Assembly (NCBI RefSeq): GCF_006542275.1
Contig: NZ_CP041217.1
Location: forward strand, 4,652,501 to 4,716,500
DNA: 64,000 nucleotides
Reading direction: 5' to 3'
From: Saccharibacillus brassicae
GTDB taxonomy: Bacteria > Bacillota > Bacilli > Paenibacillales > Paenibacillaceae
The translations under genes were made by a program, and so were the position numbers. Positions 1 through 64,000 of the stretch are shown here, in pieces. The notes under the pieces are model-generated. The model made no database searches. It saw nothing but the letters and a program-made list of their open reading frames with translations, and had not been told where the DNA came from. The stretch's first letter is position 1, and every line of letters starts with the position of its first letter.

Positions 1-127
1 CGACGAGATGAAGAAGATGATGAAGCAGCTCTCGGGCATGATGGATTCCAAGGGCGGCGGCAAGAACAACAAAGCCATGAAGCAGATGCAAAAAATGAGT
101 AAGGGCATGCGCTTCCCGTTCCGTTAA
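1..127 (+). CDS. ffh: Signal recognition particle protein Ffh, C-terminal end (partial)
   Basis: Only the last 41 codons lie in the window, read from base 2 to the TAA at 125-127. The peptide is rich in Met, Lys and Gln (repeated KKMMKQ, KQMQKM and KGM patterns) and ends in RFPFR. This is the tail of the methionine-rich M domain that binds SRP RNA and signal peptides. Placement directly before rpsP is the conserved ffh-rpsP-ylqC-rimM-trmD order of Firmicutes. Identification rests on this tail plus synteny, so it is strong but not independent of context. Confidence 0.85.
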   Translation, partial: DEMKKMMKQLSGMMDSKGGGKNNKAMKQMQKMSKGMRFPFR

Positions 128-191
128 GCCGGAAGTGAAGCGATTAGGATAAAGCCTTAAAGCAGTTTATTTCTTGAAGGAGGTGATTTTC

Positions 192-464
192 GTGGCAACT
201 CGCATTCGTCTGAAGCGTATGGGCGCTCATAAAGCTCCTTTCTATCGTATCGTGGTATCGGATTCCCGTTCCCCGCGTGATGGACGCTTTATCGAGGAGA
301 TTGGTTACTACAACCCGGTCGCAGAACCGCAAGTAGTAAGCATCAACGAAGAAAAAGCATTGGCATGGCTGCAAACCGGCGCACAAGCGTCCGATACAGT
401 TCGCAATCTGCTGAGCAAAGCCGGCATCATGAAGAAATTCCATGAAGCCAAACTGCAAAAATAA
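192..464 (+). CDS. rpsP: 30S ribosomal protein S16
   Basis: The 90-aa product begins (M)[20 protein letters not shown] and contains [19 protein letters not shown], the S16 signature. It is a small-subunit protein of the 5' domain of 16S rRNA. The start chosen is GTG at 192, preceded by a near-perfect Shine-Dalgarno (GGAGGTGA, 179-186). An ATG at 174 would add six residues not seen in the family and would lie upstream of this site. It is followed closely by khpA, so the two are probably co-transcribed. Confidence 0.97.
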
Positions 465-487
465 GACAGTGACTCGGAGGGGTTGAC

Positions 488-718
488 GTGGAACAGTTAG
501 TAGCGGTCATCGCAAAAGCTCTGGTCGATCATCCGGAAGACGTCAAGGTCCGTACCGTAGAGAAAGAGTCCCTGGTCGTATACGAACTTTCCGTGCATCC
601 CGATGACGTAGGCAAGATCATCGGGAAGCAGGGACGTATCGCCAAGGCGCTGCGCACGGTCGTGACGTCGGCAGCAGTCAAGCTGGACAAGCGGGTTACC
701 GTGGATATCCAGTCTTAA
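488..718 (+). CDS. khpA: KH-domain RNA-binding protein KhpA (YlqC)
   Basis: The 76-aa protein starts with GTG (488) after CGGAGGGG. It is a single KH domain with the GxxG loop in IIGKQGRIAKAL (about residues 41-52). KhpA forms a complex with KhpB/Jag and binds many RNAs; it affects cell length and cell-wall synthesis in other Firmicutes. It sits between rpsP and rimM as in Bacillus. Two RNA hairpins follow the stop codon. Confidence 0.93.
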   Translation: MEQLVAVIAKALVDHPEDVKVRTVEKESLVVYELSVHPDDVGKIIGKQGRIAKALRTVVTSAAVKLDKRVTVDIQS

Positions 719-720
719 AG

Positions 721-756
721 GGAAAGTCCGGTGCGCGTGCGCATCGGCCGCTTTCC
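721..756 (+). other. Imperfect RNA hairpin after khpA
   Basis: GGAAAG (721-726) pairs with CTTTCC (751-756), and CCGGTGCGC pairs with GCGCATCGG inside it, with one wobble and small bulges. No T-run follows. It is the first of two consecutive stem-loops between khpA and rimM. Confidence 0.5.
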
Positions 757-770
757 GGTCTTAAAGATAT

Positions 771-812
771 ACGAAAAGGGGTTAGGAGGTTATCTTCCTA
801 GCCCCTTTTCGT
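771..812 (+). terminator. Long hairpin between khpA and rimM, possible terminator or processing site
   Basis: Bases 771-789 pair with 794-812 over 19 bp (two G-U wobbles) around a 4-nt loop; the arms read ACGAAAAGGGG and CCCCTTTTCGT at the base. There is no free poly-T after the stem, because the T-run is inside the 3' arm. Melting of the lower stem would expose TTTT after CCCC, so it could act as a terminator. An RNase III-type processing site is the alternative. A promoter-like sequence follows it. Confidence 0.5.
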
Positions 813-825
813 ACATGGTCAAGAC

Positions 826-855
826 TTCGGCATCCCCTGCCGCCTTATATATAAT
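826..855 (+). promoter_or_regulatory. Candidate promoter for rimM-trmD
   Basis: A perfect TATAAT lies at 850-855, 44 bp before the rimM start and just after the khpA-rimM hairpins. The best -35 (TTCGGC, 826-831) is poor, so this is a tentative SigA promoter. Confidence 0.4.
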
Positions 856-898
856 GAAGCAAAAATTTATCGAAGCAGCGAAAGGACGGAATTGGAAC

Positions 899-1432
899 AT
901 GAATTCGAATACCGAACCCCAGTTTTTGAGTGTAGGCAAAATCGCGAACACGCACGGCATACGCGGAGAATTAAAAATTTTTCCGTTTACCGATTTTCCC
1001 GAAGTTCGTTTCGCCGCGGGCAAGCGGCTGCTGTTGATCTCGCCGGAAGACGGTTCCAAGCTGCCGGTCAAAATTTTGTCGGCGCGCGAGCAAAAAAACG
1101 TGTATGTCGTCAAGCTGGACGGCTACGACAATATCAACCAGGTGGAAAAGTATAAAGGTTGGGACGTCAAAGTGCCAAAAGAAGAAGCGGTCGAAGAAGA
1201 AGAAAATGCGTATTACTTCCATGAAATTATGGGCTGCAAAGTGCTGACCGAACAAGGCGAAGAACTCGGCGTGATCATCGACATTTTGACGCCGGGCGCG
1301 AACGACGTCTGGGTCGTCAAAAGCGGCAGCGGCAAAGAACTGCTGATTCCTTATATCGAAAGCATCGTCAAAAGCGTCGATATCGCCGCCAAAACGGTCC
1401 GGATCGAAGTCATGGAAGGACTGCTCGACTGA
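899..1432 (+). CDS. rimM: 16S rRNA processing / 30S maturation factor RimM
   Basis: The 177-aa protein has the RimM N-terminal barrel ([21 protein letters not shown]) followed by a PRC-barrel-like domain ([19 protein letters not shown], then [13 protein letters not shown]). RimM assists maturation of the 30S head and binds S19. ATG 899 is chosen because the family begins just before the VGKI motif; the frame is open further upstream but would cover the hairpins and the promoter-like sequence. The TGA stop overlaps the trmD ATG by one base, indicating translational coupling. Confidence 0.95.
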
Positions 1433-2232
1433 TGCGCATCGACGTACTCACTTTATTCCCGGATATGTTCGAAGGCGTGTTCGGGGCCAGCATTCTCGGC
1501 AAAGCGAGAGACAAAGGCCTCGTCCGTTTGTCGGCCGTCAATTTCCGCGAGTATTCCACGAACAAGCACGGCCAGGTGGACGATACGCCTTACGGCGGAG
1601 GCGGAGGCATGGTGCTCAAGCCCGAGCCGATCTTTGCCGCTGTGGAAGACCTGCTCCGGCGCAAAGAAGCGGAAACTCCGCAAACGGAGGCAGCCGCCGA
1701 AGACGATACCGTTCCTACTCCGGCCCCGCCCCGCATCGTGCTGCTGTGCCCGCAGGGCGAGACGTTCACGCAGCGCAAAGCGGAAGAGTTTGCCCGGGAA
1801 GAACATCTTATTTTTATTTGCGGGCATTACGAAGGTTATGACGAGCGGATTCGGACCGGCCTCGTAACGGACGAGATTTCGATCGGCGATTACGTACTGA
1901 CGGGCGGCGAACTGCCGGCGATGGTCATGATCGACAGTACGGTGCGGCTGCTGCCGGGCGTGCTCGGCAACGAGAACAGCGCGGTCACGGATTCGTTCAG
2001 CACCGGCCTGCTGGAGTATCCGCATTACACCCGTCCGACCGAGTTCCGGGGCATGCAGGTACCGGACATTTTGCTGTCGGGGCATCATGCGAATATCGAG
2101 GCCTGGCGGCGGCGGGAATCGCTGCGCCGGACGCTGCAGCGCCGTCCCGAGCTGCTGGATCGGCTTGAGCTGAACAAGCAGGAGTCGAAATGGCTGGATG
2201 AGCTCAGACGCGAAGAAGAAGATCGCTTATAG
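1432..2232 (+). CDS. trmD: tRNA (guanine-N1-)-methyltransferase TrmD
   Basis: The 266-aa SPOUT enzyme makes m1G37 in tRNA from S-adenosylmethionine. The start [18 protein letters not shown], the [21 protein letters not shown] loop, the knot segments HYEGYDERI and [13 protein letters not shown], and the C-terminal [10 protein letters not shown] motif are all present. An Ala/Glu/Pro/Thr-rich insertion of about 20-25 residues (about residues 80-102) separates the first domain segment from [10 protein letters not shown]. That makes it longer than the usual 240-250 aa. It overlaps rimM by one base and is followed by a terminator. Confidence 0.97.
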
Positions 2233-2278
2233 AAGAAAATCGCCTATAGAAAAAAATCGTTCGCGCCGCGAGGCGGGC

Positions 2279-2321
2279 AGAGCCCTGGAATGTCGTGGAG
2301 ACGAAATTCCAGGGCTTTTTC
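2279..2321 (+). terminator. Rho-independent terminator after trmD
   Basis: AGCCCTGGAAT (2281-2291) pairs with ATTCCAGGGCT (2306-2316) and is followed by a T-run (2316-2320). It closes the rpsP-trmD unit. Confidence 0.9.
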
Positions 2322-2470
2322 TCGTTTCGGCTGCTGCGGCAGATCCGCTTTTTTCTTTTTAAAAGAGAAAGACGGAGCGGGAAGGGACAGTTTGCGGACA
2401 AAAGGTTACATAGAGAAGAAGGACGTTGGAACGGCGCTCAAAGCGACGGATGGAAAAGGAGGCATGCAGG

Positions 2471-4891
2471 ATGGGAAAAAAAGATATGAAAAAAGGACTG
2501 CCGCTGCTGTTTGCGGTGCTGCTTCTGCTGCTGACGGCGCTGCCGGCAGCCGCTTCGGTCGCGCAACGCGAACTCGTGACGGACGAGGCGGGGTTATTTA
2601 CCGACAGCCAGATTCGGCAGATGGAGCAGGAACTCGGCAGCGGGACCTATAAAGTGTACGTGCTGACGGAGAGCGGTCTGGGCGAAAGCGACGCGGCCCG
2701 ATTGTCGCAGCGGACGTACGAAGAGTGGGGACTGAATCGGAATGAATTGCTGCTGCTGATCGTAACGAATCCCAATACGGTGCATCTGGAGCTGAACAAT
2801 ACGGCGCTCGGCCGCGCGGATCGGATTATCGAGCGGGCTTTTTTGCCGGCGGCAAACGAAGACGGACCGGCCGCGGGCGCGCTTGCTGTCGGCGGGTACG
2901 TAAACGGAAGCGGGGCATCAGCCAACGGTTTGTCGTCGGGCGGCGGACTGTTCGCCGGAGGCGGCTGGCTGTACGTCATTCTGGCGCTCGGCGTGCTTGG
3001 CGTGGCGCTGTACGTGCCGATCAGTATGTTCCGCGCCGCTTCCCGCGTGAAGAAGCGGGCGCAGGAGTTGAAAAACCGGCAGCAAGCCGCTTCCGCCAAA
3101 GTGGACGGGATCATGGTGTCGGAGCTGTTTCGCGAGGTGGAGATGGGCTTCGTGCAGGGGCAGACGCTCAAGGAAGCCGAAGCGATCAGCCGCGAAGCGG
3201 TCGACCTGCATCAAGCGGGCGGCGAGCTGGCTTCGCGCCTTGAAGCTTTCCGTCCCGGCCCGTTCGCTTCCGGCGCCCAGCGCAAACAGCTCGACGCGCT
3301 GAGCAGCGAAGTGGAAGGCTGGGACAGCCGGATCGGGACGCTGTATGAGCGGTATGAGCAGGTATCCGCAAGCTTTGCCGAAGTGCGGCGCCGGGTAAGC
3401 GAAGGGCGGACTCTTGCGGCGGAGACGAAGAACAAGCTGGATCGGCTGCGCGGCGAAACGGGCTATCCGCTCGATGCGCTGCAGCGCGAATTCGACGCGG
3501 CGTCGGCGCTGCTGGAACGCGCGGACGGGCTGGACGAGTTCGACGTCATGCAGGCGGCCGCTCCGGCCGAGCAGGCGCTCGCAAGATTGGGCGACATTGC
3601 GGAGCATGTCGACGCGCTCGGCGGTCTGGCGGCCGAAGCCGCGCAGTGGCCCGGCCGGATCGTGCAGGCCGAGCGCGAGCTGCGTCCCGTCGTGGAACGC
3701 GAAGCGCTGATGCTGACCGAAGAAGACCCGTTTCGGTTGCTGAGCGAAGCGGGCGTGCAGACGCAGCGGCTGGACGGTCTGATCCGCGGCGGCGACGTGC
3801 CGGAAGCAAGAGCCTGCTCGGCCGGTATCGCCGCGCTGATTGCCGAAGCGAAAGATATCGTGCGCCGGCGCCTGGACAGCCGCTCTTCGTCGGCCCAATC
3901 GCTGCGGGACGCGGAGACGCTGCTGCGCGAGATCGAAGAGTTCGGTCCGCGTTACGAGAGTGAATGGAACGAACTGCGCGCAAGCTATGCCGAGTCGCAT
4001 CTGGGTGAACAGCGCGCGCGGCAGGAAGAGATCGGCCAAGCCGAAGACGAGATTCGCCGGCTGCTGCCGGAGATCCGCTCCGCGCTTAATCCCCAGGTGC
4101 AGTATTACAAGGCGGCACGGGAGAAAAGCGACCGGGCGGACGAACTGGCGGCGCGCGCGCGGGAAGCCATGCGCGAAGCGCTGGGGTATGCCGATCAGCT
4201 GGCCGGACAGCGCCGTTCGGCGGAGCAGCGCCTGGAAGGGGCTCGCAGTGTTTTCCGTCAGGCGGGCGGGACTTACCGGGCGATGAATATGCGGATGCCG
4301 GAGTACGACCGGGCGCTGCAAGCGGCGGAGACGGACAGCGAAGCCGCCGCTTCGGCGCTGCGGAGCCAGCCGGTCGACCTGCTGCGCGCGGAGCCGCTGC
4401 TTGCGGCGTACGAGCGCGGCGCGGCCGATTTTGCGGGGCATATCCGCGAACTTCAGCAGAAGCGCGACGAAGCAATGACGCAGCTGGAGCGGCTGAACAG
4501 CGATTTCCTCGGCCGGGAGCCCGGTTATCGGCTTCACCTGCAGACGCGTCCTTATGCCGCGCGGTACGGGGAATTCGAAGCCGAAGCCCGTCGGCTGATC
4601 GCGGCCGGCCGCTTCGACGAAGCGCTGGCGCAGGCGGCGTACGGACGCCAGGTGCTGGACGAAATGGAGCGCGACTACCGCCTGGCCGTCCAGCGAGCCA
4701 ACAACAACCGCCGCGGAGGCGGGGGATTCGGCGGAGGCTTCGGAGGCGGATTCGGGGGCCCGGGCAATCGTCCGGGCGGCGGCCGTTCATCCGGAGGTTC
4801 GAGTTGGGGCGGTAGCGGCCGCTCCAGCGGTTCGTCTTCCTGGGGCAAAGGCGGGGGAAGCGGCCGTTCGTCCGGTTCTTCCAAATGGTAA
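2471..4891 (+). CDS. TPM-domain (YgcG-like) membrane protein with long coiled-coil region and Gly/Ser tail
   Basis: The 806-aa product starts at ATG 2471 after AAAGGAGG (2455-2462); ATGs at 2426 and 2450 precede that site. It has a signal peptide or anchor (KKGLPLLFAVLLLLLTALPAAAS, cut likely near residue 28). An extracytoplasmic TPM/YgcG domain follows (about 30-145: VTDEAGLFTD, YKVYVLTESGLGE, then ELLLLIVTNPN). Next are a Gly/Ser linker, one membrane helix (WLYVILALGVLGVALYVPI, about 165-185), and about 550 residues rich in Ala, Arg, Glu and Leu that look helical. The tail is low-complexity with RSSGSS-type repeats. Function is unknown; TPM proteins are linked to envelope or membrane-complex quality control. 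B. subtilis has no gene here between trmD and rplS. A terminator before it and a promoter after it suggest its own unit. Confidence 0.8.
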   Translation: MGKKDMKKGLPLLFAVLLLLLTALPAAASVAQRELVTDEAGLFTDSQIRQMEQELGSGTYKVYVLTESGLGESDAARLSQRTYEEWGLNRNELLLLIVTNPNTVHLELNNTALGRADRIIERAFLPAANEDGPAAGALAVGGYVNGSGASANGLSSGGGLFAGGGWLYVILALGVLGVALYVPISMFRAASRVKKRAQELKNRQQAASAKVDGIMVSELFREVEMGFVQGQTLKEAEAISREAVDLHQAGGELASRLEAFRPGPFASGAQRKQLDALSSEVEGWDSRIGTLYERYEQVSASFAEVRRRVSEGRTLAAETKNKLDRLRGETGYPLDALQREFDAASALLERADGLDEFDVMQAAAPAEQALARLGDIAEHVDALGGLAAEAAQWPGRIVQAERELRPVVEREALMLTEEDPFRLLSEAGVQTQRLDGLIRGGDVPEARACSAGIAALIAEAKDIVRRRLDSRSSSAQSLRDAETLLREIEEFGPRYESEWNELRASYAESHLGEQRARQEEIGQAEDEIRRLLPEIRSALNPQVQYYKAAREKSDRADELAARAREAMREALGYADQLAGQRRSAEQRLEGARSVFRQAGGTYRAMNMRMPEYDRALQAAETDSEAAASALRSQPVDLLRAEPLLAAYERGAADFAGHIRELQQKRDEAMTQLERLNSDFLGREPGYRLHLQTRPYAARYGEFEAEARRLIAAGRFDEALAQAAYGRQVLDEMERDYRLAVQRANNNRRGGGGFGGGFGGGFGGPGNRPGGGRSSGGSSWGGSGRSSGSSSWGKGGGSGRSSGSSKW

Positions 4892-4967
4892 AAAGCCCGG
4901 ATTCCGCGGGGTAGAAGCGAGTCTGGAAAATAAATAGGGCGCGGCGGAGAAAATTTGTGAGAATGTC

Positions 4968-4997
4968 TTGCCTTTTTGTGAAGTTTCATGATAAAAT
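4968..4997 (+). promoter_or_regulatory. SigA-type promoter for rplS
   Basis: TTGCCT (4968-4973) and TAAAAT (4992-4997) are separated by 18 bp, about 100 bp before the rplS start and downstream of the TPM-domain gene. Confidence 0.6.
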
Positions 4998-5002
4998 CAA
5001 TC

Positions 5003-5095
5003 CGTTGTGTAATCTTGCGGTCCTCTGCGAATGATGAGGCGGAATTTATTTCCGAAGAAGACGTACGAACGCATGTGTGGAAGGAGGAAACAAAC
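5003..5095 (+). promoter_or_regulatory. rplS 5' leader, possible L19 autoregulatory leader
   Basis: About 90 nt of untranslated RNA separate the predicted promoter from the rplS ATG. It can form a small hairpin (TCCTC with GAGGC, about 5021-5041) and ends in GCATGTGTGGAAGGAGG, which includes the ribosome binding site. Firmicute rplS genes often have an L19-responsive leader. The length and position fit, but I cannot confirm the consensus structure. Confidence 0.3.
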
Positions 5096-5440
5096 ATGAA
5101 TTTGCTTCAAACTCTTACTCAGGAACAACTGCGTACAGACATTCCAAGCTTCCGTCCTGGCGACACTTTGAAAGTGCACGTTAAGGTTATCGAGGGAACT
5201 CGCGAACGTATCCAGTTGTTTGAAGGTGTTGTGATCAAGCGCAAAGGTGGCGGCATTGCCGAAACTTTCACGGTTCGTAAGATCTCTTACGGCGTGGGCG
5301 TGGAAAGAACTTTCCCGATCAACTCGCCAAAACTCGACAAAATCGAAGTCGTGCGTTACGGTAAAGTCCGTCGTGCGAAACTGTACTACCTGCGCGATCT
5401 GCGCGGTAAAGCAGCCAGAATTAAAGAAGTTCGCCGTTAA
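5096..5440 (+). CDS. rplS: 50S ribosomal protein L19
   Basis: The 114-aa protein has the L19 core: [36 protein letters not shown] and [40 protein letters not shown]19 lies at the 30S-50S interface. The start is ATG 5096 after AAGGAGG (5081-5087). The frame is open upstream to 4988 but that overlaps the promoter and leader. It ends in its own terminator, so it appears to be a monocistronic unit. Confidence 0.97.
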
Positions 5441-5469
5441 TTTTCTTTCGGGAAAACAAACGGGCGAAA

Positions 5470-5506
5470 ATGGGGAGCTTGGAAACAAGCTCCTTTCGTT
5501 TTATTC
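5470..5506 (+). terminator. Rho-independent terminator after rplS
   Basis: GGAGCTTG (5474-5481) pairs with CAAGCTCC (5486-5493) around GAAA, then a T-rich stretch from 5494. Confidence 0.88.
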
Positions 5507-5627
5507 TCATAACGGTTAAGAATATGAGCATTTCTCAAAACCGGAAGGCCGCGAAGCTTTTTTCACGGTCGGACGTTTTTGCAAAATGCTGATGTTCGGA
5601 TATCACTCGTAAGGAGAGGGCAAGCTA

Positions 5628-6254
5628 ATGGAAGAGAACGTGAACCATCCCGCGCAGAGATCGGAAGACGCGCCTAAAAATCCGAAAAACAAAGTCAAAA
5701 GCGAGACCCTTGAATGGATTAAGGCAATCGCGATCGCGCTGGTACTCGTTTTTGTGATTCGCTGGCTGTTGTTCGCGCCTTACATGGTCGACGGAGAATC
5801 GATGCACCCGAATTTCCAGGACGGCGAACGCGTAATCGTCAACAAGATTTTGTACGATATCCGCGCCCCGCACAAAGACGAAGTCATCGTGTTCAAAGTG
5901 CCTTCCGAAGACAACAAAGAATTTATCAAGCGCGTTATCGCGCTGCCGGGAGATACGGTTAAGGTCGAAGGCGACGACGTTATGGTTAACGGCAAGCTGA
6001 TCGAAGAACCTTATATCCAGGGCGTGCTCGACGAAGCCCACAACAACGGCGAGACGTACAACAACAATACCAATTTCCCGAACCCGAACTTCCCGGACGG
6101 AACCGTTCCCGCGGACCATGTGTTCGTCATGGGCGACAACCGTCCCAACAGCAAAGACAGCCGGATGATCGGGTACGTGCCGTTCAGCGACATTACCGGC
6201 CGCGCCGATCTGGTGTTCTGGCCGTTCAGCGATCTGCATATCGTCAATCATTAA
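5628..6254 (+). CDS. lepB: Type I signal peptidase
   Basis: The 208-aa membrane peptidase removes signal peptides from secreted preproteins. One N-terminal membrane segment (IKAIAIALVLVFVIRWLLF, about 31-49) precedes the catalytic box VDGESMHP (Ser58) and box KRVIALPGD with the general base Lys101. The late boxes VFVMGDNRPNSKDSR and IGYV are present. It follows AAGGAGAGGG. A very weak promoter (TTGCAA 5579, TATCAC 5601) is possible. Order rplS-lepB-rbgA-rnhB matches Bacillus, where the lepB-type gene here is sipS-like. Confidence 0.95.
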   Translation: MEENVNHPAQRSEDAPKNPKNKVKSETLEWIKAIAIALVLVFVIRWLLFAPYMVDGESMHPNFQDGERVIVNKILYDIRAPHKDEVIVFKVPSEDNKEFIKRVIALPGDTVKVEGDDVMVNGKLIEEPYIQGVLDEAHNNGETYNNNTNFPNPNFPDGTVPADHVFVMGDNRPNSKDSRMIGYVPFSDITGRADLVFWPFSDLHIVNH

Positions 6255-6344
6255 CCGCCGTTTGCCGCAAGAAGGCAAGCGGAGCATGACCGGCCGTCGC
6301 GCGGGCAGTTGGCGCAAAGCCGTTAAGAGAGGTGACTCACCGTT

Positions 6345-7208
6345 ATGACAATTCAATGGTTTCCCGGTCATATGACCCGGGCGCGCAGACAGATCGAAGC
6401 GAAGCTGAGCCTGATCGATCTTGCGATCGAACTGCTCGACGCACGCCTTCCGCTGTCCAGCCGCAACCCGATGATCGGCGACATTCTAAGAGACAAACCC
6501 CGTCTGATCCTGCTCAACAAATCGGATCTGGCGGACCCCGAGATGACGAAGAAATGGATCGACTATTTCCGCAGCGAAGGCCATACGGCGATTGAGACCG
6601 ATTCGTCGGGCGGTCGCGGCATGAAAGAAATTTCGATTCAGGCCAAAGCGCTGCTGCAGGAAAAGATTGATCGCCAGATTTCCAAAGGCATGAATCCCCG
6701 GGCCGTGCGCGCTTTGATCGTCGGCATTCCGAACGTCGGCAAGTCGACGCTGATCAACCGGCTGGCCGGCAAAAGTATCGCCGAAACGGGAGACCGTCCG
6801 GGCGTGACCAAAGGCCAACAGTGGATCAAGGTCGGCAAAGAAATGGAACTGCTCGATACGCCGGGTATTCTGTGGCCGAAGTTCGAAGATCAGAACGTCG
6901 GCATGAAGCTCGCGGTTACCGGAGCGATCAAGGAAGACGTGCTGAACGTGGAAGAGATTACGTTTTTCGCGGTCAAGTATTTTGCGGAGCATTACTGGCA
7001 TCGGTTGTCCGAGCGCTTTGATCTCGGCGAACGTCCCGACGCGTTCGACGACGCGGACGAAATCGTACGCATCATGGAAGTGGTCGGACGCAAACGCGGC
7101 TGCCTCATGAGCGGCGGACGCGTCGATCTGCAAAAAGCGTCCATTTTGTTCCTCAGAGAACTGCGTGCCGGAAAAATGGGCCGCTTCTCGCTGGAAGAAC
7201 CTTTCTAA
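6345..7208 (+). CDS. rbgA: Ribosome biogenesis GTPase RbgA (YlqF)
   Basis: The 287-aa GTPase drives a late step of 50S assembly. It shows the circular permutation of this family: G4 (NKSD, 58-61) comes before G1 (GIPNVGKS, 127-134), then G2 (T155 in RPGVTKG) and G3 (DTPG, 171-174). It starts MTIQWFPGHMTRA, typical of YlqF. The C-terminal helical part includes RGCLMSGGRVDLQKA. It lies 90 bp after lepB, with an AGAGGTGA ribosome binding site. Confidence 0.96.
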   Translation: MTIQWFPGHMTRARRQIEAKLSLIDLAIELLDARLPLSSRNPMIGDILRDKPRLILLNKSDLADPEMTKKWIDYFRSEGHTAIETDSSGGRGMKEISIQAKALLQEKIDRQISKGMNPRAVRALIVGIPNVGKSTLINRLAGKSIAETGDRPGVTKGQQWIKVGKEMELLDTPGILWPKFEDQNVGMKLAVTGAIKEDVLNVEEITFFAVKYFAEHYWHRLSERFDLGERPDAFDDADEIVRIMEVVGRKRGCLMSGGRVDLQKASILFLRELRAGKMGRFSLEEPF

Positions 7209-7413
7209 CAAACGCAAGGAAACGCGGGTGCGCGCAAGCGGCCAATTAGCAGAAGCAACAAGCCAGCCGCCGCGCACACCGCGCGGGAGAAGATCGCTGA
7301 ACGAGACGTATGGACCGCGCTTGACGGAAGCTTGCATGACGAGCAGCCGGAGCGGTGCATGAGCCGCGTTCCGCGATCTTTTTTTGCATGGACGGTAAGA
7401 TCGGGAACGAGCG

Positions 7414-7442
7414 TCAACAGATCCGTGAAAATCGGTTAAAAT
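7414..7442 (+). promoter_or_regulatory. Candidate promoter for rnhB
   Basis: TCAACA (7414-7419) and TAAAAT (7437-7442) are spaced by 17 bp and lie 26 bp before the rnhB start, at the end of a 259-bp gap (7209-7467) with no other convincing feature. Confidence 0.4.
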
Positions 7443-7467
7443 AAAACAAAGAACGGGGGAACGCAGA

Positions 7468-8115
7468 ATGCCGAAAGAGAAAAAAGCAAAAGTGGAGATC
7501 GATCGCCTGCTGCTGGAAAAAGAATGGTGGACGGAAGGATACGAACGTATCGCCGGCGTCGACGAAGTCGGCCGGGGCTGCATGTTCGGCGACGTGGTCG
7601 CGGCCGCGGTCATTCTTCCGGCAGGGCTCAAGATCGACGGGATCGACGATTCCAAAAAGCTGTCCGAGAAAAAACGCGACGAGCTGTACGACATCATTAT
7701 GCAGGAAGCGGTCGCCGTCGGAGTGGGCCGTGTCGACGCGGAGACGATCGACCGGATCAATATCAGACAGGCTTCGCGCCTGGCGATGAAAATGGCTGTC
7801 GAAGCGCTGCCGGAGCAGGCGGATGCCCTGTTGGTCGATGCGGAGAACATTCAGGTGGAACTGCCGCAGCGCGCTATTATCAAAGGCGACTCGCTGAGTC
7901 AGAGCATCGGAGCGGCTTCGATCGTGGCCAAGGTGACGCGGGACCGGCTGTGCGCCGGAGAATGGGAACGCGATTATCCCGGTTACGGGATTGCCGTGCA
8001 CAAAGGGTACGGAACGGCCGTGCACCGCGAAAAGATTTTGGAGCTGGGCATCAGTCCGCTGCACCGGCACAGCTTTTTGGTCAAAATGAAAGCGGAATAC
8101 GAGCAGCTGCGTTAG
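7468..8115 (+). CDS. rnhB: Ribonuclease HII
   Basis: The 215-aa nuclease cuts RNA in RNA-DNA hybrids and removes misincorporated ribonucleotides. The family motifs are visible: GVDEVGRG (Asp32, Glu33), LLVDAE (Asp124), IIKGDSLSQSIGAASIVAKVTRD (Asp141), and HKGYGTAVH near the C terminus. ATG 7468 follows GGGGGA. It is followed by ylqG and ylqH, the same order as in B. subtilis. Confidence 0.96.
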   Translation: MPKEKKAKVEIDRLLLEKEWWTEGYERIAGVDEVGRGCMFGDVVAAAVILPAGLKIDGIDDSKKLSEKKRDELYDIIMQEAVAVGVGRVDAETIDRINIRQASRLAMKMAVEALPEQADALLVDAENIQVELPQRAIIKGDSLSQSIGAASIVAKVTRDRLCAGEWERDYPGYGIAVHKGYGTAVHREKILELGISPLHRHSFLVKMKAEYEQLR

Positions 8116-8247
8116 AAAAAGACGACGAAAAACGCGATATTGCCGGTAGGCGGTTCTTATTGCCGGCGTCCTTTTGTCCGATATACCGGATAGAAGGTCT
8201 GGCCTCGTCTGAGGTCAAGCCAAATTCAGGAAAGCGGGGTGAGCGGG

Positions 8248-10413
8248 ATGAACATCGGTTCGTTATTCAAAAACATCATCGGAGACGCCAAGCCCGGCGA
8301 GATCAAGCAGGTAGACCTCAAAGCGGGACAGGTCGTCCGGGGCGTCGTCCAATCGGTATCCGAAGACGGCAAAGAAGCGGTGCTTCAGATTCAGGGCGTC
8401 AAAGTGAACGCCAAGCTGGAAACGCCGCTGCAGGCGGGGCAGACGTCCTTTATGCAGGTGCAGCCTGCGGCGGAAGACGGCTCGATCGTCCTGAAGCCGG
8501 TTGCGGCTCCTCCGGGCGCCGCAGCCGGGGCGCAGTCGATGGAAGACACGCTGAAGCAGGTCGGCCTGCCCGACAACAAGCCGAACCGCGAGTTGATCCG
8601 CATGATGCAGCAGGCCGATATTCCGGTCACCCGCGAGCAGACGACAGAAGTGCGCAATCTGCTTGCGCAAAAGCCGGCTGCGGTAGACGCGCAGCAGTGG
8701 GTACGCTCGATCGGCATTTTGCAGCAGCGCGGACTTCCGTTGACGCCGCAGAGCGTGGCCGGCATGCAGCAGGCCGTATTCGGACCTCCGGCATCGGCGC
8801 TGCTGCAAAATCTGGAGCAGCATGTCGCGGCCGCGCTGTCGCAGTTCGGCGAAGCGTCGGGCGACGAAGCGGCCGGATCGGGCCGTCCGAACGTCGGCGC
8901 GCAGGCGGCGAACGCGGCCGCTTCGGCCGCTGCGCCAGCAGCGGGTAACGCTGCCCCTGCGGGTGGCAGCGGCGTGCCGGCGCCGAACGCGGGCGCCGCT
9001 CCCGCCGGGACCGCGGCCCCGGCCGGCAGCCCGGCCAATCCGGCCGCTGCCGGAGCGGCGGCGCCGGCGGACGGCGAGCAGAGCCCGCCGCTTGCGGCCC
9101 GCACCGCCGCCCAGGCGGAAGCCGGCGCTGCGCCCGGCGCCGGCGCAGCGGCCGAAGCTCCCGCCGCTGCGCAGGCCGCGGGGCGCACGGCTCCCGCGGC
9201 CGGCACGGCCGGCGCAGCTTCGGCGCCGGCTGCGGCGGCCCAGCCTGCCGCCCAGCCGTCCGCGGCGACCGCGAACGGCCAACCGGCGCCTGCGGCTGCC
9301 GGAACGGCCGCGCCCGGCGAAGCCGACGCGGCCCTGCTGCGCAAAGTGCAGGCGCTGCTCGACGAGCTTCGCTCCGCCGCCGCAGGCGGCACGGCCGCAG
9401 CGGGAAGTTCTCCCGCGTCGGCCGCGCAGGGCGCGCCGCAGCAGGCGCAGGCCGATGCGGCGGAGGGCGGCCCCTGGGTCGGCCGACTGCTCAAGATGCT
9501 CGGTGCGGAGCACGAGCATCAGGCCGCGCGTGCGACGCTGCTGAACGCGGCTCCGCCCGCGCCCGCCGCGCAGCCGGCGGCCCAGACGCCGCCGGCCTCG
9601 GCCCAGGGCCAGACCGCGCAGCCGCCGGGAACGCCGCCGGCCCAGACCCAGCCCCAACAGACGCCGCCGGTATCCGCGCAGGCGCAGACCGCCGCGGCTC
9701 CTGCCGCAGCCGCGGCCAATACGGACACCCCAGACAGCTTGTCGGCTGCCGTCCGCACGGCGGCGGAACAGGCGCTGCGCGGCCTGCAGGGGGAACTCGG
9801 CCGTCCCGAGAGTGCCGCTTCGGCTTCCGAAGCCCGATCCGCCCAAACGGCCGGCACTCCGCAGTTGGCCGAAGTGCGCGAGAATCTCAAGTCGCTGCTG
9901 CTTCAGCTGTCGGCTTCCGATTCGCTGCCGCCCGCGCTCAAAGACGCGGCGCAGCAGGCCGTTCAGCAGATGACCGGGCAGCAGCTGCTGCTCAATACCG
10001 ATCGGACCGCGCCTTTTGCCCAGGTGACGATGTTCCTGCCGTTTGTCGGTCCCGACGGCAACCAGACCGCGTCCGTCCAGATCGAATCCAGGCGCGGAAG
10101 CAAAGGCGAGCTGGACGCTTCGAACTGCCGGCTGTGGTTCGACCTGGATATGAAGTCGCTCGGCCGTACGGTCATCGACGTGCAGGTCGTGGATCGCAAA
10201 GTCAGCCTGAATTTCCGCAACGACGAAGAATGGGCGCGCCCGCTGCTCGAAGCCGGCCAGCCGCAGATCGCTTCGGCGCTCGATGCCGCAGGCTATCAGC
10301 TTATGGCGCTGCGCACGGACGCGCTGCCCGAGCGAACCGCTGCCGCGGGCGAGACAGGCACGTCGCTGTCCTTCGTGCCGCAGGCCTATCGGGGAGTGGA
10401 TGTGAAAATATGA
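8248..10413 (+). CDS. ylqG: YlqG-like protein with FliK-type C-terminal domain and very long Ala/Pro-rich middle
   Basis: The protein is 721 aa from ATG 8248 (after GGGGTGA); GTG 8239 is an alternative. Residues 1-90 form a compact N domain (VDLKAGQVVRGVVQSVSEDGKEAVLQIQG). About 180-500 is extremely rich in Ala, Pro, Gly and Gln. The C-terminal 140 residues (FLPFVGPDGNQTASVQIESRRG, then LWFDLDMKSLGRTVIDVQV) resemble the FliK hook-length-control C-terminal domain. It overlaps ylqH by 4 bp. Position between rnhB and ylqH matches ylqG of B. subtilis. Function is unknown; a role as a FliK-like partner of the FlhB-tail protein next door is inference. Confidence 0.7.
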   Translation: MNIGSLFKNIIGDAKPGEIKQVDLKAGQVVRGVVQSVSEDGKEAVLQIQGVKVNAKLETPLQAGQTSFMQVQPAAEDGSIVLKPVAAPPGAAAGAQSMEDTLKQVGLPDNKPNRELIRMMQQADIPVTREQTTEVRNLLAQKPAAVDAQQWVRSIGILQQRGLPLTPQSVAGMQQAVFGPPASALLQNLEQHVAAALSQFGEASGDEAAGSGRPNVGAQAANAAASAAAPAAGNAAPAGGSGVPAPNAGAAPAGTAAPAGSPANPAAAGAAAPADGEQSPPLAARTAAQAEAGAAPGAGAAAEAPAAAQAAGRTAPAAGTAGAASAPAAAAQPAAQPSAATANGQPAPAAAGTAAPGEADAALLRKVQALLDELRSAAAGGTAAAGSSPASAAQGAPQQAQADAAEGGPWVGRLLKMLGAEHEHQAARATLLNAAPPAPAAQPAAQTPPASAQGQTAQPPGTPPAQTQPQQTPPVSAQAQTAAAPAAAAANTDTPDSLSAAVRTAAEQALRGLQGELGRPESAASASEARSAQTAGTPQLAEVRENLKSLLLQLSASDSLPPALKDAAQQAVQQMTGQQLLLNTDRTAPFAQVTMFLPFVGPDGNQTASVQIESRRGSKGELDASNCRLWFDLDMKSLGRTVIDVQVVDRKVSLNFRNDEEWARPLLEAGQPQIASALDAAGYQLMALRTDALPERTAAAGETGTSLSFVPQAYRGVDVKI

Positions 10414-10709
10414 AAGAGTCCAAACCGGAAGAAGCGGCGCGCAAACGCGCCGTCGCCCTGCGTTATTCGCCGGAGCAGATGTCCGCGCCGACGGTCGTCG
10501 CCAAAGGCAGCGGCAGCATCGCCGAAGCGATCCTCGCCCGCGCGCAGGAAGCCGGCGTTCCGATCCAGGAAGATGCGGCGCTGGTCGAAGTGCTGTCCAA
10601 GCTTGATCTCGACCAGCAGATTCCCGGCGAGCTGTACGGCCTCGTGGCCGAGCTGCTGTCCTTCGTGTATCGCAGCGACCGGGAAGCGGCCAGAAGAGCG
10701 GGCCGGTGA
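10410..10709 (+). CDS. ylqH: FlhB C-terminal-domain-like protein YlqH
   Basis: The 99-aa soluble protein matches only the cytoplasmic C-terminal part of FlhB: AVALRYSPEQMSAPTVVAKG aligns with AVALKYDGNQMQAPEVVAKG of the flhB product at 40487-41575, and PGELYGLVAELLSFVY aligns with PADLFQAVAEVLAYVY. It has no membrane helices and no NPTH autocleavage motif; similarity begins just after where that site would be. Start and stop codons overlap ylqG and yraN, so the three are translationally coupled. Function is unknown. Confidence 0.8.
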   Translation: MKESKPEEAARKRAVALRYSPEQMSAPTVVAKGSGSIAEAILARAQEAGVPIQEDAALVEVLSKLDLDQQIPGELYGLVAELLSFVYRSDREAARRAGR

Positions 10710-11095
10710 ACGGCCCGCCGGAAGACCGTCCCATCCCGCCGACGCGGCAGGACAAAGGCCGGGCCGCCGAAGAAGCGGCCGTTCTGCATTTGCAGCGTCA
10801 AGGGTGGACGATCGCCGAGCGGAACTGGAGCTGCCGCTCCGGCGAACTGGACGTCATCGCCACCAAAGGGCCGATTATCCTGTTCGTGGAAGTACGCAGC
10901 CGGAGCGGCAGCGGATTCGGCCTGCCGGCCGAGTCGGTAGACGCGCGCAAAGTGCGCAAAGTACGGCAGACCGCCGAAGTGTATTTGCATCGGTTCGGCT
11001 TGTCCGACCGCGAAATTCGCTTCGACGTGATCGCCGTCATGCTCGGCCGCCGACTTGAGATCCGCTCGCTGGATCATATCGAAGAAGCTTTTTAG
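10706..11095 (+). CDS. UPF0102 (YraN) family nuclease-fold protein
   Basis: The 129-aa product begins with GTG overlapping the ylqH stop. It contains the UPF0102 pattern KGRAAEEAAVLHLQRQGW, then GELDVIA (Glu47, Asp49) and LFVEVRSR (Glu62, Arg64). This is the PD-(D/E)xK-like nuclease fold, with Arg in place of the usual last Lys. Activity is not established. A bidirectional terminator separates it from the convergent comM-like gene. Confidence 0.9.
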   Translation: MNGPPEDRPIPPTRQDKGRAAEEAAVLHLQRQGWTIAERNWSCRSGELDVIATKGPIILFVEVRSRSGSGFGLPAESVDARKVRKVRQTAEVYLHRFGLSDREIRFDVIAVMLGRRLEIRSLDHIEEAF

Positions 11096-11189
11096 CGGCA
11101 GTCGACTGCTTTCGGCAGCGCGACAATTCGTCTTACGCCCGATATCGGACGAATCCAACTATGGAAAAGGGATTTGCGTCCTATGAACG

Positions 11190-11227
11190 AAAAAAGGCTG
11201 CCCGGAGATTTCCGGGCAGCCTTTTTA
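11190..11227. terminator. Bidirectional terminator between yraN and comM
   Basis: A 16-bp perfect stem (11191-11206 with 11211-11226) around GATT is flanked by an A-run on the left and a T-run on the right. It can therefore stop transcription from both sides. Confidence 0.92.
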
Positions 11228-11286
11228 TTATGTTGATCGCTGCAAGCAAAAGAGGGAGCAGCCTGCGCCAACAGAAGCTACGTCCG

Positions 11287-12864
11287 CTACAGCTCGGCCC
11301 CCCGCCGATCCATCTGCCGGTACTGCAGCGCTTCGGCGATATGCTCCGTGCGGATACCGGCGAAGCCTTCCAGATCGGCGATCGTCAGCGCAAGCTTCAG
11401 AATCCGGTCGCGCGAGCGCATGCTCAGTCCCAACGCGCCGATCGCGCTGTCCAGCAGCACGTTGGCTTCGCGCGGCAGAGCGGCGTATTTGCGCAGCGAA
11501 GCGCCGCTCAATTCGCTGTTCACCCGAAGACCGATTGAACGGTAGCGATTCCTTTGCCGCTCGGCGGCGTCCCGAACCTGATCGCGCAGCCGGTCGGACG
11601 AAGCGCCCGGCGTCGACAAAGACCCGGGCGGAGGCTGCGGCACTTCGACCTGCATATCGATCCGGTCGAGCAGCGGCCCGGAGATTCGGCTGCGATAGCG
11701 GGCGATCGCATGCGGCGAGCAGGTACAGGCCGATTGGCCGTCTTCGCCGCGGCCGCCGCCGCACGGGCACGGATTCATGGAGCAGGCGAGCATGAAATGC
11801 GCGGGAAACGTAAACGCGGCACGCGCGCGGCTGATCGTGACCGTCCGGTCTTCGAGCGGCTGACGGAGCACTTCGAGCGCGGTGCGGGAAAATTCCGGGA
11901 GTTCGTCGAGAAACAGAACGCCGCGATGGGCGAGGCTGACTTCGCCGGGACGGGGAATCGAACCGCCTCCCGCGAGTCCGGACGGAGAAATCGTATGATG
12001 CGGCGAGCGGAAAGGCCGCTGCGTTACCAATCCCCGGCGAACGCTGTTCAGCCGTCCGGCCGCGCTCAAAATTTTCGTCGCCTCCAGCGCTTCGGCTTCG
12101 CTCAGCGGCGTCATGATGCCCGGCAGTCGTTTGATCAGCATCGTCTTGCCCGTACCCGGGGGACCGCACAGCAAAATATTGTGCATGCCCGCCGCCGCGA
12201 TCGTCAGCGCGCGCTTGGCTTGTTCCTGGCCGAGCACGTCCGCATAGTCGTCGGCGGGGTGGCTAGGGTCGGCAGCGAGAAGAGAAGGCTGTGCAGCGTG
12301 GCGCAGCCCTTCTGCGTCGAACGCATACTTCATTTCTTTGCCGGCGGCCAGCTCTTTGCGCTGCCGCTCCGGGACGAGAGCGCGCAAATGCGGCAGCGCA
12401 TGCACCGCAAGTCCGCCGGCCAGCGCCGCTTCGTCCGCGTTGGCCGGCGGCACGAGAATGGCGTCGAACCCCCGGCGCCGCGCACAGTCGGCCATCGCGA
12501 GCACGCCGGGCACGGGGCGAAGCGTGCCGTCGAGCGACAATTCGCCGATTGCGACGAAGCGCCGATCTGCCGGCAGCTCCAGCTGCCCGTCGCTGAGCAG
12601 AATGCCGAGCGCAATCGCGAGATCGAGCGACGAGCCTTCTTTGCGCAGGTCGGCCGGAGCCAGATTGATGGTGACGCGGCGGTTCGGAAAGCGGAAGCCG
12701 CAGTTTTTGAGCGCCGCTTTGACACGGTCTGTCGCTTCGCGAATCGCGGAATCGGGCAGGCCGATGATCGCCGTCTGCGGCAGGCCGTTCGTAATGTCGA
12801 CTTCCACTTCCACGATTACACCGTCCACGCCGTACAGGCAAGCGCTGTAACTTTTTCCATACAT
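11287..12864 (-). CDS. comM: YifB/ComM family Mg-chelatase-like AAA+ ATPase
   Basis: The 525-aa protein is the only gene on the minus strand. The N-terminal ChlI domain starts MYGKSYSACLYGVDGVIVEVEVDI and has GLPDSAIREATDRVKAAL. Walker A is GPPGTGKT (234-241), Walker B is VLFLDELPEF, and MNPCPCGG with a Cys cluster and a C-terminal Mg_chelatase_C region follow. In Gammaproteobacteria ComM is a branch-migration helicase for integrating transformed DNA; the Firmicute role is less clear, but dprA lies close by. The start follows GAGGTG on the minus strand. Confidence 0.92.
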   Translation of the reverse strand: MYGKSYSACLYGVDGVIVEVEVDITNGLPQTAIIGLPDSAIREATDRVKAALKNCGFRFPNRRVTINLAPADLRKEGSSLDLAIALGILLSDGQLELPADRRFVAIGELSLDGTLRPVPGVLAMADCARRRGFDAILVPPANADEAALAGGLAVHALPHLRALVPERQRKELAAGKEMKYAFDAEGLRHAAQPSLLAADPSHPADDYADVLGQEQAKRALTIAAAGMHNILLCGPPGTGKTMLIKRLPGIMTPLSEAEALEATKILSAAGRLNSVRRGLVTQRPFRSPHHTISPSGLAGGGSIPRPGEVSLAHRGVLFLDELPEFSRTALEVLRQPLEDRTVTISRARAAFTFPAHFMLACSMNPCPCGGGRGEDGQSACTCSPHAIARYRSRISGPLLDRIDMQVEVPQPPPGSLSTPGASSDRLRDQVRDAAERQRNRYRSIGLRVNSELSGASLRKYAALPREANVLLDSAIGALGLSMRSRDRILKLALTIADLEGFAGIRTEHIAEALQYRQMDRRGAEL

Positions 12865-13017
12865 GGCAAAAACACCTCTTTTTCATCGGATGGCGGAATA
12901 TTCCCGCTGGCCTCGAAAAAGGGTGCTTCCTCTTTTTTCGATCGATTATACAGCTTCCTTCATTGTAAACCGGCGGCCGAAGAAGTCAATATGGAGCTTT
13001 TTTTGCACAATTCGCAT

Positions 13018-13063
13018 CAAACATATTTACAACAATCAAATTTAATGCGATTATGTTTGTAAA
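13018..13063 (+). promoter_or_regulatory. ohrR promoter overlapped by inverted repeats (probable operator)
   Basis: TTTACA (13026-13031) and GATTAT (13049-13054) with a 17-bp spacer form a good promoter. Two interleaved inverted repeats cover it: CAAACATA (13018-13025) with TATGTTTG (13052-13059), and TTTACAA (13026-13032) with TTGTAAA (13057-13063). Operators over the core promoter are typical of autorepressed MarR-family genes; autoregulation here is inference. Confidence 0.55.
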
Positions 13064-13104
13064 TCAATTTCGGACATGACCGAAAAAGGAGAGGAGTGAG
13101 CACA

Positions 13105-13572
13105 ATGGGCAAAGTCAACGAATATCCGCAGCTTCAACTGGACAACATGCTGTGCTTTTCGATTTATGCCAGCTCGCGCGAGATTACGAAAATGTATCAA
13201 CCTTATCTGGAGACGCTGGGCGTCACCTATTCGCAGTATTTGGTGCTGATCGTATTGTGGGAGCAGGACGAACGGACGGTCAAGGAGCTGGGCGAAGAAC
13301 TGTTCCTCGACTCCGGCACGCTGACTCCGCTGCTCAAGCGGTTGGAGAATGCAGGTTTCGTGTCACGCAACCGTTCGACCGAAGACGAGCGCAAAGTGTT
13401 TATTTCGCTGACCGACCAAGGCCGGGAACTGCGCGAAAAAGCGGCGCACATTCCGGAATGCATGTCGAGAGACCTGCATATGGACGTACCGGAATTCGTG
13501 GAACTGCTCGGCAGATTCCAGAATTTGCTGGCGCGCGCGCATGACGTAAACCGTTCTTCCTCGGGCAAATAA
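13105..13572 (+). CDS. ohrR: OhrR-type MarR-family peroxide-sensing regulator
   Basis: The 155-aa protein matches OhrR: LDNMLCFSIYASSREITKMYQPYL contains the reactive Cys17, and the winged helix has LFLDSGTLTPLLKRLENAGFVSRNRSTEDERKV. OhrR represses organic-hydroperoxide resistance genes and is inactivated by Cys oxidation. ATG 13105 is preferred over GTG 13096 because the AGGAGAGGAG site fits it. A second Cys (119, in HIPECM) sits where two-Cys OhrR proteins have their resolving Cys. No ohrA is adjacent. It ends in a terminator. Confidence 0.88.
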   Translation: MGKVNEYPQLQLDNMLCFSIYASSREITKMYQPYLETLGVTYSQYLVLIVLWEQDERTVKELGEELFLDSGTLTPLLKRLENAGFVSRNRSTEDERKVFISLTDQGRELREKAAHIPECMSRDLHMDVPEFVELLGRFQNLLARAHDVNRSSSGK

Positions 13573-13613
13573 GCGGCAGTCAATCTGTTGAACGCCGGGT
13601 TAGAATCGATATT

Positions 13614-13641
13614 ACCGGAGCCTTTTGGGCTCCGGTTTTTG
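13614..13641 (+). terminator. Rho-independent terminator after ohrR
   Basis: ACCGGAGCC (13614-13622) pairs with GGCTCCGGT (13628-13636), followed by a T-run (13636-13640). Confidence 0.9.
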
Positions 13642-13685
13642 GCATGTTGATTTTTGTCGAAAAAGACGGAATCCTTCAAATTTCA

Positions 13686-13724
13686 AGAAAGCGTTTCAAT
13701 TTTTATCCGGAGTCGTGCTATAAT
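13686..13724 (+). promoter_or_regulatory. sucCD promoter with cre-like box
   Basis: TATAAT (13719-13724) with extended TGC upstream and TTCAAT (13695-13700) form a promoter with an 18-bp spacer. The sequence AGAAAGCGTTTCA (13686-13698) overlaps the -35. It resembles a CcpA cre site but has one base fewer between half-sites and a first-base mismatch. Catabolite repression of sucCD is plausible, not shown. Confidence 0.5.
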
Positions 13725-13793
13725 GATTGAGGTTGTACTTTTTCTGCCTGGCAACCCGCCTGGTGCGAGCCAATTTGATAGGAGGATTCACAA

Positions 13794-14954
13794 ATGAATA
13801 TCCACGAATATCAAGGCAAAGAAGTTTTGCAGCAGTACGGAGTTTCCGTGCCCCGCGGCAAAGTAGCGTTCAGCGCGGCGGAAGCCGTGGACGCGGCCCG
13901 CGAGCTTGGGAGTCCAGTCGTCGTCGTAAAGGCGCAGATCCATGCGGGCGGACGAGGCAAGGCCGGAGGCGTCAAGATCGCCAAAAGTCTGGATGAAGTG
14001 CGGACCTACGCCGAAGAATTGATCGGCAAGGTACTCGTGACCCATCAGACAGGTCCGGAAGGCAAAGAAATCAAGCGTCTTCTTATCGAAGAAGGCTGCG
14101 ACATCAAAAAAGAATATTATGTCGGCGTCGTCGTGGACCGGGGAACCGGAAGCGTCGTGCTGATGGCCTCGGAAGAGGGCGGTACGGAGATCGAAGAAGT
14201 GGCAGCCGCCACACCGGAGCGGATTTTCCGCGAAGTCGTCGATCCAGCCGTTGGTCTGCAGCCGTTCCAGGCACGCCGCCTGGCGTATGCGATCAACATT
14301 CCAAAAGAACTTGTGAACAAGGCAGCCAAGTTCATGATGGCGCTCTACACCGCTTTCGTGGACAAAGACTGTTCGATCGCCGAGATCAACCCTTTGGTCG
14401 TCACCGGCGACGGCGACGTCATGGCGCTGGACGCCAAGCTGAACTTCGATTCCAACTCGCTGTTCCGCCACAAAGACATTTTGGCGCTGCGCGATCTGGA
14501 CGAAGAAGACGCGAAGGAAATCGCCGCTTCCAAGTTCGACCTGAGCTATATCGCCCTTGACGGCAATATCGGCTGTATGGTTAACGGAGCCGGACTGGCC
14601 ATGGCCACGATGGATATTATCAAATACTACGGCGGCGAACCCGCCAACTTCCTGGACGTAGGGGGCGGTGCCACCAAGGAAAAAGTAACGGAAGCGTTCA
14701 AGATCATTTTGTCCGATCCGGAAGTCAAAGGGATCTTCATCAATATCTTCGGCGGCATCATGCGCTGCGACGTTATCGCGGACGGCGTAGTCGAAGCCGC
14801 GAAGCAGATCAAACTGGACAAACCGCTCGTTGTGCGCCTTGAAGGCACCAACGTAGACCTCGGCAAGAAGATCCTGAATGAATCGGGACTCAATATCGTA
14901 TCCGCGGACTCGATGGCCGACGGGGCACAGAAGATCGTAGAGTTGGTCTCTTAA
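13794..14954 (+). CDS. sucC: Succinyl-CoA synthetase (ADP-forming) beta subunit
   Basis: The 386-aa ATP-grasp subunit has the expected length (about 385). It starts [17 protein letters not shown] and has [31 protein letters not shown] and [17 protein letters not shown]. With SucD it interconverts succinyl-CoA and succinate with substrate-level phosphorylation in the TCA cycle. ATG 13794 follows TAGGAGG. sucD lies 142 bp downstream with no terminator, so the pair is probably one transcript. Confidence 0.97.
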
Positions 14955-15008
14955 TCGGATTCAGCTTGGCTAACGACAGAACGGCCAACGAATGCGGTGT
15001 GCGTACGC

Positions 15009-15040
15009 GGCCGGTTCTGGTTCGATGCGCAGAACCGGCC
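15009..15040 (+). other. Intercistronic hairpin between sucC and sucD
   Basis: GGCCGGTTCTG (15009-15019) pairs with CAGAACCGGCC (15030-15040), 11 bp with a 10-nt loop and no T-run. It may stabilise sucC mRNA or tune the subunit ratio; no role is shown. Confidence 0.5.
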
Positions 15041-15096
15041 GGATCGCCGCGGCGTCAGTTTCGCAAACCGACTTTAAACGGAGGATGTGGATCGGC

Positions 15097-16026
15097 ATGA
15101 GTATTCTGGTGGACAAACATACAAAAGTGATTACGCAGGGCATTACGGGCGAGACAGGGCTTTTCCATACGAAAGGCGCTTTGGAATACGGAACACAGAT
15201 GGTTGGGGGCGTAACTCCCGGCAAAGGCGGTACCGAAGTTGAAATTCAGCTCGAAAACGGCAGCGCCGTCAAACTTCCGGTTTTCAATACGGTAAACGAC
15301 GCGGTCAAAGCGACCGGCGCAACCGCAAGCGTCATCTATGTACCGCCGGCTTTTGCCGCGGACTCGATCCTGGAAGCGGTAGACGCGGAGCTTGATCTCG
15401 TCATCTGCATCACGGAAGGCATTCCGGTGCTGGACATGGTCAAGGTCAAGCGCTACATGGAAGGCAAAAAGACGATTCTGATCGGACCTAACTGTCCGGG
15501 CGTCATTACGCCTGACGCTTGCAAAATCGGCATCATGCCGGGCTATATTCACAAAGCCGGCAAAGTCGGCGTCGTATCCCGAAGCGGAACGCTGACGTAC
15601 GAAGCCGTGCACCAGCTGACGACGCGCGGCATCGGCCAGTCGACTGCGGTCGGCATCGGCGGAGACCCGGTCAAAGGTTCGGAGTTCATCGACATCCTGA
15701 AGATGTTCAACGAAGACGAAGGCACGCAGGCCGTCGTCATGATCGGCGAAATCGGCGGCACGGCCGAAGAAGAAGCGGCCGAGTGGGTCAAAGCCAACAT
15801 GACGAAGCCGGTCGTCGGCTTTATCGGCGGTGCCACGGCGCCTGAAGGCAAACGCATGGGCCATGCCGGCGCGATCATCTCGGGCGGCAAAGGCACGGCA
15901 GCCGAAAAAATCGCCAAGTTGGAAGAGTGCGGCATTCGCGTCGCTCCGACTCCGGCGGAAATGGGCGCTACGCTCGTAGCTGTGCTCGAAGAGCGCGGCG
16001 TGCTGGAGACGTTCACGGCGGGTTGA
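15097..16026 (+). CDS. sucD: Succinyl-CoA synthetase (ADP-forming) alpha subunit
   Basis: The 309-aa subunit begins [21 protein letters not shown] (CoA-binding Rossmann fold) and has [22 protein letters not shown] and [14 protein letters not shown] with the phospho-accepting His256. ATG 15097 is chosen; ATG 15085 directly abuts the GGAGG site and is unlikely. It pairs with SucC and ends in a strong terminator. Confidence 0.97.
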
Positions 16027-16092
16027 TTTCCGGTTTCTTTTCTGGCACAATAACGAAAAGAAACTTAATCGGATAAGCAAAACCGACGAGGC

Positions 16093-16134
16093 AGGCAGCC
16101 TTTCTTTCCCTATGGGAAGAAAGGCTGCCTTTTC
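16093..16134 (+). terminator. Rho-independent terminator after sucD
   Basis: AGGCAGCCTTTCTT (from 16093) pairs with AAGAAAGGCTGCCT (to 16130), extended by CCC/GGG, and ends in TTTT. It lies just before dprA. Confidence 0.88.
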
Positions 16135-16174
16135 GCGTTTGCCGCTTGTTCGCAAAAAGGAGCGGGTAATCTCT

Positions 16175-17290
16175 ATGACGCGACAACGACTGCCTGAAGC
16201 CCTCTGGCTGCTGGCACTGCACGAAACGAAAGGCATCGGTTGGCACCGTTTGTACGGATTGATCAAGATCGTATCGGAGCGGCGCATTCCGTATTCGCGG
16301 CTGTTCGAGCTGACCGAGCAGGAGTGGACGGCTCTGGGCGCGGAACCGAAATCGGCCGCGGCGGCCTCACGCCTGAATATCGCGCAGGCGTTCGAACGGG
16401 CGGAGCAGCTGCGCAAGCTTGGCATCGAACCGATTTCTTTTTACGACGACGAGTATCCTACTCTAATGAAGGAAACCGCCAAACCGCCCTGGCTGCTGTA
16501 TACGATCGGACGCCGCGAGCTGCTGAACGAATTTGGCATCGCGATCGTCGGTACGAGAACGCCTACTTCCTACGGCCGCGTCGTCTGCGAACGGATCGCC
16601 GGAGCTCTGGCGGAACGAGGCATATGCCTGGTGAGCGGCATGGCACGGGGCATCGACGGATACGCCCACCGGGAAACGCTCAAGCGAGGAGGAACTACGA
16701 TCGCGGTGCTCGGAGCAGGGGTGGACGTGCCTTATCCGCCGGAACATCGGCAGCTGCACCGGGAGATCGCCGAGCAGGGCTTGCTGGTGTCGGAGTTTCC
16801 TCCCGGTACGCGGCCGGTGCCGGGCTTGTTCCCGCTGCGCAACCGGATTATCGCCGGTTTGTGTCGCGGCGTGCTGATCGTCGAAGCGGCGCAGAGAAGC
16901 GGTTCGCTGATCACGGCGGATTATGCGCTCGAATGCAACCGCGACGTGTTCGCCGTGCCGGGGCCGGTCACTTCGCCGAAAAGCGCGGGAACATTCGAAC
17001 TGATCAAAAACGGGGCGAAGCCCTGCGCAAGCGCGGAAGATATTTTGGAAGCGTACGGCGATTGCTTCGCTCCCCTGCCCCAAAGCGCTGCAAAAAAAGA
17101 GGGACATGAAAAATTGACAAAAGAGGAGCGGAAGATATACGTTATATTGGAGCAAGGGGATGCAAGCATCGACGAACTGCAGCGGAAGACCTCCTGGGAG
17201 TTTGGACTTTTACATTCCGTTCTGCTATCTTTAATCATAAAAAGCCAGGTGAAGTCGCTCTCCGGCGCCATTTACACGTGGATCGGATAA
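16175..17290 (+). CDS. dprA: DNA processing protein DprA (Smf)
   Basis: The 371-aa protein loads RecA on incoming single-stranded DNA in natural transformation. A SAM-like N-terminal part is followed by the Rossmann core: IAIVGTRTPTSYGR, LVSGMARGIDGYAH, TIAVLGAGVDVPYPPEH, FPLRNRIIAGL and ADYALECNRDVFAVPG. A C-terminal winged helix (about 315-371) follows. It is longer than B. subtilis DprA (about 297 aa), mainly through the C-terminal domain. ATG 16175 follows AAAAAGGAG at a longish spacing. Confidence 0.95.
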   Translation: MTRQRLPEALWLLALHETKGIGWHRLYGLIKIVSERRIPYSRLFELTEQEWTALGAEPKSAAAASRLNIAQAFERAEQLRKLGIEPISFYDDEYPTLMKETAKPPWLLYTIGRRELLNEFGIAIVGTRTPTSYGRVVCERIAGALAERGICLVSGMARGIDGYAHRETLKRGGTTIAVLGAGVDVPYPPEHRQLHREIAEQGLLVSEFPPGTRPVPGLFPLRNRIIAGLCRGVLIVEAAQRSGSLITADYALECNRDVFAVPGPVTSPKSAGTFELIKNGAKPCASAEDILEAYGDCFAPLPQSAAKKEGHEKLTKEERKIYVILEQGDASIDELQRKTSWEFGLLHSVLLSLIIKSQVKSLSGAIYTWIG

Positions 17291-17349
17291 GCGATTCGTC
17301 GACCCCCACTTTCGATCCAGTTCCAGTCAAGGCACACAATCAACGATAG

Positions 17350-17384
17350 ACGCGGTCCAGGGCAAGGGGCCCATAAAGCCGCGC
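17350..17384 (+). repeat. topA leader hairpin motif, shared with the cheW leader
   Basis: ACGCGGTCCAGGGC, then AAGG, then GGCCC and ATAAAG. GGGC pairs with GCCC, and here CGCGG also pairs with a downstream CCGCG to make an outer stem. A close relative with the same order of blocks lies before cheW (49681-49709). The function is unknown. Confidence 0.45.
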
Positions 17385-17412
17385 TCGCACAACCTGAGAG
17401 GAGGACGAACCT

Positions 17413-19512
17413 ATGGCTGATGCGCTAGTCATCGTGGAATCGCCCGCAAAGGCGAAAACGATAGGCAAATACCTAGGCAGCAAATTTATCGTCAAAGCGT
17501 CCATGGGCCATATTCGGGATCTTCCGAAAAGCCAGATCGGCGTCGAAGTCGACAACGAATTCAATCCGAAATATATTACGATTCGCGGTAAAGGCTCGAT
17601 CCTGAAAGAATTGAAAGACGCCAGCAAAAAAGTAAAAAAAGTGTATCTCGCGGCCGACCCCGATCGCGAAGGGGAAGCGATTGCTTGGCACTTGGCGCAT
17701 GCGCTCAATATCGACAACGTGCAGGACTGCCGCGTCGTGTTCAACGAAATTACGAAGCAGGCGGTCAAGGATGCGTTCAAGACGCCGCGTCCGATCAACA
17801 TGGATCTGGTCAATGCCCAGCAGGCGCGCCGCATTCTCGATCGGCTGGTCGGCTACAAGATCAGTCCGCTGCTGTGGAAAAAAGTCAAAAAAGGACTGTC
17901 CGCGGGACGCGTACAATCGGTTGCCGTCAAACTGATCATCGACCGCGAGAACGAAATTTCCGAGTTCCTGCCCGAAGAATACTGGAGCATTACGGCTCGC
18001 CTTGCTGTCAAAGGCAACGAATTCGAAGCCAAGTTCCACCAACTGAACGGCAGCAAAAAAGAGCTCGGCAGCGAACAGGACGTCCAGGAAGTGCTGGCCG
18101 CTTTTGAAGGAAAAGATTTTGTCGTAAGCGAAGTCAAAGAAAGAGAACGCCAGCGTCATCCGTCTCCTCCATTCACGACAAGCTCGCTGCAGCAGGAAGC
18201 CGCGCGCAAGCTCAATTTCCGCGCAGCGAAGACGATGTCGGTCGCTCAGCAGCTGTATGAAGGTATCGATCTCGGCAAAGAAGGCACGGTCGGCTTGATT
18301 ACGTACATGCGTACCGACTCGACTCGGGTCGCCGCCAGCGCCCAGGAAGAAGCCAAAGCTTTTATCGGCGAACGTTACGGCACCGAATTCTCGCCGGAGA
18401 CGCCGCGCCAATATTCCAAAAAATCCGCGGGTTCGCAGGATGCCCACGAAGCGGTTCGTCCGACTTCGATGGAACGCGATCCGGAATCGGTCAAAGCGGT
18501 CATGAGCCGCGACCAGTTCCGTCTGTACAAGCTGATCTGGGAACGTTTCGTTGCCAGCCAGATGTCTTCGGCCGTGCTCGATACGCTGTCCGTGGACATC
18601 GCAGCCGGCGACACCACTTTCCGGGCGGTCGGATCGAAAGTCCGGTTCCAGGGTTTCATGAAAGTGTATGTGGAAGGCAACGACGACGGAAGCGTGGAAG
18701 AAGACAAGTTCCTGCCGGCGCTCGTCAAGGGCGACAAGCTTGAACACAAAAACACCGAACCGAAGCAGCATTTCACGCAGCCGCCTCCGCGTTATACGGA
18801 AGCCCGTCTCGTGAAGACGCTCGAAGAACTCGGAATCGGACGCCCGAGTACGTATGCGCCGACATTGGAGACGATCCAAAAGCGCGGATACGTGGCGATC
18901 GAAGAAAAGAAGTTCATGCCGACCGAGCTCGGGGAATTGATCAACGAACAGATGGAACAGTTTTTCCCGGAGATTCTCGATGCCGAGTTCACGGCGCATA
19001 TGGAAGAAAGCCTCGACCATGTGGAAGAAGGCGAAGAACAGTGGGTCCGCGTGTTGAGAGAGTTTTACGACACGTTCGAGAAACGTCTCGAATTCGCGGA
19101 AGAAGAAATGAAAGAAATCGAAATCCAGGACGAAGTTTCGGACGAAGTATGCGACAAATGCGGCAAGCCGATGGTGTACAAAATGGGCCGGTTCGGCAAA
19201 TTCCTGGCTTGTTCCGGGTTCCCGGACTGCCGCAATACCCGTCCGATCGTCAAAAATATCGGCGTGACCTGTCCGAAATGCAAAGAAGGGCATGTCGTCG
19301 AGCGCCGCAGCAAAAAAGGGCGTATCTTCTACGGATGCGACCAGTATCCGGAATGCGACTTCGTTTCGTGGGACCGTCCGTCGCCGAAGCCTTGTCCGGT
19401 ATGCAGCTCGCTGATGGTCGAAAAACGCAGCAAACAGGGAACGAAGCTTCAATGCACGTCGTGCGATCATACGGAACTGCTGGAAGACAGCGAAGACGCA
19501 GCGGAAGTTTAA
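17413..19512 (+). CDS. topA: DNA topoisomerase I
   Basis: The 699-aa type IA topoisomerase relaxes negative supercoils. The Toprim domain has [17 protein letters not shown] and [14 protein letters not shown] (Asp82, Asp84), and the active Tyr298 is in [11 protein letters not shown]. Three C-terminal zinc-ribbon-like modules (CDKCGKPM with [15 protein letters not shown] with [15 protein letters not shown] with CTSC) span about 580-690. ATG 17413 follows GAGAGGAGG. It lies between dprA and trmFO as in Bacillus. Confidence 0.97.
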
Positions 19513-19529
19513 TATAGGGGGAACATGAA

Positions 19530-20864
19530 GTGAGCAGCAATCAAAGAGTAACGGTAATCGGAGCGGGACTGGCGGGAAGCGAGGCGGCTTGGCAGATCGC
19601 CAGCCGCGGCGTTCCGGTCACGCTCTACGAGATGCGGCCGAAAGTCAAAACGCCGGCCCATCACACGTCGTATTTTGCGGAACTGGTATGCAGCAATTCG
19701 CTGCGCGCAAACGGCTTTACGGGAGCGGTCGGCGTGCTGAAGGAAGAAATGCGCCGGCTCGATTCGCTCGTAATCGGCAAAGCGGATGCCAGCGCCGTAC
19801 CGGCGGGCGGAGCGCTTGCCGTCGACCGGGACCTGTTCTCGGGCGGCATCACGCAGGCGCTCAAAGAACATCCGCTCGTCGACGTGCGCGAAGAAGAAGT
19901 GACGGAGATTCCCGAAGACGGCATTACGATCATTGCCACGGGTCCGCTCACTTCCCCGGCACTGTCCGAACAGATCAAAAGCTTCATGGGCGAAGAATAT
20001 TTCTACTTCTACGATGCGGCGGCTCCGATTATCGAGAAAGATTCGATCGATATGGATAAAGTCTACCTCGCTTCCCGCTACGACAAGGGCGAAGCGGCGT
20101 ACCTGAACTGCCCGATGACCGAAGAGGAGTTCGATCGTTTCTACGAAGCGCTGATCGCGGCGGAAACCGCGGAACTCAAAGAGTTCGAAAAAGAAATTTA
20201 TTTCGAAGGCTGTATGCCGATCGAAGTCATGATGCAAAGAGGCCGCCAGACCGCGCTGTTCGGTCCGATGAAACCGGTCGGCCTGCCGGACCCGCGCACG
20301 GGCAAAAATCCGTTCGCTGTCGTGCAGCTGCGCCAGGACAACGCGGCCGGCACGCTGTACAATCTGGTCGGCTTCCAGACGCATCTGAAATGGGGCGAGC
20401 AGAAGCGGGTGTTCCAGATGATTCCGGGCCTCGAGAACGTCGATATCGTCCGCTACGGCGTCATGCACCGCAATACGTTCATCAATTCGCCCAAGCTGCT
20501 TGAGCCGACCTACCAGTGCAAGAACAAGTCGAACCTGTTCTTCGCCGGGCAGATGACCGGCGTGGAAGGGTATGTCGAATCGGCCGCATCGGGCCTGATC
20601 GCCGGTATCAACGCCGCGCATCTGGCGCTCGGACGCGAACCGATCGTTTTCCCCGAAGCGACGACGCTCGGAGGCATGGCCCGTTATATCACGACGGCCG
20701 ATCCGAACCATTTCCAGCCGATGAACGCCAATTTCGGCCTGCTGCCGAAACCGGAACAGAAGATCCGCAACAAAAAAGAAAAAAACGAAGCTCTGGCCAT
20801 GCGCGCGTTGGATGCGTTGACGGCTTTCACGGCGGAACACGCGCTGAATCCCGTTCGCAGCTGA
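19530..20864 (+). CDS. trmFO: Folate-dependent tRNA m5U54 methyltransferase TrmFO (Gid)
   Basis: The 444-aa flavoprotein makes m5U54 (ribothymidine) in tRNA using methylenetetrahydrofolate and FAD. The start is GTG 19530 with GGGGG upstream. [18 protein letters not shown] is the FAD-binding motif. Family blocks include [51 protein letters not shown] and [19 protein letters not shown]. hslV follows after 24 bp; the xerC (codV) gene found here in B. subtilis is absent. Confidence 0.97.
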
Positions 20865-20888
20865 CCGCCCTATCCGGAGAGGAGGATC

Positions 20889-21431
20889 ATGATGGAAATT
20901 TCTTTTCACGCGACGACGATTTGCGCCGTGCGCAAAAACGGCAAGTCGGCCATAGCCGGCGACGGCCAGGTCACGATGGGACAGAACGTGATCATGAAGC
21001 AGCACGCGAAAAAGGTACGCCGGTTGTACCGCGGACAGGTTTTGGCCGGATTTGCCGGTTCTGTCGGCGACGCCATTACCCTGTTCGAGAAGTTCGAAGC
21101 CAAGCTTGAAGAACATCAGGGCAATCTCCAGCGCGCCGCGGTGGAGCTGGTGAAGGAATGGCGGACCGATCAGATGCTGCGCAAGCTGGAAGCGCTGATG
21201 ATCGTCATGGACAAAGACGGCATGCTGTTGATTTCCGGCAACGGCGAAATCATCGAACCGGACGACGACATTATCGCGATCGGTTCGGGCGGCAATTTTG
21301 CTCTGTCGGCCGCGCGCGCACTCAAACGCCACGCGGAGCTCGAAGCGAAAGAGATCGCCGAAGCTTCGCTGCGGATTGCCGCTGAAATTTGCGTTTATAC
21401 GAACGACAACATTATCGTCGAAGAACTTTAA
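20889..21431 (+). CDS. hslV: ATP-dependent protease proteolytic subunit HslV (ClpQ/CodW)
   Basis: The 180-aa peptidase partners with HslU. The core [24 protein letters not shown] and [22 protein letters not shown] are typical. The N terminus reads [12 protein letters not shown], so eight residues precede the Thr-Thr that begins mature HslV in Proteobacteria. The position of the catalytic Ser next to Met in B. subtilis CodW (MSSFHATT) is Ile here. Active Thr may therefore need a processing step. ATG 20889 or 20892 can be the start. Confidence 0.95.
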
Positions 21432-21496
21432 CGCCAATTACGGGCCGTGGGTCGTGCGCGAACGGCGAACACGCCTTAAAAGTGGAGGGTATGGCC

Positions 21497-22909
21497 ATGA
21501 AAAACGAAGCCCTGACACCGCGGGAAATCGTAGCGGAGCTGGACAAGTATATCGTAGGACAGAAGAAGGCCAAGCGTTCGGTAGCCGTTGCCCTGCGCAA
21601 TCGTTATCGCCGCAGCCTGCTTCCCGAAGAAACGCGCGACGAAGTCGTGCCGAAAAACATCCTGATGATCGGACCGACCGGCGTCGGCAAGACGGAAATC
21701 GCGCGTCGGCTGGCCAAATTGGTCGGCGCGCCGTTCATCAAGGTGGAAGCGACCAAGTTTACCGAAGTCGGTTACGTCGGCCGCGACGTCGAAGCGATGA
21801 TCCGCGATTTGGTGGACACCTCGATTCGCATGGTCAAAGCCGAGCGGACAGAAAAAGTCAAAGACCGCGCGGAAGAAATGGCGAATGAGCGGATCGTCGA
21901 AATTTTGGAGCCGGCTTCCAAATCGTCGACTTCGCAGCGCAATCCGTTCGAAATGCTGTTCGGCGGCGCACAGGGCAAGACGCCCGAGCCGGAACCGGAA
22001 AAAACCCGCTACGAAGAAGGCAGCCTCAGCGAACGCCGCCGCAAAGTGCGGTTCGATCTGCTGGCCGGCAAGCTCGAAGAGCAGGTGATCGAAATCGACG
22101 TCGAAGACGCGATGCCGAACATGTTCGACATGCTCGCCGGGCAGGGCGGCAACGACCAGATGGGCATGAACATTCAGGAGATGCTCGGCAATTTCCTGCC
22201 CAAGCGGAGCAAGCGCCGCAAGCTGCCGATTCGCGAAGCGCGCAAAGCGTTGATCCAGGAAGAAGCGTCCAAGCTGATCGATATGGACGACGTGAACCAG
22301 GAAGCGGTGCGCCGCGCCGAACAGGCTGGCATCATCTTTATCGACGAAATCGACAAAGTGGCCGGCGCGGGCCGCGGTCACGGACCCGACGTCTCGCGCG
22401 AAGGCGTGCAGCGGGATATTCTTCCCATTGTCGAAGGATCGACGATCGTCACGAAATACGGTCCGGTCAAAACCGATTATATTTTGTTTATCGCGGCCGG
22501 CGCTTTCCACGTGGCGAAGCCTTCGGATCTGATTCCCGAACTTCAGGGCCGTTTTCCGATCCGGGTCGAGCTGGAGAGCTTGACGCTGGAAGACTTTATC
22601 GCCATTTTGACCGAACCGCAAAACGCGCTCACCAAACAGTATGTGGACCTGCTGCGCACCGAAAACATCGATATCGGATTTTCCGAGGAAGCGATTCGCG
22701 AAATCGCGAGCATCGCCGCTTCGGTCAACCAGAATACCGAAAATATCGGAGCCCGCCGTCTGCATACCATTTTGGAAAAGCTGCTTGAAGACCTTTCCTT
22801 CGAAGCGCCGGAGCTGAATTTGGAACAAATGACGATTACCCCGGAATACGTACGTGAAAAACTTTCGGATATCGCCAAAGACCGCGACTTGAGCCAGTAC
22901 ATTCTCTAA
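21497..22909 (+). CDS. hslU: ATP-dependent protease ATPase subunit HslU (ClpY/CodX)
   Basis: The 470-aa AAA+ unfoldase feeds HslV. It begins [22 protein letters not shown], with Walker A GPTGVGKT (59-66), the [16 protein letters not shown] pore region, an intermediate domain (about 110-245), Walker [10 protein letters not shown] and a C-terminal end in DLSQYIL. ATG 21497 is chosen because GGAGGG (21484-21489) is 7 bp upstream; ATG 21491 is too close to that site. The gene ends before an AT-rich gap where codY would be expected. Confidence 0.97.
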
Positions 22910-23045
22910 AGGTTTCGACCTTACTTGATTCCATGGGGAATATGGAAAAATACGGAGAAAATCAGGACGCAAAAGCGATTTTCACCGTGTAAGCATATTC
23001 ATTTTTTACGTCAAATTGATGAATGTAAGAAAGATATCCATATAA

Positions 23046-23089
23046 GAAAAAGCCCTGTCTTTCAACTGCGGAAAGATAGGGCTTTTTTC
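23046..23089. terminator. Terminator after hslU, upstream of the fla/che operon
   Basis: AAAAAGCCCTGTCTTTC (from 23047) pairs with GAAAGATAGGGCTTTTTT (to 23088), with one G-U pair. A-run and T-run flank the stem, so it works on either strand. Confidence 0.88.
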
Positions 23090-23222
23090 TCATTGTTTTA
23101 TAGGCCCAACTCGAAGAAACTTAGATTAGATAATATGTAGGTTGCGGCGGAGCCTGTAGGACGGAATTTGCGAAAAAAGCTAGAGTTTATCGTAAAGATC
23201 AGGTGCAGCTCAAAAAAAAGAA

Positions 23223-23251
23223 TAGTGCAGTCGAATTTAATTTTGTATAAT
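23223..23251 (+). promoter_or_regulatory. Candidate SigA promoter of the fla/che operon
   Basis: A perfect TATAAT (23246-23251) lies 43 bp before flgB in an AT-rich context. The -35 at 17-bp spacing (TAGTGC, 23223) is poor, so an activator or UP element may help. No convincing SigD consensus (TAAA-15-GCCGATAT) was found here. Confidence 0.5.
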
Positions 23252-23293
23252 TTATAAAGTGCACAAGCTTTATTAACTAAAGGAGTGGAATCG

Positions 23294-23701
23294 ATGAACA
23301 TTTTGAACGATACCGGCTTTACCCGCCTGCGCAGCGCAATCGATGCTTCAAACACGAGACAGCAGGTCATTTCCAACAACGTGGCGAATGCGGACACGCC
23401 GTATTTCAAACGTTCCGAGGTCTCTTTCGAGAGCCTGCTTCAGTCGGAAATGAACGGTGTAAGTTCGATTAAGGGCCGGATGACGAACGCTCGTCATATC
23501 GAAATCGGTTCTGCCGGTTCCATTCCGACCGCACGCATCACAAGCGACAAGAGCACGGCCATGAACAACAACAAAAACAATGTCGATATCGACACCGAGA
23601 TGACGAGCCTGGCCGAAAATCAGCTGCGCTATAACACGTACATCGAAGAGGTCAATCACCAGATCAAAATGATGCGCACAGCGCTGGGAGGCAATGGATA
23701 A
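23294..23701 (+). CDS. flgB: Flagellar proximal rod protein FlgB
   Basis: The 135-aa rod protein starts at ATG 23294 after AAAGGAG; GTG 23285 overlaps that site. The rod signature VISNNVANADTPYFKRSEVSFE and the C-terminal helix (LAENQLRYNTYIEEVNHQIKMM) are present. It is the first gene of the fla/che operon and is followed by flgC after 2 bp. It joins FlgC and FliE in the rod, outside the membrane. Confidence 0.96.
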   Translation: MNILNDTGFTRLRSAIDASNTRQQVISNNVANADTPYFKRSEVSFESLLQSEMNGVSSIKGRMTNARHIEIGSAGSIPTARITSDKSTAMNNNKNNVDIDTEMTSLAENQLRYNTYIEEVNHQIKMMRTALGGNG

Positions 23702-23703
23702 CG

Positions 23704-24156
23704 ATGAGAATCAGCAGCGGATTTGACGTTAGCGCTTCGGCCCTTACGGCCCAACGGCTTCGCATGGACGTCATCTCGTCCAATATTGCGAACGCCGATA
23801 CGACAAGAGCCCAGGTCGTCGACGGCCAGGCTCAAGCTTATCGCCGCAAAGTGACGGTGCTTTCCGAAAATAACCAGACTCCGTTCTCCCAGACCCTTAA
23901 CGCGGCGATGAAAGGCAAAAGCTCGGCAAGCGGCGTCAAAGTCACAGGAATCCAGGAAGATCAAGAGCCGTTCAAACTGGTCTACAACCCGACTCACCCG
24001 GACGCGAACGGCGACGGCTACGTCCAGATGCCGAACGTCGACATCGCGAAGGAAATGGTGGACATGATCTCGGCGACGCGCTCCTACGAAGCGAACGTCA
24101 CGGCGTTGAACGCAACGAAGTCGATGCTGATGAAGGCGATGCAAATCGGCAAGTAA
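23704..24156 (+). CDS. flgC: Flagellar proximal rod protein FlgC
   Basis: The 150-aa protein has the rod motif LRMDVISSNIANADT near the N terminus. The C-terminal VDIAKEMVDMISATRSYEANVTALNATKSMLMKAM is typical of FlgC. It is an axial rod component exported by the flagellar type III system. It is tightly linked to flgB and precedes fliE. Confidence 0.96.
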   Translation: MRISSGFDVSASALTAQRLRMDVISSNIANADTTRAQVVDGQAQAYRRKVTVLSENNQTPFSQTLNAAMKGKSSASGVKVTGIQEDQEPFKLVYNPTHPDANGDGYVQMPNVDIAKEMVDMISATRSYEANVTALNATKSMLMKAMQIGK

Positions 24157-24232
24157 TTCCGGTTAGCGCTTGAACAGACACCACAGACAAATCACGGACG
24201 CTTAAGCGGACCGATCGGAAAGGGAGATTGCG

Positions 24233-24547
24233 ATGATTCAAAACCATATGTTCAACCCGGTTCAAATGGCGAACCGTGCCGTGTCTAACCTTCAGGACAA
24301 GACGGCCGAGGCTACCCCGCAAGAAACGATGCAAAACTTCGGCAATTATCTGCAGGACGCTCTGCAAGGAGTATCCAATATGGAGAAAACGGCAGATGAG
24401 ACCGGGAAGCAATTCATGCTTGGACAAGCGAGTGTGGACCAAGTGATGATTACGGGCGAACAAGCCCTTCTTGGACTTCAGATGACTTCGCAAGTGCGCA
24501 ACAAAGTAATCGAAGCTTACCAGGAAATCATGCGGACACAACTGTAA
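24233..24547 (+). CDS. fliE: Flagellar hook-basal body complex protein FliE
   Basis: The 104-aa protein joins the MS ring to the rod. The typical C-terminal half is LGQASVDQVMITGEQALLGLQMTSQVRNKVIEAYQEIMRTQL. The ribosome binding site is AAAGGGAG before ATG 24233. A TATAAT occurs downstream at 24564-24569, but without a good -35. Confidence 0.95.
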   Translation: MIQNHMFNPVQMANRAVSNLQDKTAEATPQETMQNFGNYLQDALQGVSNMEKTADETGKQFMLGQASVDQVMITGEQALLGLQMTSQVRNKVIEAYQEIMRTQL

Positions 24548-24590
24548 AAAAAAGCGAGCCAAGTATAATGCTGCGTAGTGGGGTGAAAAT

Positions 24591-26180
24591 GTGAATGAAA
24601 GATTGACCCGAATCAGGGATTCGATTTTGGGTTATTGGAATCGACTTAGCAAAACCCAAAAGGCGCTGTTGGTCTCGACCGTTGCCATCACGCTGCTGAC
24701 GATCGTGATTCTGACCATGCAGTTTTCAAAGACGGAATACGAAGTTGCTTTTCAGGACATGAACGGCGAAGACGCGGCTGCGGCCATGACTTATCTGGAT
24801 TCCGCCGCCATTCCGTATAAATTGAGCGCAGACGGCAAGAGTTTGTCGGTACCGAGTACCAATGCCGCGAGAGTCAGAGTGGACGTGGCTTCGCAGGGCA
24901 TTATTCAGAACGGCTCGATCGGCTTCAACAAAATGTTCGGCACGACGACTTCCGCACTCGGAATGACCGAGAACGAGTTTAACGTAAAGTACAAAAGCGC
25001 ATTGAACGGCGAAATCGAATCGATGCTCAAAATGATGAGCGGGGTCGAGACGGCGCGGGTACTTATTAACCTGCCCGAAGAAAGCCTTTTTGCCAGCAGC
25101 GAGAATCAAGATCAAGCTTCGGCTTCGGTCGTGATGACTTTCAAGCCCGGTTTCCGGCCGAGCCAGGAAGTGATTGACGGCTATTTCAATCTCGTCAAGA
25201 CTTCGGTTCCGAATTTGCCGATCGACAATATCACGATTACGAGCGATAATGCCGAACTTTACGCTTCCAACGCGGGCAACGGTTTTGGAGCCGGTTCCGC
25301 AGGGGCGATACAGGATAACCTGGCAATTCAGCGCAAGTATGAGAGCGATATCGAGAAAAGCGTGAAGATGTTCCTGGGGAGTATGGTAGGAGCGGATCGG
25401 GTTAATGTACTCGTCGCTTCGAAGTTGAACTTCGATCAGGTGAATTCGACCGAAAACAGATACGAACCGGTCGACGTGGAAAATATGCGGGGCATCGAAA
25501 TCAGCGTGCAGGACGTTCAGGAGAGTTATACCGGAGCGGGAGCCGCGGACGGCGGCGTAGCGGGAACGGGAACGGAAGCCGTGCCGACGTATCCGGGCGA
25601 TACAAGCGCCGGACAATCGACGTCTGAAAGCTCCAACAAAATCGTGAATTACCAAGTCAATCAAATCACGAAAGAAATCGTTCAGAGCCCGTACATCGTA
25701 AAGGACTTAACCATCAACGTAGCGATTGAACCGCCTGAAGGCTCGACGGAGTTAGATAGGACTGTTACAAAAAATGTTACAGATATTCTCGTTAACATCA
25801 TCGGTGCTTCGCTTGCCGACTCGGGAACGACTTACAATGAGACGGAGCTTGGGCAAAAAGTCGCCGTATTTTCTACCCCGCCATCCGCTGCAACGGCAGC
25901 GGCCGACACGGGCATCTCCAGAACGCTTCTGTGGAGCATCATCGGCGGATTGGCTTTACTGCTTGCCGCAGCCGTTTTCCTGGTACTGCGTCGCAGAAGA
26001 AAAAATCGCGAAGAAGAACTGCTCGAAGAAATGGCGCTTCCGACGCCGGCCGAAATGCCGTCCATCAGTTTTGAGACGGTTAACGGAGAAAGCCAGACGC
26101 GCAAGCAGCTCGAATCGCTCGCCAAAAAGAAACCGGACGAATTTGTCAATCTGCTGCGCACATGGCTAGCCGATGAATAG
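24591..26180 (+). CDS. fliF: Flagellar MS-ring protein FliF
   Basis: The 529-aa protein starts with GTG 24591 (GGGGTGA upstream). It has an N-terminal membrane helix (KALLVSTVAITLLTIVILTM, about 24-43), then the ring-building motifs (MNGEDAAAAMTYLDSAAIPYKL, IGFNKMFGTTTSALGMTENEF, ARVLINLPEESLF). A variable Gly-rich loop is near 320-345, and a C-terminal helix (LLWSIIGGLALLLAAAVFLVL) precedes the FliG-binding tail. It forms the inner-membrane base of the flagellum. Confidence 0.97.
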   Translation: MNERLTRIRDSILGYWNRLSKTQKALLVSTVAITLLTIVILTMQFSKTEYEVAFQDMNGEDAAAAMTYLDSAAIPYKLSADGKSLSVPSTNAARVRVDVASQGIIQNGSIGFNKMFGTTTSALGMTENEFNVKYKSALNGEIESMLKMMSGVETARVLINLPEESLFASSENQDQASASVVMTFKPGFRPSQEVIDGYFNLVKTSVPNLPIDNITITSDNAELYASNAGNGFGAGSAGAIQDNLAIQRKYESDIEKSVKMFLGSMVGADRVNVLVASKLNFDQVNSTENRYEPVDVENMRGIEISVQDVQESYTGAGAADGGVAGTGTEAVPTYPGDTSAGQSTSESSNKIVNYQVNQITKEIVQSPYIVKDLTINVAIEPPEGSTELDRTVTKNVTDILVNIIGASLADSGTTYNETELGQKVAVFSTPPSAATAAADTGISRTLLWSIIGGLALLLAAAVFLVLRRRRKNREEELLEEMALPTPAEMPSISFETVNGESQTRKQLESLAKKKPDEFVNLLRTWLADE

Positions 26181-26192
26181 GAGTGAATAAGT

Positions 26193-27209
26193 GTGGCCAA
26201 AGCAAGCGCGCAAACGTTGAGCGGAAGACAGAAAGCTGCCATTCTGCTCATCTCTCTCGGGCCGGAAGTTTCGGCTCAGATCTTCAAGCATCTGCGCGAT
26301 GAAGAAATCGAGCAGCTGACGCTCGAAATCGCCAACGTGCGAAAAGTGGACAGCTCGGAAAAAGATTCGGTACTTGCCGAGTTCCACCAAATTTGCCTGG
26401 CCCAGGAATACATTTCGCAGGGCGGCATCAACTACGCAAAAGAGATTCTTCAAAAAGCGCTCGGCGAACAGAAAGCGCTTGAAGTCATCAATCGACTGAC
26501 GGCCACTTTGCAGGTCCGTCCTTTCGACTTTGCGCGCAAAGCCGATCCGAGCCAGATTTTGAACTTTATCCAAAACGAAAATCCACAGACGATCGCGCTT
26601 GTGCTCTCGTATCTGCAGTTCGAGCAGGCGTCGGTGATCTTGTCTTCGCTGCCTCAGGAGAAACAAGCCGAAGTCGCGCGGCGGATCGCCATGATGGACA
26701 GCACTTCGCCGGAAGTTATCGCCCAGGTAGAACGCATACTGGAACAAAAGCTGTCTTCGACGGTTACGCAGGATTTTGCGACGGCAGGCGGTATCGAATC
26801 GATCGTTTCGATTTTGAACGGCGTCGACCGAGGAACGGAACGGACGATTCTCGACTCGCTCGAAATCCAGGATCCGGAACTGGCAGAAGAAATCAAGAAA
26901 AGAATGTTCGTGTTCGAAGATATCGTCAATATCGACGATCGTTCCATTCAGCGGATTATCCGCGATGTCGAAAATGCCGATCTTCAGCTCGCGCTCAAGG
27001 TCGCCAGCGAAGAAGTTCGCGAAGTCGTATTCAAAAACATGTCCAAACGGATGGCGGATACGTTCCGGGAAGAAATGGAATTCATGGGGCCTGTACGGCT
27101 TCGTGACGTGGAAGAAGCCCAGACTCGTATCGTAACGATTATCCGTAAGCTGGAAGAAGCGGGCGAGATCATCATCGCACGCGGCGGAGGAGATGATATC
27201 ATTGTCTAA
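26193..27209 (+). CDS. fliG: Flagellar motor switch protein FliG
   Basis: The 338-aa rotor protein couples stator ion flow to torque. It starts at GTG 26193 after TAGGAGTGA. The N domain begins SGRQKAAILLISLGPEVSAQIFKHL. The middle-domain EHPQ motif is ENPQ here (129-132). The C domain has VFEDIVNIDDRSIQRIIRDV and the charged torque helix region. It overlaps the fliH start by 8 bp. Confidence 0.97.
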   Translation: MAKASAQTLSGRQKAAILLISLGPEVSAQIFKHLRDEEIEQLTLEIANVRKVDSSEKDSVLAEFHQICLAQEYISQGGINYAKEILQKALGEQKALEVINRLTATLQVRPFDFARKADPSQILNFIQNENPQTIALVLSYLQFEQASVILSSLPQEKQAEVARRIAMMDSTSPEVIAQVERILEQKLSSTVTQDFATAGGIESIVSILNGVDRGTERTILDSLEIQDPELAEEIKKRMFVFEDIVNIDDRSIQRIIRDVENADLQLALKVASEEVREVVFKNMSKRMADTFREEMEFMGPVRLRDVEEAQTRIVTIIRKLEEAGEIIIARGGGDDIIV

Positions 27210-28023
27210 CCTCATTAAATCTTCGCAGTACGTGCCAAAAGAAGACTTTGTCAAGCTTGATCTGCATCGGCATTATGCCTCCAAGCAGGAAATCGACGGC
27301 CATGAGGACGAACCGAGGCTTCCGCTTGCGGATCAGCAGACGGTTGTCCTCAAAGACGAAATGATTCGGGATGCGAAAGAATTCGCGGAATTTCAAATTC
27401 GGGAATCCGCCGAACAAGCCGAACGCATGCTTGCCGAAGCGCAGCAGCAGATTGATCTCTGGTGGCAGGAAAAGCGCGAGCAGGACGAGCATTTGGTGGA
27501 AGCGGTCAAATCGCAGGGGTTCCGCGAAGGTTATGAGGAAGGCAGAGCACAGGCGGAAGCGGAGCTTGCCGTTCAAATCCGCGAAGCGGCCGAAGAAGTG
27601 CAGGCGTTGATCGAGGAAGCGGTTCGGACCAAAGAAGAAATCATTCAGGAAGCCGAACCTTTTCTCGTCAGTCTGAGTTCGGCGATTGCCGAAAAAATTA
27701 TCGATCGCAAGCTGGAGCAGGACGAAGCTTTGACCATTTCGCTGATCCGCCAGACGCTTTCGCGCAAAAGGGAGCAGGGCACCATTACGCTTTGTGTGGC
27801 GCCGTCGCAGTTTTCCCTGATCAACTCCGCGCGTGAAGAGCTTGCTATGTCGATTGATTCGCAGGCCGAGCTGCAAATTTTGCCCGATTCGACCGTCAAA
27901 GACCGCGGCTGCGTGATTCGATCGAACTTCGGAAGCGTCGATGCCAGAATTGATACCCAACTGACCGAAATCAAACGCGAATTGCTGAGAATGGCGCTGC
28001 ACGAAGAAGCTTCCGGTTCCTGA
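27202..28023 (+). CDS. fliH: Flagellar export regulator FliH
   Basis: The 273-aa protein binds and regulates the FliI ATPase. The start chosen is TTG 27202, giving (M)SNLIKSSQYVPKE and a 9-bp spacing from GGAGGAG (27186-27192). ATG 27193 would leave almost no spacing. The middle is a Glu/Gln/Ala-rich coiled coil, and the C-terminal part (LVSLSSAIAEKIIDRKLEQ, VKDRGCVIRSNFGSVDARI) fits FliH/YscL. A noncoding stretch with a repeated element follows. Confidence 0.9.
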   Translation: MSNLIKSSQYVPKEDFVKLDLHRHYASKQEIDGHEDEPRLPLADQQTVVLKDEMIRDAKEFAEFQIRESAEQAERMLAEAQQQIDLWWQEKREQDEHLVEAVKSQGFREGYEEGRAQAEAELAVQIREAAEEVQALIEEAVRTKEEIIQEAEPFLVSLSSAIAEKIIDRKLEQDEALTISLIRQTLSRKREQGTITLCVAPSQFSLINSAREELAMSIDSQAELQILPDSTVKDRGCVIRSNFGSVDARIDTQLTEIKRELLRMALHEEASGS

Positions 28024-28100
28024 TTGGCGGGCTGGACCTCCTAGTCGGACATAATCCTATAGGAACTCAGGTAACTTGCCGGGTTTTTTTAAAATGCGGA

Positions 28101-28146
28101 AATAGCACTTTTTAGCCTTAGAGGTTTTTTCGGAACGATGTACAAT
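28101..28146 (+). repeat. Intergenic element, copy 1 (fliH-fliI)
   Basis: The conserved core AATAGCACTTTTTAGCC (28101-28117), a T-run (28125-28130), and a -10-like TACAAT at 28141-28146, exactly 40 nt after the core begins. Copy 2 lies at 33514-33559. It may be an internal promoter or a regulatory RNA element; no standard -35 is present. Confidence 0.5.
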
Positions 28147-28184
28147 GATAAGTGTAAAGCGAACGACGGCGCGGAGGTGAAGGG

Positions 28185-29504
28185 ATGAAAGAAATTCTGG
28201 TCGACAAGTATTTGGAACAGCTCAGGCAGCTGGATCCAATCCGGGTAAACGGCAAGGTGACGCAGGTTATCGGGTTGATGGTCGAATCGGAAGGTCCCGA
28301 CGCGAGCATCGGCGAGGTTTGCTACATTTATCCGACCAAAACGTCGACTCCGCTCCAGGCCGAAGTCGTCGGATTCCGGGATAACAAAGTGCTGCTGATG
28401 CCGCTCGGCGAACTGCAGTCGATCGGCCCGGGATGCGACGTGGTCGGCACGGGCAAGCCGCTGACCGTACAGGTCGGTTCGGAACTGCTGGGCAAAGTGC
28501 TCGACGGTCTGGGAAGGCCGCTGGACGGTTCGCTGCTTCCGGCACGCATGGCCCACGCTTCGACGTTCAACGTGCCGAGCAATCCGCTGCAGCGTCCGAG
28601 AGTGCACGAGCCGATCAACGTCGGCGTTCGAGCCATCGACGGGCTGCTGACCATCGGCAAGGGACAGCGGGTCGGCATCTTCGCCGGCTCGGGCGTCGGC
28701 AAAAGCACGCTGATGGGCATGATCGCCCGAAACACTTCGGCGGACATCAACGTGATCGCGCTGGTCGGCGAACGGGGCCGCGAAGTATTGGACTTCATTG
28801 AACGCGACCTGGGGCCGGAAGGCCTGGCACGCTCCGTCGTGATCGTCGCAACGTCGGATCAACCGGCGCTGGTACGTATCAAGGCGGCGTTGATCGCGAC
28901 TAGCATTGCCGAGTATTACCGGGACCGCGGCATGAACGTCATGATGATGATGGACTCGGTTACGCGGTTTGCGATGGCTCAGCGCGAAGTCGGGCTGGCT
29001 GTCGGCGAACCGCCGGCGATGCGGGGTTATACCCCGTCGGTATTCGCGACGCTGCCCAAACTGCTCGAGCGGGCAGGAACGGGGCCGACCGGATCGATCA
29101 CCGCTTTCTACACCGTGTTGGTAGACGGCGACGATATGAACGAACCGATTGCCGATGCGGTGCGCGGGATTCTGGACGGACACATCGTGTTGAACCGGGG
29201 TATCGCCAACCGGGGACACTTTCCGGCCATCGATGTGCTGGCCAGCATCAGCCGGGTCATGAAAGACATCTCGCCGGAAATTCAAACCGACGCGGCCAAC
29301 AACTTGAAACGGCTGCTCTCGGTATACAAAGAGTCGGAAGACTTGATCAACATCGGCGCTTACCAAAGAGGGTCCAGTGCCGAGATCGACGAAGCGATCG
29401 AGAACATTCAACGCATCTGGGATTTTACAAAACAAAAAGTGGACGAAAAAACAACGCTGGACGAAACGATCGAACGTTTAATCCAAGAATTCTCAAGGAG
29501 CTGA
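28185..29504 (+). CDS. fliI: Flagellum-specific ATPase FliI
   Basis: The 439-aa F1-beta-like ATPase energises flagellar export. Walker A is GSGVGKST (in GIFAGSGVGKSTLMGMIAR). Also present are VIALVGERGREV, Walker B (MNVMMMMDSVTRFAMAQREVGLAVGEPP) and GSITAFYTVLVDGDDMNEPIAD. ATG 28185 follows CGGAGGTGA. It is separated from fliH by 161 bp, unusual in an otherwise tight operon, and this gap carries repeat copy 1. Confidence 0.97.
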   Translation: MKEILVDKYLEQLRQLDPIRVNGKVTQVIGLMVESEGPDASIGEVCYIYPTKTSTPLQAEVVGFRDNKVLLMPLGELQSIGPGCDVVGTGKPLTVQVGSELLGKVLDGLGRPLDGSLLPARMAHASTFNVPSNPLQRPRVHEPINVGVRAIDGLLTIGKGQRVGIFAGSGVGKSTLMGMIARNTSADINVIALVGERGREVLDFIERDLGPEGLARSVVIVATSDQPALVRIKAALIATSIAEYYRDRGMNVMMMMDSVTRFAMAQREVGLAVGEPPAMRGYTPSVFATLPKLLERAGTGPTGSITAFYTVLVDGDDMNEPIADAVRGILDGHIVLNRGIANRGHFPAIDVLASISRVMKDISPEIQTDAANNLKRLLSVYKESEDLINIGAYQRGSSAEIDEAIENIQRIWDFTKQKVDEKTTLDETIERLIQEFSRS

Positions 29505-29513
29505 CCTTAAGAA

Positions 29514-29960
29514 ATGTTGAAATTCAACTATTCATTTCAAAAAGTCGTGGATCTGAAAACAAGCGAAAAAAGTCATGCCGAAATGCATCTTTCTTCGGCA
29601 ATCGGACAATTGCAGGCTGAAAAGCATACGCTGGGCCAACTGTTCTCCGATAAAGATCAGATGGCCGATTCCCTTCAAACTCAGGCCACAAACGCGGTTT
29701 CAGCTTTCCAACTCCAGCAGATGCAGGATTATATCAACTACATCGACCAGTGCATTTTGCAAAAACGCCAGGATATTCAAACGGCGCAGGTAAAAGTCGA
29801 AGAAAAGAAAGAACATCTCACGACGAAAATGCTGGACGAAAAAGTGTGGCTGCAAGCGCGTGGCAAAGCACTGGAGTCGTTCCAAAAAGAAGAATCGCTG
29901 CGTGAGCAAAACGAACTTGACGAAATGGCGACCGTTCGATTTGCTTCCCGCACCCGCTAA
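29514..29960 (+). CDS. fliJ: Flagellar export chaperone FliJ
   Basis: The 148-aa, mostly helical coiled-coil protein begins MLKFNYSFQKVVDLKTSEKSHAEM, typical of FliJ, and is rich in Gln, Lys and Glu. FliJ sits in the FliI ring and links ATP hydrolysis to the export gate. It lies 9 bp after fliI. Confidence 0.9.
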   Translation: MLKFNYSFQKVVDLKTSEKSHAEMHLSSAIGQLQAEKHTLGQLFSDKDQMADSLQTQATNAVSAFQLQQMQDYINYIDQCILQKRQDIQTAQVKVEEKKEHLTTKMLDEKVWLQARGKALESFQKEESLREQNELDEMATVRFASRTR

Positions 29961-30016
29961 GAACGCAGGCGAAGCGGAATCAGCAAGTGCAACAAGTGCA
30001 AAGGGAGGTCAAAGGC

Positions 30017-30967
30017 ATGGCGAAAGCCGGAGCAGAAGCCGATATGAATCTTGAAGAAGGATCGGGAAGCAAAGCGGGACGAATCCTGCTGTTCGCGGTA
30101 CCGATTCTCTTCACGGTCGTACTGGTCGGTGCACTGCTGGCGTTGACGAATCCCAATACGCGCAACACCGTATTGGAGACGGCGAACAAAGTGCCGCTTG
30201 TCGGCTCGATGCTTCCCAAACCGACTTATACGCCGGCACAGCAGGCGCAGAAGCAGGAAGAGAAGCAGGCCGCAAGCGCCGAAGCAACGATCAGCGAACT
30301 GAAAACCCAGCTTCAACAGAAAACTACCGAACTAAAAACGGCGCAAAAAGCTCAAGCGGATACGCAGACCAAAGTGGACGATTTGCAAAAGCAGCTGGAT
30401 ACGGCCGCAGCAGCCCAGACAGCCAAAGCGGCTGCGGCGCCGGCGGAAGAAGAAGGACCGAGCAAGCAGGTCAAGCAGTTGGCCCAGACTTACGGCTCCA
30501 TGAGTGCCAGCAAAGCGGCTCCGATCCTTCAGACGCTGACCGATGCGGAAATCGCGATGGTGCTCAACGCGATGGGGACAGAGCAGCGTTCGGGCATTAT
30601 GCAGAAGATGACAGCCGACAAAGCGGCCAAAGTCTCGATCATGCTCAAAAACGCGACTTCGGCCAAAGCGCTGGAAGCGGCGGCCAATACGGCGCGTACA
30701 GCGGCCGACAAAGCGAGTCAGCCTACGCAAGCGGCGACTTCGACGGCAGGGTCGCTGAATCAAGACCAATTGGCGCAGACGTTTTCTTCGATGGATGCGT
30801 CGAGTGCCGCAACGCTGCTGGCCCAGATGGCCAAAACCAATCAAGCAAAGGTGTTGACCATTTTGAAATCGGTAGACGATACGACCCGTTCCGGAATCCT
30901 GTCGCAGATGGCGGGTACGGATAGCGAAACGGCTGCTTCCCTGGCCAATAAGTTGATCGGCGGTTAA
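30017..30967 (+). CDS. ylxF: MotE-like (YlxF) membrane protein with two MgtE-N-like repeats
   Basis: The 316-aa product starts at ATG 30017 after GGGAGG; GTG 29987 is less likely. One membrane helix (ILLFAVPILFTVVLVGALLAL, about 23-43) is followed by a coiled coil (about 75-130). Two copies of the MgtE N-terminal-like helical motif follow: LAQTYGSMSASKAAPILQTL (about 155-215) and LAQTFSSMDASSAATLLAQM (about 250-310). Position between fliJ and fliK matches ylxF. A chaperone or stability role for the motor, as for MotE, is inference. Confidence 0.8.
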   Translation: MAKAGAEADMNLEEGSGSKAGRILLFAVPILFTVVLVGALLALTNPNTRNTVLETANKVPLVGSMLPKPTYTPAQQAQKQEEKQAASAEATISELKTQLQQKTTELKTAQKAQADTQTKVDDLQKQLDTAAAAQTAKAAAAPAEEEGPSKQVKQLAQTYGSMSASKAAPILQTLTDAEIAMVLNAMGTEQRSGIMQKMTADKAAKVSIMLKNATSAKALEAAANTARTAADKASQPTQAATSTAGSLNQDQLAQTFSSMDASSAATLLAQMAKTNQAKVLTILKSVDDTTRSGILSQMAGTDSETAASLANKLIGG

Positions 30968-30998
30968 GTCCATTTGAGAGGAGGTGAATCAAGAAAAT

Positions 30999-32408
30999 AT
31001 GGGAATGAGCATTTCAGGAATGACGACAGGAGCTCCGGCGGCCCCGGCTGCCGCTGCTGCAGGAAGCAAAGCAGGTACCGTTACGGTCGCAAGCGGAGCA
31101 GCAGCCTTATTCGGTCAATCGCTTCAGCAGTTGATGGGAGCCGCGGTCTCCGCGACAGGATCGACTACAACTGCAATTGCGGCTGAAACGCCGGCCAATC
31201 CGATTTTGTCCGCGCTTCAGCAGTTGATTACGGCAACTGAGCAAACGAGCGGCGAGAACCAACAGTCGAACGACGGTGCGGCCGAAGAACTCGAACAGAA
31301 GCTCGACGAACTGATGCAGCAGCTTGATGTACTGGATGAACAGTTGACGGAAAATCCGGAATTGATGCCGATGCTTCAAGGCTGGATTCAGCAGGCGCAG
31401 GCGCTTCTCGGCAGCGTTGAAGAAGCAGGCGGAACCGAACAGGAACAGCCAGCTGGAAATGCGGTTCAGGCACTGGCTTCAAACCCGGCTACGCTGAAAT
31501 TTGCACTTCAAGATACGGTGGCCCAACTGATCGATCTGCAGCAATCGGATCAAGCGGCACCTGCAGTAAAAGTTCAGGCTCAGCAGGCGTTGGCAGCTCT
31601 TGAGCAGACGATTCAGACTGTCGATAGCGATACGCAAACCAAAGCCAAACAAGGTCTGACGCAGCAGCCGGCAGCAGTCGTTCAGCTTGCGGATGACGCA
31701 CAGCCGACAAAAAATGATCAGACGGTCTCCAAGCCGGCGGCAGAAGCGCAAGCGACGAACACGGCGGAGTCCAAAATCGTATCGGCGAAAAGTCAATCTC
31801 AGCAGGCCGGTACGCAGCAGGAAGGACAATCTTCCGAAGAAGCGTCGCAGGAGATCAAGCCGCAGGGCACGATTACGGCGGGAGAACTGGCTATGCGTAC
31901 AAACGGCACGACGCCAGCCAAGCCGGTTGAAGCGGTTCCTGTACACCGTATGGCACAAGAGGTTGAGAAGCTTGTCGTCGACCGACTGGAAATTTTGCAA
32001 AAGCAAGGATTTACCGAAGCCAAAATTTCGTTGACGCCCGATCATCTCGGCAAAGTCGATATCCGGATTACGATGCACGCCGGACAGCTGGTTGCCCACT
32101 TTGTGACCGAACATGCCGCTGCCAAAGATATGCTGGAGCAGCAGATGGTTCAACTGAGAGGATCGCTGCAGGGACAAGGCTTGACGGTAGAGCGGCTTGA
32201 AGTGACGCAAAGTTCTTCTCTGCAATCGCAAATGGACCAAAACGGTGGACAAGCAAGCAGTAGACAACAGCAGGAAAAACGCTCCCGTGCCAGAGAAGAA
32301 GCCAACGACGATGCGATCTTGGCGGCTGAACTCGGCGAAGAACTCGGCGAATGGCTGAGACAAAAAACGGCGGCGCAGTCCGGCAGTTCGTTTATAGCAG
32401 AAGCGTAA
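30999..32408 (+). CDS. fliK: Flagellar hook-length control protein FliK
   Basis: The 469-aa protein starts at ATG 30999 (strong GAGGAGGTGA at 30977-30987). Most of the sequence is a Gln/Ala/Thr-rich ruler. The C-terminal domain has EILQKQGFTEAKISLTPDHLGKVDIRITMHAGQLVAHFVTEHAAAKDMLEQQMVQLRGSLQGQGL, the Flg_hook signature that includes LTPxxLG. FliK switches FlhB export specificity when the hook is complete. It lies just before flgD. Confidence 0.95.
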   Translation: MGMSISGMTTGAPAAPAAAAAGSKAGTVTVASGAAALFGQSLQQLMGAAVSATGSTTTAIAAETPANPILSALQQLITATEQTSGENQQSNDGAAEELEQKLDELMQQLDVLDEQLTENPELMPMLQGWIQQAQALLGSVEEAGGTEQEQPAGNAVQALASNPATLKFALQDTVAQLIDLQQSDQAAPAVKVQAQQALAALEQTIQTVDSDTQTKAKQGLTQQPAAVVQLADDAQPTKNDQTVSKPAAEAQATNTAESKIVSAKSQSQQAGTQQEGQSSEEASQEIKPQGTITAGELAMRTNGTTPAKPVEAVPVHRMAQEVEKLVVDRLEILQKQGFTEAKISLTPDHLGKVDIRITMHAGQLVAHFVTEHAAAKDMLEQQMVQLRGSLQGQGLTVERLEVTQSSSLQSQMDQNGGQASSRQQQEKRSRAREEANDDAILAAELGEELGEWLRQKTAAQSGSSFIAEA

Positions 32409-32430
32409 TTCAGATTGGAGGCGAAAATTT

Positions 32431-33087
32431 TTGGCGAACAACAATGTTTCAACTTCGAACATTTGGCCTAACTATTCCACACAAAACGTGCAAAAAGCGG
32501 CAGCGGTTCCTTCCAAGGATTCGGCAACGATGGGCAAAGAACAATTTTTGACCATTTTGATCGCGCAGCTAAAAAACCAGGATCCGCTCGCCCCGATGGA
32601 CAATTCGCAGTTTACGGCTCAAATGGCGCAGTTCTCTTCGTTGGAACAGCTGATGAACATGTCTACGCAGCTGACGCAGATGAATGCTTCGATGGGTTCG
32701 GCTTCCCAACTGATCGGCCAGAAAGTCACCTGGTACGATACGGAATCGAAAAACTATTTGACCGGTAACGTAGCTTCCGTGTTGCAAAAAGACGGAAAAA
32801 TGTTCGCGGCCGTAGGCAAGTATCTCGTTCCGACTTCGGAGATCACGATGGTAGAACCGGCTGGAGCGGCTGACGACAAGGCAGAAGGCGTTACGCCGGG
32901 TAAAGCACCGGATCCGGCAGCTTCGACAGACGCGGCGGCAGCAGCCAAAACGGATGCCGTTTCCAAAGAAACGACAGAAGCGAAGACGACGGAAGCAGCT
33001 CCGGCAGCAGACAATCAGGCTCCGCAACAATCCGTAGAGGAGGCAGCCGGTACGCCGACATCCGGAACTAGCGGAGGTGCGCAATGA
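32431..33087 (+). CDS. flgD: Flagellar hook assembly (capping) protein FlgD
   Basis: The 218-aa protein starts at TTG 32431, 9 bp after TTGGAGGCG. The FlgD core is GKEQFLTILIAQLKNQDPLAPMDNSQFTAQMAQFSSLEQLMNMSTQL, followed by a short Ig-like part. The last 75 residues are Ala/Thr/Lys-rich low complexity. FlgD caps the growing hook. The TGA stop overlaps the next ATG. Confidence 0.94.
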   Translation: MANNNVSTSNIWPNYSTQNVQKAAAVPSKDSATMGKEQFLTILIAQLKNQDPLAPMDNSQFTAQMAQFSSLEQLMNMSTQLTQMNASMGSASQLIGQKVTWYDTESKNYLTGNVASVLQKDGKMFAAVGKYLVPTSEITMVEPAGAADDKAEGVTPGKAPDPAASTDAAAAAKTDAVSKETTEAKTTEAAPAADNQAPQQSVEEAAGTPTSGTSGGAQ

Positions 33088-33455
33088 ACGACCCGATTCG
33101 CGTAGGGCAGTTATATCCGGCGAAAATGCCGCCGACCGTATCGAGGCCCACAGGTCCGAACGCGGGACAGGAAAGCTTCAAGAACGTACTCGAAGATAAA
33201 CTGCTGAAGTTTAGCGGACATGCTTCGAAAAGGCTCGAACAGCGGGGTATCGAATTCAACCCGGAGCAGCTTCGCAAAATCGGCAGTGCTATCGACAAGG
33301 CGGCCGCCAAAGGCTCCAAAGAATCGCTCGTTTTGATGCAGGATCTGGCCCTGATCGTAAACGTGCGCAACCGCACCGTAGTTACGGCAGTCGACGGAGG
33401 TTCCATGAAAGACAATGTGTTCACTCAAATCGACAGTGCCGTCATCGTTTCCTAG
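33084..33455 (+). CDS. TIGR02530-type flagellar operon protein
   Basis: The 123-aa protein, coupled to flgD by a 4-bp overlap, contains ESFKNVLEDKLLKFSGHASKRLEQRGIEFNPEQLRKIGSAIDKAAAKGSKESLVL and NRTVVTAVDG. This matches a small conserved family found next to flgD and flgE in many flagellated bacteria. Its role is not established; B. subtilis lacks it at this place. It is followed by a 168-bp gap with repeat copy 2. Confidence 0.85.
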   Translation: MNDPIRVGQLYPAKMPPTVSRPTGPNAGQESFKNVLEDKLLKFSGHASKRLEQRGIEFNPEQLRKIGSAIDKAAAKGSKESLVLMQDLALIVNVRNRTVVTAVDGGSMKDNVFTQIDSAVIVS

Positions 33456-33485
33456 TTTGACCGGCTGGCCCGATAGGAAGCCGTA

Positions 33486-33511
33486 TTACCGCCGAACGCA
33501 TGACGCGGTAA
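33486..33511 (+). other. Hairpin before the flgE-side repeat
   Basis: TTACCGC (33486-33492) pairs with GCGGTAA (33505-33511) directly upstream of the repeated element. A second small stem (GCCGG with CCGGC, about 33528-33545) follows within that element. Confidence 0.4.
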
Positions 33512-33513
33512 AA

Positions 33514-33559
33514 AATAGCACTTTATAGCCGGGTTTTTTTCCGGCAATGACAGTAAAAT
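33514..33559 (+). repeat. Intergenic element, copy 2 (before flgE)
   Basis: AATAGCACTTTATAGCC (33514-33530), a T-run (33534-33540) and a -10-like TAAAAT (33554-33559), again 40 nt after the core begins. It differs from copy 1 by one base in the 17-nt core. The flgE start is 65 bp further on. Confidence 0.5.
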
Positions 33560-33623
33560 GAAAGCAATTCAAGTTTATACGATCATACTCAAAATTGTGC
33601 ACAATCACAGGAGGAATCATTTA

Positions 33624-34448
33624 ATGTTGAGATCCATGTATTCGGGCGTGTCGGGTATGAAAGGCTTCCAAACCAAACTTGACGTCATCGGCAACAATAT
33701 CGCGAATGTAAATACGGCCGGATTCAAATCTTCACGCGTTATGTTCAAAGATATCCTCAGCCAAACGGCAGCAGGCGCAACAGGTTCTACAGCAGAAGTA
33801 GGCGGTTCTAACGCCAAACAGATCGGTCTGGGTGTATCGATCGGTTCCATTGACACCTTGCACTTGGCGGGTAGCGCCATGACAACGAACAACCCAACGG
33901 ATCTTCGTATCGACGGTGACGGCTTCTTCGCAGTCGGACTGACCGCTGAAACGGATGCCGCAAATGCTTTCTTGACAAGAGCAGGTGACTTCCATGTTGA
34001 TGGAACGGGCAACTTGGTTAACTCGGATGGACTTTTTGTTCTTAATACTGGAGGCGGAGCGATCAATGTCCCGCAAGGTTCGACTTTTTCGATTGGTAGT
34101 GACGGAGTAGTCGCGATCAAAGCTGCTGACGGAACGATTGCAACAGATAACCGGATAGCTGTTGTTGTAGTACGTAACCCGGAAGGATTGGAAAAAGCAG
34201 GCGGCAACCTGTACCGGGTAGGACAAAATGCTATGGCAGAAGGCGAGACGATCGTATTTGAAGCCGAAGCCGATGGGCCTAATGCAATGGCCGGGGGCAT
34301 CGTAGCCGGCCAGCTGGAAATGTCCAACGTCGATCTGACGAGCGAGTTTACCGAAATGATTACGGCGCAGCGCGGATTCCAAGCGAACTCCAGAATCATT
34401 ACGACCTCCGACGAAGTGCTCCAGGAAGTCGTTAACCTGAAACGTTAA
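33624..34448 (+). CDS. flgE: Flagellar hook protein FlgE (FlgG-type)
   Basis: The 274-aa protein starts at ATG 33624 after AGGAGG. It begins MLRSMYSGVSGMKGFQTKLDVIGNNIANVNTAGFK and ends with SNVDLTSEFTEMITAQRGFQANSRIITTSDEVLQEVVNLKR, the FlgE/F/G terminal helices. The length equals the short hook protein of Bacillus. The middle (about 33780-34240) uses more A/T-ending codons than its neighbours, which may reflect high expression or a divergent surface domain. Confidence 0.9.
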   Translation: MLRSMYSGVSGMKGFQTKLDVIGNNIANVNTAGFKSSRVMFKDILSQTAAGATGSTAEVGGSNAKQIGLGVSIGSIDTLHLAGSAMTTNNPTDLRIDGDGFFAVGLTAETDAANAFLTRAGDFHVDGTGNLVNSDGLFVLNTGGGAINVPQGSTFSIGSDGVVAIKAADGTIATDNRIAVVVVRNPEGLEKAGGNLYRVGQNAMAEGETIVFEAEADGPNAMAGGIVAGQLEMSNVDLTSEFTEMITAQRGFQANSRIITTSDEVLQEVVNLKR

Positions 34449-34464
34449 TCCGGATTGATTAGCG

Positions 34465-34499
34465 GCGGAAAGGCAGGCTGATTACAGCCGCCTTTCCGC
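34465..34499 (+). other. Long hairpin between flgE and swrD
   Basis: GCGGAAAGGC (34465-34474) pairs with GCCTTTCCGC (34490-34499), with inner GGCTG/CAGCC and an ATTA loop. No proper T-run follows. It could partly terminate, or protect the 3' end of flgE mRNA. Confidence 0.5.
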
Positions 34500-34519
34500 T
34501 CATTTACGGGAGGAAAAAT

Positions 34520-34744
34520 ATGATTCCAGTGACTCGTTTGAACGGATCGCCGCTGTGGCTCAATGCGCTGCAGATCGAAATGGTAGAAGAAACGCCGGAT
34601 ACTTACGTTACGTTGGTAAACGGAAAGCGCATGATCGTGCTGGAAAAGGCTGCCGACGTCGTCAAGCTGATGACCGACTATTATGCCACGATCGGCTTGC
34701 ATACGGCTTCGATTAAGGTACAGAATATGGGGGAAGAAGAATAA
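34520..34744 (+). CDS. swrD: SwrD (FlbD/YlzI) swarming and motor-power protein
   Basis: The 74-aa protein begins MIPVTRLNGSPLWLNALQIEMVEETPDTYVTLVNGKRMIV, the FlbD family signature. In B. subtilis SwrD raises flagellar motor power and swarming. Location between flgE and fliL is conserved. The stop overlaps the fliL ATG by one base. Confidence 0.9.
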   Translation: MIPVTRLNGSPLWLNALQIEMVEETPDTYVTLVNGKRMIVLEKAADVVKLMTDYYATIGLHTASIKVQNMGEEE

Positions 34745-35211
34745 TGAAGAAACTTTTGCCATGGATCATTACGATGTTTCTGGCGATCACACTGATCGTG
34801 GTGGCCGTGTTTCTGGTTCTGAGCCGCGGAGGCGATGACACAGCGGCAGCAGCCGAGAAAAAGGAAGAAGCCAAGCAGGAAAAGAAATTGTCGGCCAAAG
34901 AAATCGTGGCGGTAAGCTCGGACATCACGGGCATCAAAACGAATCTGTCGGATGCGGGCTACATCGTGCAGATGGATTTTTCGATTCAACTCGACAGCGC
35001 GAAAGTCAAAGCCGAGTTTGATGAAATCAAAGAGATCACGATCAAGCCGATCATCTTGATGACATTGGCAGATACGACGCCGCAAAGCTTGAGTACGGCA
35101 AAAGGCAAGATGCAGCTCAATACGAAGCTTAAAAACCTCATCAACAAATCAATGCCCGAAGGCAAAGTGGTGAGCGTCAACATCACCAACTTCATTTTGG
35201 CCAATATCTGA
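34744..35211 (+). CDS. fliL: Flagellar basal body-associated protein FliL
   Basis: The 155-aa protein has an N-terminal membrane helix (LLPWIITMFLAITLIVVAVFLVL, about 4-26), a charged Lys/Glu linker, and the FliL domain ending in KLKNLINKSMPEGKVVSVNITNFILANI. FliL sits around the stator and supports motor function. A GC hairpin (35251-35266) lies before fliM. Confidence 0.92.
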   Translation: MKKLLPWIITMFLAITLIVVAVFLVLSRGGDDTAAAAEKKEEAKQEKKLSAKEIVAVSSDITGIKTNLSDAGYIVQMDFSIQLDSAKVKAEFDEIKEITIKPIILMTLADTTPQSLSTAKGKMQLNTKLKNLINKSMPEGKVVSVNITNFILANI

Positions 35212-35293
35212 TCTGAGGGCTTTGCGGTTCGCCGCATGAGTCAAGACCGCGCCGCCAAAAGGCGGCCGTGTCTATGGGAGGGGGGTGAAAGGT

Positions 35294-36292
35294 TTGGTTG
35301 ATGTATTATCCCAGAACGAGATCGACGCACTGTTAGCCGCGCTCTCATCAGGCGAAATGGATGCCGAAGAACTCAAAAAAGAAGACACGCAGCGCAAGAT
35401 CCGTTCCTACGATTTCAAAAGAGCAGTACGGTTTTCCAAAGATCATATTCGAAGCCTGACCCGAATCCACGAAAACTTTGCGCGAAATCTGACCACTTAT
35501 TTTTCCGCTCAGCTTCGTACCTTCGTTCAGATCAGCGTCGTGCAGGTTGAGCAGCTGCCCTATGACGAATTCATCCGCTCCATTCCGAAAATGACCGTTC
35601 TGAACATTTTCGAAGCGGAGCCGCTGGAAGGACGCATGGTGCTGGAAGTCCACCCCAACGTCGCGTATGCAATGGTAGACCGGATGCTGGGAGGATCGGG
35701 AACGGCTCCGCTCAAACCGGGTGCGCTGACGGAGATCGAGACCATTATCATGGAACGAATTTTCAGCCGCGCTCTGGAAAATTTGCAGGAAGCCTGGAAA
35801 ACGGTTTTCGACCTTTCGCCAAGAATGGAAGCGCTCGAGACCAATCCCCAGTTTATGCAGATCGTATCGCCCAATGAGACGATCGCATTGATTTCGCTTA
35901 GCACGAAAATCGGTGACACGACGGGAATGATCAATTTATGTATTCCTCACGTGGTTATCGAGCCGATCATGTCGAAGCTGTCGGTGCATCACTGGTTCGT
36001 CTCGCAAAAGAAGGCGCGCGTGCCCGAAGAACTCGAAGCGCTGCGCCAACGGGTTACCCGTGCCCAGCTTCCGCTGATCGCCGAGCTCGGCCAGTCCCAA
36101 CTGACGATTCGCGAATTTCTCAGTTTGGCTCCGGGCGACGTTATCACGCTGAATAAGGCCACGGAAGAAGGACTGGCCATTCGGGTCGGAGACAACCTGA
36201 AATTTATCGGCAGTCCGGGCATGATCAAAGACCGGATCGCCGTGCAAATCGACGAGATCGTCAACGAAGGAGTTGAGGAATTTGACGAGTAA
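35294..36292 (+). CDS. fliM: Flagellar motor switch protein FliM
   Basis: The 332-aa C-ring protein binds phospho-CheY through its N terminus. TTG 35294 gives (M)VDVLSQNEIDALLAALSS, matching the conserved LSQxEIDALL motif with 5 bp to GGGGTGA. GTG 35285 would lie inside the binding site. The middle GNI-type CheC-like domain and the C-terminal SpoA domain (LTIREFLSLAPGDVITLNK) are present. It overlaps fliY. Confidence 0.95.
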   Translation: MVDVLSQNEIDALLAALSSGEMDAEELKKEDTQRKIRSYDFKRAVRFSKDHIRSLTRIHENFARNLTTYFSAQLRTFVQISVVQVEQLPYDEFIRSIPKMTVLNIFEAEPLEGRMVLEVHPNVAYAMVDRMLGGSGTAPLKPGALTEIETIIMERIFSRALENLQEAWKTVFDLSPRMEALETNPQFMQIVSPNETIALISLSTKIGDTTGMINLCIPHVVIEPIMSKLSVHHWFVSQKKARVPEELEALRQRVTRAQLPLIAELGQSQLTIREFLSLAPGDVITLNKATEEGLAIRVGDNLKFIGSPGMIKDRIAVQIDEIVNEGVEEFDE

Positions 36293-37616
36293 AGATTATT
36301 TGTCCCAAGAAGAGATAGACGCGCTGTTGAGACAGTCCTCCGAGTCGGACGACGCAGACGCGTCGGGCGGAGCGGAGAAAACCGTTGACGACTTTCTGAC
36401 TCCTCTTGAGCAGGATGCGTTGGGTGAAATCGGCAATATCACGTTCGGAAGCGCGGCAACGGCTTTATCGACGCTGCTCGGCCGCAAGGTGGATATCACT
36501 ACGCCGAAAGTTTCCATCATTACGAGAAGCCAGTTTGAATCCGAGTTTCCTAAGCCGCACGTTGCCGTACACGTCAACTATGTGGATGGGTTCCAGGGAA
36601 TCAACTCGCTCGTTATCAAGACGAGAGACGCCCAGATTATCGCCGATTTGATGCTTGGCGGGGAAGGGGACCCGCAGGATGAAGAACTGAACGAAATCCA
36701 TATCAGTGCCGTGCAGGAAGCGATGAACCAGATGATGGGTTCTTCCGCGACTTCCATGTCCACCATTTTTAACCGCTTTGTCAACATATCCCCTCCCGCT
36801 ATCGATATTCTCGATATGAGCAATGGGGACGGAGTCAGCAATCTTCCCGTGGAAGAAACGCTTATTAAAGTTTCTTTCCGCCTCCTGATCGGGGACCTGA
36901 TCGATTCGACGATCATGCAGCTGATTACGGTCGACTTTGCCAAAAACATGGTCGAAATTTTGTTGGGCGGAGGAGCTCCGGAAGAAACGCCGGCTCCGGT
37001 CGAGCAGCCGCAGGCAGCCGCCCCGGTCCAACAGCAGCCTCCCGTTCCGGAACCGCAAATGCAGCAGCCGCCCGTTCAGAACGCGCCGTATCCGGACCCT
37101 TATGCCGCTGCCGCGCAGCAACAGGGAATGCCGCCTTACGGAATGCCGGCTCAGCAGGGAATGCCGCCGTATCCGGGCTACGGAGCACCGGGTATGCAGC
37201 CGCCTTACGGTATGCCTTATCCGGGTTACGGACAGATGCCTATGGAGCAGCAGCAGCCGCCTCAACCGAACCATTACGGAACGCCGGGCCGTAACGTAAA
37301 TGTCCAACCTGTTCAGTTCGGCAATCTGCAAAATGGCGGGTACGGATCTGCGGATGAAAATAATTTGGGATTACTGATGGACATTCCACTCAAAGTAACC
37401 GTAGAATTAGGAAGGACCCAAAAGCAGATCAAAGATATTCTGGAATTGTCTCAGGGGTCTATCGTCGAGTTGGACAAACTTGCCGGCGAGCCGGTCGACA
37501 TCCTCGTGAACAACAAGCTAATCGCCAAGGGCGAAGTCGTCGTCATCGACGAAAACTTCGGCGTGCGCGTGACAGATATCGTCAGCCAGTGGGACCGCAT
37601 TCAAAACTTACAATAA
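36282..37616 (+). CDS. fliY: Flagellar motor switch phosphatase FliY
   Basis: The 444-aa protein starts at TTG 36282 (GAAGGAG 9 bp upstream), giving (M)TSKDYLSQEEIDALLRQ, a CheY-P-binding N terminus. A CheC-like domain with two active helices (DALGEIGNITFGSAATA and ISAVQEAMNQMMGSSATSM) follows. A Pro/Gln/Tyr/Gly-rich linker of about 100 residues (235-340) leads to a FliN-like SpoA domain (LLMDIPLKVTVELGRTQKQIKDIL). FliY removes phosphate from CheY-P at the switch. Confidence 0.95.
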   Translation: MTSKDYLSQEEIDALLRQSSESDDADASGGAEKTVDDFLTPLEQDALGEIGNITFGSAATALSTLLGRKVDITTPKVSIITRSQFESEFPKPHVAVHVNYVDGFQGINSLVIKTRDAQIIADLMLGGEGDPQDEELNEIHISAVQEAMNQMMGSSATSMSTIFNRFVNISPPAIDILDMSNGDGVSNLPVEETLIKVSFRLLIGDLIDSTIMQLITVDFAKNMVEILLGGGAPEETPAPVEQPQAAAPVQQQPPVPEPQMQQPPVQNAPYPDPYAAAAQQQGMPPYGMPAQQGMPPYPGYGAPGMQPPYGMPYPGYGQMPMEQQQPPQPNHYGTPGRNVNVQPVQFGNLQNGGYGSADENNLGLLMDIPLKVTVELGRTQKQIKDILELSQGSIVELDKLAGEPVDILVNNKLIAKGEVVVIDENFGVRVTDIVSQWDRIQNLQ

Positions 37617-37647
37617 TAACGTAATCGACAGGGAGGATTTTTAATCA

Positions 37648-38013
37648 ATGGCAAACCGTATTCTTATCGTGGACGACGCGGCTTTCATGCGCATGATGAT
37701 CAGAGATATTTTGACGAAAAACGGGTTTGAGGTCGTAGGGGAAGCCCAGGACGGCTCGCAAGCGATCGAAAAATTCAAGGAGCTCAAGCCGGATCTGATC
37801 ACCATGGATATCACAATGCCGGAAATGGACGGAATCGCCGCCTTGAAAGAAATCAAGAAAATCGACGCAAGCGCAAAAGTCATCATGTGCTCGGCCATGG
37901 GCCAGCAGGCAATGGTTATCGATGCGATCCAAGCAGGCGCCAAAGATTTCATCGTCAAACCGTTCCAATCCGATCGCGTTGTCGAAGCCATCAACAAAAC
38001 GCTTGGCGCGTAA
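37648..38013 (+). CDS. cheY: Chemotaxis response regulator CheY
   Basis: The 121-aa single receiver domain has the acidic pair Asp9/Asp10, phospho-acceptor Asp54 (TMDITMPEMDG), the switch residue in IMCSAMG and Lys104 (IVKPF). Phospho-CheY binds FliM and FliY to control rotation. It sits between fliY and fliO as in B. subtilis, with a GGAGGAT site. Confidence 0.97.
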   Translation: MANRILIVDDAAFMRMMIRDILTKNGFEVVGEAQDGSQAIEKFKELKPDLITMDITMPEMDGIAALKEIKKIDASAKVIMCSAMGQQAMVIDAIQAGAKDFIVKPFQSDRVVEAINKTLGA

Positions 38014-38028
38014 GATGGGAGTCGGCCC

Positions 38029-38571
38029 ATGCTTTTACTGAATGAAGAGCAGCCGAACTTTACAGCGGATACCGGCGTCTATTCTTATCTGGTATGGGTA
38101 ATCTTCGTCCTGATCGTAATTGTCGCCCTTATCGTTTTTTTGATCCGTTACCTGGGCAAAAAAAACCGGGGCTGGTTCGGTGGCCGCTCCGTCCGTACAC
38201 TCGGCGGAGTCGGACTCGGCCAAAATAAATCGCTGCAGATTATCGAAATCGGGAGCAGCGTTTATTTGATCGGCGTCGGCGACGACATCTCGCTGATCGA
38301 CAAAATTTCGGAACCCGAGCAAGTGCAGAAGCTGCTCGAGGCATTGGAGCAAGAAAGTGCCAGCCCGAACATCGCTTTGCCTGCCTGGGCGGAGAAACTC
38401 ACATCCAGATTCCGAAGCGGGTCGAAGGCTCCTTCCGAAGCGGAAGAGCTTGAGGCGGCTTCATTCCAGGAATTGTTCGAGACGCGTCTGCGCGAATCGT
38501 CCGATCGACGGCGAAAAGTCGAAGATCTGCTGGAACACGAGGAATCTGCTGACCGATCGAGGGAACCATGA
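38029..38571 (+). CDS. fliO: Flagellar export component FliO (FliZ)
   Basis: The 180-aa protein has one membrane helix (YLVWVIFVLIVIVALIVFLIRYLG, about 19-42) and the FliO motif SVRTLGGVGLGQNKSLQIIEIGSSVYLIGVGDDISLIDKI. FliO assists assembly of the FliP ring. The stop overlaps the fliP ATG by 4 bp. Confidence 0.92.
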   Translation: MLLLNEEQPNFTADTGVYSYLVWVIFVLIVIVALIVFLIRYLGKKNRGWFGGRSVRTLGGVGLGQNKSLQIIEIGSSVYLIGVGDDISLIDKISEPEQVQKLLEALEQESASPNIALPAWAEKLTSRFRSGSKAPSEAEELEAASFQELFETRLRESSDRRRKVEDLLEHEESADRSREP

Positions 38572-39341
38572 AAAAAAAGTTAACGATTACGTTTGTTCTT
38601 ATGTTTGCCTTTCTGTTTATCCAGCTTCTGCCATCGGTACATGCGACCGGCACGGAAAATCCGATCCCGAATATCGATCTTCAGATAGGCGGGGATTCGG
38701 AAGGCGCTCCGGCAACGAGTACGCTGTCGGTTCTGCTTTTGATTACCGTCATCAGTATAGCGCCGGCCCTGCTGGTGTTGATGACCAGTTTTACCCGCAT
38801 CGTCATTGTGCTCAGTTTCGTCAGAACGTCGCTCGGTACGCAGCAAATGCCGCCGAATCAGGTGCTCGTGGGACTGGCACTTTTTTTAACCCTTTTTATT
38901 ATGTCCCCGACGCTTTCTTCCATCAATGAGACGGCGCTCCAACCGTACGTCCGCGGCGAACTGACGCAAATGGAAGCACTGGACGAGGCCGCCATTCCGA
39001 TGAAAGAATTCATGTTCAAGCATACGCGGGAAAAAGATCTGCTGCTGTTTATGGAATATACGGGCGCAGAGAAACCGGAAAGTTTCCAAGACATTCCGTT
39101 GACCGTGATGGTGCCGGCTTATGCGATAAGCGAGATGAAGACCGCTTTTCAAATGGGCTTTATGATTTACATTCCTTTTCTGGTAATCGACATTGTCGTA
39201 TCCAGTACGCTGATGGCGATGGGGATGATGATGCTTCCGCCGACCGTAATTTCGCTGCCGTTCAAGATTTTGCTGTTCGTGCTCGTAGACGGTTGGTATC
39301 TGGTCGTCAAATCGCTGCTGCTCAGCTTCGATACGGGCTAA
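38568..39341 (+). CDS. fliP: Flagellar export gate protein FliP
   Basis: The 257-aa protein has a cleavable signal peptide (KLTITFVLMFAFLFIQLLPSVHA), then the gate signature ISIAPALLVLMTSFTRIVIVLSFVRTSLGTQQMPPNQVLVGLALFLT and late helices (FMIYIPFLVIDIVVSSTLMAMGMMMLPP). With FliQ and FliR it forms the core of the type III export channel. Confidence 0.97.
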   Translation: MKKKLTITFVLMFAFLFIQLLPSVHATGTENPIPNIDLQIGGDSEGAPATSTLSVLLLITVISIAPALLVLMTSFTRIVIVLSFVRTSLGTQQMPPNQVLVGLALFLTLFIMSPTLSSINETALQPYVRGELTQMEALDEAAIPMKEFMFKHTREKDLLLFMEYTGAEKPESFQDIPLTVMVPAYAISEMKTAFQMGFMIYIPFLVIDIVVSSTLMAMGMMMLPPTVISLPFKILLFVLVDGWYLVVKSLLLSFDTG

Positions 39342-39378
39342 GGAGCCGAAGATCGGATAAATTCGGGAGGGAAACGAT

Positions 39379-39648
39379 ATGGATTCAAACTTCATTATCG
39401 GTCTCGCCGGCCAGGCAATATACGTCGTATTGAAAGCCAGCGCCCCGATGTTGATTTTGGCGCTTGTGGTCGGATTGATCGTAAGCGTCTTTCAGGCGAC
39501 GACCCAGATCCAAGAACAAACATTGGCTTTCGTTCCTAAAATCGTGGCCGTTATGCTATCGGTGCTGATCTTCGGTCCCTGGATCCTGAATACGCTTGTT
39601 GATTTTACTTACACTATTTTAAATAATCTGTATCTGTATGTCGGATAA
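39379..39648 (+). CDS. fliQ: Flagellar export gate protein FliQ
   Basis: The 89-aa protein has two membrane helices and the FliQ signature (LILALVVGLIVSVFQATTQIQEQTLAFVPKIVAVML). It is 37 bp after fliP and 12 bp before fliR. Confidence 0.96.
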   Translation: MDSNFIIGLAGQAIYVVLKASAPMLILALVVGLIVSVFQATTQIQEQTLAFVPKIVAVMLSVLIFGPWILNTLVDFTYTILNNLYLYVG

Positions 39649-39660
39649 GGCCGGTCTATA

Positions 39661-40449
39661 ATGATAAATCTGCTGCAGGCTTTTCCGGTATTTTTACTTA
39701 TTTTTTGTCGGGTCACTTCCTTTTTCCTTATTGCGCCTTTGATTTCTTCGCGGAACGTGCCTACGCGCTTCAAAGTAGGACTGGCGACGATGGTGGCTAT
39801 TCTGGTCTATCTGAGTTACGGAACGGCGCAGACGGCGTCTTTTGACGGCGAATACGTGCTGTTGATCATTCGGGAGATTTTGATCGGGCTGCTGCTCGGC
39901 TACGCCGCCTACATGATTATCATTGCGATTCAGATCGCCGGGGCGATCCTCGATATCCAGATCGGTTTCGGTATGGCGACCGTATTCGATCCGACGACCG
40001 GCGTTGTCACTCCGTTGACGGGACAATTCAAGTACATGATCGCGATGCTGATGTTTTTATCGATGAACGGTCATCACAGGCTGCTCGACGCCATTGTCTA
40101 CAGCTATAATTGGGTGCCGATCGATAACGAGCTGTTCGTAAAAATTTACGACGGCAGTATTATGGAATTTTTGCTACGCGCTTTTGCCATGGTTATGGTC
40201 GTTGCTTTTCAAATGGCGGCTCCGATCGTCGTGGCTTTGTTTTTGACGGACGTCGGTTTGGGCTTTTTGGCAAAAACCGCTCCGCAGTTCAATATTTTCG
40301 TTATCGGCGTTCCGATCAAGATCATCGTGGGGCTTATTCTACTGCTGCTGTTGATGCCGAGTTTAACGTACATTTTCGATCATCTGTTTACATTGATGGC
40401 CGAGTCGATGCAAGGATTTTTGGGCACGGTCGGAGAACGACCCCAGTAA
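39661..40449 (+). CDS. fliR: Flagellar export gate protein FliR
   Basis: The 262-aa protein has several membrane helices. It starts MINLLQAFPVFLLIFCRVTSFFLIAPLISSRNVPTRFKVGLA and contains GAILDIQIGFGMATVFDPTTG and LTDVGLGFLAKTAPQFNIFVIGVPIKI, all FliR features. It completes the FliP-FliQ-FliR core complex. Confidence 0.96.
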   Translation: MINLLQAFPVFLLIFCRVTSFFLIAPLISSRNVPTRFKVGLATMVAILVYLSYGTAQTASFDGEYVLLIIREILIGLLLGYAAYMIIIAIQIAGAILDIQIGFGMATVFDPTTGVVTPLTGQFKYMIAMLMFLSMNGHHRLLDAIVYSYNWVPIDNELFVKIYDGSIMEFLLRAFAMVMVVAFQMAAPIVVALFLTDVGLGFLAKTAPQFNIFVIGVPIKIIVGLILLLLLMPSLTYIFDHLFTLMAESMQGFLGTVGERPQ

Positions 40450-40486
40450 AGCGGCGTACGGCGGACAGCGAAAGGAGTTAGGCAGA

Positions 40487-41575
40487 TTGGAGCTCAGGCA
40501 TAAACTGGATCTACAGCTGTTTTCCGGAGAAAAAACAGAGAAAGCGACGCCGAAAAAGCGCGACGAAAGCCGGAAAAAAGGGCAGGTTGCCAAAAGCCAG
40601 GAGCTTCCGGCCGCAGCGATCCTTATCGCGTCGATCGTCATATTGATGATTTTCGGCAGTAACTTTCGTACGACCATCACTCATCTGTTCACGGACGTAT
40701 TCAACAACCGGATGAACATGGAGATCACGATTTCCAACGTGATGAACATGATGATGCAGTACATGCTTGAGATCATGAAACTGCTGGCTCCCATTTTTAT
40801 CGCTGCCGTACTTATTGCCATCGTTGCAAGCTTCGGTCAATACGGCATTTTGTTCGTAAGCGAAGGCCTGAAGCCGAAATTCAGCAAAATGGACCCGATC
40901 AAAGGGTTCAAAAACATCTTTTCTCTGCGCTCGATCGTCGAACTACTGAAATCGTTGTTCAAAATGTCGATCATTGCGTATCTCGTCTACAGCACGCTGC
41001 AAGGTCAGATTAGCGTCATATCGAAAATGCACGCCATGTCTCTTGAAGACATTTTGGATTTCGGGGCATCGGTTACGATTTCCCTGGGCATTAAAATCGG
41101 TGTCGCTCTTATGATCCTCGCGGTGTTCGACTTTATGTATCAAAAGTACGAATTCGAAAAAGGCATCCGGATGTCGAAACAGGATATCAAAGACGAATAC
41201 AAAAAAGCGGAAGGCGATCCGATGATCAAAGGCAAAATCCGCGAACGTCAGCGCCGTATGGCGATGCAGCGAATGATGCAGGATGTCCCGACCGCCGATG
41301 TCATTATTACGAACCCGACGCATTACGCGGTAGCACTCAAGTACGACGGAAATCAGATGCAGGCTCCGGAAGTCGTGGCAAAGGGACAAGATTTCGTTGC
41401 CCTTCGTATCCGGGAAGTAGCCAAAGAAAACGGTGTTCTGATTATGGAAAACAAGCCGTTGGCACGTGCGCTGTTCGCTCAGGCGGAAATAGGGGATACG
41501 GTTCCGGCAGATTTGTTTCAGGCCGTGGCCGAAGTGCTGGCTTACGTATATAAGTTAAAAGGCAAAGTGAAGTAA
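40487..41575 (+). CDS. flhB: Flagellar export specificity switch FlhB
   Basis: The 362-aa protein starts at TTG 40487 after AAAGGAG. The N terminus SGEKTEKATPKKRDESRKKGQVAKSQE, four membrane helices, a cytoplasmic linker and the autocleavage site NPTH (276-279) are present. The C-terminal fragment (YAVALKYDGNQMQAPEVVAKG) is the part mimicked by YlqH at 10410-10709. It switches export from rod/hook to filament proteins. Confidence 0.97.
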   Translation: MELRHKLDLQLFSGEKTEKATPKKRDESRKKGQVAKSQELPAAAILIASIVILMIFGSNFRTTITHLFTDVFNNRMNMEITISNVMNMMMQYMLEIMKLLAPIFIAAVLIAIVASFGQYGILFVSEGLKPKFSKMDPIKGFKNIFSLRSIVELLKSLFKMSIIAYLVYSTLQGQISVISKMHAMSLEDILDFGASVTISLGIKIGVALMILAVFDFMYQKYEFEKGIRMSKQDIKDEYKKAEGDPMIKGKIRERQRRMAMQRMMQDVPTADVIITNPTHYAVALKYDGNQMQAPEVVAKGQDFVALRIREVAKENGVLIMENKPLARALFAQAEIGDTVPADLFQAVAEVLAYVYKLKGKVK

Positions 41576-41597
41576 TCGAGCCCGGAGGGAGAAAATT

Positions 41598-43631
41598 ATG
41601 AAGAAAACGGACATAGTCATTCTTGCCGGCGTTCTTGGGATCATCTTGATGATGATTCTGCCGATTCCGACGTGGCTGCTCGATATCCTGATCATTATCA
41701 ATATCGCGGTGGCGATGCTGATCATGCTGCTCGCCATGAGCACCAAAGAAGCGCTGCAATTTTCCATCTTTCCAGCGCTGCTGCTGATCACGACTTTGTT
41801 CCGATTGTCGCTTAACATTTCGACGACCAAACTGATTTTGGGTCAGGCCGATGCGGGGTCCGTTGTCGCGACCTTCGGCGAATTCGTCGCAGGCGGAGAG
41901 ATCGCGATTGGTTTTATCGTCTTCCTGATCTTGGTTGCGGTTCAATTTATCGTTATTGTCAAAGGTTCTGAACGCGTAGCCGAAGTAGGGGCGCGCTTTA
42001 CGCTCGACGCGATGCCCGGCAAGCAGATGAGCATTGACGCCGATCTGAACGCCGGCCTGATCAATGAACAGCAGGCGCGTGAAAGACGTTCTAAAATCGA
42101 GCGCGAAGCGGACTTCTACGGCGCAATGGACGGTGCGAGTAAATTCGTAAAAGGCGACGCGATCGCCAGCATCATCCTGCTGATCATCAACTTGGTCGGC
42201 GGGTTTATTATCGGTATGACCATTCACGGCATGGAATTCGGCGACGCGCTGTCGACCTACTCCATCCTGACGATCGGCGACGGTCTCGTCAGCCAGATTC
42301 CGGCGCTGCTGATCTCGACGGCTTCGGGCCTGATCGTGACACGCGCTACCTCTGAAGGCAACCTGGCGGACGACGTGGTCGGCCAGCTGTTTTCTTATCC
42401 GAAATTGCTCTACATCGTGGCCACAGCTATCGCGCTGCTCGGCTTCCTGACTCCGATCCATTTGTTCTCCACGCTTCCGCTTTCGGCGCTCATGTTCATT
42501 GCGGCGCGCCGCATGCAGGCTAACCTGAACAAGAAGCAGGTAGCGGAAGAGATGCAGGAAGAAGAACAGCAGATCGAAGAGGTGCGCAGTCCCGAGAGCG
42601 TGGTCAGTCTGCTGCAAATCGATCCGATCGAGTTCGAATTCGGCTACGGCCTGATTCCGCTCGCGGATATGCAGCAGGGCGGCGACCTGCTTGACCGGAT
42701 CATCATGATTCGTCGGCAGTGCGCATTGGAGCTCGGACTCGTCGTTCCGGTTATCCGGATTCGCGACAATATCCAGCTGCGTCCGAACGAATACGTCATC
42801 AAGATCAAAGGCAACGTGGTCGGCCGGGGAGAACTTTTACTGAACCATTACCTGGCGATGAGCCCGGGATTCGACGACGAGAGCATCACCGGAATCGAGA
42901 CGATGGAACCCGCGTTCGGACTGCCGGCGCTGTGGATCGACGAAGCGACCAAAGAACGCGCGGAACTGTCGGGGTACACGGTGGTCGATCCGCCTTCGGT
43001 TGTCGCCACGCACCTGACCGAACTGGTCAAGCGCCATGCGCACGAACTGCTCGGACGCCAGGAGACGAGAGCTTTGATCGACAATTTGAAAGAAAGCTAT
43101 CCGGTCCTGGTCGACGAACTTATTCCTTCCGTGCTGGCGATCGGCGATATTCAGAAAGTGCTGGTCAAGCTGCTCAAAGAAAAAATTTCGATTCGCGATA
43201 TGGTGACCATTTTCGAGACACTGGCCGATTACGGCACGTACACGAAAGATCCCGACATTTTGACGGAATACGTGCGACAAGCGCTTTCCCGCCAAATTAC
43301 GCAGCAGTTTACGCAGCAGGGAGAGACGATGCGCGTCATTACGGTCGGACCGAATCTGGAAAAGAAAATCGCCGAAAGCGTGCAGCAGACCGATCAGGGC
43401 AGTTATCTGGCGCTTGATCCGGTATCGACGCAGGCCGTGTACCAGAAGCTGACCGAACAGGTAAACCGGGCCGTTCAATCCGGTCAACAGCCGATTCTGC
43501 TCGCTTCGCCGACGATCCGCATGTACATGCGCCAAATCATTGAACGTACGATGCAGGATATTCCGGTGCTCTCTTACAGCGAGCTTGAGCCGAGCGTCGA
43601 AATTCAAAGTGTCGGAGTGGTGAACTTATGA
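41598..43631 (+). CDS. flhA: Flagellar export apparatus protein FlhA
   Basis: The 677-aa protein has about eight membrane helices, the FHIPEP signature region (VGARFTLDAMPGKQMSIDADLNAGLI) and a large cytoplasmic domain (about 330-677). This domain docks export chaperones. It overlaps flhF by 4 bp (ATGA). Confidence 0.97.
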   Translation: MKKTDIVILAGVLGIILMMILPIPTWLLDILIIINIAVAMLIMLLAMSTKEALQFSIFPALLLITTLFRLSLNISTTKLILGQADAGSVVATFGEFVAGGEIAIGFIVFLILVAVQFIVIVKGSERVAEVGARFTLDAMPGKQMSIDADLNAGLINEQQARERRSKIEREADFYGAMDGASKFVKGDAIASIILLIINLVGGFIIGMTIHGMEFGDALSTYSILTIGDGLVSQIPALLISTASGLIVTRATSEGNLADDVVGQLFSYPKLLYIVATAIALLGFLTPIHLFSTLPLSALMFIAARRMQANLNKKQVAEEMQEEEQQIEEVRSPESVVSLLQIDPIEFEFGYGLIPLADMQQGGDLLDRIIMIRRQCALELGLVVPVIRIRDNIQLRPNEYVIKIKGNVVGRGELLLNHYLAMSPGFDDESITGIETMEPAFGLPALWIDEATKERAELSGYTVVDPPSVVATHLTELVKRHAHELLGRQETRALIDNLKESYPVLVDELIPSVLAIGDIQKVLVKLLKEKISIRDMVTIFETLADYGTYTKDPDILTEYVRQALSRQITQQFTQQGETMRVITVGPNLEKKIAESVQQTDQGSYLALDPVSTQAVYQKLTEQVNRAVQSGQQPILLASPTIRMYMRQIIERTMQDIPVLSYSELEPSVEIQSVGVVNL

Positions 43632-45058
43632 TCGTAAAGCGTTACGTAGTAGAGACGATGATCGAAGCGATGCAGAAAATCAGGACCGATCTCGGATCGG
43701 ACGCGGTGATTCTCAGCACAAAAGAAACGAAGGTAGGCGGTGTGTTCGGCTTGTTCGGCAAAAAAAGGCTGGAAGTCGTCGCCGCGTTGGAAAGCGACAA
43801 AAAAGAAGCGCCGCCCAAACGGGAAACAGCCGTTCCGGTCGAAACGCCTCTGGCCGTACCTTCCACAATGCCCAGAAGCGCCGGAGCCGGCGCTTATCGC
43901 AAAGCAAGCACAGTTTCCAATTCGCAGCAAACGGAGCCGCAGACCGATCAAAACGAGCCGAAACCTAGGAAAAACGTCACGGTTTCAGCCGTGGATAAGA
44001 GTCTGGAGAACCTTCGTATAAAACCTGAGGCCCTATCTTCCGATAATCCTTTTAACGGGAGTATGAACTCCGTTTCTGCCCCGGAGCAAGCAGCGGCCGT
44101 TTTCGAAGCTCCCCAGCTTGTCGTTCAAGCCGAACAGCAGCGCCAGTTGGAGCGCAGCATCCGAGAGTATCAGGGCGAGCGAGTGCAGGGTAAAGAAGAC
44201 CGCCTGTACGAAGAACTGCATCAGATGCGCCTCATGATCGACAAGCTATCCAAAGACAAAAGTGAAACCGAACACATGCCGGAGCCGTTGGAACAGATGC
44301 TGAGCCGTCTGCGCGAAAACCAGGTGGACGAAGCACTGATCGAACAATGGCTCGGAAGTATCCGCAGCCAGGACGGCGAACCTTTCTCCGATGATTCGGA
44401 CGAAGAACTCAAGCGGGAAATCCGCCGTTTCGCTTCGGAGCGGGAAGGCGGAGGAATCGACCCGGAGACGCAAATCGTGTACATCGCCGGTCCGACCGGA
44501 GTCGGCAAAACGACGACGATTGCCAAAATGGCAGCCGAACAAATGTTCAAAAAGAAACGGAAGGTAGGCTTCATTACTTCCGATACGTACCGCATCTCCG
44601 CGATCGAACAGCTTCGGACTTACGCGTCGATTCTCAACGTGCCGCTCGAAGTCGTGCAGTCGCCGGGAGATTTGCAGCGTGCCTTTCAGAAGCTGGAACA
44701 CTGCGACCTGATTTTGATGGATACGGCCGGCCGGAATTACCGGAACGAGATGCTCGTGTCCGAACTTCAGGCGCTGATCGCTCCGGTCGAACGCAGCGAA
44801 ACGTATCTCGTCTTGAGCCTGACTTCCAAAGAGATGGACATGGCCGAAATTACCGAAAACTTCAATCAATACCGACTGGACAAAGTGATCTTTACCAAAG
44901 CCGACGAGACCGGAAGCTTTGGCAGTATCTTTAGCTTGCTCTATCGCTATCCCCTCAAGTATTCTTACATCACGAACGGACAAAACGTACCGGACGATTT
45001 GCTGCTTCCTGATGGAGAATTTCTCGTGGACCTTCTGTTGGGAGAACAGAGCCTATGA
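43628..45058 (+). CDS. flhF: Flagellar SRP-family GTPase FlhF
   Basis: The 476-aa protein begins MIVKRYVVETMIEAMQKIRTDLGSDAVILSTKE. A basic and Pro-rich B domain (about 50-200) precedes the NG domain: G1 [14 protein letters not shown]-type GFITSDTYRISAIEQL, and DTAGRNYRN. FlhF sets flagellar number and position. It overlaps flhG by 4 bp. Confidence 0.96.
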   Translation: MIVKRYVVETMIEAMQKIRTDLGSDAVILSTKETKVGGVFGLFGKKRLEVVAALESDKKEAPPKRETAVPVETPLAVPSTMPRSAGAGAYRKASTVSNSQQTEPQTDQNEPKPRKNVTVSAVDKSLENLRIKPEALSSDNPFNGSMNSVSAPEQAAAVFEAPQLVVQAEQQRQLERSIREYQGERVQGKEDRLYEELHQMRLMIDKLSKDKSETEHMPEPLEQMLSRLRENQVDEALIEQWLGSIRSQDGEPFSDDSDEELKREIRRFASEREGGGIDPETQIVYIAGPTGVGKTTTIAKMAAEQMFKKKRKVGFITSDTYRISAIEQLRTYASILNVPLEVVQSPGDLQRAFQKLEHCDLILMDTAGRNYRNEMLVSELQALIAPVERSETYLVLSLTSKEMDMAEITENFNQYRLDKVIFTKADETGSFGSIFSLLYRYPLKYSYITNGQNVPDDLLLPDGEFLVDLLLGEQSL

Positions 45059-45951
45059 GTGACCAGGCCGCGGCGCTCAGAGAGCTGATCACCTCGCTAA
45101 GAACCGATCCGGCCAAACAGGGAGACCCTTCCGATCCATCGGGCAAAACCGCGCATATCATAGCGGTCACGAGCGGCAAAGGAGGCGTCGGAAAGTCGAA
45201 CTTCACTTTGAATTTCGCGCTGGAACTGCAAAAATTGGGGCGAAAAGTCCTGGTGTTCGATGCCGACATCGGAATGGCCAACATCGACGTGCTGATGGGC
45301 GTCCGTGCCCGGTACAATTTGTTTCATCTGTTGAAGCGGGAAAAAAGCATGAGCGAGATTATCCAGTTGGGGCCGAACTCGCTTCCTTTCGTTGCGGGAG
45401 GGTCGGGAATGGCCGAATTGTTTTCGCTTTCGGACGAAGATCTGCTCTATTTTACGCGGCAGATCGAAGAAATCGCGCACGATCTCGATTATATTCTATT
45501 CGATACCGGAGCCGGTCTATCCAAGGAAACGATTCGGTTCATTACCGCTTCCGACGAATGTATCGTCGTGACGACGCCGGAACCGACCGCGATCACGGAC
45601 GCTTACGCGTTGGTCAAAGTCGTGCACGACCTGGAGCACTCCGCCCGTTTTCGGCTGGTCGTCAATCGAGCTTCCGATCGGCGGGAAGCGCAGCAGACGT
45701 CGGACAAGATCCGGCTTGTGGCCGAAAAATTTTTGCAGCTGGACATTCCGGTTCTCGGTCATGTCAGCGACGACCCGCACGTCAGCCAGGCGGTCAAGAA
45801 GCAGACGCCTTTTTCTATCCGGTTTCCAAACAGTCAGGCTTCGAAAGACATCCAAGAGCTGGCACTTCGTTACACGCAAAACACCTTGCAAGTTCGAGCC
45901 GATTCGCCGAAAGGGATCAAGGGATTTGTGAGCAGATTATTAAAACGGTGA
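45055..45951 (+). CDS. flhG: MinD-like ATPase FlhG (YlxH)
   Basis: The 298-aa ATPase starts MSDQAAALRELI, which contains the DQAxxLR motif (3-9) known to stimulate FlhF GTPase. The deviant Walker A is KGGVGKS (42-48), followed by DADIGMANIDVLMG and DTGAGLSKET. FlhG controls flagellar number together with FlhF and C-ring proteins. It ends with a basic amphipathic tail (GFVSRLLKR), likely membrane-targeting. Confidence 0.96.
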   Translation: MSDQAAALRELITSLRTDPAKQGDPSDPSGKTAHIIAVTSGKGGVGKSNFTLNFALELQKLGRKVLVFDADIGMANIDVLMGVRARYNLFHLLKREKSMSEIIQLGPNSLPFVAGGSGMAELFSLSDEDLLYFTRQIEEIAHDLDYILFDTGAGLSKETIRFITASDECIVVTTPEPTAITDAYALVKVVHDLEHSARFRLVVNRASDRREAQQTSDKIRLVAEKFLQLDIPVLGHVSDDPHVSQAVKKQTPFSIRFPNSQASKDIQELALRYTQNTLQVRADSPKGIKGFVSRLLKR

Positions 45952-45984
45952 AACTGATTCTGGAACCGAACAGGAGTTGAAGGT

Positions 45985-47472
45985 ATGGCGCCATATCGCG
46001 TGCTTGTGGTCGACGATTCCGCTTTTATGCGCAAAATCGTATCGGACCTGATCGAACGGGATGTATCGTTCTCCGTTGTCGATACGGCAACGAACGGGCG
46101 GGAAGCCGTCGAGCAAATTATGAGAATCAAACCCGACATCGTCACGATGGACGTGGAGATGCCGGAAATGAACGGACTGGAATCGCTCAAGGTCATCATG
46201 CGCGAATACCCGCTGCCGGTCATCATGCTGTCGGGAATAAACGAAGAAGGCATGCGCGAGACGATCATGGCGCTGGAAGCGGGGGCATTCGATTTTATCC
46301 GCAAGCCGTCGGTCTCGAACTCGCAGGATATCGAAGCGGTCGGCGAAGCGCTGCTTCGCCAGCTGCATGCGGCCGTTCACGACTCCACCTGGAGAAAAGA
46401 CAAGCCGCTTCCGTCGAAAGCTTCAAGCGCGCTTCCGGAACAAGCGGCTGCGCCCGAGCTGCCCGAAGCCGAAGCTTCCGGCACTTCGGCGCGCCAGCCG
46501 GAGGAACGCACGCCGGAGACGCCGCGTCCGAAGATCGCGGCTCCGCCGCCTGCGGACCGAAGCCGCCCCGAGTCCTCCGTCACGGACACGGCGCCGCGTT
46601 CCGGCGCCGCGATGCCAAAAGGAAACGCGGGAATGCCCGCAGGGCAACCTCCTGCGGCTGCCCGCCCTTCGGCTCCCCGCGAAGAGAAAAAGCCGGAACG
46701 CGCGCCGAATGTGCGCCCGTCGGCTCCGGCGGACAAGCCTAGAAGCGAGTTCTCCGCGGCTCCGGCGAAAAAGCCGCTGCAGGTGCCGCCTGCGGCAGCC
46801 AAGGCGCCGGCCTTCGACCGGAAAGCGCCGGACAAAACGTCCGAGCGTCCTCCGGCGACGCCGACCTTCTCGCGATCTTCCGCCGGCGACTCGATCGATC
46901 AGATCGTCGCGGTAGGCTGCTCGACCGGAGGGCCGAGGGCGCTGAAGGAACTGCTGGAAAACATTCCGGCTTCGTTCCCCGCTCCGATCGTCATCGTGCA
47001 GCATATGCCGCCTAAATTCACCCATTCGCTGGCCCAGCGCCTGAATACGCTCAGCCAGCTCGAAGTCGTCGAAGCCCAGCAGGGTATGCCGCTGCGCAAA
47101 GGAACGGCCTACATCGCGCCGGGCGGCCAGCATCTGCTCGTCAAACGTGCGGGAAGCGGCCAATACTCGATTGAATTGTCCGACGCTGCGCCGCAGAACG
47201 GTCACAAGCCGTCTGTCGGGGCCATGTTCGACTCGCTGCTGCCGATGAACGAAGTTCGCCGGCATGCGGTCATCATGACCGGTATGGGCAGCGATGGGGC
47301 CAAAGAAATGAAGAAGCTGTACGACTCGGGGATTGCCACCACGATTGCAGAAAGCGAAGAGACGTGCGTCGTTTACGGCATGCCTCGTTCCGCCGCCGAA
47401 TTGAATTGTGTCATGCACCTTCTTCCTCTGCCGCAAATTGCAACAAAATTAAATCAGGTCGTGAAATCTTAA
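45985..47472 (+). CDS. cheB: Chemotaxis methylesterase CheB with unusually long linker
   Basis: The 495-aa protein demethylates and deamidates chemoreceptors. Receiver domain residues 1-125 have phospho-Asp56 (TMDVEMPEMNG). Residues about 130-303 are an Ala/Pro/Arg/Ser-rich disordered linker. The methylesterase domain (304-495) has the triad Ser313 (GCSTGGPR), His340 (IVQHMPP) and Asp437 (GMGSDGAKE). Usual CheB is about 350 aa, so the linker accounts for the extra length. Confidence 0.96.
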   Translation: MAPYRVLVVDDSAFMRKIVSDLIERDVSFSVVDTATNGREAVEQIMRIKPDIVTMDVEMPEMNGLESLKVIMREYPLPVIMLSGINEEGMRETIMALEAGAFDFIRKPSVSNSQDIEAVGEALLRQLHAAVHDSTWRKDKPLPSKASSALPEQAAAPELPEAEASGTSARQPEERTPETPRPKIAAPPPADRSRPESSVTDTAPRSGAAMPKGNAGMPAGQPPAAARPSAPREEKKPERAPNVRPSAPADKPRSEFSAAPAKKPLQVPPAAAKAPAFDRKAPDKTSERPPATPTFSRSSAGDSIDQIVAVGCSTGGPRALKELLENIPASFPAPIVIVQHMPPKFTHSLAQRLNTLSQLEVVEAQQGMPLRKGTAYIAPGGQHLLVKRAGSGQYSIELSDAAPQNGHKPSVGAMFDSLLPMNEVRRHAVIMTGMGSDGAKEMKKLYDSGIATTIAESEETCVVYGMPRSAAELNCVMHLLPLPQIATKLNQVVKS

Positions 47473-47501
47473 TTGCATTTTAATGGAGGAGGTGTCTCGC
47501 A

Positions 47502-49589
47502 ATGGACATGAATCAGTATCTATCTATGTTTATTGATGAGTCGAATGATCATCTGCAATCGTTGAACGAAAAAATGCTGGAACTTGAGGGCAGCCCCGAG
47601 GATATTAGCATCGTGCAAGTTATTTTCCGCTCCGCGCACACCTTGAAAGGCATGGCGGCCACAATGGGATTCGAAGACTTGGCCGCGCTTACCCACCAAA
47701 TGGAGAACGTGCTCGATCTGGTGCGCAACGACAAGCTGAAAATGCAAAACTTCATTTTCGATACGCTGTTCAAAAGTCTCGACGCGCTTGACGCAATGGT
47801 GCAAGATATTACGCAGGGCGGCGAAGGCAAAGCGGACGTTACGGCGATCGTCGCTTCCCTGCAGTCGATCGTGCGCGGCGAAGTGCCGAGCAGCGAAGGA
47901 TCGGTGCCCTCGGCCGCTGGCGCTTCGGCTCCGGCATCCCCGAACGCCGTTTCGGGCGTTCCGATCTCCAAAAAACAGATCCAGCTGGACGAATTCCAAC
48001 ATTCCATTCTCAAACAATCGCTCACGGCAGGACATCGGGTACTCTATATCGAAGTTTCCATACGGGAGGATTGCCAACTGAAAGCGGCTCGCGCCTACAT
48101 GGTCTTCGATCTGCTCGAACGAAGCGGCGAAGTCGTCAAGTCCCATCCGACCGTTCAGGAAATCGAGCAGGAGAAATTCGATCGCAGTTTCTCGCTTTAT
48201 TTCATTACCGAAAAAGATCCGGAAGAACTGCAGTCGATGATTTTGAACCTGTCGGAAATCGAAGATGCGAAATTGGTCTCGATCGACATGGACACGCTGA
48301 GCCAACTGGCGGAGAAACTCGAAGCGGACGTCGAAGAAGAAGCGCCGGCCGTCATCGAAGCGGCAGTCGTGGAAGCGGCACCTGCAGCGGCAGCCGACAA
48401 AGACAAACCGGCAGCCGCCAAAAAAGTGGTCGCCGCGCCTTCGCGGACGATCCGCGTCGATATCGAACGTCTCGACGTGCTGATGAATCTGTTCAGCGAG
48501 CTGCTGATCGACCGGGTCCGGCTTGAACAGCTGGCCACGGAAATCAAAAGCCAGGAACTGACCGAATCGGTCGAGCATATGGGCCGCGTCAGCAGCGATT
48601 TGCAGAATATCGTCATGAAGCTGCGGATGGTCGCGATTGATACGGTGTTCAACCGCTTCCCGCGCATGGTGCGCGATCTGGCGAAGTCGCTCGGCAAAAA
48701 GCTCGACCTGGTCATCACGGGAGCCGAGACCGAACTCGACCGTACCGTCATCGACGAGATCGGCGATCCGCTCGTCCACCTGCTGCGCAACTCGGTCGAT
48801 CACGGCATCGAATCGATCGCCGAGCGCGTAGCCGCGGGCAAACCGGAGACGGGTACCGTCAACCTGCGCGCTTTCCACAGCGGCAACCATGTCTTCATCG
48901 AAATCGAAGATGACGGCAAAGGCATCGATCGGCACAAAATTCTGGCTTCGGCGCTCAAAAAAGGCGTCGTGACCGAAGACGAGTCGCGTTCGATGACGGA
49001 CGAGCAGGTATATCAACTGCTGTTCGCTCCGGGCTTCAGCACGGCGGAAGTGATCTCCGACATTTCGGGACGCGGCGTCGGCCTCGACGTCGTCAAGTCC
49101 AAGATCGCTTCCCTGGGCGGCCATGTCGCGGTGACGTCGACGCTCGGCCAAGGCACGCTGTTCTCGGTCCAGCTTCCGTTGACGCTGTCGATCATCTCCG
49201 CGATGATGATTCGTCTCGGTTCGGAGAAATACGCGATCCCGCTGTCTTCCATCGTGGAGACCGGTATCATCCGCAAAGAACAGGTCCGCAACGTGCACGG
49301 CAGCAAACTGATTCCTTATCGGGATGCCCACATTCCTCTCATGTCGCTGAGCCGCTTCTTCGACGCCGTGGATTACAACGAAGAGGATGAAGAAGAAACG
49401 GAGATCGTCGTTATTCGCAAAGGCGATCGCCTGGCGGCTTTGGCCATCGACTCGTTCATCGGCCAAAACGAAATCGTCATCAAGAACCTGGGCAAATACC
49501 TGCCTCAAGTTCCGGGGATTTCCGGCGCTACGATACTCGGGGACGGCCAGGTGGCTTTGATTCTCGATCCGAACGCGCTGATCAAATAA
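47502..49589 (+). CDS. cheA: Chemotaxis histidine kinase CheA
   Basis: The 695-aa kinase has phospho-His46 in the Hpt domain (FRSAHTLKGMAATMGF), a CheY/CheB-binding P2 region with Ala-rich linkers, a dimerisation domain, and an ATPase domain. N box is HLLRNSVDHGIE, and G boxes are DISGRGVGLDVV and GQGTLFSVQLP. A C-terminal CheW-like domain follows. ATG 47502 follows GGAGGAGGTG. A GC hairpin (49591-49617) follows the stop. Confidence 0.97.
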   Translation: MDMNQYLSMFIDESNDHLQSLNEKMLELEGSPEDISIVQVIFRSAHTLKGMAATMGFEDLAALTHQMENVLDLVRNDKLKMQNFIFDTLFKSLDALDAMVQDITQGGEGKADVTAIVASLQSIVRGEVPSSEGSVPSAAGASAPASPNAVSGVPISKKQIQLDEFQHSILKQSLTAGHRVLYIEVSIREDCQLKAARAYMVFDLLERSGEVVKSHPTVQEIEQEKFDRSFSLYFITEKDPEELQSMILNLSEIEDAKLVSIDMDTLSQLAEKLEADVEEEAPAVIEAAVVEAAPAAAADKDKPAAAKKVVAAPSRTIRVDIERLDVLMNLFSELLIDRVRLEQLATEIKSQELTESVEHMGRVSSDLQNIVMKLRMVAIDTVFNRFPRMVRDLAKSLGKKLDLVITGAETELDRTVIDEIGDPLVHLLRNSVDHGIESIAERVAAGKPETGTVNLRAFHSGNHVFIEIEDDGKGIDRHKILASALKKGVVTEDESRSMTDEQVYQLLFAPGFSTAEVISDISGRGVGLDVVKSKIASLGGHVAVTSTLGQGTLFSVQLPLTLSIISAMMIRLGSEKYAIPLSSIVETGIIRKEQVRNVHGSKLIPYRDAHIPLMSLSRFFDAVDYNEEDEEETEIVVIRKGDRLAALAIDSFIGQNEIVIKNLGKYLPQVPGISGATILGDGQVALILDPNALIK

Positions 49590-49590
49590 T

Positions 49591-49617
49591 CGAATCCCGG
49601 CCGTTTGGCCGGGTTCG
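49591..49617 (+). other. Hairpin after cheA
   Basis: CCCGGCC pairs with GGCCGGG around GTTT, with flanking CGAA/TTCG. No T-run follows, so it is probably not a full terminator. Confidence 0.4.
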
Positions 49618-49680
49618 ACTTACGTTTCGAGCCTGCGTAGGATTCAGGATTGCGGAGGAAAGCCGCCGACGGAATCGTTA

Positions 49681-49709
49681 ACGCGGTCAAGGGCCAAGGC
49701 CCAATAAAG
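49681..49709 (+). repeat. cheW leader hairpin motif, shared with the topA leader
   Basis: ACGCGGTCAAGGGCC, AA, GGCCC, AATAAAG lie just before the cheW ribosome binding site. The same blocks occur at 17350-17384 before topA. GGGC can pair with GCCC. The CGCGG block has no CCGCG partner here, unlike at topA. Confidence 0.45.
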
Positions 49710-49721
49710 GGGGATTTTTTT

Positions 49722-50183
49722 GTGGCAGAACAAATTAAGGTAATCGTGTTTGCATTGGGTAATGAAGAGTACGGTATCGACGTGGATAAAGTGCGCACGA
49801 TCGAGCGCATGATGCCGATTACGCGCGTACCGAAAACGTACTCCTTTATCAAAGGGGTCATCAATTTGCGCGGTGTGGTCATTCCGGTCATCGACCTGAG
49901 AGGCCGGTTCAACCTGGAAGAGACGACGTACACCGATCAGACCCGGATTATTATCGTGGCTGTCGGCGATATGGAAGTCGGCTTTATCGTCGATGCGGCC
50001 AACGACGTCGTCGATCTCGACCGCGACAATATCGATTCGCCTCCGGAAGTCGTCGGCGGAGTCAAAGCGAAGTATTTGGACGGAGTGGCCAAAGTCGGCG
50101 AAGATCGTCTGCTGATCATGTTGAATCTGGCGGAAGTGCTGAATCGCGGTGAAGTAGCCCACCTCGAACAGCTTGAGGATTAA
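49722..50183 (+). CDS. cheW: Chemotaxis coupling protein CheW
   Basis: The 153-aa protein links CheA to receptors. GTG 49722 gives (M)AEQIKVIVFALGNEEYGIDVDKVRTIERMMPITRVP, the CheW start, with AAAGGGGGA upstream. VINLRGVVIPVIDLRGRF is the conserved core. An upstream ATG in this frame (49650) would read through the repeated hairpin motif and is rejected. Confidence 0.96.
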   Translation: MAEQIKVIVFALGNEEYGIDVDKVRTIERMMPITRVPKTYSFIKGVINLRGVVIPVIDLRGRFNLEETTYTDQTRIIIVAVGDMEVGFIVDAANDVVDLDRDNIDSPPEVVGGVKAKYLDGVAKVGEDRLLIMLNLAEVLNRGEVAHLEQLED

Positions 50184-50186
50184 GCG

Positions 50187-50813
50187 ATGGAAATTTATTC
50201 GAAACTGGAAGGCTTCAAGCTTGACGTACTGAAGGAAGTCGGCAATATCGGCGCCGGTCATGCCGCCACCGCGTTATCCCAGCTGCTGAACAAACCGATC
50301 GACATGGCAGTACCCAAAGTACAGCTTCTTCCGTTCGAAGACATTGCGGAAAAGGTGGGCGGCGCGGAAAAAATCGTGCTGACCGTCTTTTTCCGGGTCG
50401 AAGGAGACGCTCCGGGCAATCTGTTCTACATTATGGCGCCTGAAGCCGGCAAGTCGCTCCTGCGCCGTCTTGGCGCTTTCGTGCCGACGGAAGGATTGGA
50501 ACTGTCGGAGATGGAGCAGTCCGCTCTTGGCGAAATCGGCAACATTTTGGCCGGCTCGTATCTGTCGTCCCTGGCCGACTTTACGAATCTGGCGATGTCA
50601 CCTACCGTTCCCGCGCTTGCGCTGGATATGGCGGGGGCGATTCTCAGCTACGGAATGATCCAGTTCGGAGAGATGGGCGATGCGGCGCTGTTGATCGACA
50701 CGACATTCGTACAAGGCAACGATGAGGTTGAGGGACAATTTTTCCTCATCCCCGATCCGGAATCGTTCAACAAAATCTTTACGGCGCTCGGAGTTCCGTT
50801 CGACAATGACTGA
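50187..50813 (+). CDS. cheC: CheY-P phosphatase CheC
   Basis: The 208-aa protein has two phosphatase helices: LDVLKEVGNIGAGHAATALSQLL and QSALGEIGNILAGSYLSSL. CheC dephosphorylates CheY-P and binds CheD in the Bacillus adaptation system. It is 3 bp after cheW and overlaps cheD by 8 bp. Confidence 0.96.
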   Translation: MEIYSKLEGFKLDVLKEVGNIGAGHAATALSQLLNKPIDMAVPKVQLLPFEDIAEKVGGAEKIVLTVFFRVEGDAPGNLFYIMAPEAGKSLLRRLGAFVPTEGLELSEMEQSALGEIGNILAGSYLSSLADFTNLAMSPTVPALALDMAGAILSYGMIQFGEMGDAALLIDTTFVQGNDEVEGQFFLIPDPESFNKIFTALGVPFDND

Positions 50814-51303
50814 CGGACAAAATCTGGTCAAAGTCGGCATGGCCGATCTCAACGTAGTCGGGAATTCCGGAATTCTTCGTACCACGGGACTCGGCTCCTG
50901 CGTCGGCTTGACACTGTACGATCCGCAGGTCAAAGTGGCCGGTATGGCTCACGTCATGCTGCCTACGTCGGATATCGCTCGGGAAAGTCAAATCAATATT
51001 GCCAAGTATGCGGATACGGCCCTGCCGGCGCTGGTCGACCGATTGGTGGATCTGGGCGCTTCCAAACGGCGGCTGGTCGCCAAAATGGCCGGCGGGGCGC
51101 AGATGTTCGCGTTTGCCGGAAGCGGAGATACGATGCGTATCGGTCCGCGCAACGTGGAATCGTGCAAAGAAATGCTCAAAAAACTGGGCATATCGCTGTT
51201 TGCCGAAGATACGGGAGCCAATTACGGCCGAACGATTGAAATCAGTTCGGAAACGGGGATTTTGACCATACGCAGCGTTCAAAAAGGGGTAAAGGAATTG
51301 TAG
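50806..51303 (+). CDS. cheD: Chemoreceptor glutamine deamidase CheD
   Basis: The 165-aa protein has catalytic Cys32 (GLGSCVGLTLYD) and His49 (GMAHVMLP). It deamidates receptor glutamines and stimulates CheC. ATG 50806 is inside the cheC end; the frame is open further upstream (to 50722) but that would lie within cheC and lacks a better site. Confidence 0.95.
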   Translation: MTDGQNLVKVGMADLNVVGNSGILRTTGLGSCVGLTLYDPQVKVAGMAHVMLPTSDIARESQINIAKYADTALPALVDRLVDLGASKRRLVAKMAGGAQMFAFAGSGDTMRIGPRNVESCKEMLKKLGISLFAEDTGANYGRTIEISSETGILTIRSVQKGVKEL

Positions 51304-51305
51304 CG

Positions 51306-51767
51306 ATGAAGGGAACCATAAGAGTAAATCTGATATTCGCTTTGATCGGATTTGTAGTTACTTTTCTATTCGCGGTCCGAACCAACCTCCCCGTAACCAG
51401 TTTGATTCGGGGAGGCGTCGGAGCGTTGGTCTGGTTTCTCCTGGCGTTTCTTTTTCGCATCGTGCTCGGAGCACTTGAGCCGCTGCCCAAAGAAAATCAG
51501 GGCAGCGGCTCTTCTGCGCCGGATGGCATTCCGGACGAGGACATGCGGGGATCCAGGCTGGATCTGGTAACGCCCGATGAAAGCGACGAATTAAACGATT
51601 TGTTAAAACCGGAAGCGGATAAGACTCGGATGACCGACGAGCGAACTGCGCAGTCAAACGGATTCAAGCCGCTCAATCCGCCAAAGTTGGTATCGACGCA
51701 AGATAACGATCCCGAAGAACTGGCGAAAGCCGTACGTCATCTCACAGAAGATGAAGGAGGGAGATAA
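51306..51767 (+). CDS. Small two-helix membrane protein of unknown function
   Basis: The 153-aa product has two N-terminal membrane helices (VNLIFALIGFVVTFLFAV and GGVGALVWFLLAFLFRIVLGAL, about 7-56) and an acidic, probably disordered cytoplasmic tail. It is packed between cheD and sigD (2 bp on each side), so it is co-expressed with chemotaxis genes. B. subtilis has no gene here. I do not recognise the family. Confidence 0.75.
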   Translation: MKGTIRVNLIFALIGFVVTFLFAVRTNLPVTSLIRGGVGALVWFLLAFLFRIVLGALEPLPKENQGSGSSAPDGIPDEDMRGSRLDLVTPDESDELNDLLKPEADKTRMTDERTAQSNGFKPLNPPKLVSTQDNDPEELAKAVRHLTEDEGGR

Positions 51768-51769
51768 CA

Positions 51770-52558
51770 ATGGATGAACGCAAATCCGGTCAGTTGAACC
51801 ACCTGGATTTATGGATTCGCTGGAAAGAGCATAACGATATCGAAGCCAAGAAGAAACTGATCGAGAATCACTTATCCATTGTCGATTACGTCTCTTCGCG
51901 ACTGGCGGTGGGACTCCCGAAAAACGTGTCCAAAGACGATCTGGCAAGCAACGGGGTCATGGGGCTAATCGACGCAATCGAAAAATTCGATTATAAACGG
52001 GGTCTTCAATTCGAGACTTACGCTTCCTGGCGGGTACGGGGTGCGATTCTCGACGGACTGCGCCAAGGCGATTGGGTGCCTCGGTCGGTGCGGGAAAAAG
52101 CGAAAAAGATCGAGGAAGCTTACCAAAGGCTGGAACAGGAAAACATGCGGGGCGCTTCGGACCTGGAGATGAGCGAGTTTTTGGGCATTTCCGAAAAAGA
52201 ATTCCAGCAGATGCTTCAGGACGTATCGGTCATGTCGCTTGTGTCGCTGGAAGATCCGATCCGCGACGAAGAATCGGAGACCCGGATTTCGGTGCTGGTC
52301 GACGAAAAAGCCAAAAATCCCGATCACAAAGTGAACGAGTTTTATTTGAAGGAAGCTTTGGCGAAAGGGATCGACAAGCTGACCGAAAAAGAGCGGATCG
52401 TCATCTCGCTGCTGTATTTCGAAGACTTGTCGCTGAGCGAGATCGCGGAAGTCATGTCGCTGTCTCCTTCGCGCATATCGCAGCTGCACTCCAAAGCGAT
52501 TTTGCGTCTGCGCGGAACGCTGGACAAGCAAAAAAGCCTGCTTATGCAGGATCGGTAA
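51770..52558 (+). CDS. sigD: Flagellar RNA polymerase sigma factor SigD (FliA/WhiG type)
   Basis: The 262-aa sigma factor has region 2 (IDAIEKFDYKRGLQFETYASWRVRGAILDGLRQGDWVPRSVREKAKKIEEAY), region 3 and region 4 (LTEKERIVISLLYFEDLSLSEIAEVMSLSPSRISQLHSKAILRLRGTL). It directs filament, stator and chemoreceptor genes in Bacillus. Far-distal position in the operon matches B. subtilis, where distance lowers SigD level and sets the motile fraction. Confidence 0.97.
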   Translation: MDERKSGQLNHLDLWIRWKEHNDIEAKKKLIENHLSIVDYVSSRLAVGLPKNVSKDDLASNGVMGLIDAIEKFDYKRGLQFETYASWRVRGAILDGLRQGDWVPRSVREKAKKIEEAYQRLEQENMRGASDLEMSEFLGISEKEFQQMLQDVSVMSLVSLEDPIRDEESETRISVLVDEKAKNPDHKVNEFYLKEALAKGIDKLTEKERIVISLLYFEDLSLSEIAEVMSLSPSRISQLHSKAILRLRGTLDKQKSLLMQDR

Positions 52559-52634
52559 CACTTGAGCGACAAGAGGTCGGGGGGATTCTGGCCTTGGATA
52601 GGGAAAGTTGGGAAATCCGAAAGGGGAGTTATCC

Positions 52635-54038
52635 GTGGTTGAACATCTGGCTTTGGACCGGCATCTTGCTGTCGTATTCGAGCCCTCCAAAATGTCGGCC
52701 CGTTTGCGTTTCTTGAAAGCGGAAGAAGACTTTGCTTGTACGGAAGAGAGTTTGAACCAATTTTTGCACGATCACGATGTCCGGTTCGGGCTGCTGCAGG
52801 ATCGTATCGCTGCGTTCGTCGCCTCGCCGCAAACGTATGCTTTGGAAGACTTTGAAATTGCCAGGGGGCTCGCGCCGATCGATGGCAAAGACGGTTACAT
52901 TGAATTCATGTTCGAACAAGAAGACGAAGCCAGACCGATGGAACGCGAAGACGGCCGAGTCGACTACAAAGAACTGATCCGTCTCAAAAACGTGGGCAAA
53001 GGCCAGCTGTTGGCCCGCAGACACGCTTCCCGGCCGGGAACGTCGGGCACCACGGTAACGGGAGAAGAAGCTCCGTTCAAACCCGGCAAGGAAATTCGAT
53101 TCAAAGTCGGAAAAAACGTCGTGACGGACGAAAATCATACATCGCTGTACGCGACGATCGAAGGCATGGTCAGTCGGACGGATAACGGAAAAATCAACGT
53201 ATTTACCGTCTATGAAGTGCACGGTGACGTGGATTACAGCAGCGGCAACGTCGATTTCGTGGGTACTGTCGTGATCCGGGGCAGCGTGCTGCCGGGATTC
53301 CGCGTCAAAGCGGCCGGAGACATCCGGGTCCAGGGAGGCGTCGAAGGCGCCGAATTGTTTGCCGAAGGCTCGATCGAAATCACGGGCGGAATTATCGGTT
53401 ACCATAAAGGCATCGTCAAAGCCGGAATGAACGTGAAAAGTTCGTTTATTCAGGACGGCAACGTGGAAGCCGGAGATACGATCTTCGTCTCGCAGAGCAT
53501 TATGCATTCCGAAGTAAGAGCCGGAAAAGACGTCATTTGCGGCGGAACCAAAGGGCTAATCGTCGGCGGGCATGTCCAGGCGGGCGAAAGTGTGACGGCC
53601 AGAACGATCGGGAACACGATGGCGACGGCCACGGCAATCGAAGTAGGCGTTCTGCCGAATCTTCGCAATGAATTGGCGGACCTACATAACAAATTGCGCG
53701 AAGCCGCCGACAATGTGCAAAAAACGACGCAGGCGCTCGGGATGCTGGATCAAATGGCGCAGGCCGGTACGTTGAACGCCGACAAGCTGGCACTTCGCGC
53801 CAAACTGAGCGTGACCAAGCGGCAGCAGGAAAAAAACCGGGCCGACGTCAAAGAACGGATCTTCGAAATCGAACACATTTTGGAAGATGCCAGCCGGGCG
53901 CGCGTCGTCGTGAACGATACGATTTACGGAGGCGCCAAAGTTGTTATCGGTCGTTACACCAAATTTCTGAAGGAAACGGCATCTCGGGTGTCTTTTCAAT
54001 ATCAGGAAGGCGATATCGTCATGTCCGCAAATCGCTGA
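52635..54038 (+). CDS. FapA/DUF342 family polymer-forming protein
   Basis: The 467-aa product starts at GTG 52635 after AAGGGGAG. Residues about 60-170 resemble the FapA N-terminal domain (RRHASRPGTSGTTVTGEEAPFKPGKEIRF). About 185-330 is a right-handed beta-helix (VHGDVDYSSGNVDFVGTVVIRGSVLPGFRVKAAGDIRVQGGVEGAEL). The C-terminal third is a coiled coil with a final beta segment. DUF342 proteins occur near flagellar genes in several Firmicutes; the role is unknown. Confidence 0.85.
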   Translation: MVEHLALDRHLAVVFEPSKMSARLRFLKAEEDFACTEESLNQFLHDHDVRFGLLQDRIAAFVASPQTYALEDFEIARGLAPIDGKDGYIEFMFEQEDEARPMEREDGRVDYKELIRLKNVGKGQLLARRHASRPGTSGTTVTGEEAPFKPGKEIRFKVGKNVVTDENHTSLYATIEGMVSRTDNGKINVFTVYEVHGDVDYSSGNVDFVGTVVIRGSVLPGFRVKAAGDIRVQGGVEGAELFAEGSIEITGGIIGYHKGIVKAGMNVKSSFIQDGNVEAGDTIFVSQSIMHSEVRAGKDVICGGTKGLIVGGHVQAGESVTARTIGNTMATATAIEVGVLPNLRNELADLHNKLREAADNVQKTTQALGMLDQMAQAGTLNADKLALRAKLSVTKRQQEKNRADVKERIFEIEHILEDASRARVVVNDTIYGGAKVVIGRYTKFLKETASRVSFQYQEGDIVMSANR

Positions 54039-54096
54039 GCATTCGCTGGCGGTTTTTGACGTTTGAATCGGATGCACAAGCAATGAGGGGGGCTTC

Positions 54097-54411
54097 ATGA
54101 TGAAAGCGATCGAAGTTCAATTGGCGGTTCACCGCGCTCCGGAAACGAGCCGTATGCAGCATGAACAGCTTCAGCGTCCCTTGACCGACCAGATGCAGAT
54201 TGCCGAGCGGGCAAACGTCGAGCTGGAGCGCGCCCGTCACCGAAGCGCGCCGACCGCGGAAGCGGCCGATACGAAAATCCGCAAGGACGGACACGGATCC
54301 GGGCAGCACGAGTCCGGTTCCGACGATAGCCGCGAACGGGAAGAAGCGGAAGCCCGGCTTGCGGCCGCGCCCCATCCTTTCAAAGGAAAACATCTAGACT
54401 TGTCGCTGTAA
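54097..54411 (+). CDS. Small charged hypothetical protein
   Basis: The 104-aa protein has a structured start (MMKAIEVQLAVHRAPETSRMQHEQLQRPLTDQM) then a polar Arg/Glu/Ala-rich tail ending in HPFKGKHLDLSL. AGGGGGGC precedes it. No membrane segment or known domain is seen. The terminal parts look conserved-like and the middle disordered. It is co-directional with its neighbours, so co-transcription is likely. Confidence 0.65.
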   Translation: MMKAIEVQLAVHRAPETSRMQHEQLQRPLTDQMQIAERANVELERARHRSAPTAEAADTKIRKDGHGSGQHESGSDDSREREEAEARLAAAPHPFKGKHLDLSL

Positions 54412-54425
54412 GAAAGGAAACTGAG

Positions 54426-55001
54426 ATGAACGATGCCTGGCTTTACGTGGTTCTGCTCGGAGCTGCGGCCGTCGTGTATGCCTTTCTTATTCCGAAGGCA
54501 TCGGCGTCCAAGCCCTCTTCCGGGAGCGATCGCGTCGTAAAAGAAGTGGAACAAACCCTTGAACAGTACATGGCCGAAATGGAAAAAGAAAATGACGACC
54601 TGGTCAACCTGCTGGTGCAAATCCGCCAGGAGACCGGGGCCAAGCAGCTGTCGCTGCAAGAACAGCTCGGAGAAATGCGTACCCGCTTGTCGGAAATGGA
54701 ACGCACGACAGGCAAGCATGAAGCCAAAATCGAGCAGCTGTCCGCTATCGAAGCGCCGCTTGCGACGATGCGGATCGCCCGGGATGCTTTCGTTCAGCCG
54801 GCAGGCGAACCTGCGGCGATCGCGCCCGCCCCGGAACCGGAACTTGAAGCGGAGCCGGAAGATTCCGTACGCAACCGCTACCCTCAGCTTTTCGAGCTGC
54901 ACGATCAGGGCAAATCGGTGGATGCCATCGCTAAAGCGACAGGGCTCCAGCGAGGCGAGATCCAGCTGATTTTGCGGTTGGCGAAAAGGGAGGAAGCGTA
55001 G
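54426..55001 (+). CDS. SwrB-like membrane-anchored protein (DUF6115-like)
   Basis: The 191-aa product has an N-terminal membrane helix (WLYVVLLGAAAVVYAFLI, about 5-22), a coiled coil (about 37-105), a linker, and a small C-terminal helix-turn-helix-like motif (LFELHDQGKSVDAIAKATGLQRGEIQLILRLAKREE). Topology and position after sigD resemble SwrB (YlxM) of B. subtilis, which activates basal-body assembly. Orthology is inference from layout, not sequence identity. The stop overlaps the next GTG by one base. Confidence 0.6.
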   Translation: MNDAWLYVVLLGAAAVVYAFLIPKASASKPSSGSDRVVKEVEQTLEQYMAEMEKENDDLVNLLVQIRQETGAKQLSLQEQLGEMRTRLSEMERTTGKHEAKIEQLSAIEAPLATMRIARDAFVQPAGEPAAIAPAPEPELEAEPEDSVRNRYPQLFELHDQGKSVDAIAKATGLQRGEIQLILRLAKREEA

Positions 55002-55948
55002 TGTTCAAAAATCGCTCGTTTATGTTCGGATTGGGGATCGGGATCATCGTGGGTGCGCTGCTGCTGCAGCTGATGCTGCTGGCGCAGACGGGCCGCGAAG
55101 CGCTGCCCGCTTCCGGGGACACGCCAAGCACCCGGACGCAGCAGGAAGGGACGGACACGGCTCCGGCCGATAACGAACCCGCAGGGAATGAACCGGCCGC
55201 CGACACCGGCACGCCGGCTGCTGCCGGCGACGAGGCCGACGTTCCGGCGACCGGGCCGGCTTCCGATGCGGAAACGGCTCCCGAGGCAGGAACGGATTCG
55301 GAAGCGAAGACTCCCGAAGCGACTCCGGAGGCGGCCCCGGATACCGAAGCACCTCCGGCGGATACGGATTCCGAAGCCACCCCGACGACGACCGCGCCTC
55401 AAAGCGATAGCGCTCCGGCTGCCACAGCGACCGACGCGCAAACGCCTACGTCCAAAGCGCCGACGACCAGCGCCCCTACGGCCGAAGCGCCGACCAAGCC
55501 GCAGGCCGCCCAGCCTGCGGAAGCGCCGAACGCCGGCGACAAGCCGGCCGCAAGCAAGCCTGCCGCCGAAGAGACGGCGCAGCCGGCCGAGCCGTCTTCG
55601 TCGTCCGCAAGCGAGCCTGCCGCTCCTGCGAAACCGGCCGCGCCGGCTGCTACCGAGCAGCCGGCGCCAGAACCGGCCAAGCCGGCCGCTTCCGGCAACC
55701 TGAAGCCGCAGGAATCGGCGGCTGTGCAAAATTCCCGCGTTTCGTTCGAGATCGAAAGCGGCATGAATCTTCAAACCGTGTCGCGCGCGCTCGAGAGCGC
55801 GGGTATCGTCGAAGACGCCGCCGCTTTCCAGCGCCTCGCTGCGCAGGAAGGCGTGACCGCGAAACTGCAGGTCGGCGATTATGCGTTCGAGCCCGGCGAT
55901 TCCTACGAAGAGATCATTCAGGAAATCTCGACGCCCAAAAAAGAATAG
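55001..55948 (+). CDS. Membrane protein with long disordered linker and MltG (YceG) N-terminal-like domain
   Basis: The 315-aa product starts at GTG 55001 (GGGAGG upstream). A membrane helix (MFGLGIGIIVGALLLQLMLLAQ, about 8-29) is followed by about 210 residues of Ala/Pro/Glu/Thr low complexity. The C-terminal 70 residues read VSFEIESGMNLQTVSRALESAGIV and KLQVGDYAFEPGDSYEEIIQEI, like the LysM-like entry domain of MltG endolytic transglycosylases. The catalytic domain is missing. A terminator follows, closing the fla/che transcript. Confidence 0.65.
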   Translation: MFKNRSFMFGLGIGIIVGALLLQLMLLAQTGREALPASGDTPSTRTQQEGTDTAPADNEPAGNEPAADTGTPAAAGDEADVPATGPASDAETAPEAGTDSEAKTPEATPEAAPDTEAPPADTDSEATPTTTAPQSDSAPAATATDAQTPTSKAPTTSAPTAEAPTKPQAAQPAEAPNAGDKPAASKPAAEETAQPAEPSSSSASEPAAPAKPAAPAATEQPAPEPAKPAASGNLKPQESAAVQNSRVSFEIESGMNLQTVSRALESAGIVEDAAAFQRLAAQEGVTAKLQVGDYAFEPGDSYEEIIQEISTPKKE

Positions 55949-55955
55949 ATTGCCG

Positions 55956-55995
55956 AAAAAGCCGCGACTTCGTCTGGAAGCCGCGGCTTTTTTTG
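55956..55995 (+). terminator. Rho-independent terminator ending the fla/che operon
   Basis: GCCGCG (55961-55966) pairs with CGCGGC (55982-55987), with inner CTTC/GAAG, followed by seven T (55988-55994). Confidence 0.9.
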
Positions 55996-56036
55996 CGTTC
56001 GGTCGCAAAAATGGTTTTCGCGCCTAAATAATGCTG

Positions 56037-56067
56037 TTGGGGATTGCGCAGCGCAATTCATTATGAT
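56037..56067 (+). promoter_or_regulatory. rpsB promoter region with embedded palindrome
   Basis: TATGAT (56062-56067) is a likely -10; TTGGGG (56037-56042) is the best -35, but the spacer is 19 bp. A perfect 15-bp palindrome ATTGCGC-A-GCGCAAT (56043-56057) fills the spacer. The rpsB leader that follows is about 130 nt. Confidence 0.45.
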
Positions 56068-56201
56068 AAACTAGAAAACGGTGTTAAAACACACGCTGAT
56101 TGATTTTGTGGAAGGTGCTTTGCCCAGGGCAGAGTCTCCATGGAAGATGATTTCGGCGGAGGTACATCAAAAAAACCAAACCCATAGGAGGTGTATGGAG
56201 A

Positions 56202-56900
56202 ATGGCAGTTATCTCCATGAAACAGCTTCTCGAAGCTGGCGTACACTTCGGTCACCAAACTCGTCGTTGGAACCCGAAGATGGATCGTTACATTTTTACC
56301 GAAAGAAACGGAATCTACATCATCGACCTGCAAAAGACAGTCAAGAAAGTTGACGAAGCTTATAACTTCGTGAAAAGCCTGGCTGGCGAAGGCGGTACGC
56401 TCTTGTTCGTAGGTACCAAAAAACAAGCTCAGGATTCCGTAAGAGACGAAGCGGAACGCTGCGGCATGTACTTCATCAACCAACGTTGGCTCGGCGGCAC
56501 GCTGACCAACTTCCAAACGATCCAAAAGCGGATCGACCGTCTGAAAAAGCTCGAAGCTTGGGAAGAAGACGGCACGTTCGAAGTTCTGCCTAAGAAAGAA
56601 GTTATCCTGCTCCGCAAAGAGAAGGATCGCCTCGAAAAATTCCTCGGCGGCATCAAGAACATGAAAAAACTGCCTAGCGCGCTGTTCATCATCGATCCTC
56701 GTAAAGAGCGTATCGCTGTTGCAGAAGCACGCAAGCTGAACATTCCGATCGTGGGCATCGTCGACACGAACTGCGATCCGGACGAAATCGACTACGTTAT
56801 CCCAGGCAACGACGACGCGATCCGCGCCGTTAAACTGCTGACAGGTAAAATGGCCGACGCTATCATCGAAGGCAACCAAGGCGAACAAACAACTGCATAA
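56202..56900 (+). CDS. rpsB: 30S ribosomal protein S2
   Basis: The 232-aa protein begins [46 protein letters not shown] and has [12 protein letters not shown] and [25 protein letters not shown]2 is a late-assembling small-subunit protein. ATG 56202 follows ATAGGAGG at 10 bp. A terminator-like hairpin separates it from tsf. Confidence 0.97.
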
Positions 56901-56956
56901 GTCCGGCGGCGCCGATCTCGGTGCTTGACCCAAGACGAAGGCAGAGTTAATAAAAG

Positions 56957-56998
56957 AGGGCGGTTGGTGGTGAATAGCCTCTTAACCGCCCTTTTTTT
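56957..56998 (+). terminator. Terminator/attenuator between rpsB and tsf
   Basis: AGGGCGGTT (56957-56965) pairs with AACCGCCCT (56984-56992), then seven T (56992-56998). It lies inside what is normally one operon, so partial termination may set the S2:EF-Ts ratio. Confidence 0.85.
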
Positions 56999-57043
56999 AG
57001 GGGTAAATCCCGCAAACCAATACTTATCTGGAGGTAATCAACA

Positions 57044-57691
57044 ATGGCAGTAAACGCGAGCGCGGTAAAAGAACTTCGTGAAAGAACAGGCGCAGGTATG
57101 CTTGATTGCAAAAAAGCGCTGGAAGAAACCAACAACGATATCGACAAAGCGGTAGACGTACTCCGCGAAAAAGGCTTGTCCGCAGCAGCGAACAAAGCCG
57201 GCCGTACCGCTACAGAAGGCACGGTAGAATCGTACATCCACGCAGGCGGCCGTATCGGCGTTCTCGTGGAAATCAACTGCGAAACGGACTTCGTCGGCAA
57301 AACCGACCAGTTCAAGAGCTTCGCGCGCGACATCGCGATGCATATCGCTGCCGCTAACCCGCTCTACGTTCGTCGTGAAGAAGTACCGACAGAAGCTCTT
57401 GAGAAAGAAAAAGAAATCCTGAAAGCCCAAGCGCTCAACGAAGGCAAACCGGAAAAAATCGTTGAGAAAATGGTTGAAGGCCGCATCAACAAATACTACG
57501 AAGAATACTGCCTGCTGGAGCAATCGTTCGTTAAAGATCCGGACAAAACGATTTCGCAGCTGCTGAACGAAAAAGTAAGCACGATCGGCGAAAATATCTC
57601 CATCCGTCGTTTTGCACGTTTCGAACTGGGCGAAGGCCTTGAGAAAAAAGTCGACAACTTCGTTGAAGAAGTTATGGCTCAAGTCAAGTAA
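57044..57691 (+). CDS. tsf: Elongation factor Ts
   Basis: The 215-aa nucleotide-exchange factor for EF-Tu has the N-terminal module [38 protein letters not shown] and the core [30 protein letters not shown]. It is shorter than the about 290-aa B. subtilis protein, a compact form lacking part of the C-terminal core. A strong terminator follows. Confidence 0.96.
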
Positions 57692-57734
57692 TTCAGACCG
57701 GTAACTAAAGAACAATCACAGCTTCTGTGTATGG

Positions 57735-57762
57735 GGGGAACACTTGGTGTTCCTTCTTTTTT
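57735..57762 (+). terminator. Rho-independent terminator after tsf
   Basis: GGAACAC (57737-57743) pairs with GTGTTCC (57747-57753) around TTG, then a T-rich run to 57762. Confidence 0.85.
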
Positions 57763-57813
57763 AACCAGGGTTCCCGCCCTTACGCAGGCAGCGGAAAAAA
57801 GCGGAGGGTATAA

Positions 57814-58542
<729 letters not shown>

Positions 58543-58543
58543 G

Positions 58544-59098
58544 ATGCCTCAAAGTGTGAAGAAAAACGCGGAAGAACGGATGGGCAAAGCGATTCAGGCG
58601 CTTCAACGCGACCTGAGCACGCTGCGCGCCGGCCGTGCGGTACCGGCTCTGCTGGACCGGATTCAAGTCGAATACTACGGAGCTCCGACTCCGCTTAGCC
58701 AACTCGCGAACATCAACACGCCGGATTCCCGGACTTTGATGATTCAACCGTGGGACAAGTCTTCGCTGGGCGAAATCGAGCGCGCGATCCAGAAATCCGA
58801 TCTCGGTCTGACGCCGGGCAACGACGGCAACGCGATTCGACTGAGCATTCCGCCTCTGACCGAAGAACGCCGCGGCGAACTCGTCAAGCTGACGAAGAAG
58901 TTCGGCGAAGAAGGCAAAGTGGCTGTACGCAACATCCGCCGCGATGCCAACGACGATATCAAGAAGATGGAAAAAGGCGAAATCTCCGAAGACGAATCCC
59001 GTGGCCATCAGGAAGACATCCAGAAGCTTACGGATAAATATATCGCGGAAGTCGATCGAGTCATCGCTGCAAAAGAAAAAGAAATTATGGAAGTTTAA
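58544..59098 (+). CDS. frr: Ribosome recycling factor
   Basis: The 184-aa protein has the RRF signatures [60 protein letters not shown] and [20 protein letters not shown]. With EF-G it splits post-termination ribosomes. A terminator follows. Confidence 0.97.
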
Positions 59099-59105
59099 GA
59101 CCCCG

Positions 59106-59142
59106 CGACCCCTCCGTTCCAGGTGGGGTTGTGTCTTTTTTA
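59106..59142 (+). terminator. Rho-independent terminator after frr
   Basis: CGACCCC (59106-59112) pairs with GGGGTTG (59125-59131), one wobble, followed by a T-run (59136-59141). Confidence 0.7.
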
Positions 59143-59180
59143 GGGACATCCGCGGGAGCTGAAGGCATGGGGGAGAAGAC

Positions 59181-59957
59181 ATGATAAATCGGTTTCGCTC
59201 GTGGATCGGTCCGAAGGAACGCGAGCTGGCATCCGGACCGGCCGAGCCGTCGGCAGAGAACGTACCGCAGCATATCGCCATCATCATGGACGGCAATGGC
59301 AGATGGGCCAAAAAATTCGGCATGCCGCGCATTGTCGGTCACCAAAGCGGGATGAAAGCGGTCAAGCGGGCCACGATCGCGGCGGACGAAATGGGTGTGC
59401 GCTATCTGACGTTGTATGCCTTCTCCACGGAAAATTGGAGCAGGCCCAAAGAGGAAGTCGACTTCCTGATGCGGCTGCCGCAGGAGTTCCTGGCCCTTGA
59501 ACTTGAAGAGTTGATTCAGAAAAACGTACAGGTACGCATGATGGGCAATATGGAAAACCTGCCCGAACATACGCTCAAAGCGATGCGGGAAGCGATTCGC
59601 CGCACGCAGGGCAACACCGGACTCGTGCTCAATTTCGCTTTGAATTACGGAGCCCGCCGAGAGCTTGTCGAAGGCATTCGCGAAATCGCCCGCGGCGTCG
59701 AAGCGGGACGGATCAGAGCGGAAGACATCGATCAGGCCATGATTTCCGCGCATCTGCAAAGCGTCGACATGCCCGACCCCGATTTGTTGATCCGCACGAG
59801 CGGCGAACTGCGCATCAGCAATTTTATGCTGTGGCAGATCGCGTACAGCGAACTGTGGTTCACGAACGCGTATTGGCCGGAATTCGGCAGGGAACATCTT
59901 AGGGAAGCGGTAGCGGAATACCAGCGGCGTACGCGTCGTTACGGCGGTTTGAAATGA
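59181..59957 (+). CDS. uppS: Undecaprenyl diphosphate synthase (cis-prenyltransferase)
   Basis: The 258-aa enzyme makes the C55 lipid carrier for cell-wall synthesis. It has HIAIIMDGNGRWAKK (catalytic Asp37), YAFSTENWSRPKEEV, and the late block PDPDLLIRTSGELRISNFMLWQIAYSELWF. GGGGGAG precedes ATG 59181. The last 16 bases of coding sequence before the stop are repeated downstream (see the repeat at 59940). Confidence 0.97.
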   Translation: MINRFRSWIGPKERELASGPAEPSAENVPQHIAIIMDGNGRWAKKFGMPRIVGHQSGMKAVKRATIAADEMGVRYLTLYAFSTENWSRPKEEVDFLMRLPQEFLALELEELIQKNVQVRMMGNMENLPEHTLKAMREAIRRTQGNTGLVLNFALNYGARRELVEGIREIARGVEAGRIRAEDIDQAMISAHLQSVDMPDPDLLIRTSGELRISNFMLWQIAYSELWFTNAYWPEFGREHLREAVAEYQRRTRRYGGLK

Positions 59958-60013
59958 TCGCCGGGCGCCTGAGCCCGATGGGGCCCAAGCGAACAGGTAC
60001 GGCGGTTTGAAAT
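59940..60013 (+). repeat. Exact 16-bp direct repeat at the uppS 3' end
   Basis: TACGGCGGTTTGAAAT occurs at 59940-59955 (end of uppS) and again at 59998-60013, before cdsA, 58 bp apart. It is probably a small tandem duplication scar. Confidence 0.85.
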
Positions 60014-60043
60014 AGCGGCGTTGCCCGGACGGAGGATGAAACG

Positions 60044-60844
60044 GTGAAACAACGAATTATAACCGGCGTGGTAGCCGGCGTGTTGTTCTTGGGATTGTGC
60101 GTAGTCGGAGGCATCTGGTACCCGGCGTTGATCATGCTGATGGCCCTTGTCGGCTACTACGAGTTTGCGAAGATGAGCACGGGGGCGCCGTTTCGGTCGG
60201 AAGCCTGGATCGGCTACGTAGGCGTCGCCTACCTGACCTTTCCCTGGCATGTATGGAATATGGATTTTCCGCTTCCTCCTCTGCATGCGGCCTGGCTTAT
60301 GCTGTTGCTGCTGCTCTGCGCAACCGTACTTACCAAAAACGAAATCAATATCAGGCAGGCATCGCTGCTGTTTCTAGGCGCGGCTTATGTCGGCTTGGGT
60401 TTTTATTATATTGCCATCTCGCGCGAAACGCCGGACGGGCAAGGACTGTTCTGGACGTTCATGCTGCTGCTCAGCATTTGGGGCAGCGATGCCGGAGCGT
60501 ATTTCACCGGCAAAGCGTTCGGCAAAAACAAGCTGTGGCCCGCGATCAGTCCGAACAAGACGATCGAAGGAGCGGTCGGAGGCATTTTGATCGCCGTTCT
60601 GATCGCGCTCGGATTTTCGCTGGCCGCGCCGGATATGGTAGACCCGCTGCGCGCGATGCTGATCGGCCTGGCCGCTTCGGTCGTCGGACAGATGGGGGAC
60701 CTGATTCAGTCCGCCTACAAGCGCGTATACGGAATCAAGGATTCGGGCAGCATTCTTCCCGGTCACGGAGGGATATTGGACCGCTGCGACAGTTGGCTGG
60801 CCGTATTCCCGTTCGTACATATCCTGCTTTTGCTTCCTTACTAG
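60044..60844 (+). CDS. cdsA: Phosphatidate cytidylyltransferase
   Basis: The 266-aa multi-span membrane enzyme makes CDP-diacylglycerol for phospholipid synthesis. GTG 60044 follows GGAGGATGA. The signature [33 protein letters not shown] and late [18 protein letters not shown] are present. It lies in the conserved uppS-cdsA-dxr-rasP order. Confidence 0.96.
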
Positions 60845-60899
60845 TCCGCGGGCCGCGGCAGACCGATTCGGCAAGGAGAAGGAAAGGGGCATATCAAGC

Positions 60900-62039
60900 A
60901 TGACGAAAAAAATCGCGCTGCTCGGCTCTACCGGTTCGATCGGAACCCAGACGCTGCAGGTCGTAGCCGAACATCCCGAACGTTTCGAGATCGAAGCGTT
61001 GGCGGCCGGAGGCAATACGCAGCTGCTGCTGGAGCAGATCCGGCAGTTCAAGCCGTCCAAAGTGTCGGTCGCGACGCGGGAAGCCGCTCAGGCGCTGAAA
61101 TTGCAGGTACCCGCAGGCACACAGGTCTATTTCGGCGAAGAAGGGCTGATCGAGATCGCGGCAGGAACAGACGCGGATACCGTCGTCACGGCCGTGACAG
61201 GCAGCATGGGGCTGCCGGCGACGCTTGCGGCGATCGACGAAGGCAAAACGATCGCGCTCGCCAACAAGGAGACGCTCGTAACGGCCGGCCATCTCGTAAT
61301 GCGCCGCGCCGCCGAAAAAGGCGTTTCGATTCTGCCGGTGGACAGCGAACATTCCGCCATTTTCCAATGCTTGAACGGAGAACCGCGCGAGCGGCTGCTC
61401 GGCATCACGCTGACCGCTTCGGGCGGTTCGTTCCGTCATTTGAGCCGGGAAGAGCTGGCGGGCGTGACGGTGGAAGACGCGCTCAAGCATCCGAACTGGT
61501 CGATGGGCGCGAAGATCACGATCGATTCGGCGACGATGGTCAATAAAGGGCTCGAAGTGATCGAAGCGCATTGGCTGTTCGGTCTCGGCTACGACGAGAT
61601 CGGGGTGCTGCTGCATCCCGAGAGCATCATCCATTCGTTTGTGGAATTCGAAGATACGAGCCTGATCGCCCAGCTCGGCAACCCCGATATGCGGGTTCCG
61701 ATTCAATACGCGCTCACTTACCCGGATCGCATTCCGCTTCGGACCAAGCGATTGTCGCTGGCCGAAGTAGGCAGGCTGAACTTCCGGGAGATGGATTTCG
61801 GCCGCTTCCCTTGTTTAAGAATGGCCTATGAGTGTGGTAGAATGGGAGGAACCGCACCGACCGTATTCAACGCCGCGAACGAAGTCGCGGTCGCACGCTT
61901 TTTGCGCCGCGAAATCTCGTTCCTGCAGATCGAAGAGATCCTGGAGAACGTATCGGCACGGCACGTCGCCTCGGCCGATCCCGATCTGGAGACGATTCGC
62001 GAAGCCGACGAATGGGCAAGGCGGATCGCTTCCGAATAA
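60900..62039 (+). CDS. dxr: 1-deoxy-D-xylulose 5-phosphate reductoisomerase
   Basis: The 379-aa enzyme makes 2-C-methyl-D-erythritol 4-phosphate, the first committed MEP-pathway product. NADPH-binding [13 protein letters not shown], metal-binding [11 protein letters not shown], flexible-loop [23 protein letters not shown] and C-terminal [16 protein letters not shown] are present. It follows cdsA by 55 bp. Confidence 0.97.
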
Positions 62040-62091
62040 CGGAATCTACGCGATATTCGGGGCTTGACCCACAGGGAGGATCAGACCAGAT

Positions 62092-63378
62092 ATGATGACA
62101 CTTCAGATCGTCGTTCTGACCGTATTGATGTTTTTCGTCGTCGTTACGGTCCATGAATGGGGACATTACTACTTTGCCAAGCGCGCGGGGATTCTCGTAC
62201 GCGAGTTTGCGATCGGCTTCGGTCCCAAGCTGTTTGCTTATAAACGAGACGAGACGATGTTCACCCTGCGCCTGCTTCCGCTCGGCGGCTATGCTCGAAT
62301 GGCCGGAGAAGATCCCGAACTCGATCCGATCCAGCCCGGGCAGACGATCGCCGTCCGTTTGTCGGATGCCGGCGTCGTCAAGAAAATTTTTCTCGACCAG
62401 CTCGATAATCGCCGCAATGTCGTAATCGGCGAGATCGAATGGATCGATATCGAAGAACGGATGCAGATTCGCCTGAACGTCGACGGCGAAACGCAGCATT
62501 TGGAAGTCGATCGCAAAGCGGATATCGTCACACGCGGCCAAGAGCTTCAGGTGGCGCCCAAAGACCGTCAATTCCGCAGCAAAAGCGTCGGCAAACGGGC
62601 GTTGGCCATTTTTGCCGGACCGCTGATGAACTTCGTGCTGGCTTTCGTGCTGTTCCTGATCTACGTACAGGTGGCAGGCGTGCCGGACGAGAAAGCGACG
62701 GGCGTCGAAGTGTCGAGCGTCGTAGCCGGAACGCCGGCCGCTTCCGCCGGGCTGCAAGAAGGCGACGTGGTGCAATCGATCGACGGACAGCCGGTGCAAG
62801 GCGAACTGTCCACCGTCACCCAACTGATCAACGCTTCCGGCGGACAGCCGGTCGAGATGTCGGTGCAGCGCGGCGGCGAAAGTCTGCAAATCCCGGTTAC
62901 GCCGAAAATGGTCAAAACGGAAGACGGGCGCGAAGTGCTTCAGGTCGGCATCGCGCTGAGCCAGCTCAAGCGCACCGCTTCCTTTACCGAGACGTTCCAG
63001 TTTGCGGGCGAATCGTTCAAAAACGGCAGTACGGCGATTTTGGACGCGCTGCGCAAATTGGTGTTCGAACGCTTCGACATCAACCAGCTCGCCGGTCCCG
63101 TGGGTACGCTTCAGGCGACCGGGCAGATTGCGAGCCAGGGCATCGACCAGATGATTCTGTGGACGGCGCTCGTCAGTATCAACCTCGGCATTTTCAACCT
63201 GCTGCCGATTCCGATGCTCGACGGCAGCCGGCTCATTTTCCTCGGGATCGAAGCGATCCGCAGACGGCCGATCGATCCGAACAAGGAAGGCATCGTACAT
63301 TTCGTCGGCTTCGGGCTCATTTTCCTGCTGATGATCGCCGTCACGTACAACGATATTTTACGCATCATCAGAGGATAG
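62092..63378 (+). CDS. rasP: Site-2 intramembrane metalloprotease RseP/RasP
   Basis: The 428-aa protease cleaves membrane anti-sigma factors and signal-peptide remnants. The zinc motif HEWGH (His21, Glu22, His25) is in the first helix, the LDG motif (NLLPIPMLDGSRL) in the third. A PDZ domain (about 200-285: GLQEGDVVQSIDGQPV) lies between, and four membrane segments are visible. A duplicated ATG leaves start 62092 or 62095. Confidence 0.96.
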   Translation: MMTLQIVVLTVLMFFVVVTVHEWGHYYFAKRAGILVREFAIGFGPKLFAYKRDETMFTLRLLPLGGYARMAGEDPELDPIQPGQTIAVRLSDAGVVKKIFLDQLDNRRNVVIGEIEWIDIEERMQIRLNVDGETQHLEVDRKADIVTRGQELQVAPKDRQFRSKSVGKRALAIFAGPLMNFVLAFVLFLIYVQVAGVPDEKATGVEVSSVVAGTPAASAGLQEGDVVQSIDGQPVQGELSTVTQLINASGGQPVEMSVQRGGESLQIPVTPKMVKTEDGREVLQVGIALSQLKRTASFTETFQFAGESFKNGSTAILDALRKLVFERFDINQLAGPVGTLQATGQIASQGIDQMILWTALVSINLGIFNLLPIPMLDGSRLIFLGIEAIRRRPIDPNKEGIVHFVGFGLIFLLMIAVTYNDILRIIRG

Positions 63379-63388
63379 CTTAACTTAG

Positions 63389-64000
<612 letters not shown>

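Follow-up and report, generated by a model that had tools for sequence, protein, structure and literature searches.

A repeated clade-specific element, possibly an internal promoter, and a structured leader RNA before flgE in the flagellar operon of Saccharibacillus

Two gaps in the flagellar operon of one Saccharibacillus clade, ahead of fliI and of flgE, each carry a copy of one short element, which we read, at roughly even odds, as a clade-specific, activator-dependent internal promoter module that was gained twice. The second copy lies directly 3′ of a two-hairpin leader RNA, and that this neighbouring RNA is a genuine structured RNA is hardly in doubt. The RNA is apparently undescribed, and it was missed by the sequence-only reading that had drawn attention to the element. 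All coordinates are given on the + strand of the window, that is, the whole stretch of 64,000 nucleotides that was analysed.

The first copy lies between fliH (27193..28023), recognised by NCBIfam FliH models below their curated cut-off, and the export ATPase gene fliI (28185..29504; TIGR03497, above cut-off). The second is preceded by a gene for a TIGR02530 flagellar protein (33084..33455; TIGR02530 above cut-off), a candidate partner of the RNA by co-occurrence, and followed by a flgE-type hook gene (33624..34448), which matches models of the FlgE/FlgG family (PRK12636, a FlgG model, is passed by a small margin) and is named flgE here from its position in the operon. The core of copy 1 is AATAGCACTTTTTAGCC (28101..28117), located by mismatch search and in the corresponding gaps of relatives, and that of copy 2 is AATAGCACTTTATAGCC (33514..33530). 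The cores are followed by the -10-like hexamers TACAAT (28141..28146) and TAAAAT (33554..33559) respectively. As first reported, the distance from core start to hexamer is exactly 40 nt in both copies (28101 to 28141 and 33514 to 33554). The hexamers end 38 nt (fliI) and 64 nt (flgE) 5′ of the start codons.

The repeat is real, as AATAGCACTTTWTAGCC with 0–2 mismatches occurs at just these two sites in the 5.6-Mb genome, with 10 further matches at three mismatches. In the window, the 17-mer core with up to three mismatches gives two matches, whereas shuffles predict 0.18 and none of 100 reaches two. When the genome was searched at E ≤ 1 with a profile spanning all 56 positions of the element, the two known copies were again the only matches. 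The description of a 46-bp duplication was nevertheless overstated: the core (16/17), part of the T-run and the hexamer agree, and direct comparison gives about 26/46 matching positions. Likewise, GCCGGGTTTTTTT is indeed placed at 28078 and 33528 as claimed, but its frequency is about that of chance (5 occurrences with up to two mismatches vs 3.6 in shuffles). GGGCTGGACCT is found 5′ of copy 1 in the window alone and not in the gaps of the other nine genomes of the clade.

Two further sites, beyond those first noted, accompany both copies, namely TAGGAA, 39–41 nt 5′ of the core, and CTAGT (once CTAGC), 14–17 nt 5′ of TAGGAA. With copy 1 these are TAGGAA at 28060..28065, 41 nt 5′ of the core start and invariant in 10/10 genomes, and CTCCTAGT at 28038..28045, the conserved span of this copy being about 90 bp. 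With copy 2, TAGGAA (33474..33479) lies 40 nt 5′ of the core start and also within the first hairpin of the RNA, and TTCCTAGT (33449..33456) overlaps the stop codon of the TIGR02530 gene. Since the stop codon and the hairpin have constraints of their own, some of the agreement of these upstream sites with those of copy 1 may be coincidental.

Sixteen genomes of the GTDB genus were compared, forming one clade of 10 and six others. The element profile has two matches with E ≤ 1e-8 in each of the 10 clade genomes, so that a third copy, which it had been proposed to look for, is absent from them; in the six others no match was found at E ≤ 0.001. Conservation at both places thus holds for 10/10 genomes of the clade and for 0/6 of the rest, which makes the element a clade-specific gain. 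In the six sister genomes the ends of fliH and fliI are 4 nt apart and the gap before flgE is 95–99 nt, as against 154–175 nt in the element-bearing clade, indicating that the element is an insertion. Across the 20 copies, A-n-ATAGCACTTT and GTA-n-AAT are invariant and the letters between them vary, with 39–41 nt from TAGGAA to the core in 20/20.

The standard SigA -35 box was correctly said to be absent: between 27900 and 33700 there is no pair of -35 TTGACA and -10 TATAAT spaced 16–18 nt apart, even at the loose threshold of at least 9/12 letters. A vegetative sigma-70/SigA promoter was therefore rejected, only the -10-like hexamer being present. An activator-dependent promoter would instead pair its -10 hexamer with a protein site at a fixed distance, overlapping the -35 position; the conserved core lies 40–41 nt from the hexamer in 20/20 copies. 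SigD promoters follow the pattern TAAA-N15-GCCGATAT, which copy 1 does not match at up to three mismatches; copy 2 has a three-mismatch match at 33509, one of 65 in the window vs 44 expected, and its SigD-like TAAA is, by eye, missing from several relatives. The sigma-54 pattern TGGCAC-N5-TTGCW is matched by neither copy at up to three mismatches. No terminator-like sites (a G+C-rich stem followed by a T-run) were found on the + strand of 27900–33700.

Of the readings offered for the element, a dedicated internal promoter appears to be the best, given the near-rigid spacing, the invariant TAnAAT and the lack of RNA structure in copy 1. In such a promoter the core, whose centre is about 44 nt 5′ of the probable start of transcription, would be bound by a putative DNA-binding activator that stands in for the -35 box; the TAGGAA and CTAGT sites would assist, and RNA polymerase would open the DNA at TAnAAT. 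One gain would have placed the element ahead of fliI and another ahead of flgE, and as these are separate gains the export ATPase and the hook genes onward could be boosted apart from the head of the operon. The insertion of copy 2 took place immediately 3′ of the leader RNA, which is far more ancient and is carried by most of the sampled Bacillota that have TIGR02530. Copy 2 thus separates the RNA from the ribosome-binding site of flgE, and transcription initiated at this copy would yield an mRNA without the RNA, which transcripts from the operon head would carry. Besides the missing sigma-70 pair, it counts against the promoter reading that the genome has no third site, which is unusual for the site of a regulator, and that strict sequence conservation could also stem from a signal at the RNA level.

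Such a signal, for processing or antitermination in the long operon transcript, would set fliI and flgE levels by cutting the RNA or by letting polymerase through, and would suit an element that lies between genes of one operon, 5′ of start codons, with short G-C stretches followed by T-runs and, in copy 2, the ability to form a GCCGGG/CCGGC hairpin around the T-run. However, by eye this hairpin is absent both from copy 1 and from several relatives of copy 2, the fold of copy 1 is no more stable than that of shuffled sequence (z -0.08), and near-rigid spacing of separate sites fits DNA better; we regard this explanation as unlikely, and the proposal that the repeated element is an RNA sensor finds no support in the same fold of copy 1. 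The same conservation data would agree with a site for a protein roadblock or repressor, which would reduce read-through at two places in the operon without starting a transcript, and the conserved span in copy 1 is in keeping with it; as this leaves the invariant GTAnAAT at fixed spacing without a reason, it seems rather improbable. It is more doubtful still, and we would be surprised, if both copies were the functionless remains of some short sequence, mobile or duplicated. The restriction to one clade and the fliI copy, which filled a gapless site, would agree with that, but the core is invariant or nearly so across the 10 genomes in which adjoining intergenic letters have changed, and these genomes hold no further copies.

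The leader RNA beside copy 2 (33459..33513; model R1, 64.4 bits) consists of hairpin H1 (33462..33483), whose internal loop holds an invariant GG, and hairpin H2 (33486..33511), with an invariant GA...G...GA in its loop; these single-stranded GG, GA, G and GA are conserved in 100/100 aligned sequences. Compensatory double changes were seen in 12/13 base pairs, and double-change cells number 254 as against 69.6 ± 12.7 in shuffles (0/500 as high) and 15–99 in slid versions, in a test that used an alignment already fitted to the structure and shuffles that ignore relatedness. Compensatory changes go beyond chance, as is required of a structured cis-acting RNA. For the RNA of the window itself the gain in folding over shuffled sequence is only modest (z -1.41, 17/200 as good); the case for structure rests on covariation among relatives.

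With Rfam 15 at the gathering threshold, no family was found at the RNA, neither in the window nor in 37 other loci that bear it (38 were scanned, including L176, which is no true copy). The single Rfam match was a T-box in locus L297, away from the RNA, and lax thresholds gave chance-level matches only. An intrinsic terminator or attenuator was rejected, as a T5 run within 14 nt of H2 is present in 1/136 RNA loci. The idea that the RNA holds a short reading frame was also rejected, the lengths of 52–64 nt taking every residue modulo 3; stops in all three frames occur in just 54/136 loci, which alone does not exclude coding. Copy 1 as a decayed form of the RNA was rejected too, in spite of the GGGCTGGACCT beside it, as R1 (E ≤ 1) matches the window at 33459–33513 and otherwise only weakly at two places elsewhere (14.2 and 12.8 bits). 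The second match of R1 in the same genome (G000:C1:5393716; 30.8 bits, E 6e-4) lies within a 306-codon open frame and was taken as false. CsrA was rejected as a partner, since the invariant GG of H1 is followed by A in 71, C in 26 and T in 3 of 100 sequences; H2 is without an invariant GGA.

The RNA was detected in 144/149 Paenibacillales and 125/199 Bacillota genomes. In the loci fetched it is nearly always 5′ of flgE, with second copies 5′ of flgG; of two genes 5′ of such second copies that were scanned, one passes the FlgF model and the other has no match at E ≤ 1e-40. In the order sample, four genomes (three of g5, and G094) have FlgE but not the RNA; searched with filters off, they reached at most 12.1 bits. 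Among Bacilli, one genome-wide search found the RNA in 96/116 genomes with TIGR02530, and on a closer look the 20 misses all had a match at the right place (17.2 to 37.6 bits, some weak), giving 116/116, as against 0/48 flagellated Bacilli without TIGR02530; this comparison is uneven, the closer look having covered the 20 misses with the protein and the figure for the 48 coming from the genome-wide search. One match in the latter group (G240, locus L255; 29.1 bits) was counted as false, as it is on a different contig from that of the FlgE of its genome and by eye resembles an ATP synthase alpha gene. In the phylum sample, 125/125 RNA-positive genomes have TIGR02530, and a single search at E ≤ 0.001 did not detect the RNA in 22/147 TIGR02530-positive genomes.

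We tentatively suggest that TIGR02530 may be an RNA-binding regulator of the two-hairpin leader, which it would recognise in cis at flgE and in trans at flgG, thereby balancing or timing distal-rod and hook synthesis in Bacillota, from which one Saccharibacillus clade would have partly escaped through a promoter behind the RNA. What points to a protein-bound autoregulatory leader is the co-occurrence of TIGR02530 and the RNA. It is quite conceivable, if short of probable, that the RNA instead plays a passive part, enhancing translation or stabilising the mRNA of abundant hook and rod subunits, with the link to TIGR02530 reflecting shared ancestry and adjacency only. FlgG and FlgE are abundant axial subunits. 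The flgE copy adjoins the TIGR02530 gene, so that a single deletion can remove both and explain both losses, as in G019, where a fliK-like gene and flgD are followed by flgE after 41 nt. Against it, the full conservation of the loop letters goes beyond the needs of a generic stem-loop, and although the flgG copies are not beside TIGR02530, the protein is present in every one of the 125 genomes of the phylum sample in which the RNA was detected. As for the protein itself, Pfam places PF12611 over 24 C-terminal residues, with a weak DUF4258 match below cut-off; an AlphaFold2 model from eight close sequences was poor (mean pLDDT 48.4), and a search of solved structures with a profile of the protein gave chance-level matches only (best E 0.21).

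Hook and rod subunits need the right order and number of synthesis, and a structured RNA retained before their genes across the Bacillota, without an Rfam family and in step with the uncharacterised TIGR02530, points to an added layer of flagellar control, which was not found in the literature searched. If common laboratory species fall among the flagellated Bacilli without the RNA and TIGR02530, this would explain how the RNA went unnoticed. The question raised is that of TIGR02530 binding to the flgE and flgG leaders. The twin element, for its part, amounts to an experiment of nature, as a clade has placed a probable promoter between RNA and gene and the base pairs of the RNA were retained.

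Several known systems resemble parts of this arrangement. The B. subtilis fla/che operon has internal promoters such as P-ylxF3, which provide an additional start within a long flagellar operon, as the repeated element would; P-ylxF3 is SigD-type, whereas copy 1 lacks the SigD pattern and copy 2 matches it poorly. Ribosomal-protein and other protein-bound leaders are small conserved hairpins 5′ of the regulated gene, each tied to one protein family, as the RNA would be here; it differs in having no Rfam match and in that its candidate protein would be flagellar.

In PMC12826050, the B. subtilis fla/che operon is described as having a sigma-A promoter activated by SwrA-DegU, which the proposed promoter would resemble as a sigma-A flagellar promoter in need of an activator; that promoter is at the operon head, whereas the Saccharibacillus sites are internal, ahead of fliI and of flgE. 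With CsrA-FliW (PMC4894983), flagellin mRNA is controlled by a small RNA-binding protein, much as TIGR02530 is a candidate controller of a flagellar mRNA; however, CsrA binds GGA motifs, and the GGA of the leader RNA is unconserved in H1, with none invariant in H2. The Campylobacter sRNA CJnc230/FlmE (PMC11187230) is processed from flgE mRNA and would be similar in tying post-transcriptional control to that mRNA, but it is encoded 3′ of flgE and acts on other mRNAs, whereas the leader RNA lies 5′ of flgE and flgG.

The genome of Saccharibacillus brassicae (G000) is a single contig of 5.6 Mb, and its flagellar genes within the window run in the order fliG, fliH, fliI, fliJ, a weak FlbB match, an unmatched gene at the fliK position, flgD, TIGR02530, a flgE-type gene and a fliL-type gene, several of these model matches falling under the curated cut-offs. 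Between the gene for the flagellar protein family TIGR02530 (33084-33455) and the flgE-type gene lies a two-hairpin RNA (33459-33513). It is this RNA, more than the twin element beside it, that lifts the interest of the locus, and it is close to certain (about 0.95) to be a structured element.

Both hairpins (H1 and H2), with conserved loop letters, were found in this intergenic gap in all 42 loci fetched from the genus and family, a set excluding 23 further family genomes that have TIGR02530. When 100 sequences chosen from the fetched loci were aligned to R1, the covariance model of the RNA, giving an alignment fitted to the structure, 96.5% of cells were paired, 12 of the 13 pairs had double changes, and double-change cells numbered 254, where shuffles gave 69.6 ± 12.7 and slid partners 15-99. 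A structure-free alignment of 42 related sequences (A1) has double changes in 7 of 10 predicted pairs, with H1 partly misaligned. The unpaired GG of H1 and the GA, G and GA of H2 are invariant in 100/100 sequences. The window RNA folds modestly better than shuffles (z -1.41), and stronger single-sequence folds are seen in loci L135 (z -3.43) and L296 (z -2.39). No Rfam family matches the RNA in the window or in the 37 other RNA-bearing loci scanned.

At E ≤ 0.001, R1 matches 144 of the 149 genomes in the order sample, 97 of the 250 in the class sample and 125 of the 199 in the phylum sample. In the fetched order and class loci, flgE lies 15-130 nt 3′ of the RNA in 78 of 80 and TIGR02530 lies upstream in 77. 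The remaining two loci (L176 and L255) were judged false, the L255 match (739-792; G240:C22:23238-23291) being within a gene resembling ATP synthase alpha. Two matches are present in 30 of the 199 phylum-sample genomes, G000 not counted. Both copies were fetched from 10 two-match genomes and the single copy from 20 more, which appear to be Clostridia-type, giving 40 loci. Judging from translations, the RNA sits between TIGR02530 and a flgE-like gene in 30 of these, and in the other 10, all second copies, it is 3′ of a flgF-like gene and 5′ of flgG. The FlgG model confirms the downstream gene in two of the ten and in three of the split-contig loci described next; of two upstream genes scanned, one passes the FlgF model and one matches nothing. 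In 15 further genomes the R1 match and TIGR02530 are on different contigs; here a flgF-like end precedes the RNA in 15/15 and flgG is visible downstream in 12/15. All five of these genomes that were inspected additionally have a weaker copy of the RNA (19.6-29.4 bits) behind TIGR02530.

TIGR02530 is present in 116 of 250 Bacilli, and the common genome-wide search located the RNA in 96 of them. Closer inspection of the misses placed it at the expected position in 18 more (17.2-37.6 bits), and with filters off it was found in the last two (26.9 and 27.8 bits). Among 48 Bacilli with FlgE (E ≤ 1e-40) but without TIGR02530, the common search alone gave no true RNA match, the sole R1 match, in G240, being judged false. 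As closer inspection covered only the TIGR02530-positive misses, the like-for-like comparison is 96/116 versus 0/48. Both states occur within six families of the class sample (f13, f16, f37, f39, f43 and f51), and the window's own family is mixed too, with three Paenibacillaceae genomes of genus g5 (loci L330, L331 and L332) having FlgE without TIGR02530 or the RNA. In L330 (G019), flgD is followed by flgE 41 nt away. In the phylum sample TIGR02530 occurs in 147 of 199 genomes, to which all 125 RNA-positive genomes belong; all such counts are unweighted over related genomes. A caveat on this co-occurrence is that adjacent genes can disappear jointly; the flgG copies, which do not adjoin TIGR02530, make the stronger case for a link in trans.

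The twin element consists of a 17-mer core and a TAnAAT hexamer, with copy 1 before fliI (core from 28101) and copy 2 before flgE (core from 33514). The coordinates, words and 40-nt core-to-hexamer distance of the sequence-only reading were all correct on re-checking, and its core repeat is not due to chance (2 matches in the window, 0.18 expected). The duplication of 46 bp that it described holds for the core, part of the T-run and the hexamer, the remaining positions differing. The repeat itself is real and moderately interesting. No third copy of the core was found in G000 by pattern (up to 2 mismatches) or profile search. Across genomes of 84,980 species a scan for the exact 17-mer returned 49 stretches, of which 12 fall in Saccharibacillus (Paenibacillaceae) records covering 9 species or strains. 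The remaining 37 are scattered, and by our own arithmetic about 60 chance matches would be expected in the whole collection. One Lachnospiraceae MAG has the core on four contigs (L014, L026, L029 and L030), each time no more than about 42 nt from a contig end, probably as an unrelated repeat.

Conservation in relatives, on which the sequence-only reading had made its proposal depend, was borne out in part: of the 16 genomes compared from this GTDB genus, ten carry both copies and six sisters have neither. TIGR02530 identity to the window splits alike, at 80-100% in the carriers and 65-69% in the sisters. A 56-position profile built from 20 copies gives two matches per genome at E ≤ 1e-8 in all ten carriers, the strongest match elsewhere among the 16 genomes having an E-value of 0.0026. 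The hexamer begins 40 nt after the core start in 18 of 20 copies and 41 nt in two, TAGGAA starts 39-41 nt 5′ of the core in all 20, and CTAGT, replaced by CTAGC in one copy, lies 14-17 nt 5′ of TAGGAA. The ten carriers share the same letter in 53 of 105 aligned columns of copy 1, from the T of TAGGAA to slightly beyond the hexamer.

In the six sisters the fliH and fliI matches are separated by 4 nt and the pre-flgE gap is 95-99 nt, whereas in the carriers these intervals measure 162-198 nt and 154-175 nt. The wider gaps of the carriers show the twin element to be an insertion, made twice, once in each gap. Copy 2 directly abuts the 3′ end of the RNA, and from RNA to start codon there are 110 nt in the window compared with 15-55 nt for the majority of the 78 order and class loci. 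Although copy 2 thus intervenes, compensating changes persist in the H2 stem of the ten carriers (e.g., T-A in 8 and G-C in 2; A-T in 7, G-C in 2 and G-T in 1), which argues that the RNA probably remains under selection there. Either closeness to the ribosome-binding site is unnecessary or the transcript from the head of the operon is still important.

Among the open-access papers found on RNA motifs with flagellar genes in Paenibacillus or Firmicutes, leaders of flgE and flgG, regulation of hook genes, TIGR02530/PF12611 and promoters of Saccharibacillus, none describes either element in its title or displayed abstract. The main texts of PMC2864571, PMC6429828, PMC8040213, PMC11109978 and PMC5670726 are without flagellar or motility terms; a prior report in the survey doi 10.1093/nar/gkx699 is possible.

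The two copies of the twin element are probable internal promoters, specific to one clade. No SigA, SigD or sigma-54 promoter fits at the element, no terminator was detected around it, and copy 1 does not fold above chance level. Together with the near-rigid spacing and the invariant -10-like hexamer, this points, at roughly even odds, to a promoter at which a bound activator would take the place of the -35 box. A SigD-like word (TAAA-N15-GCCG, 33509-33535) overlapping copy 2 was rejected as a loose match lost in several relatives. The core carries TAGC twice, 10 bp apart in 19 of 20 copies and 9 bp apart in locus L095, a pairing that would suit a dimeric activator. Upstream of copy 1, at 28028-28040 and in G000 only, is the word GGGCTGGACCT, with letters identical to a common 5′ arm of H1.
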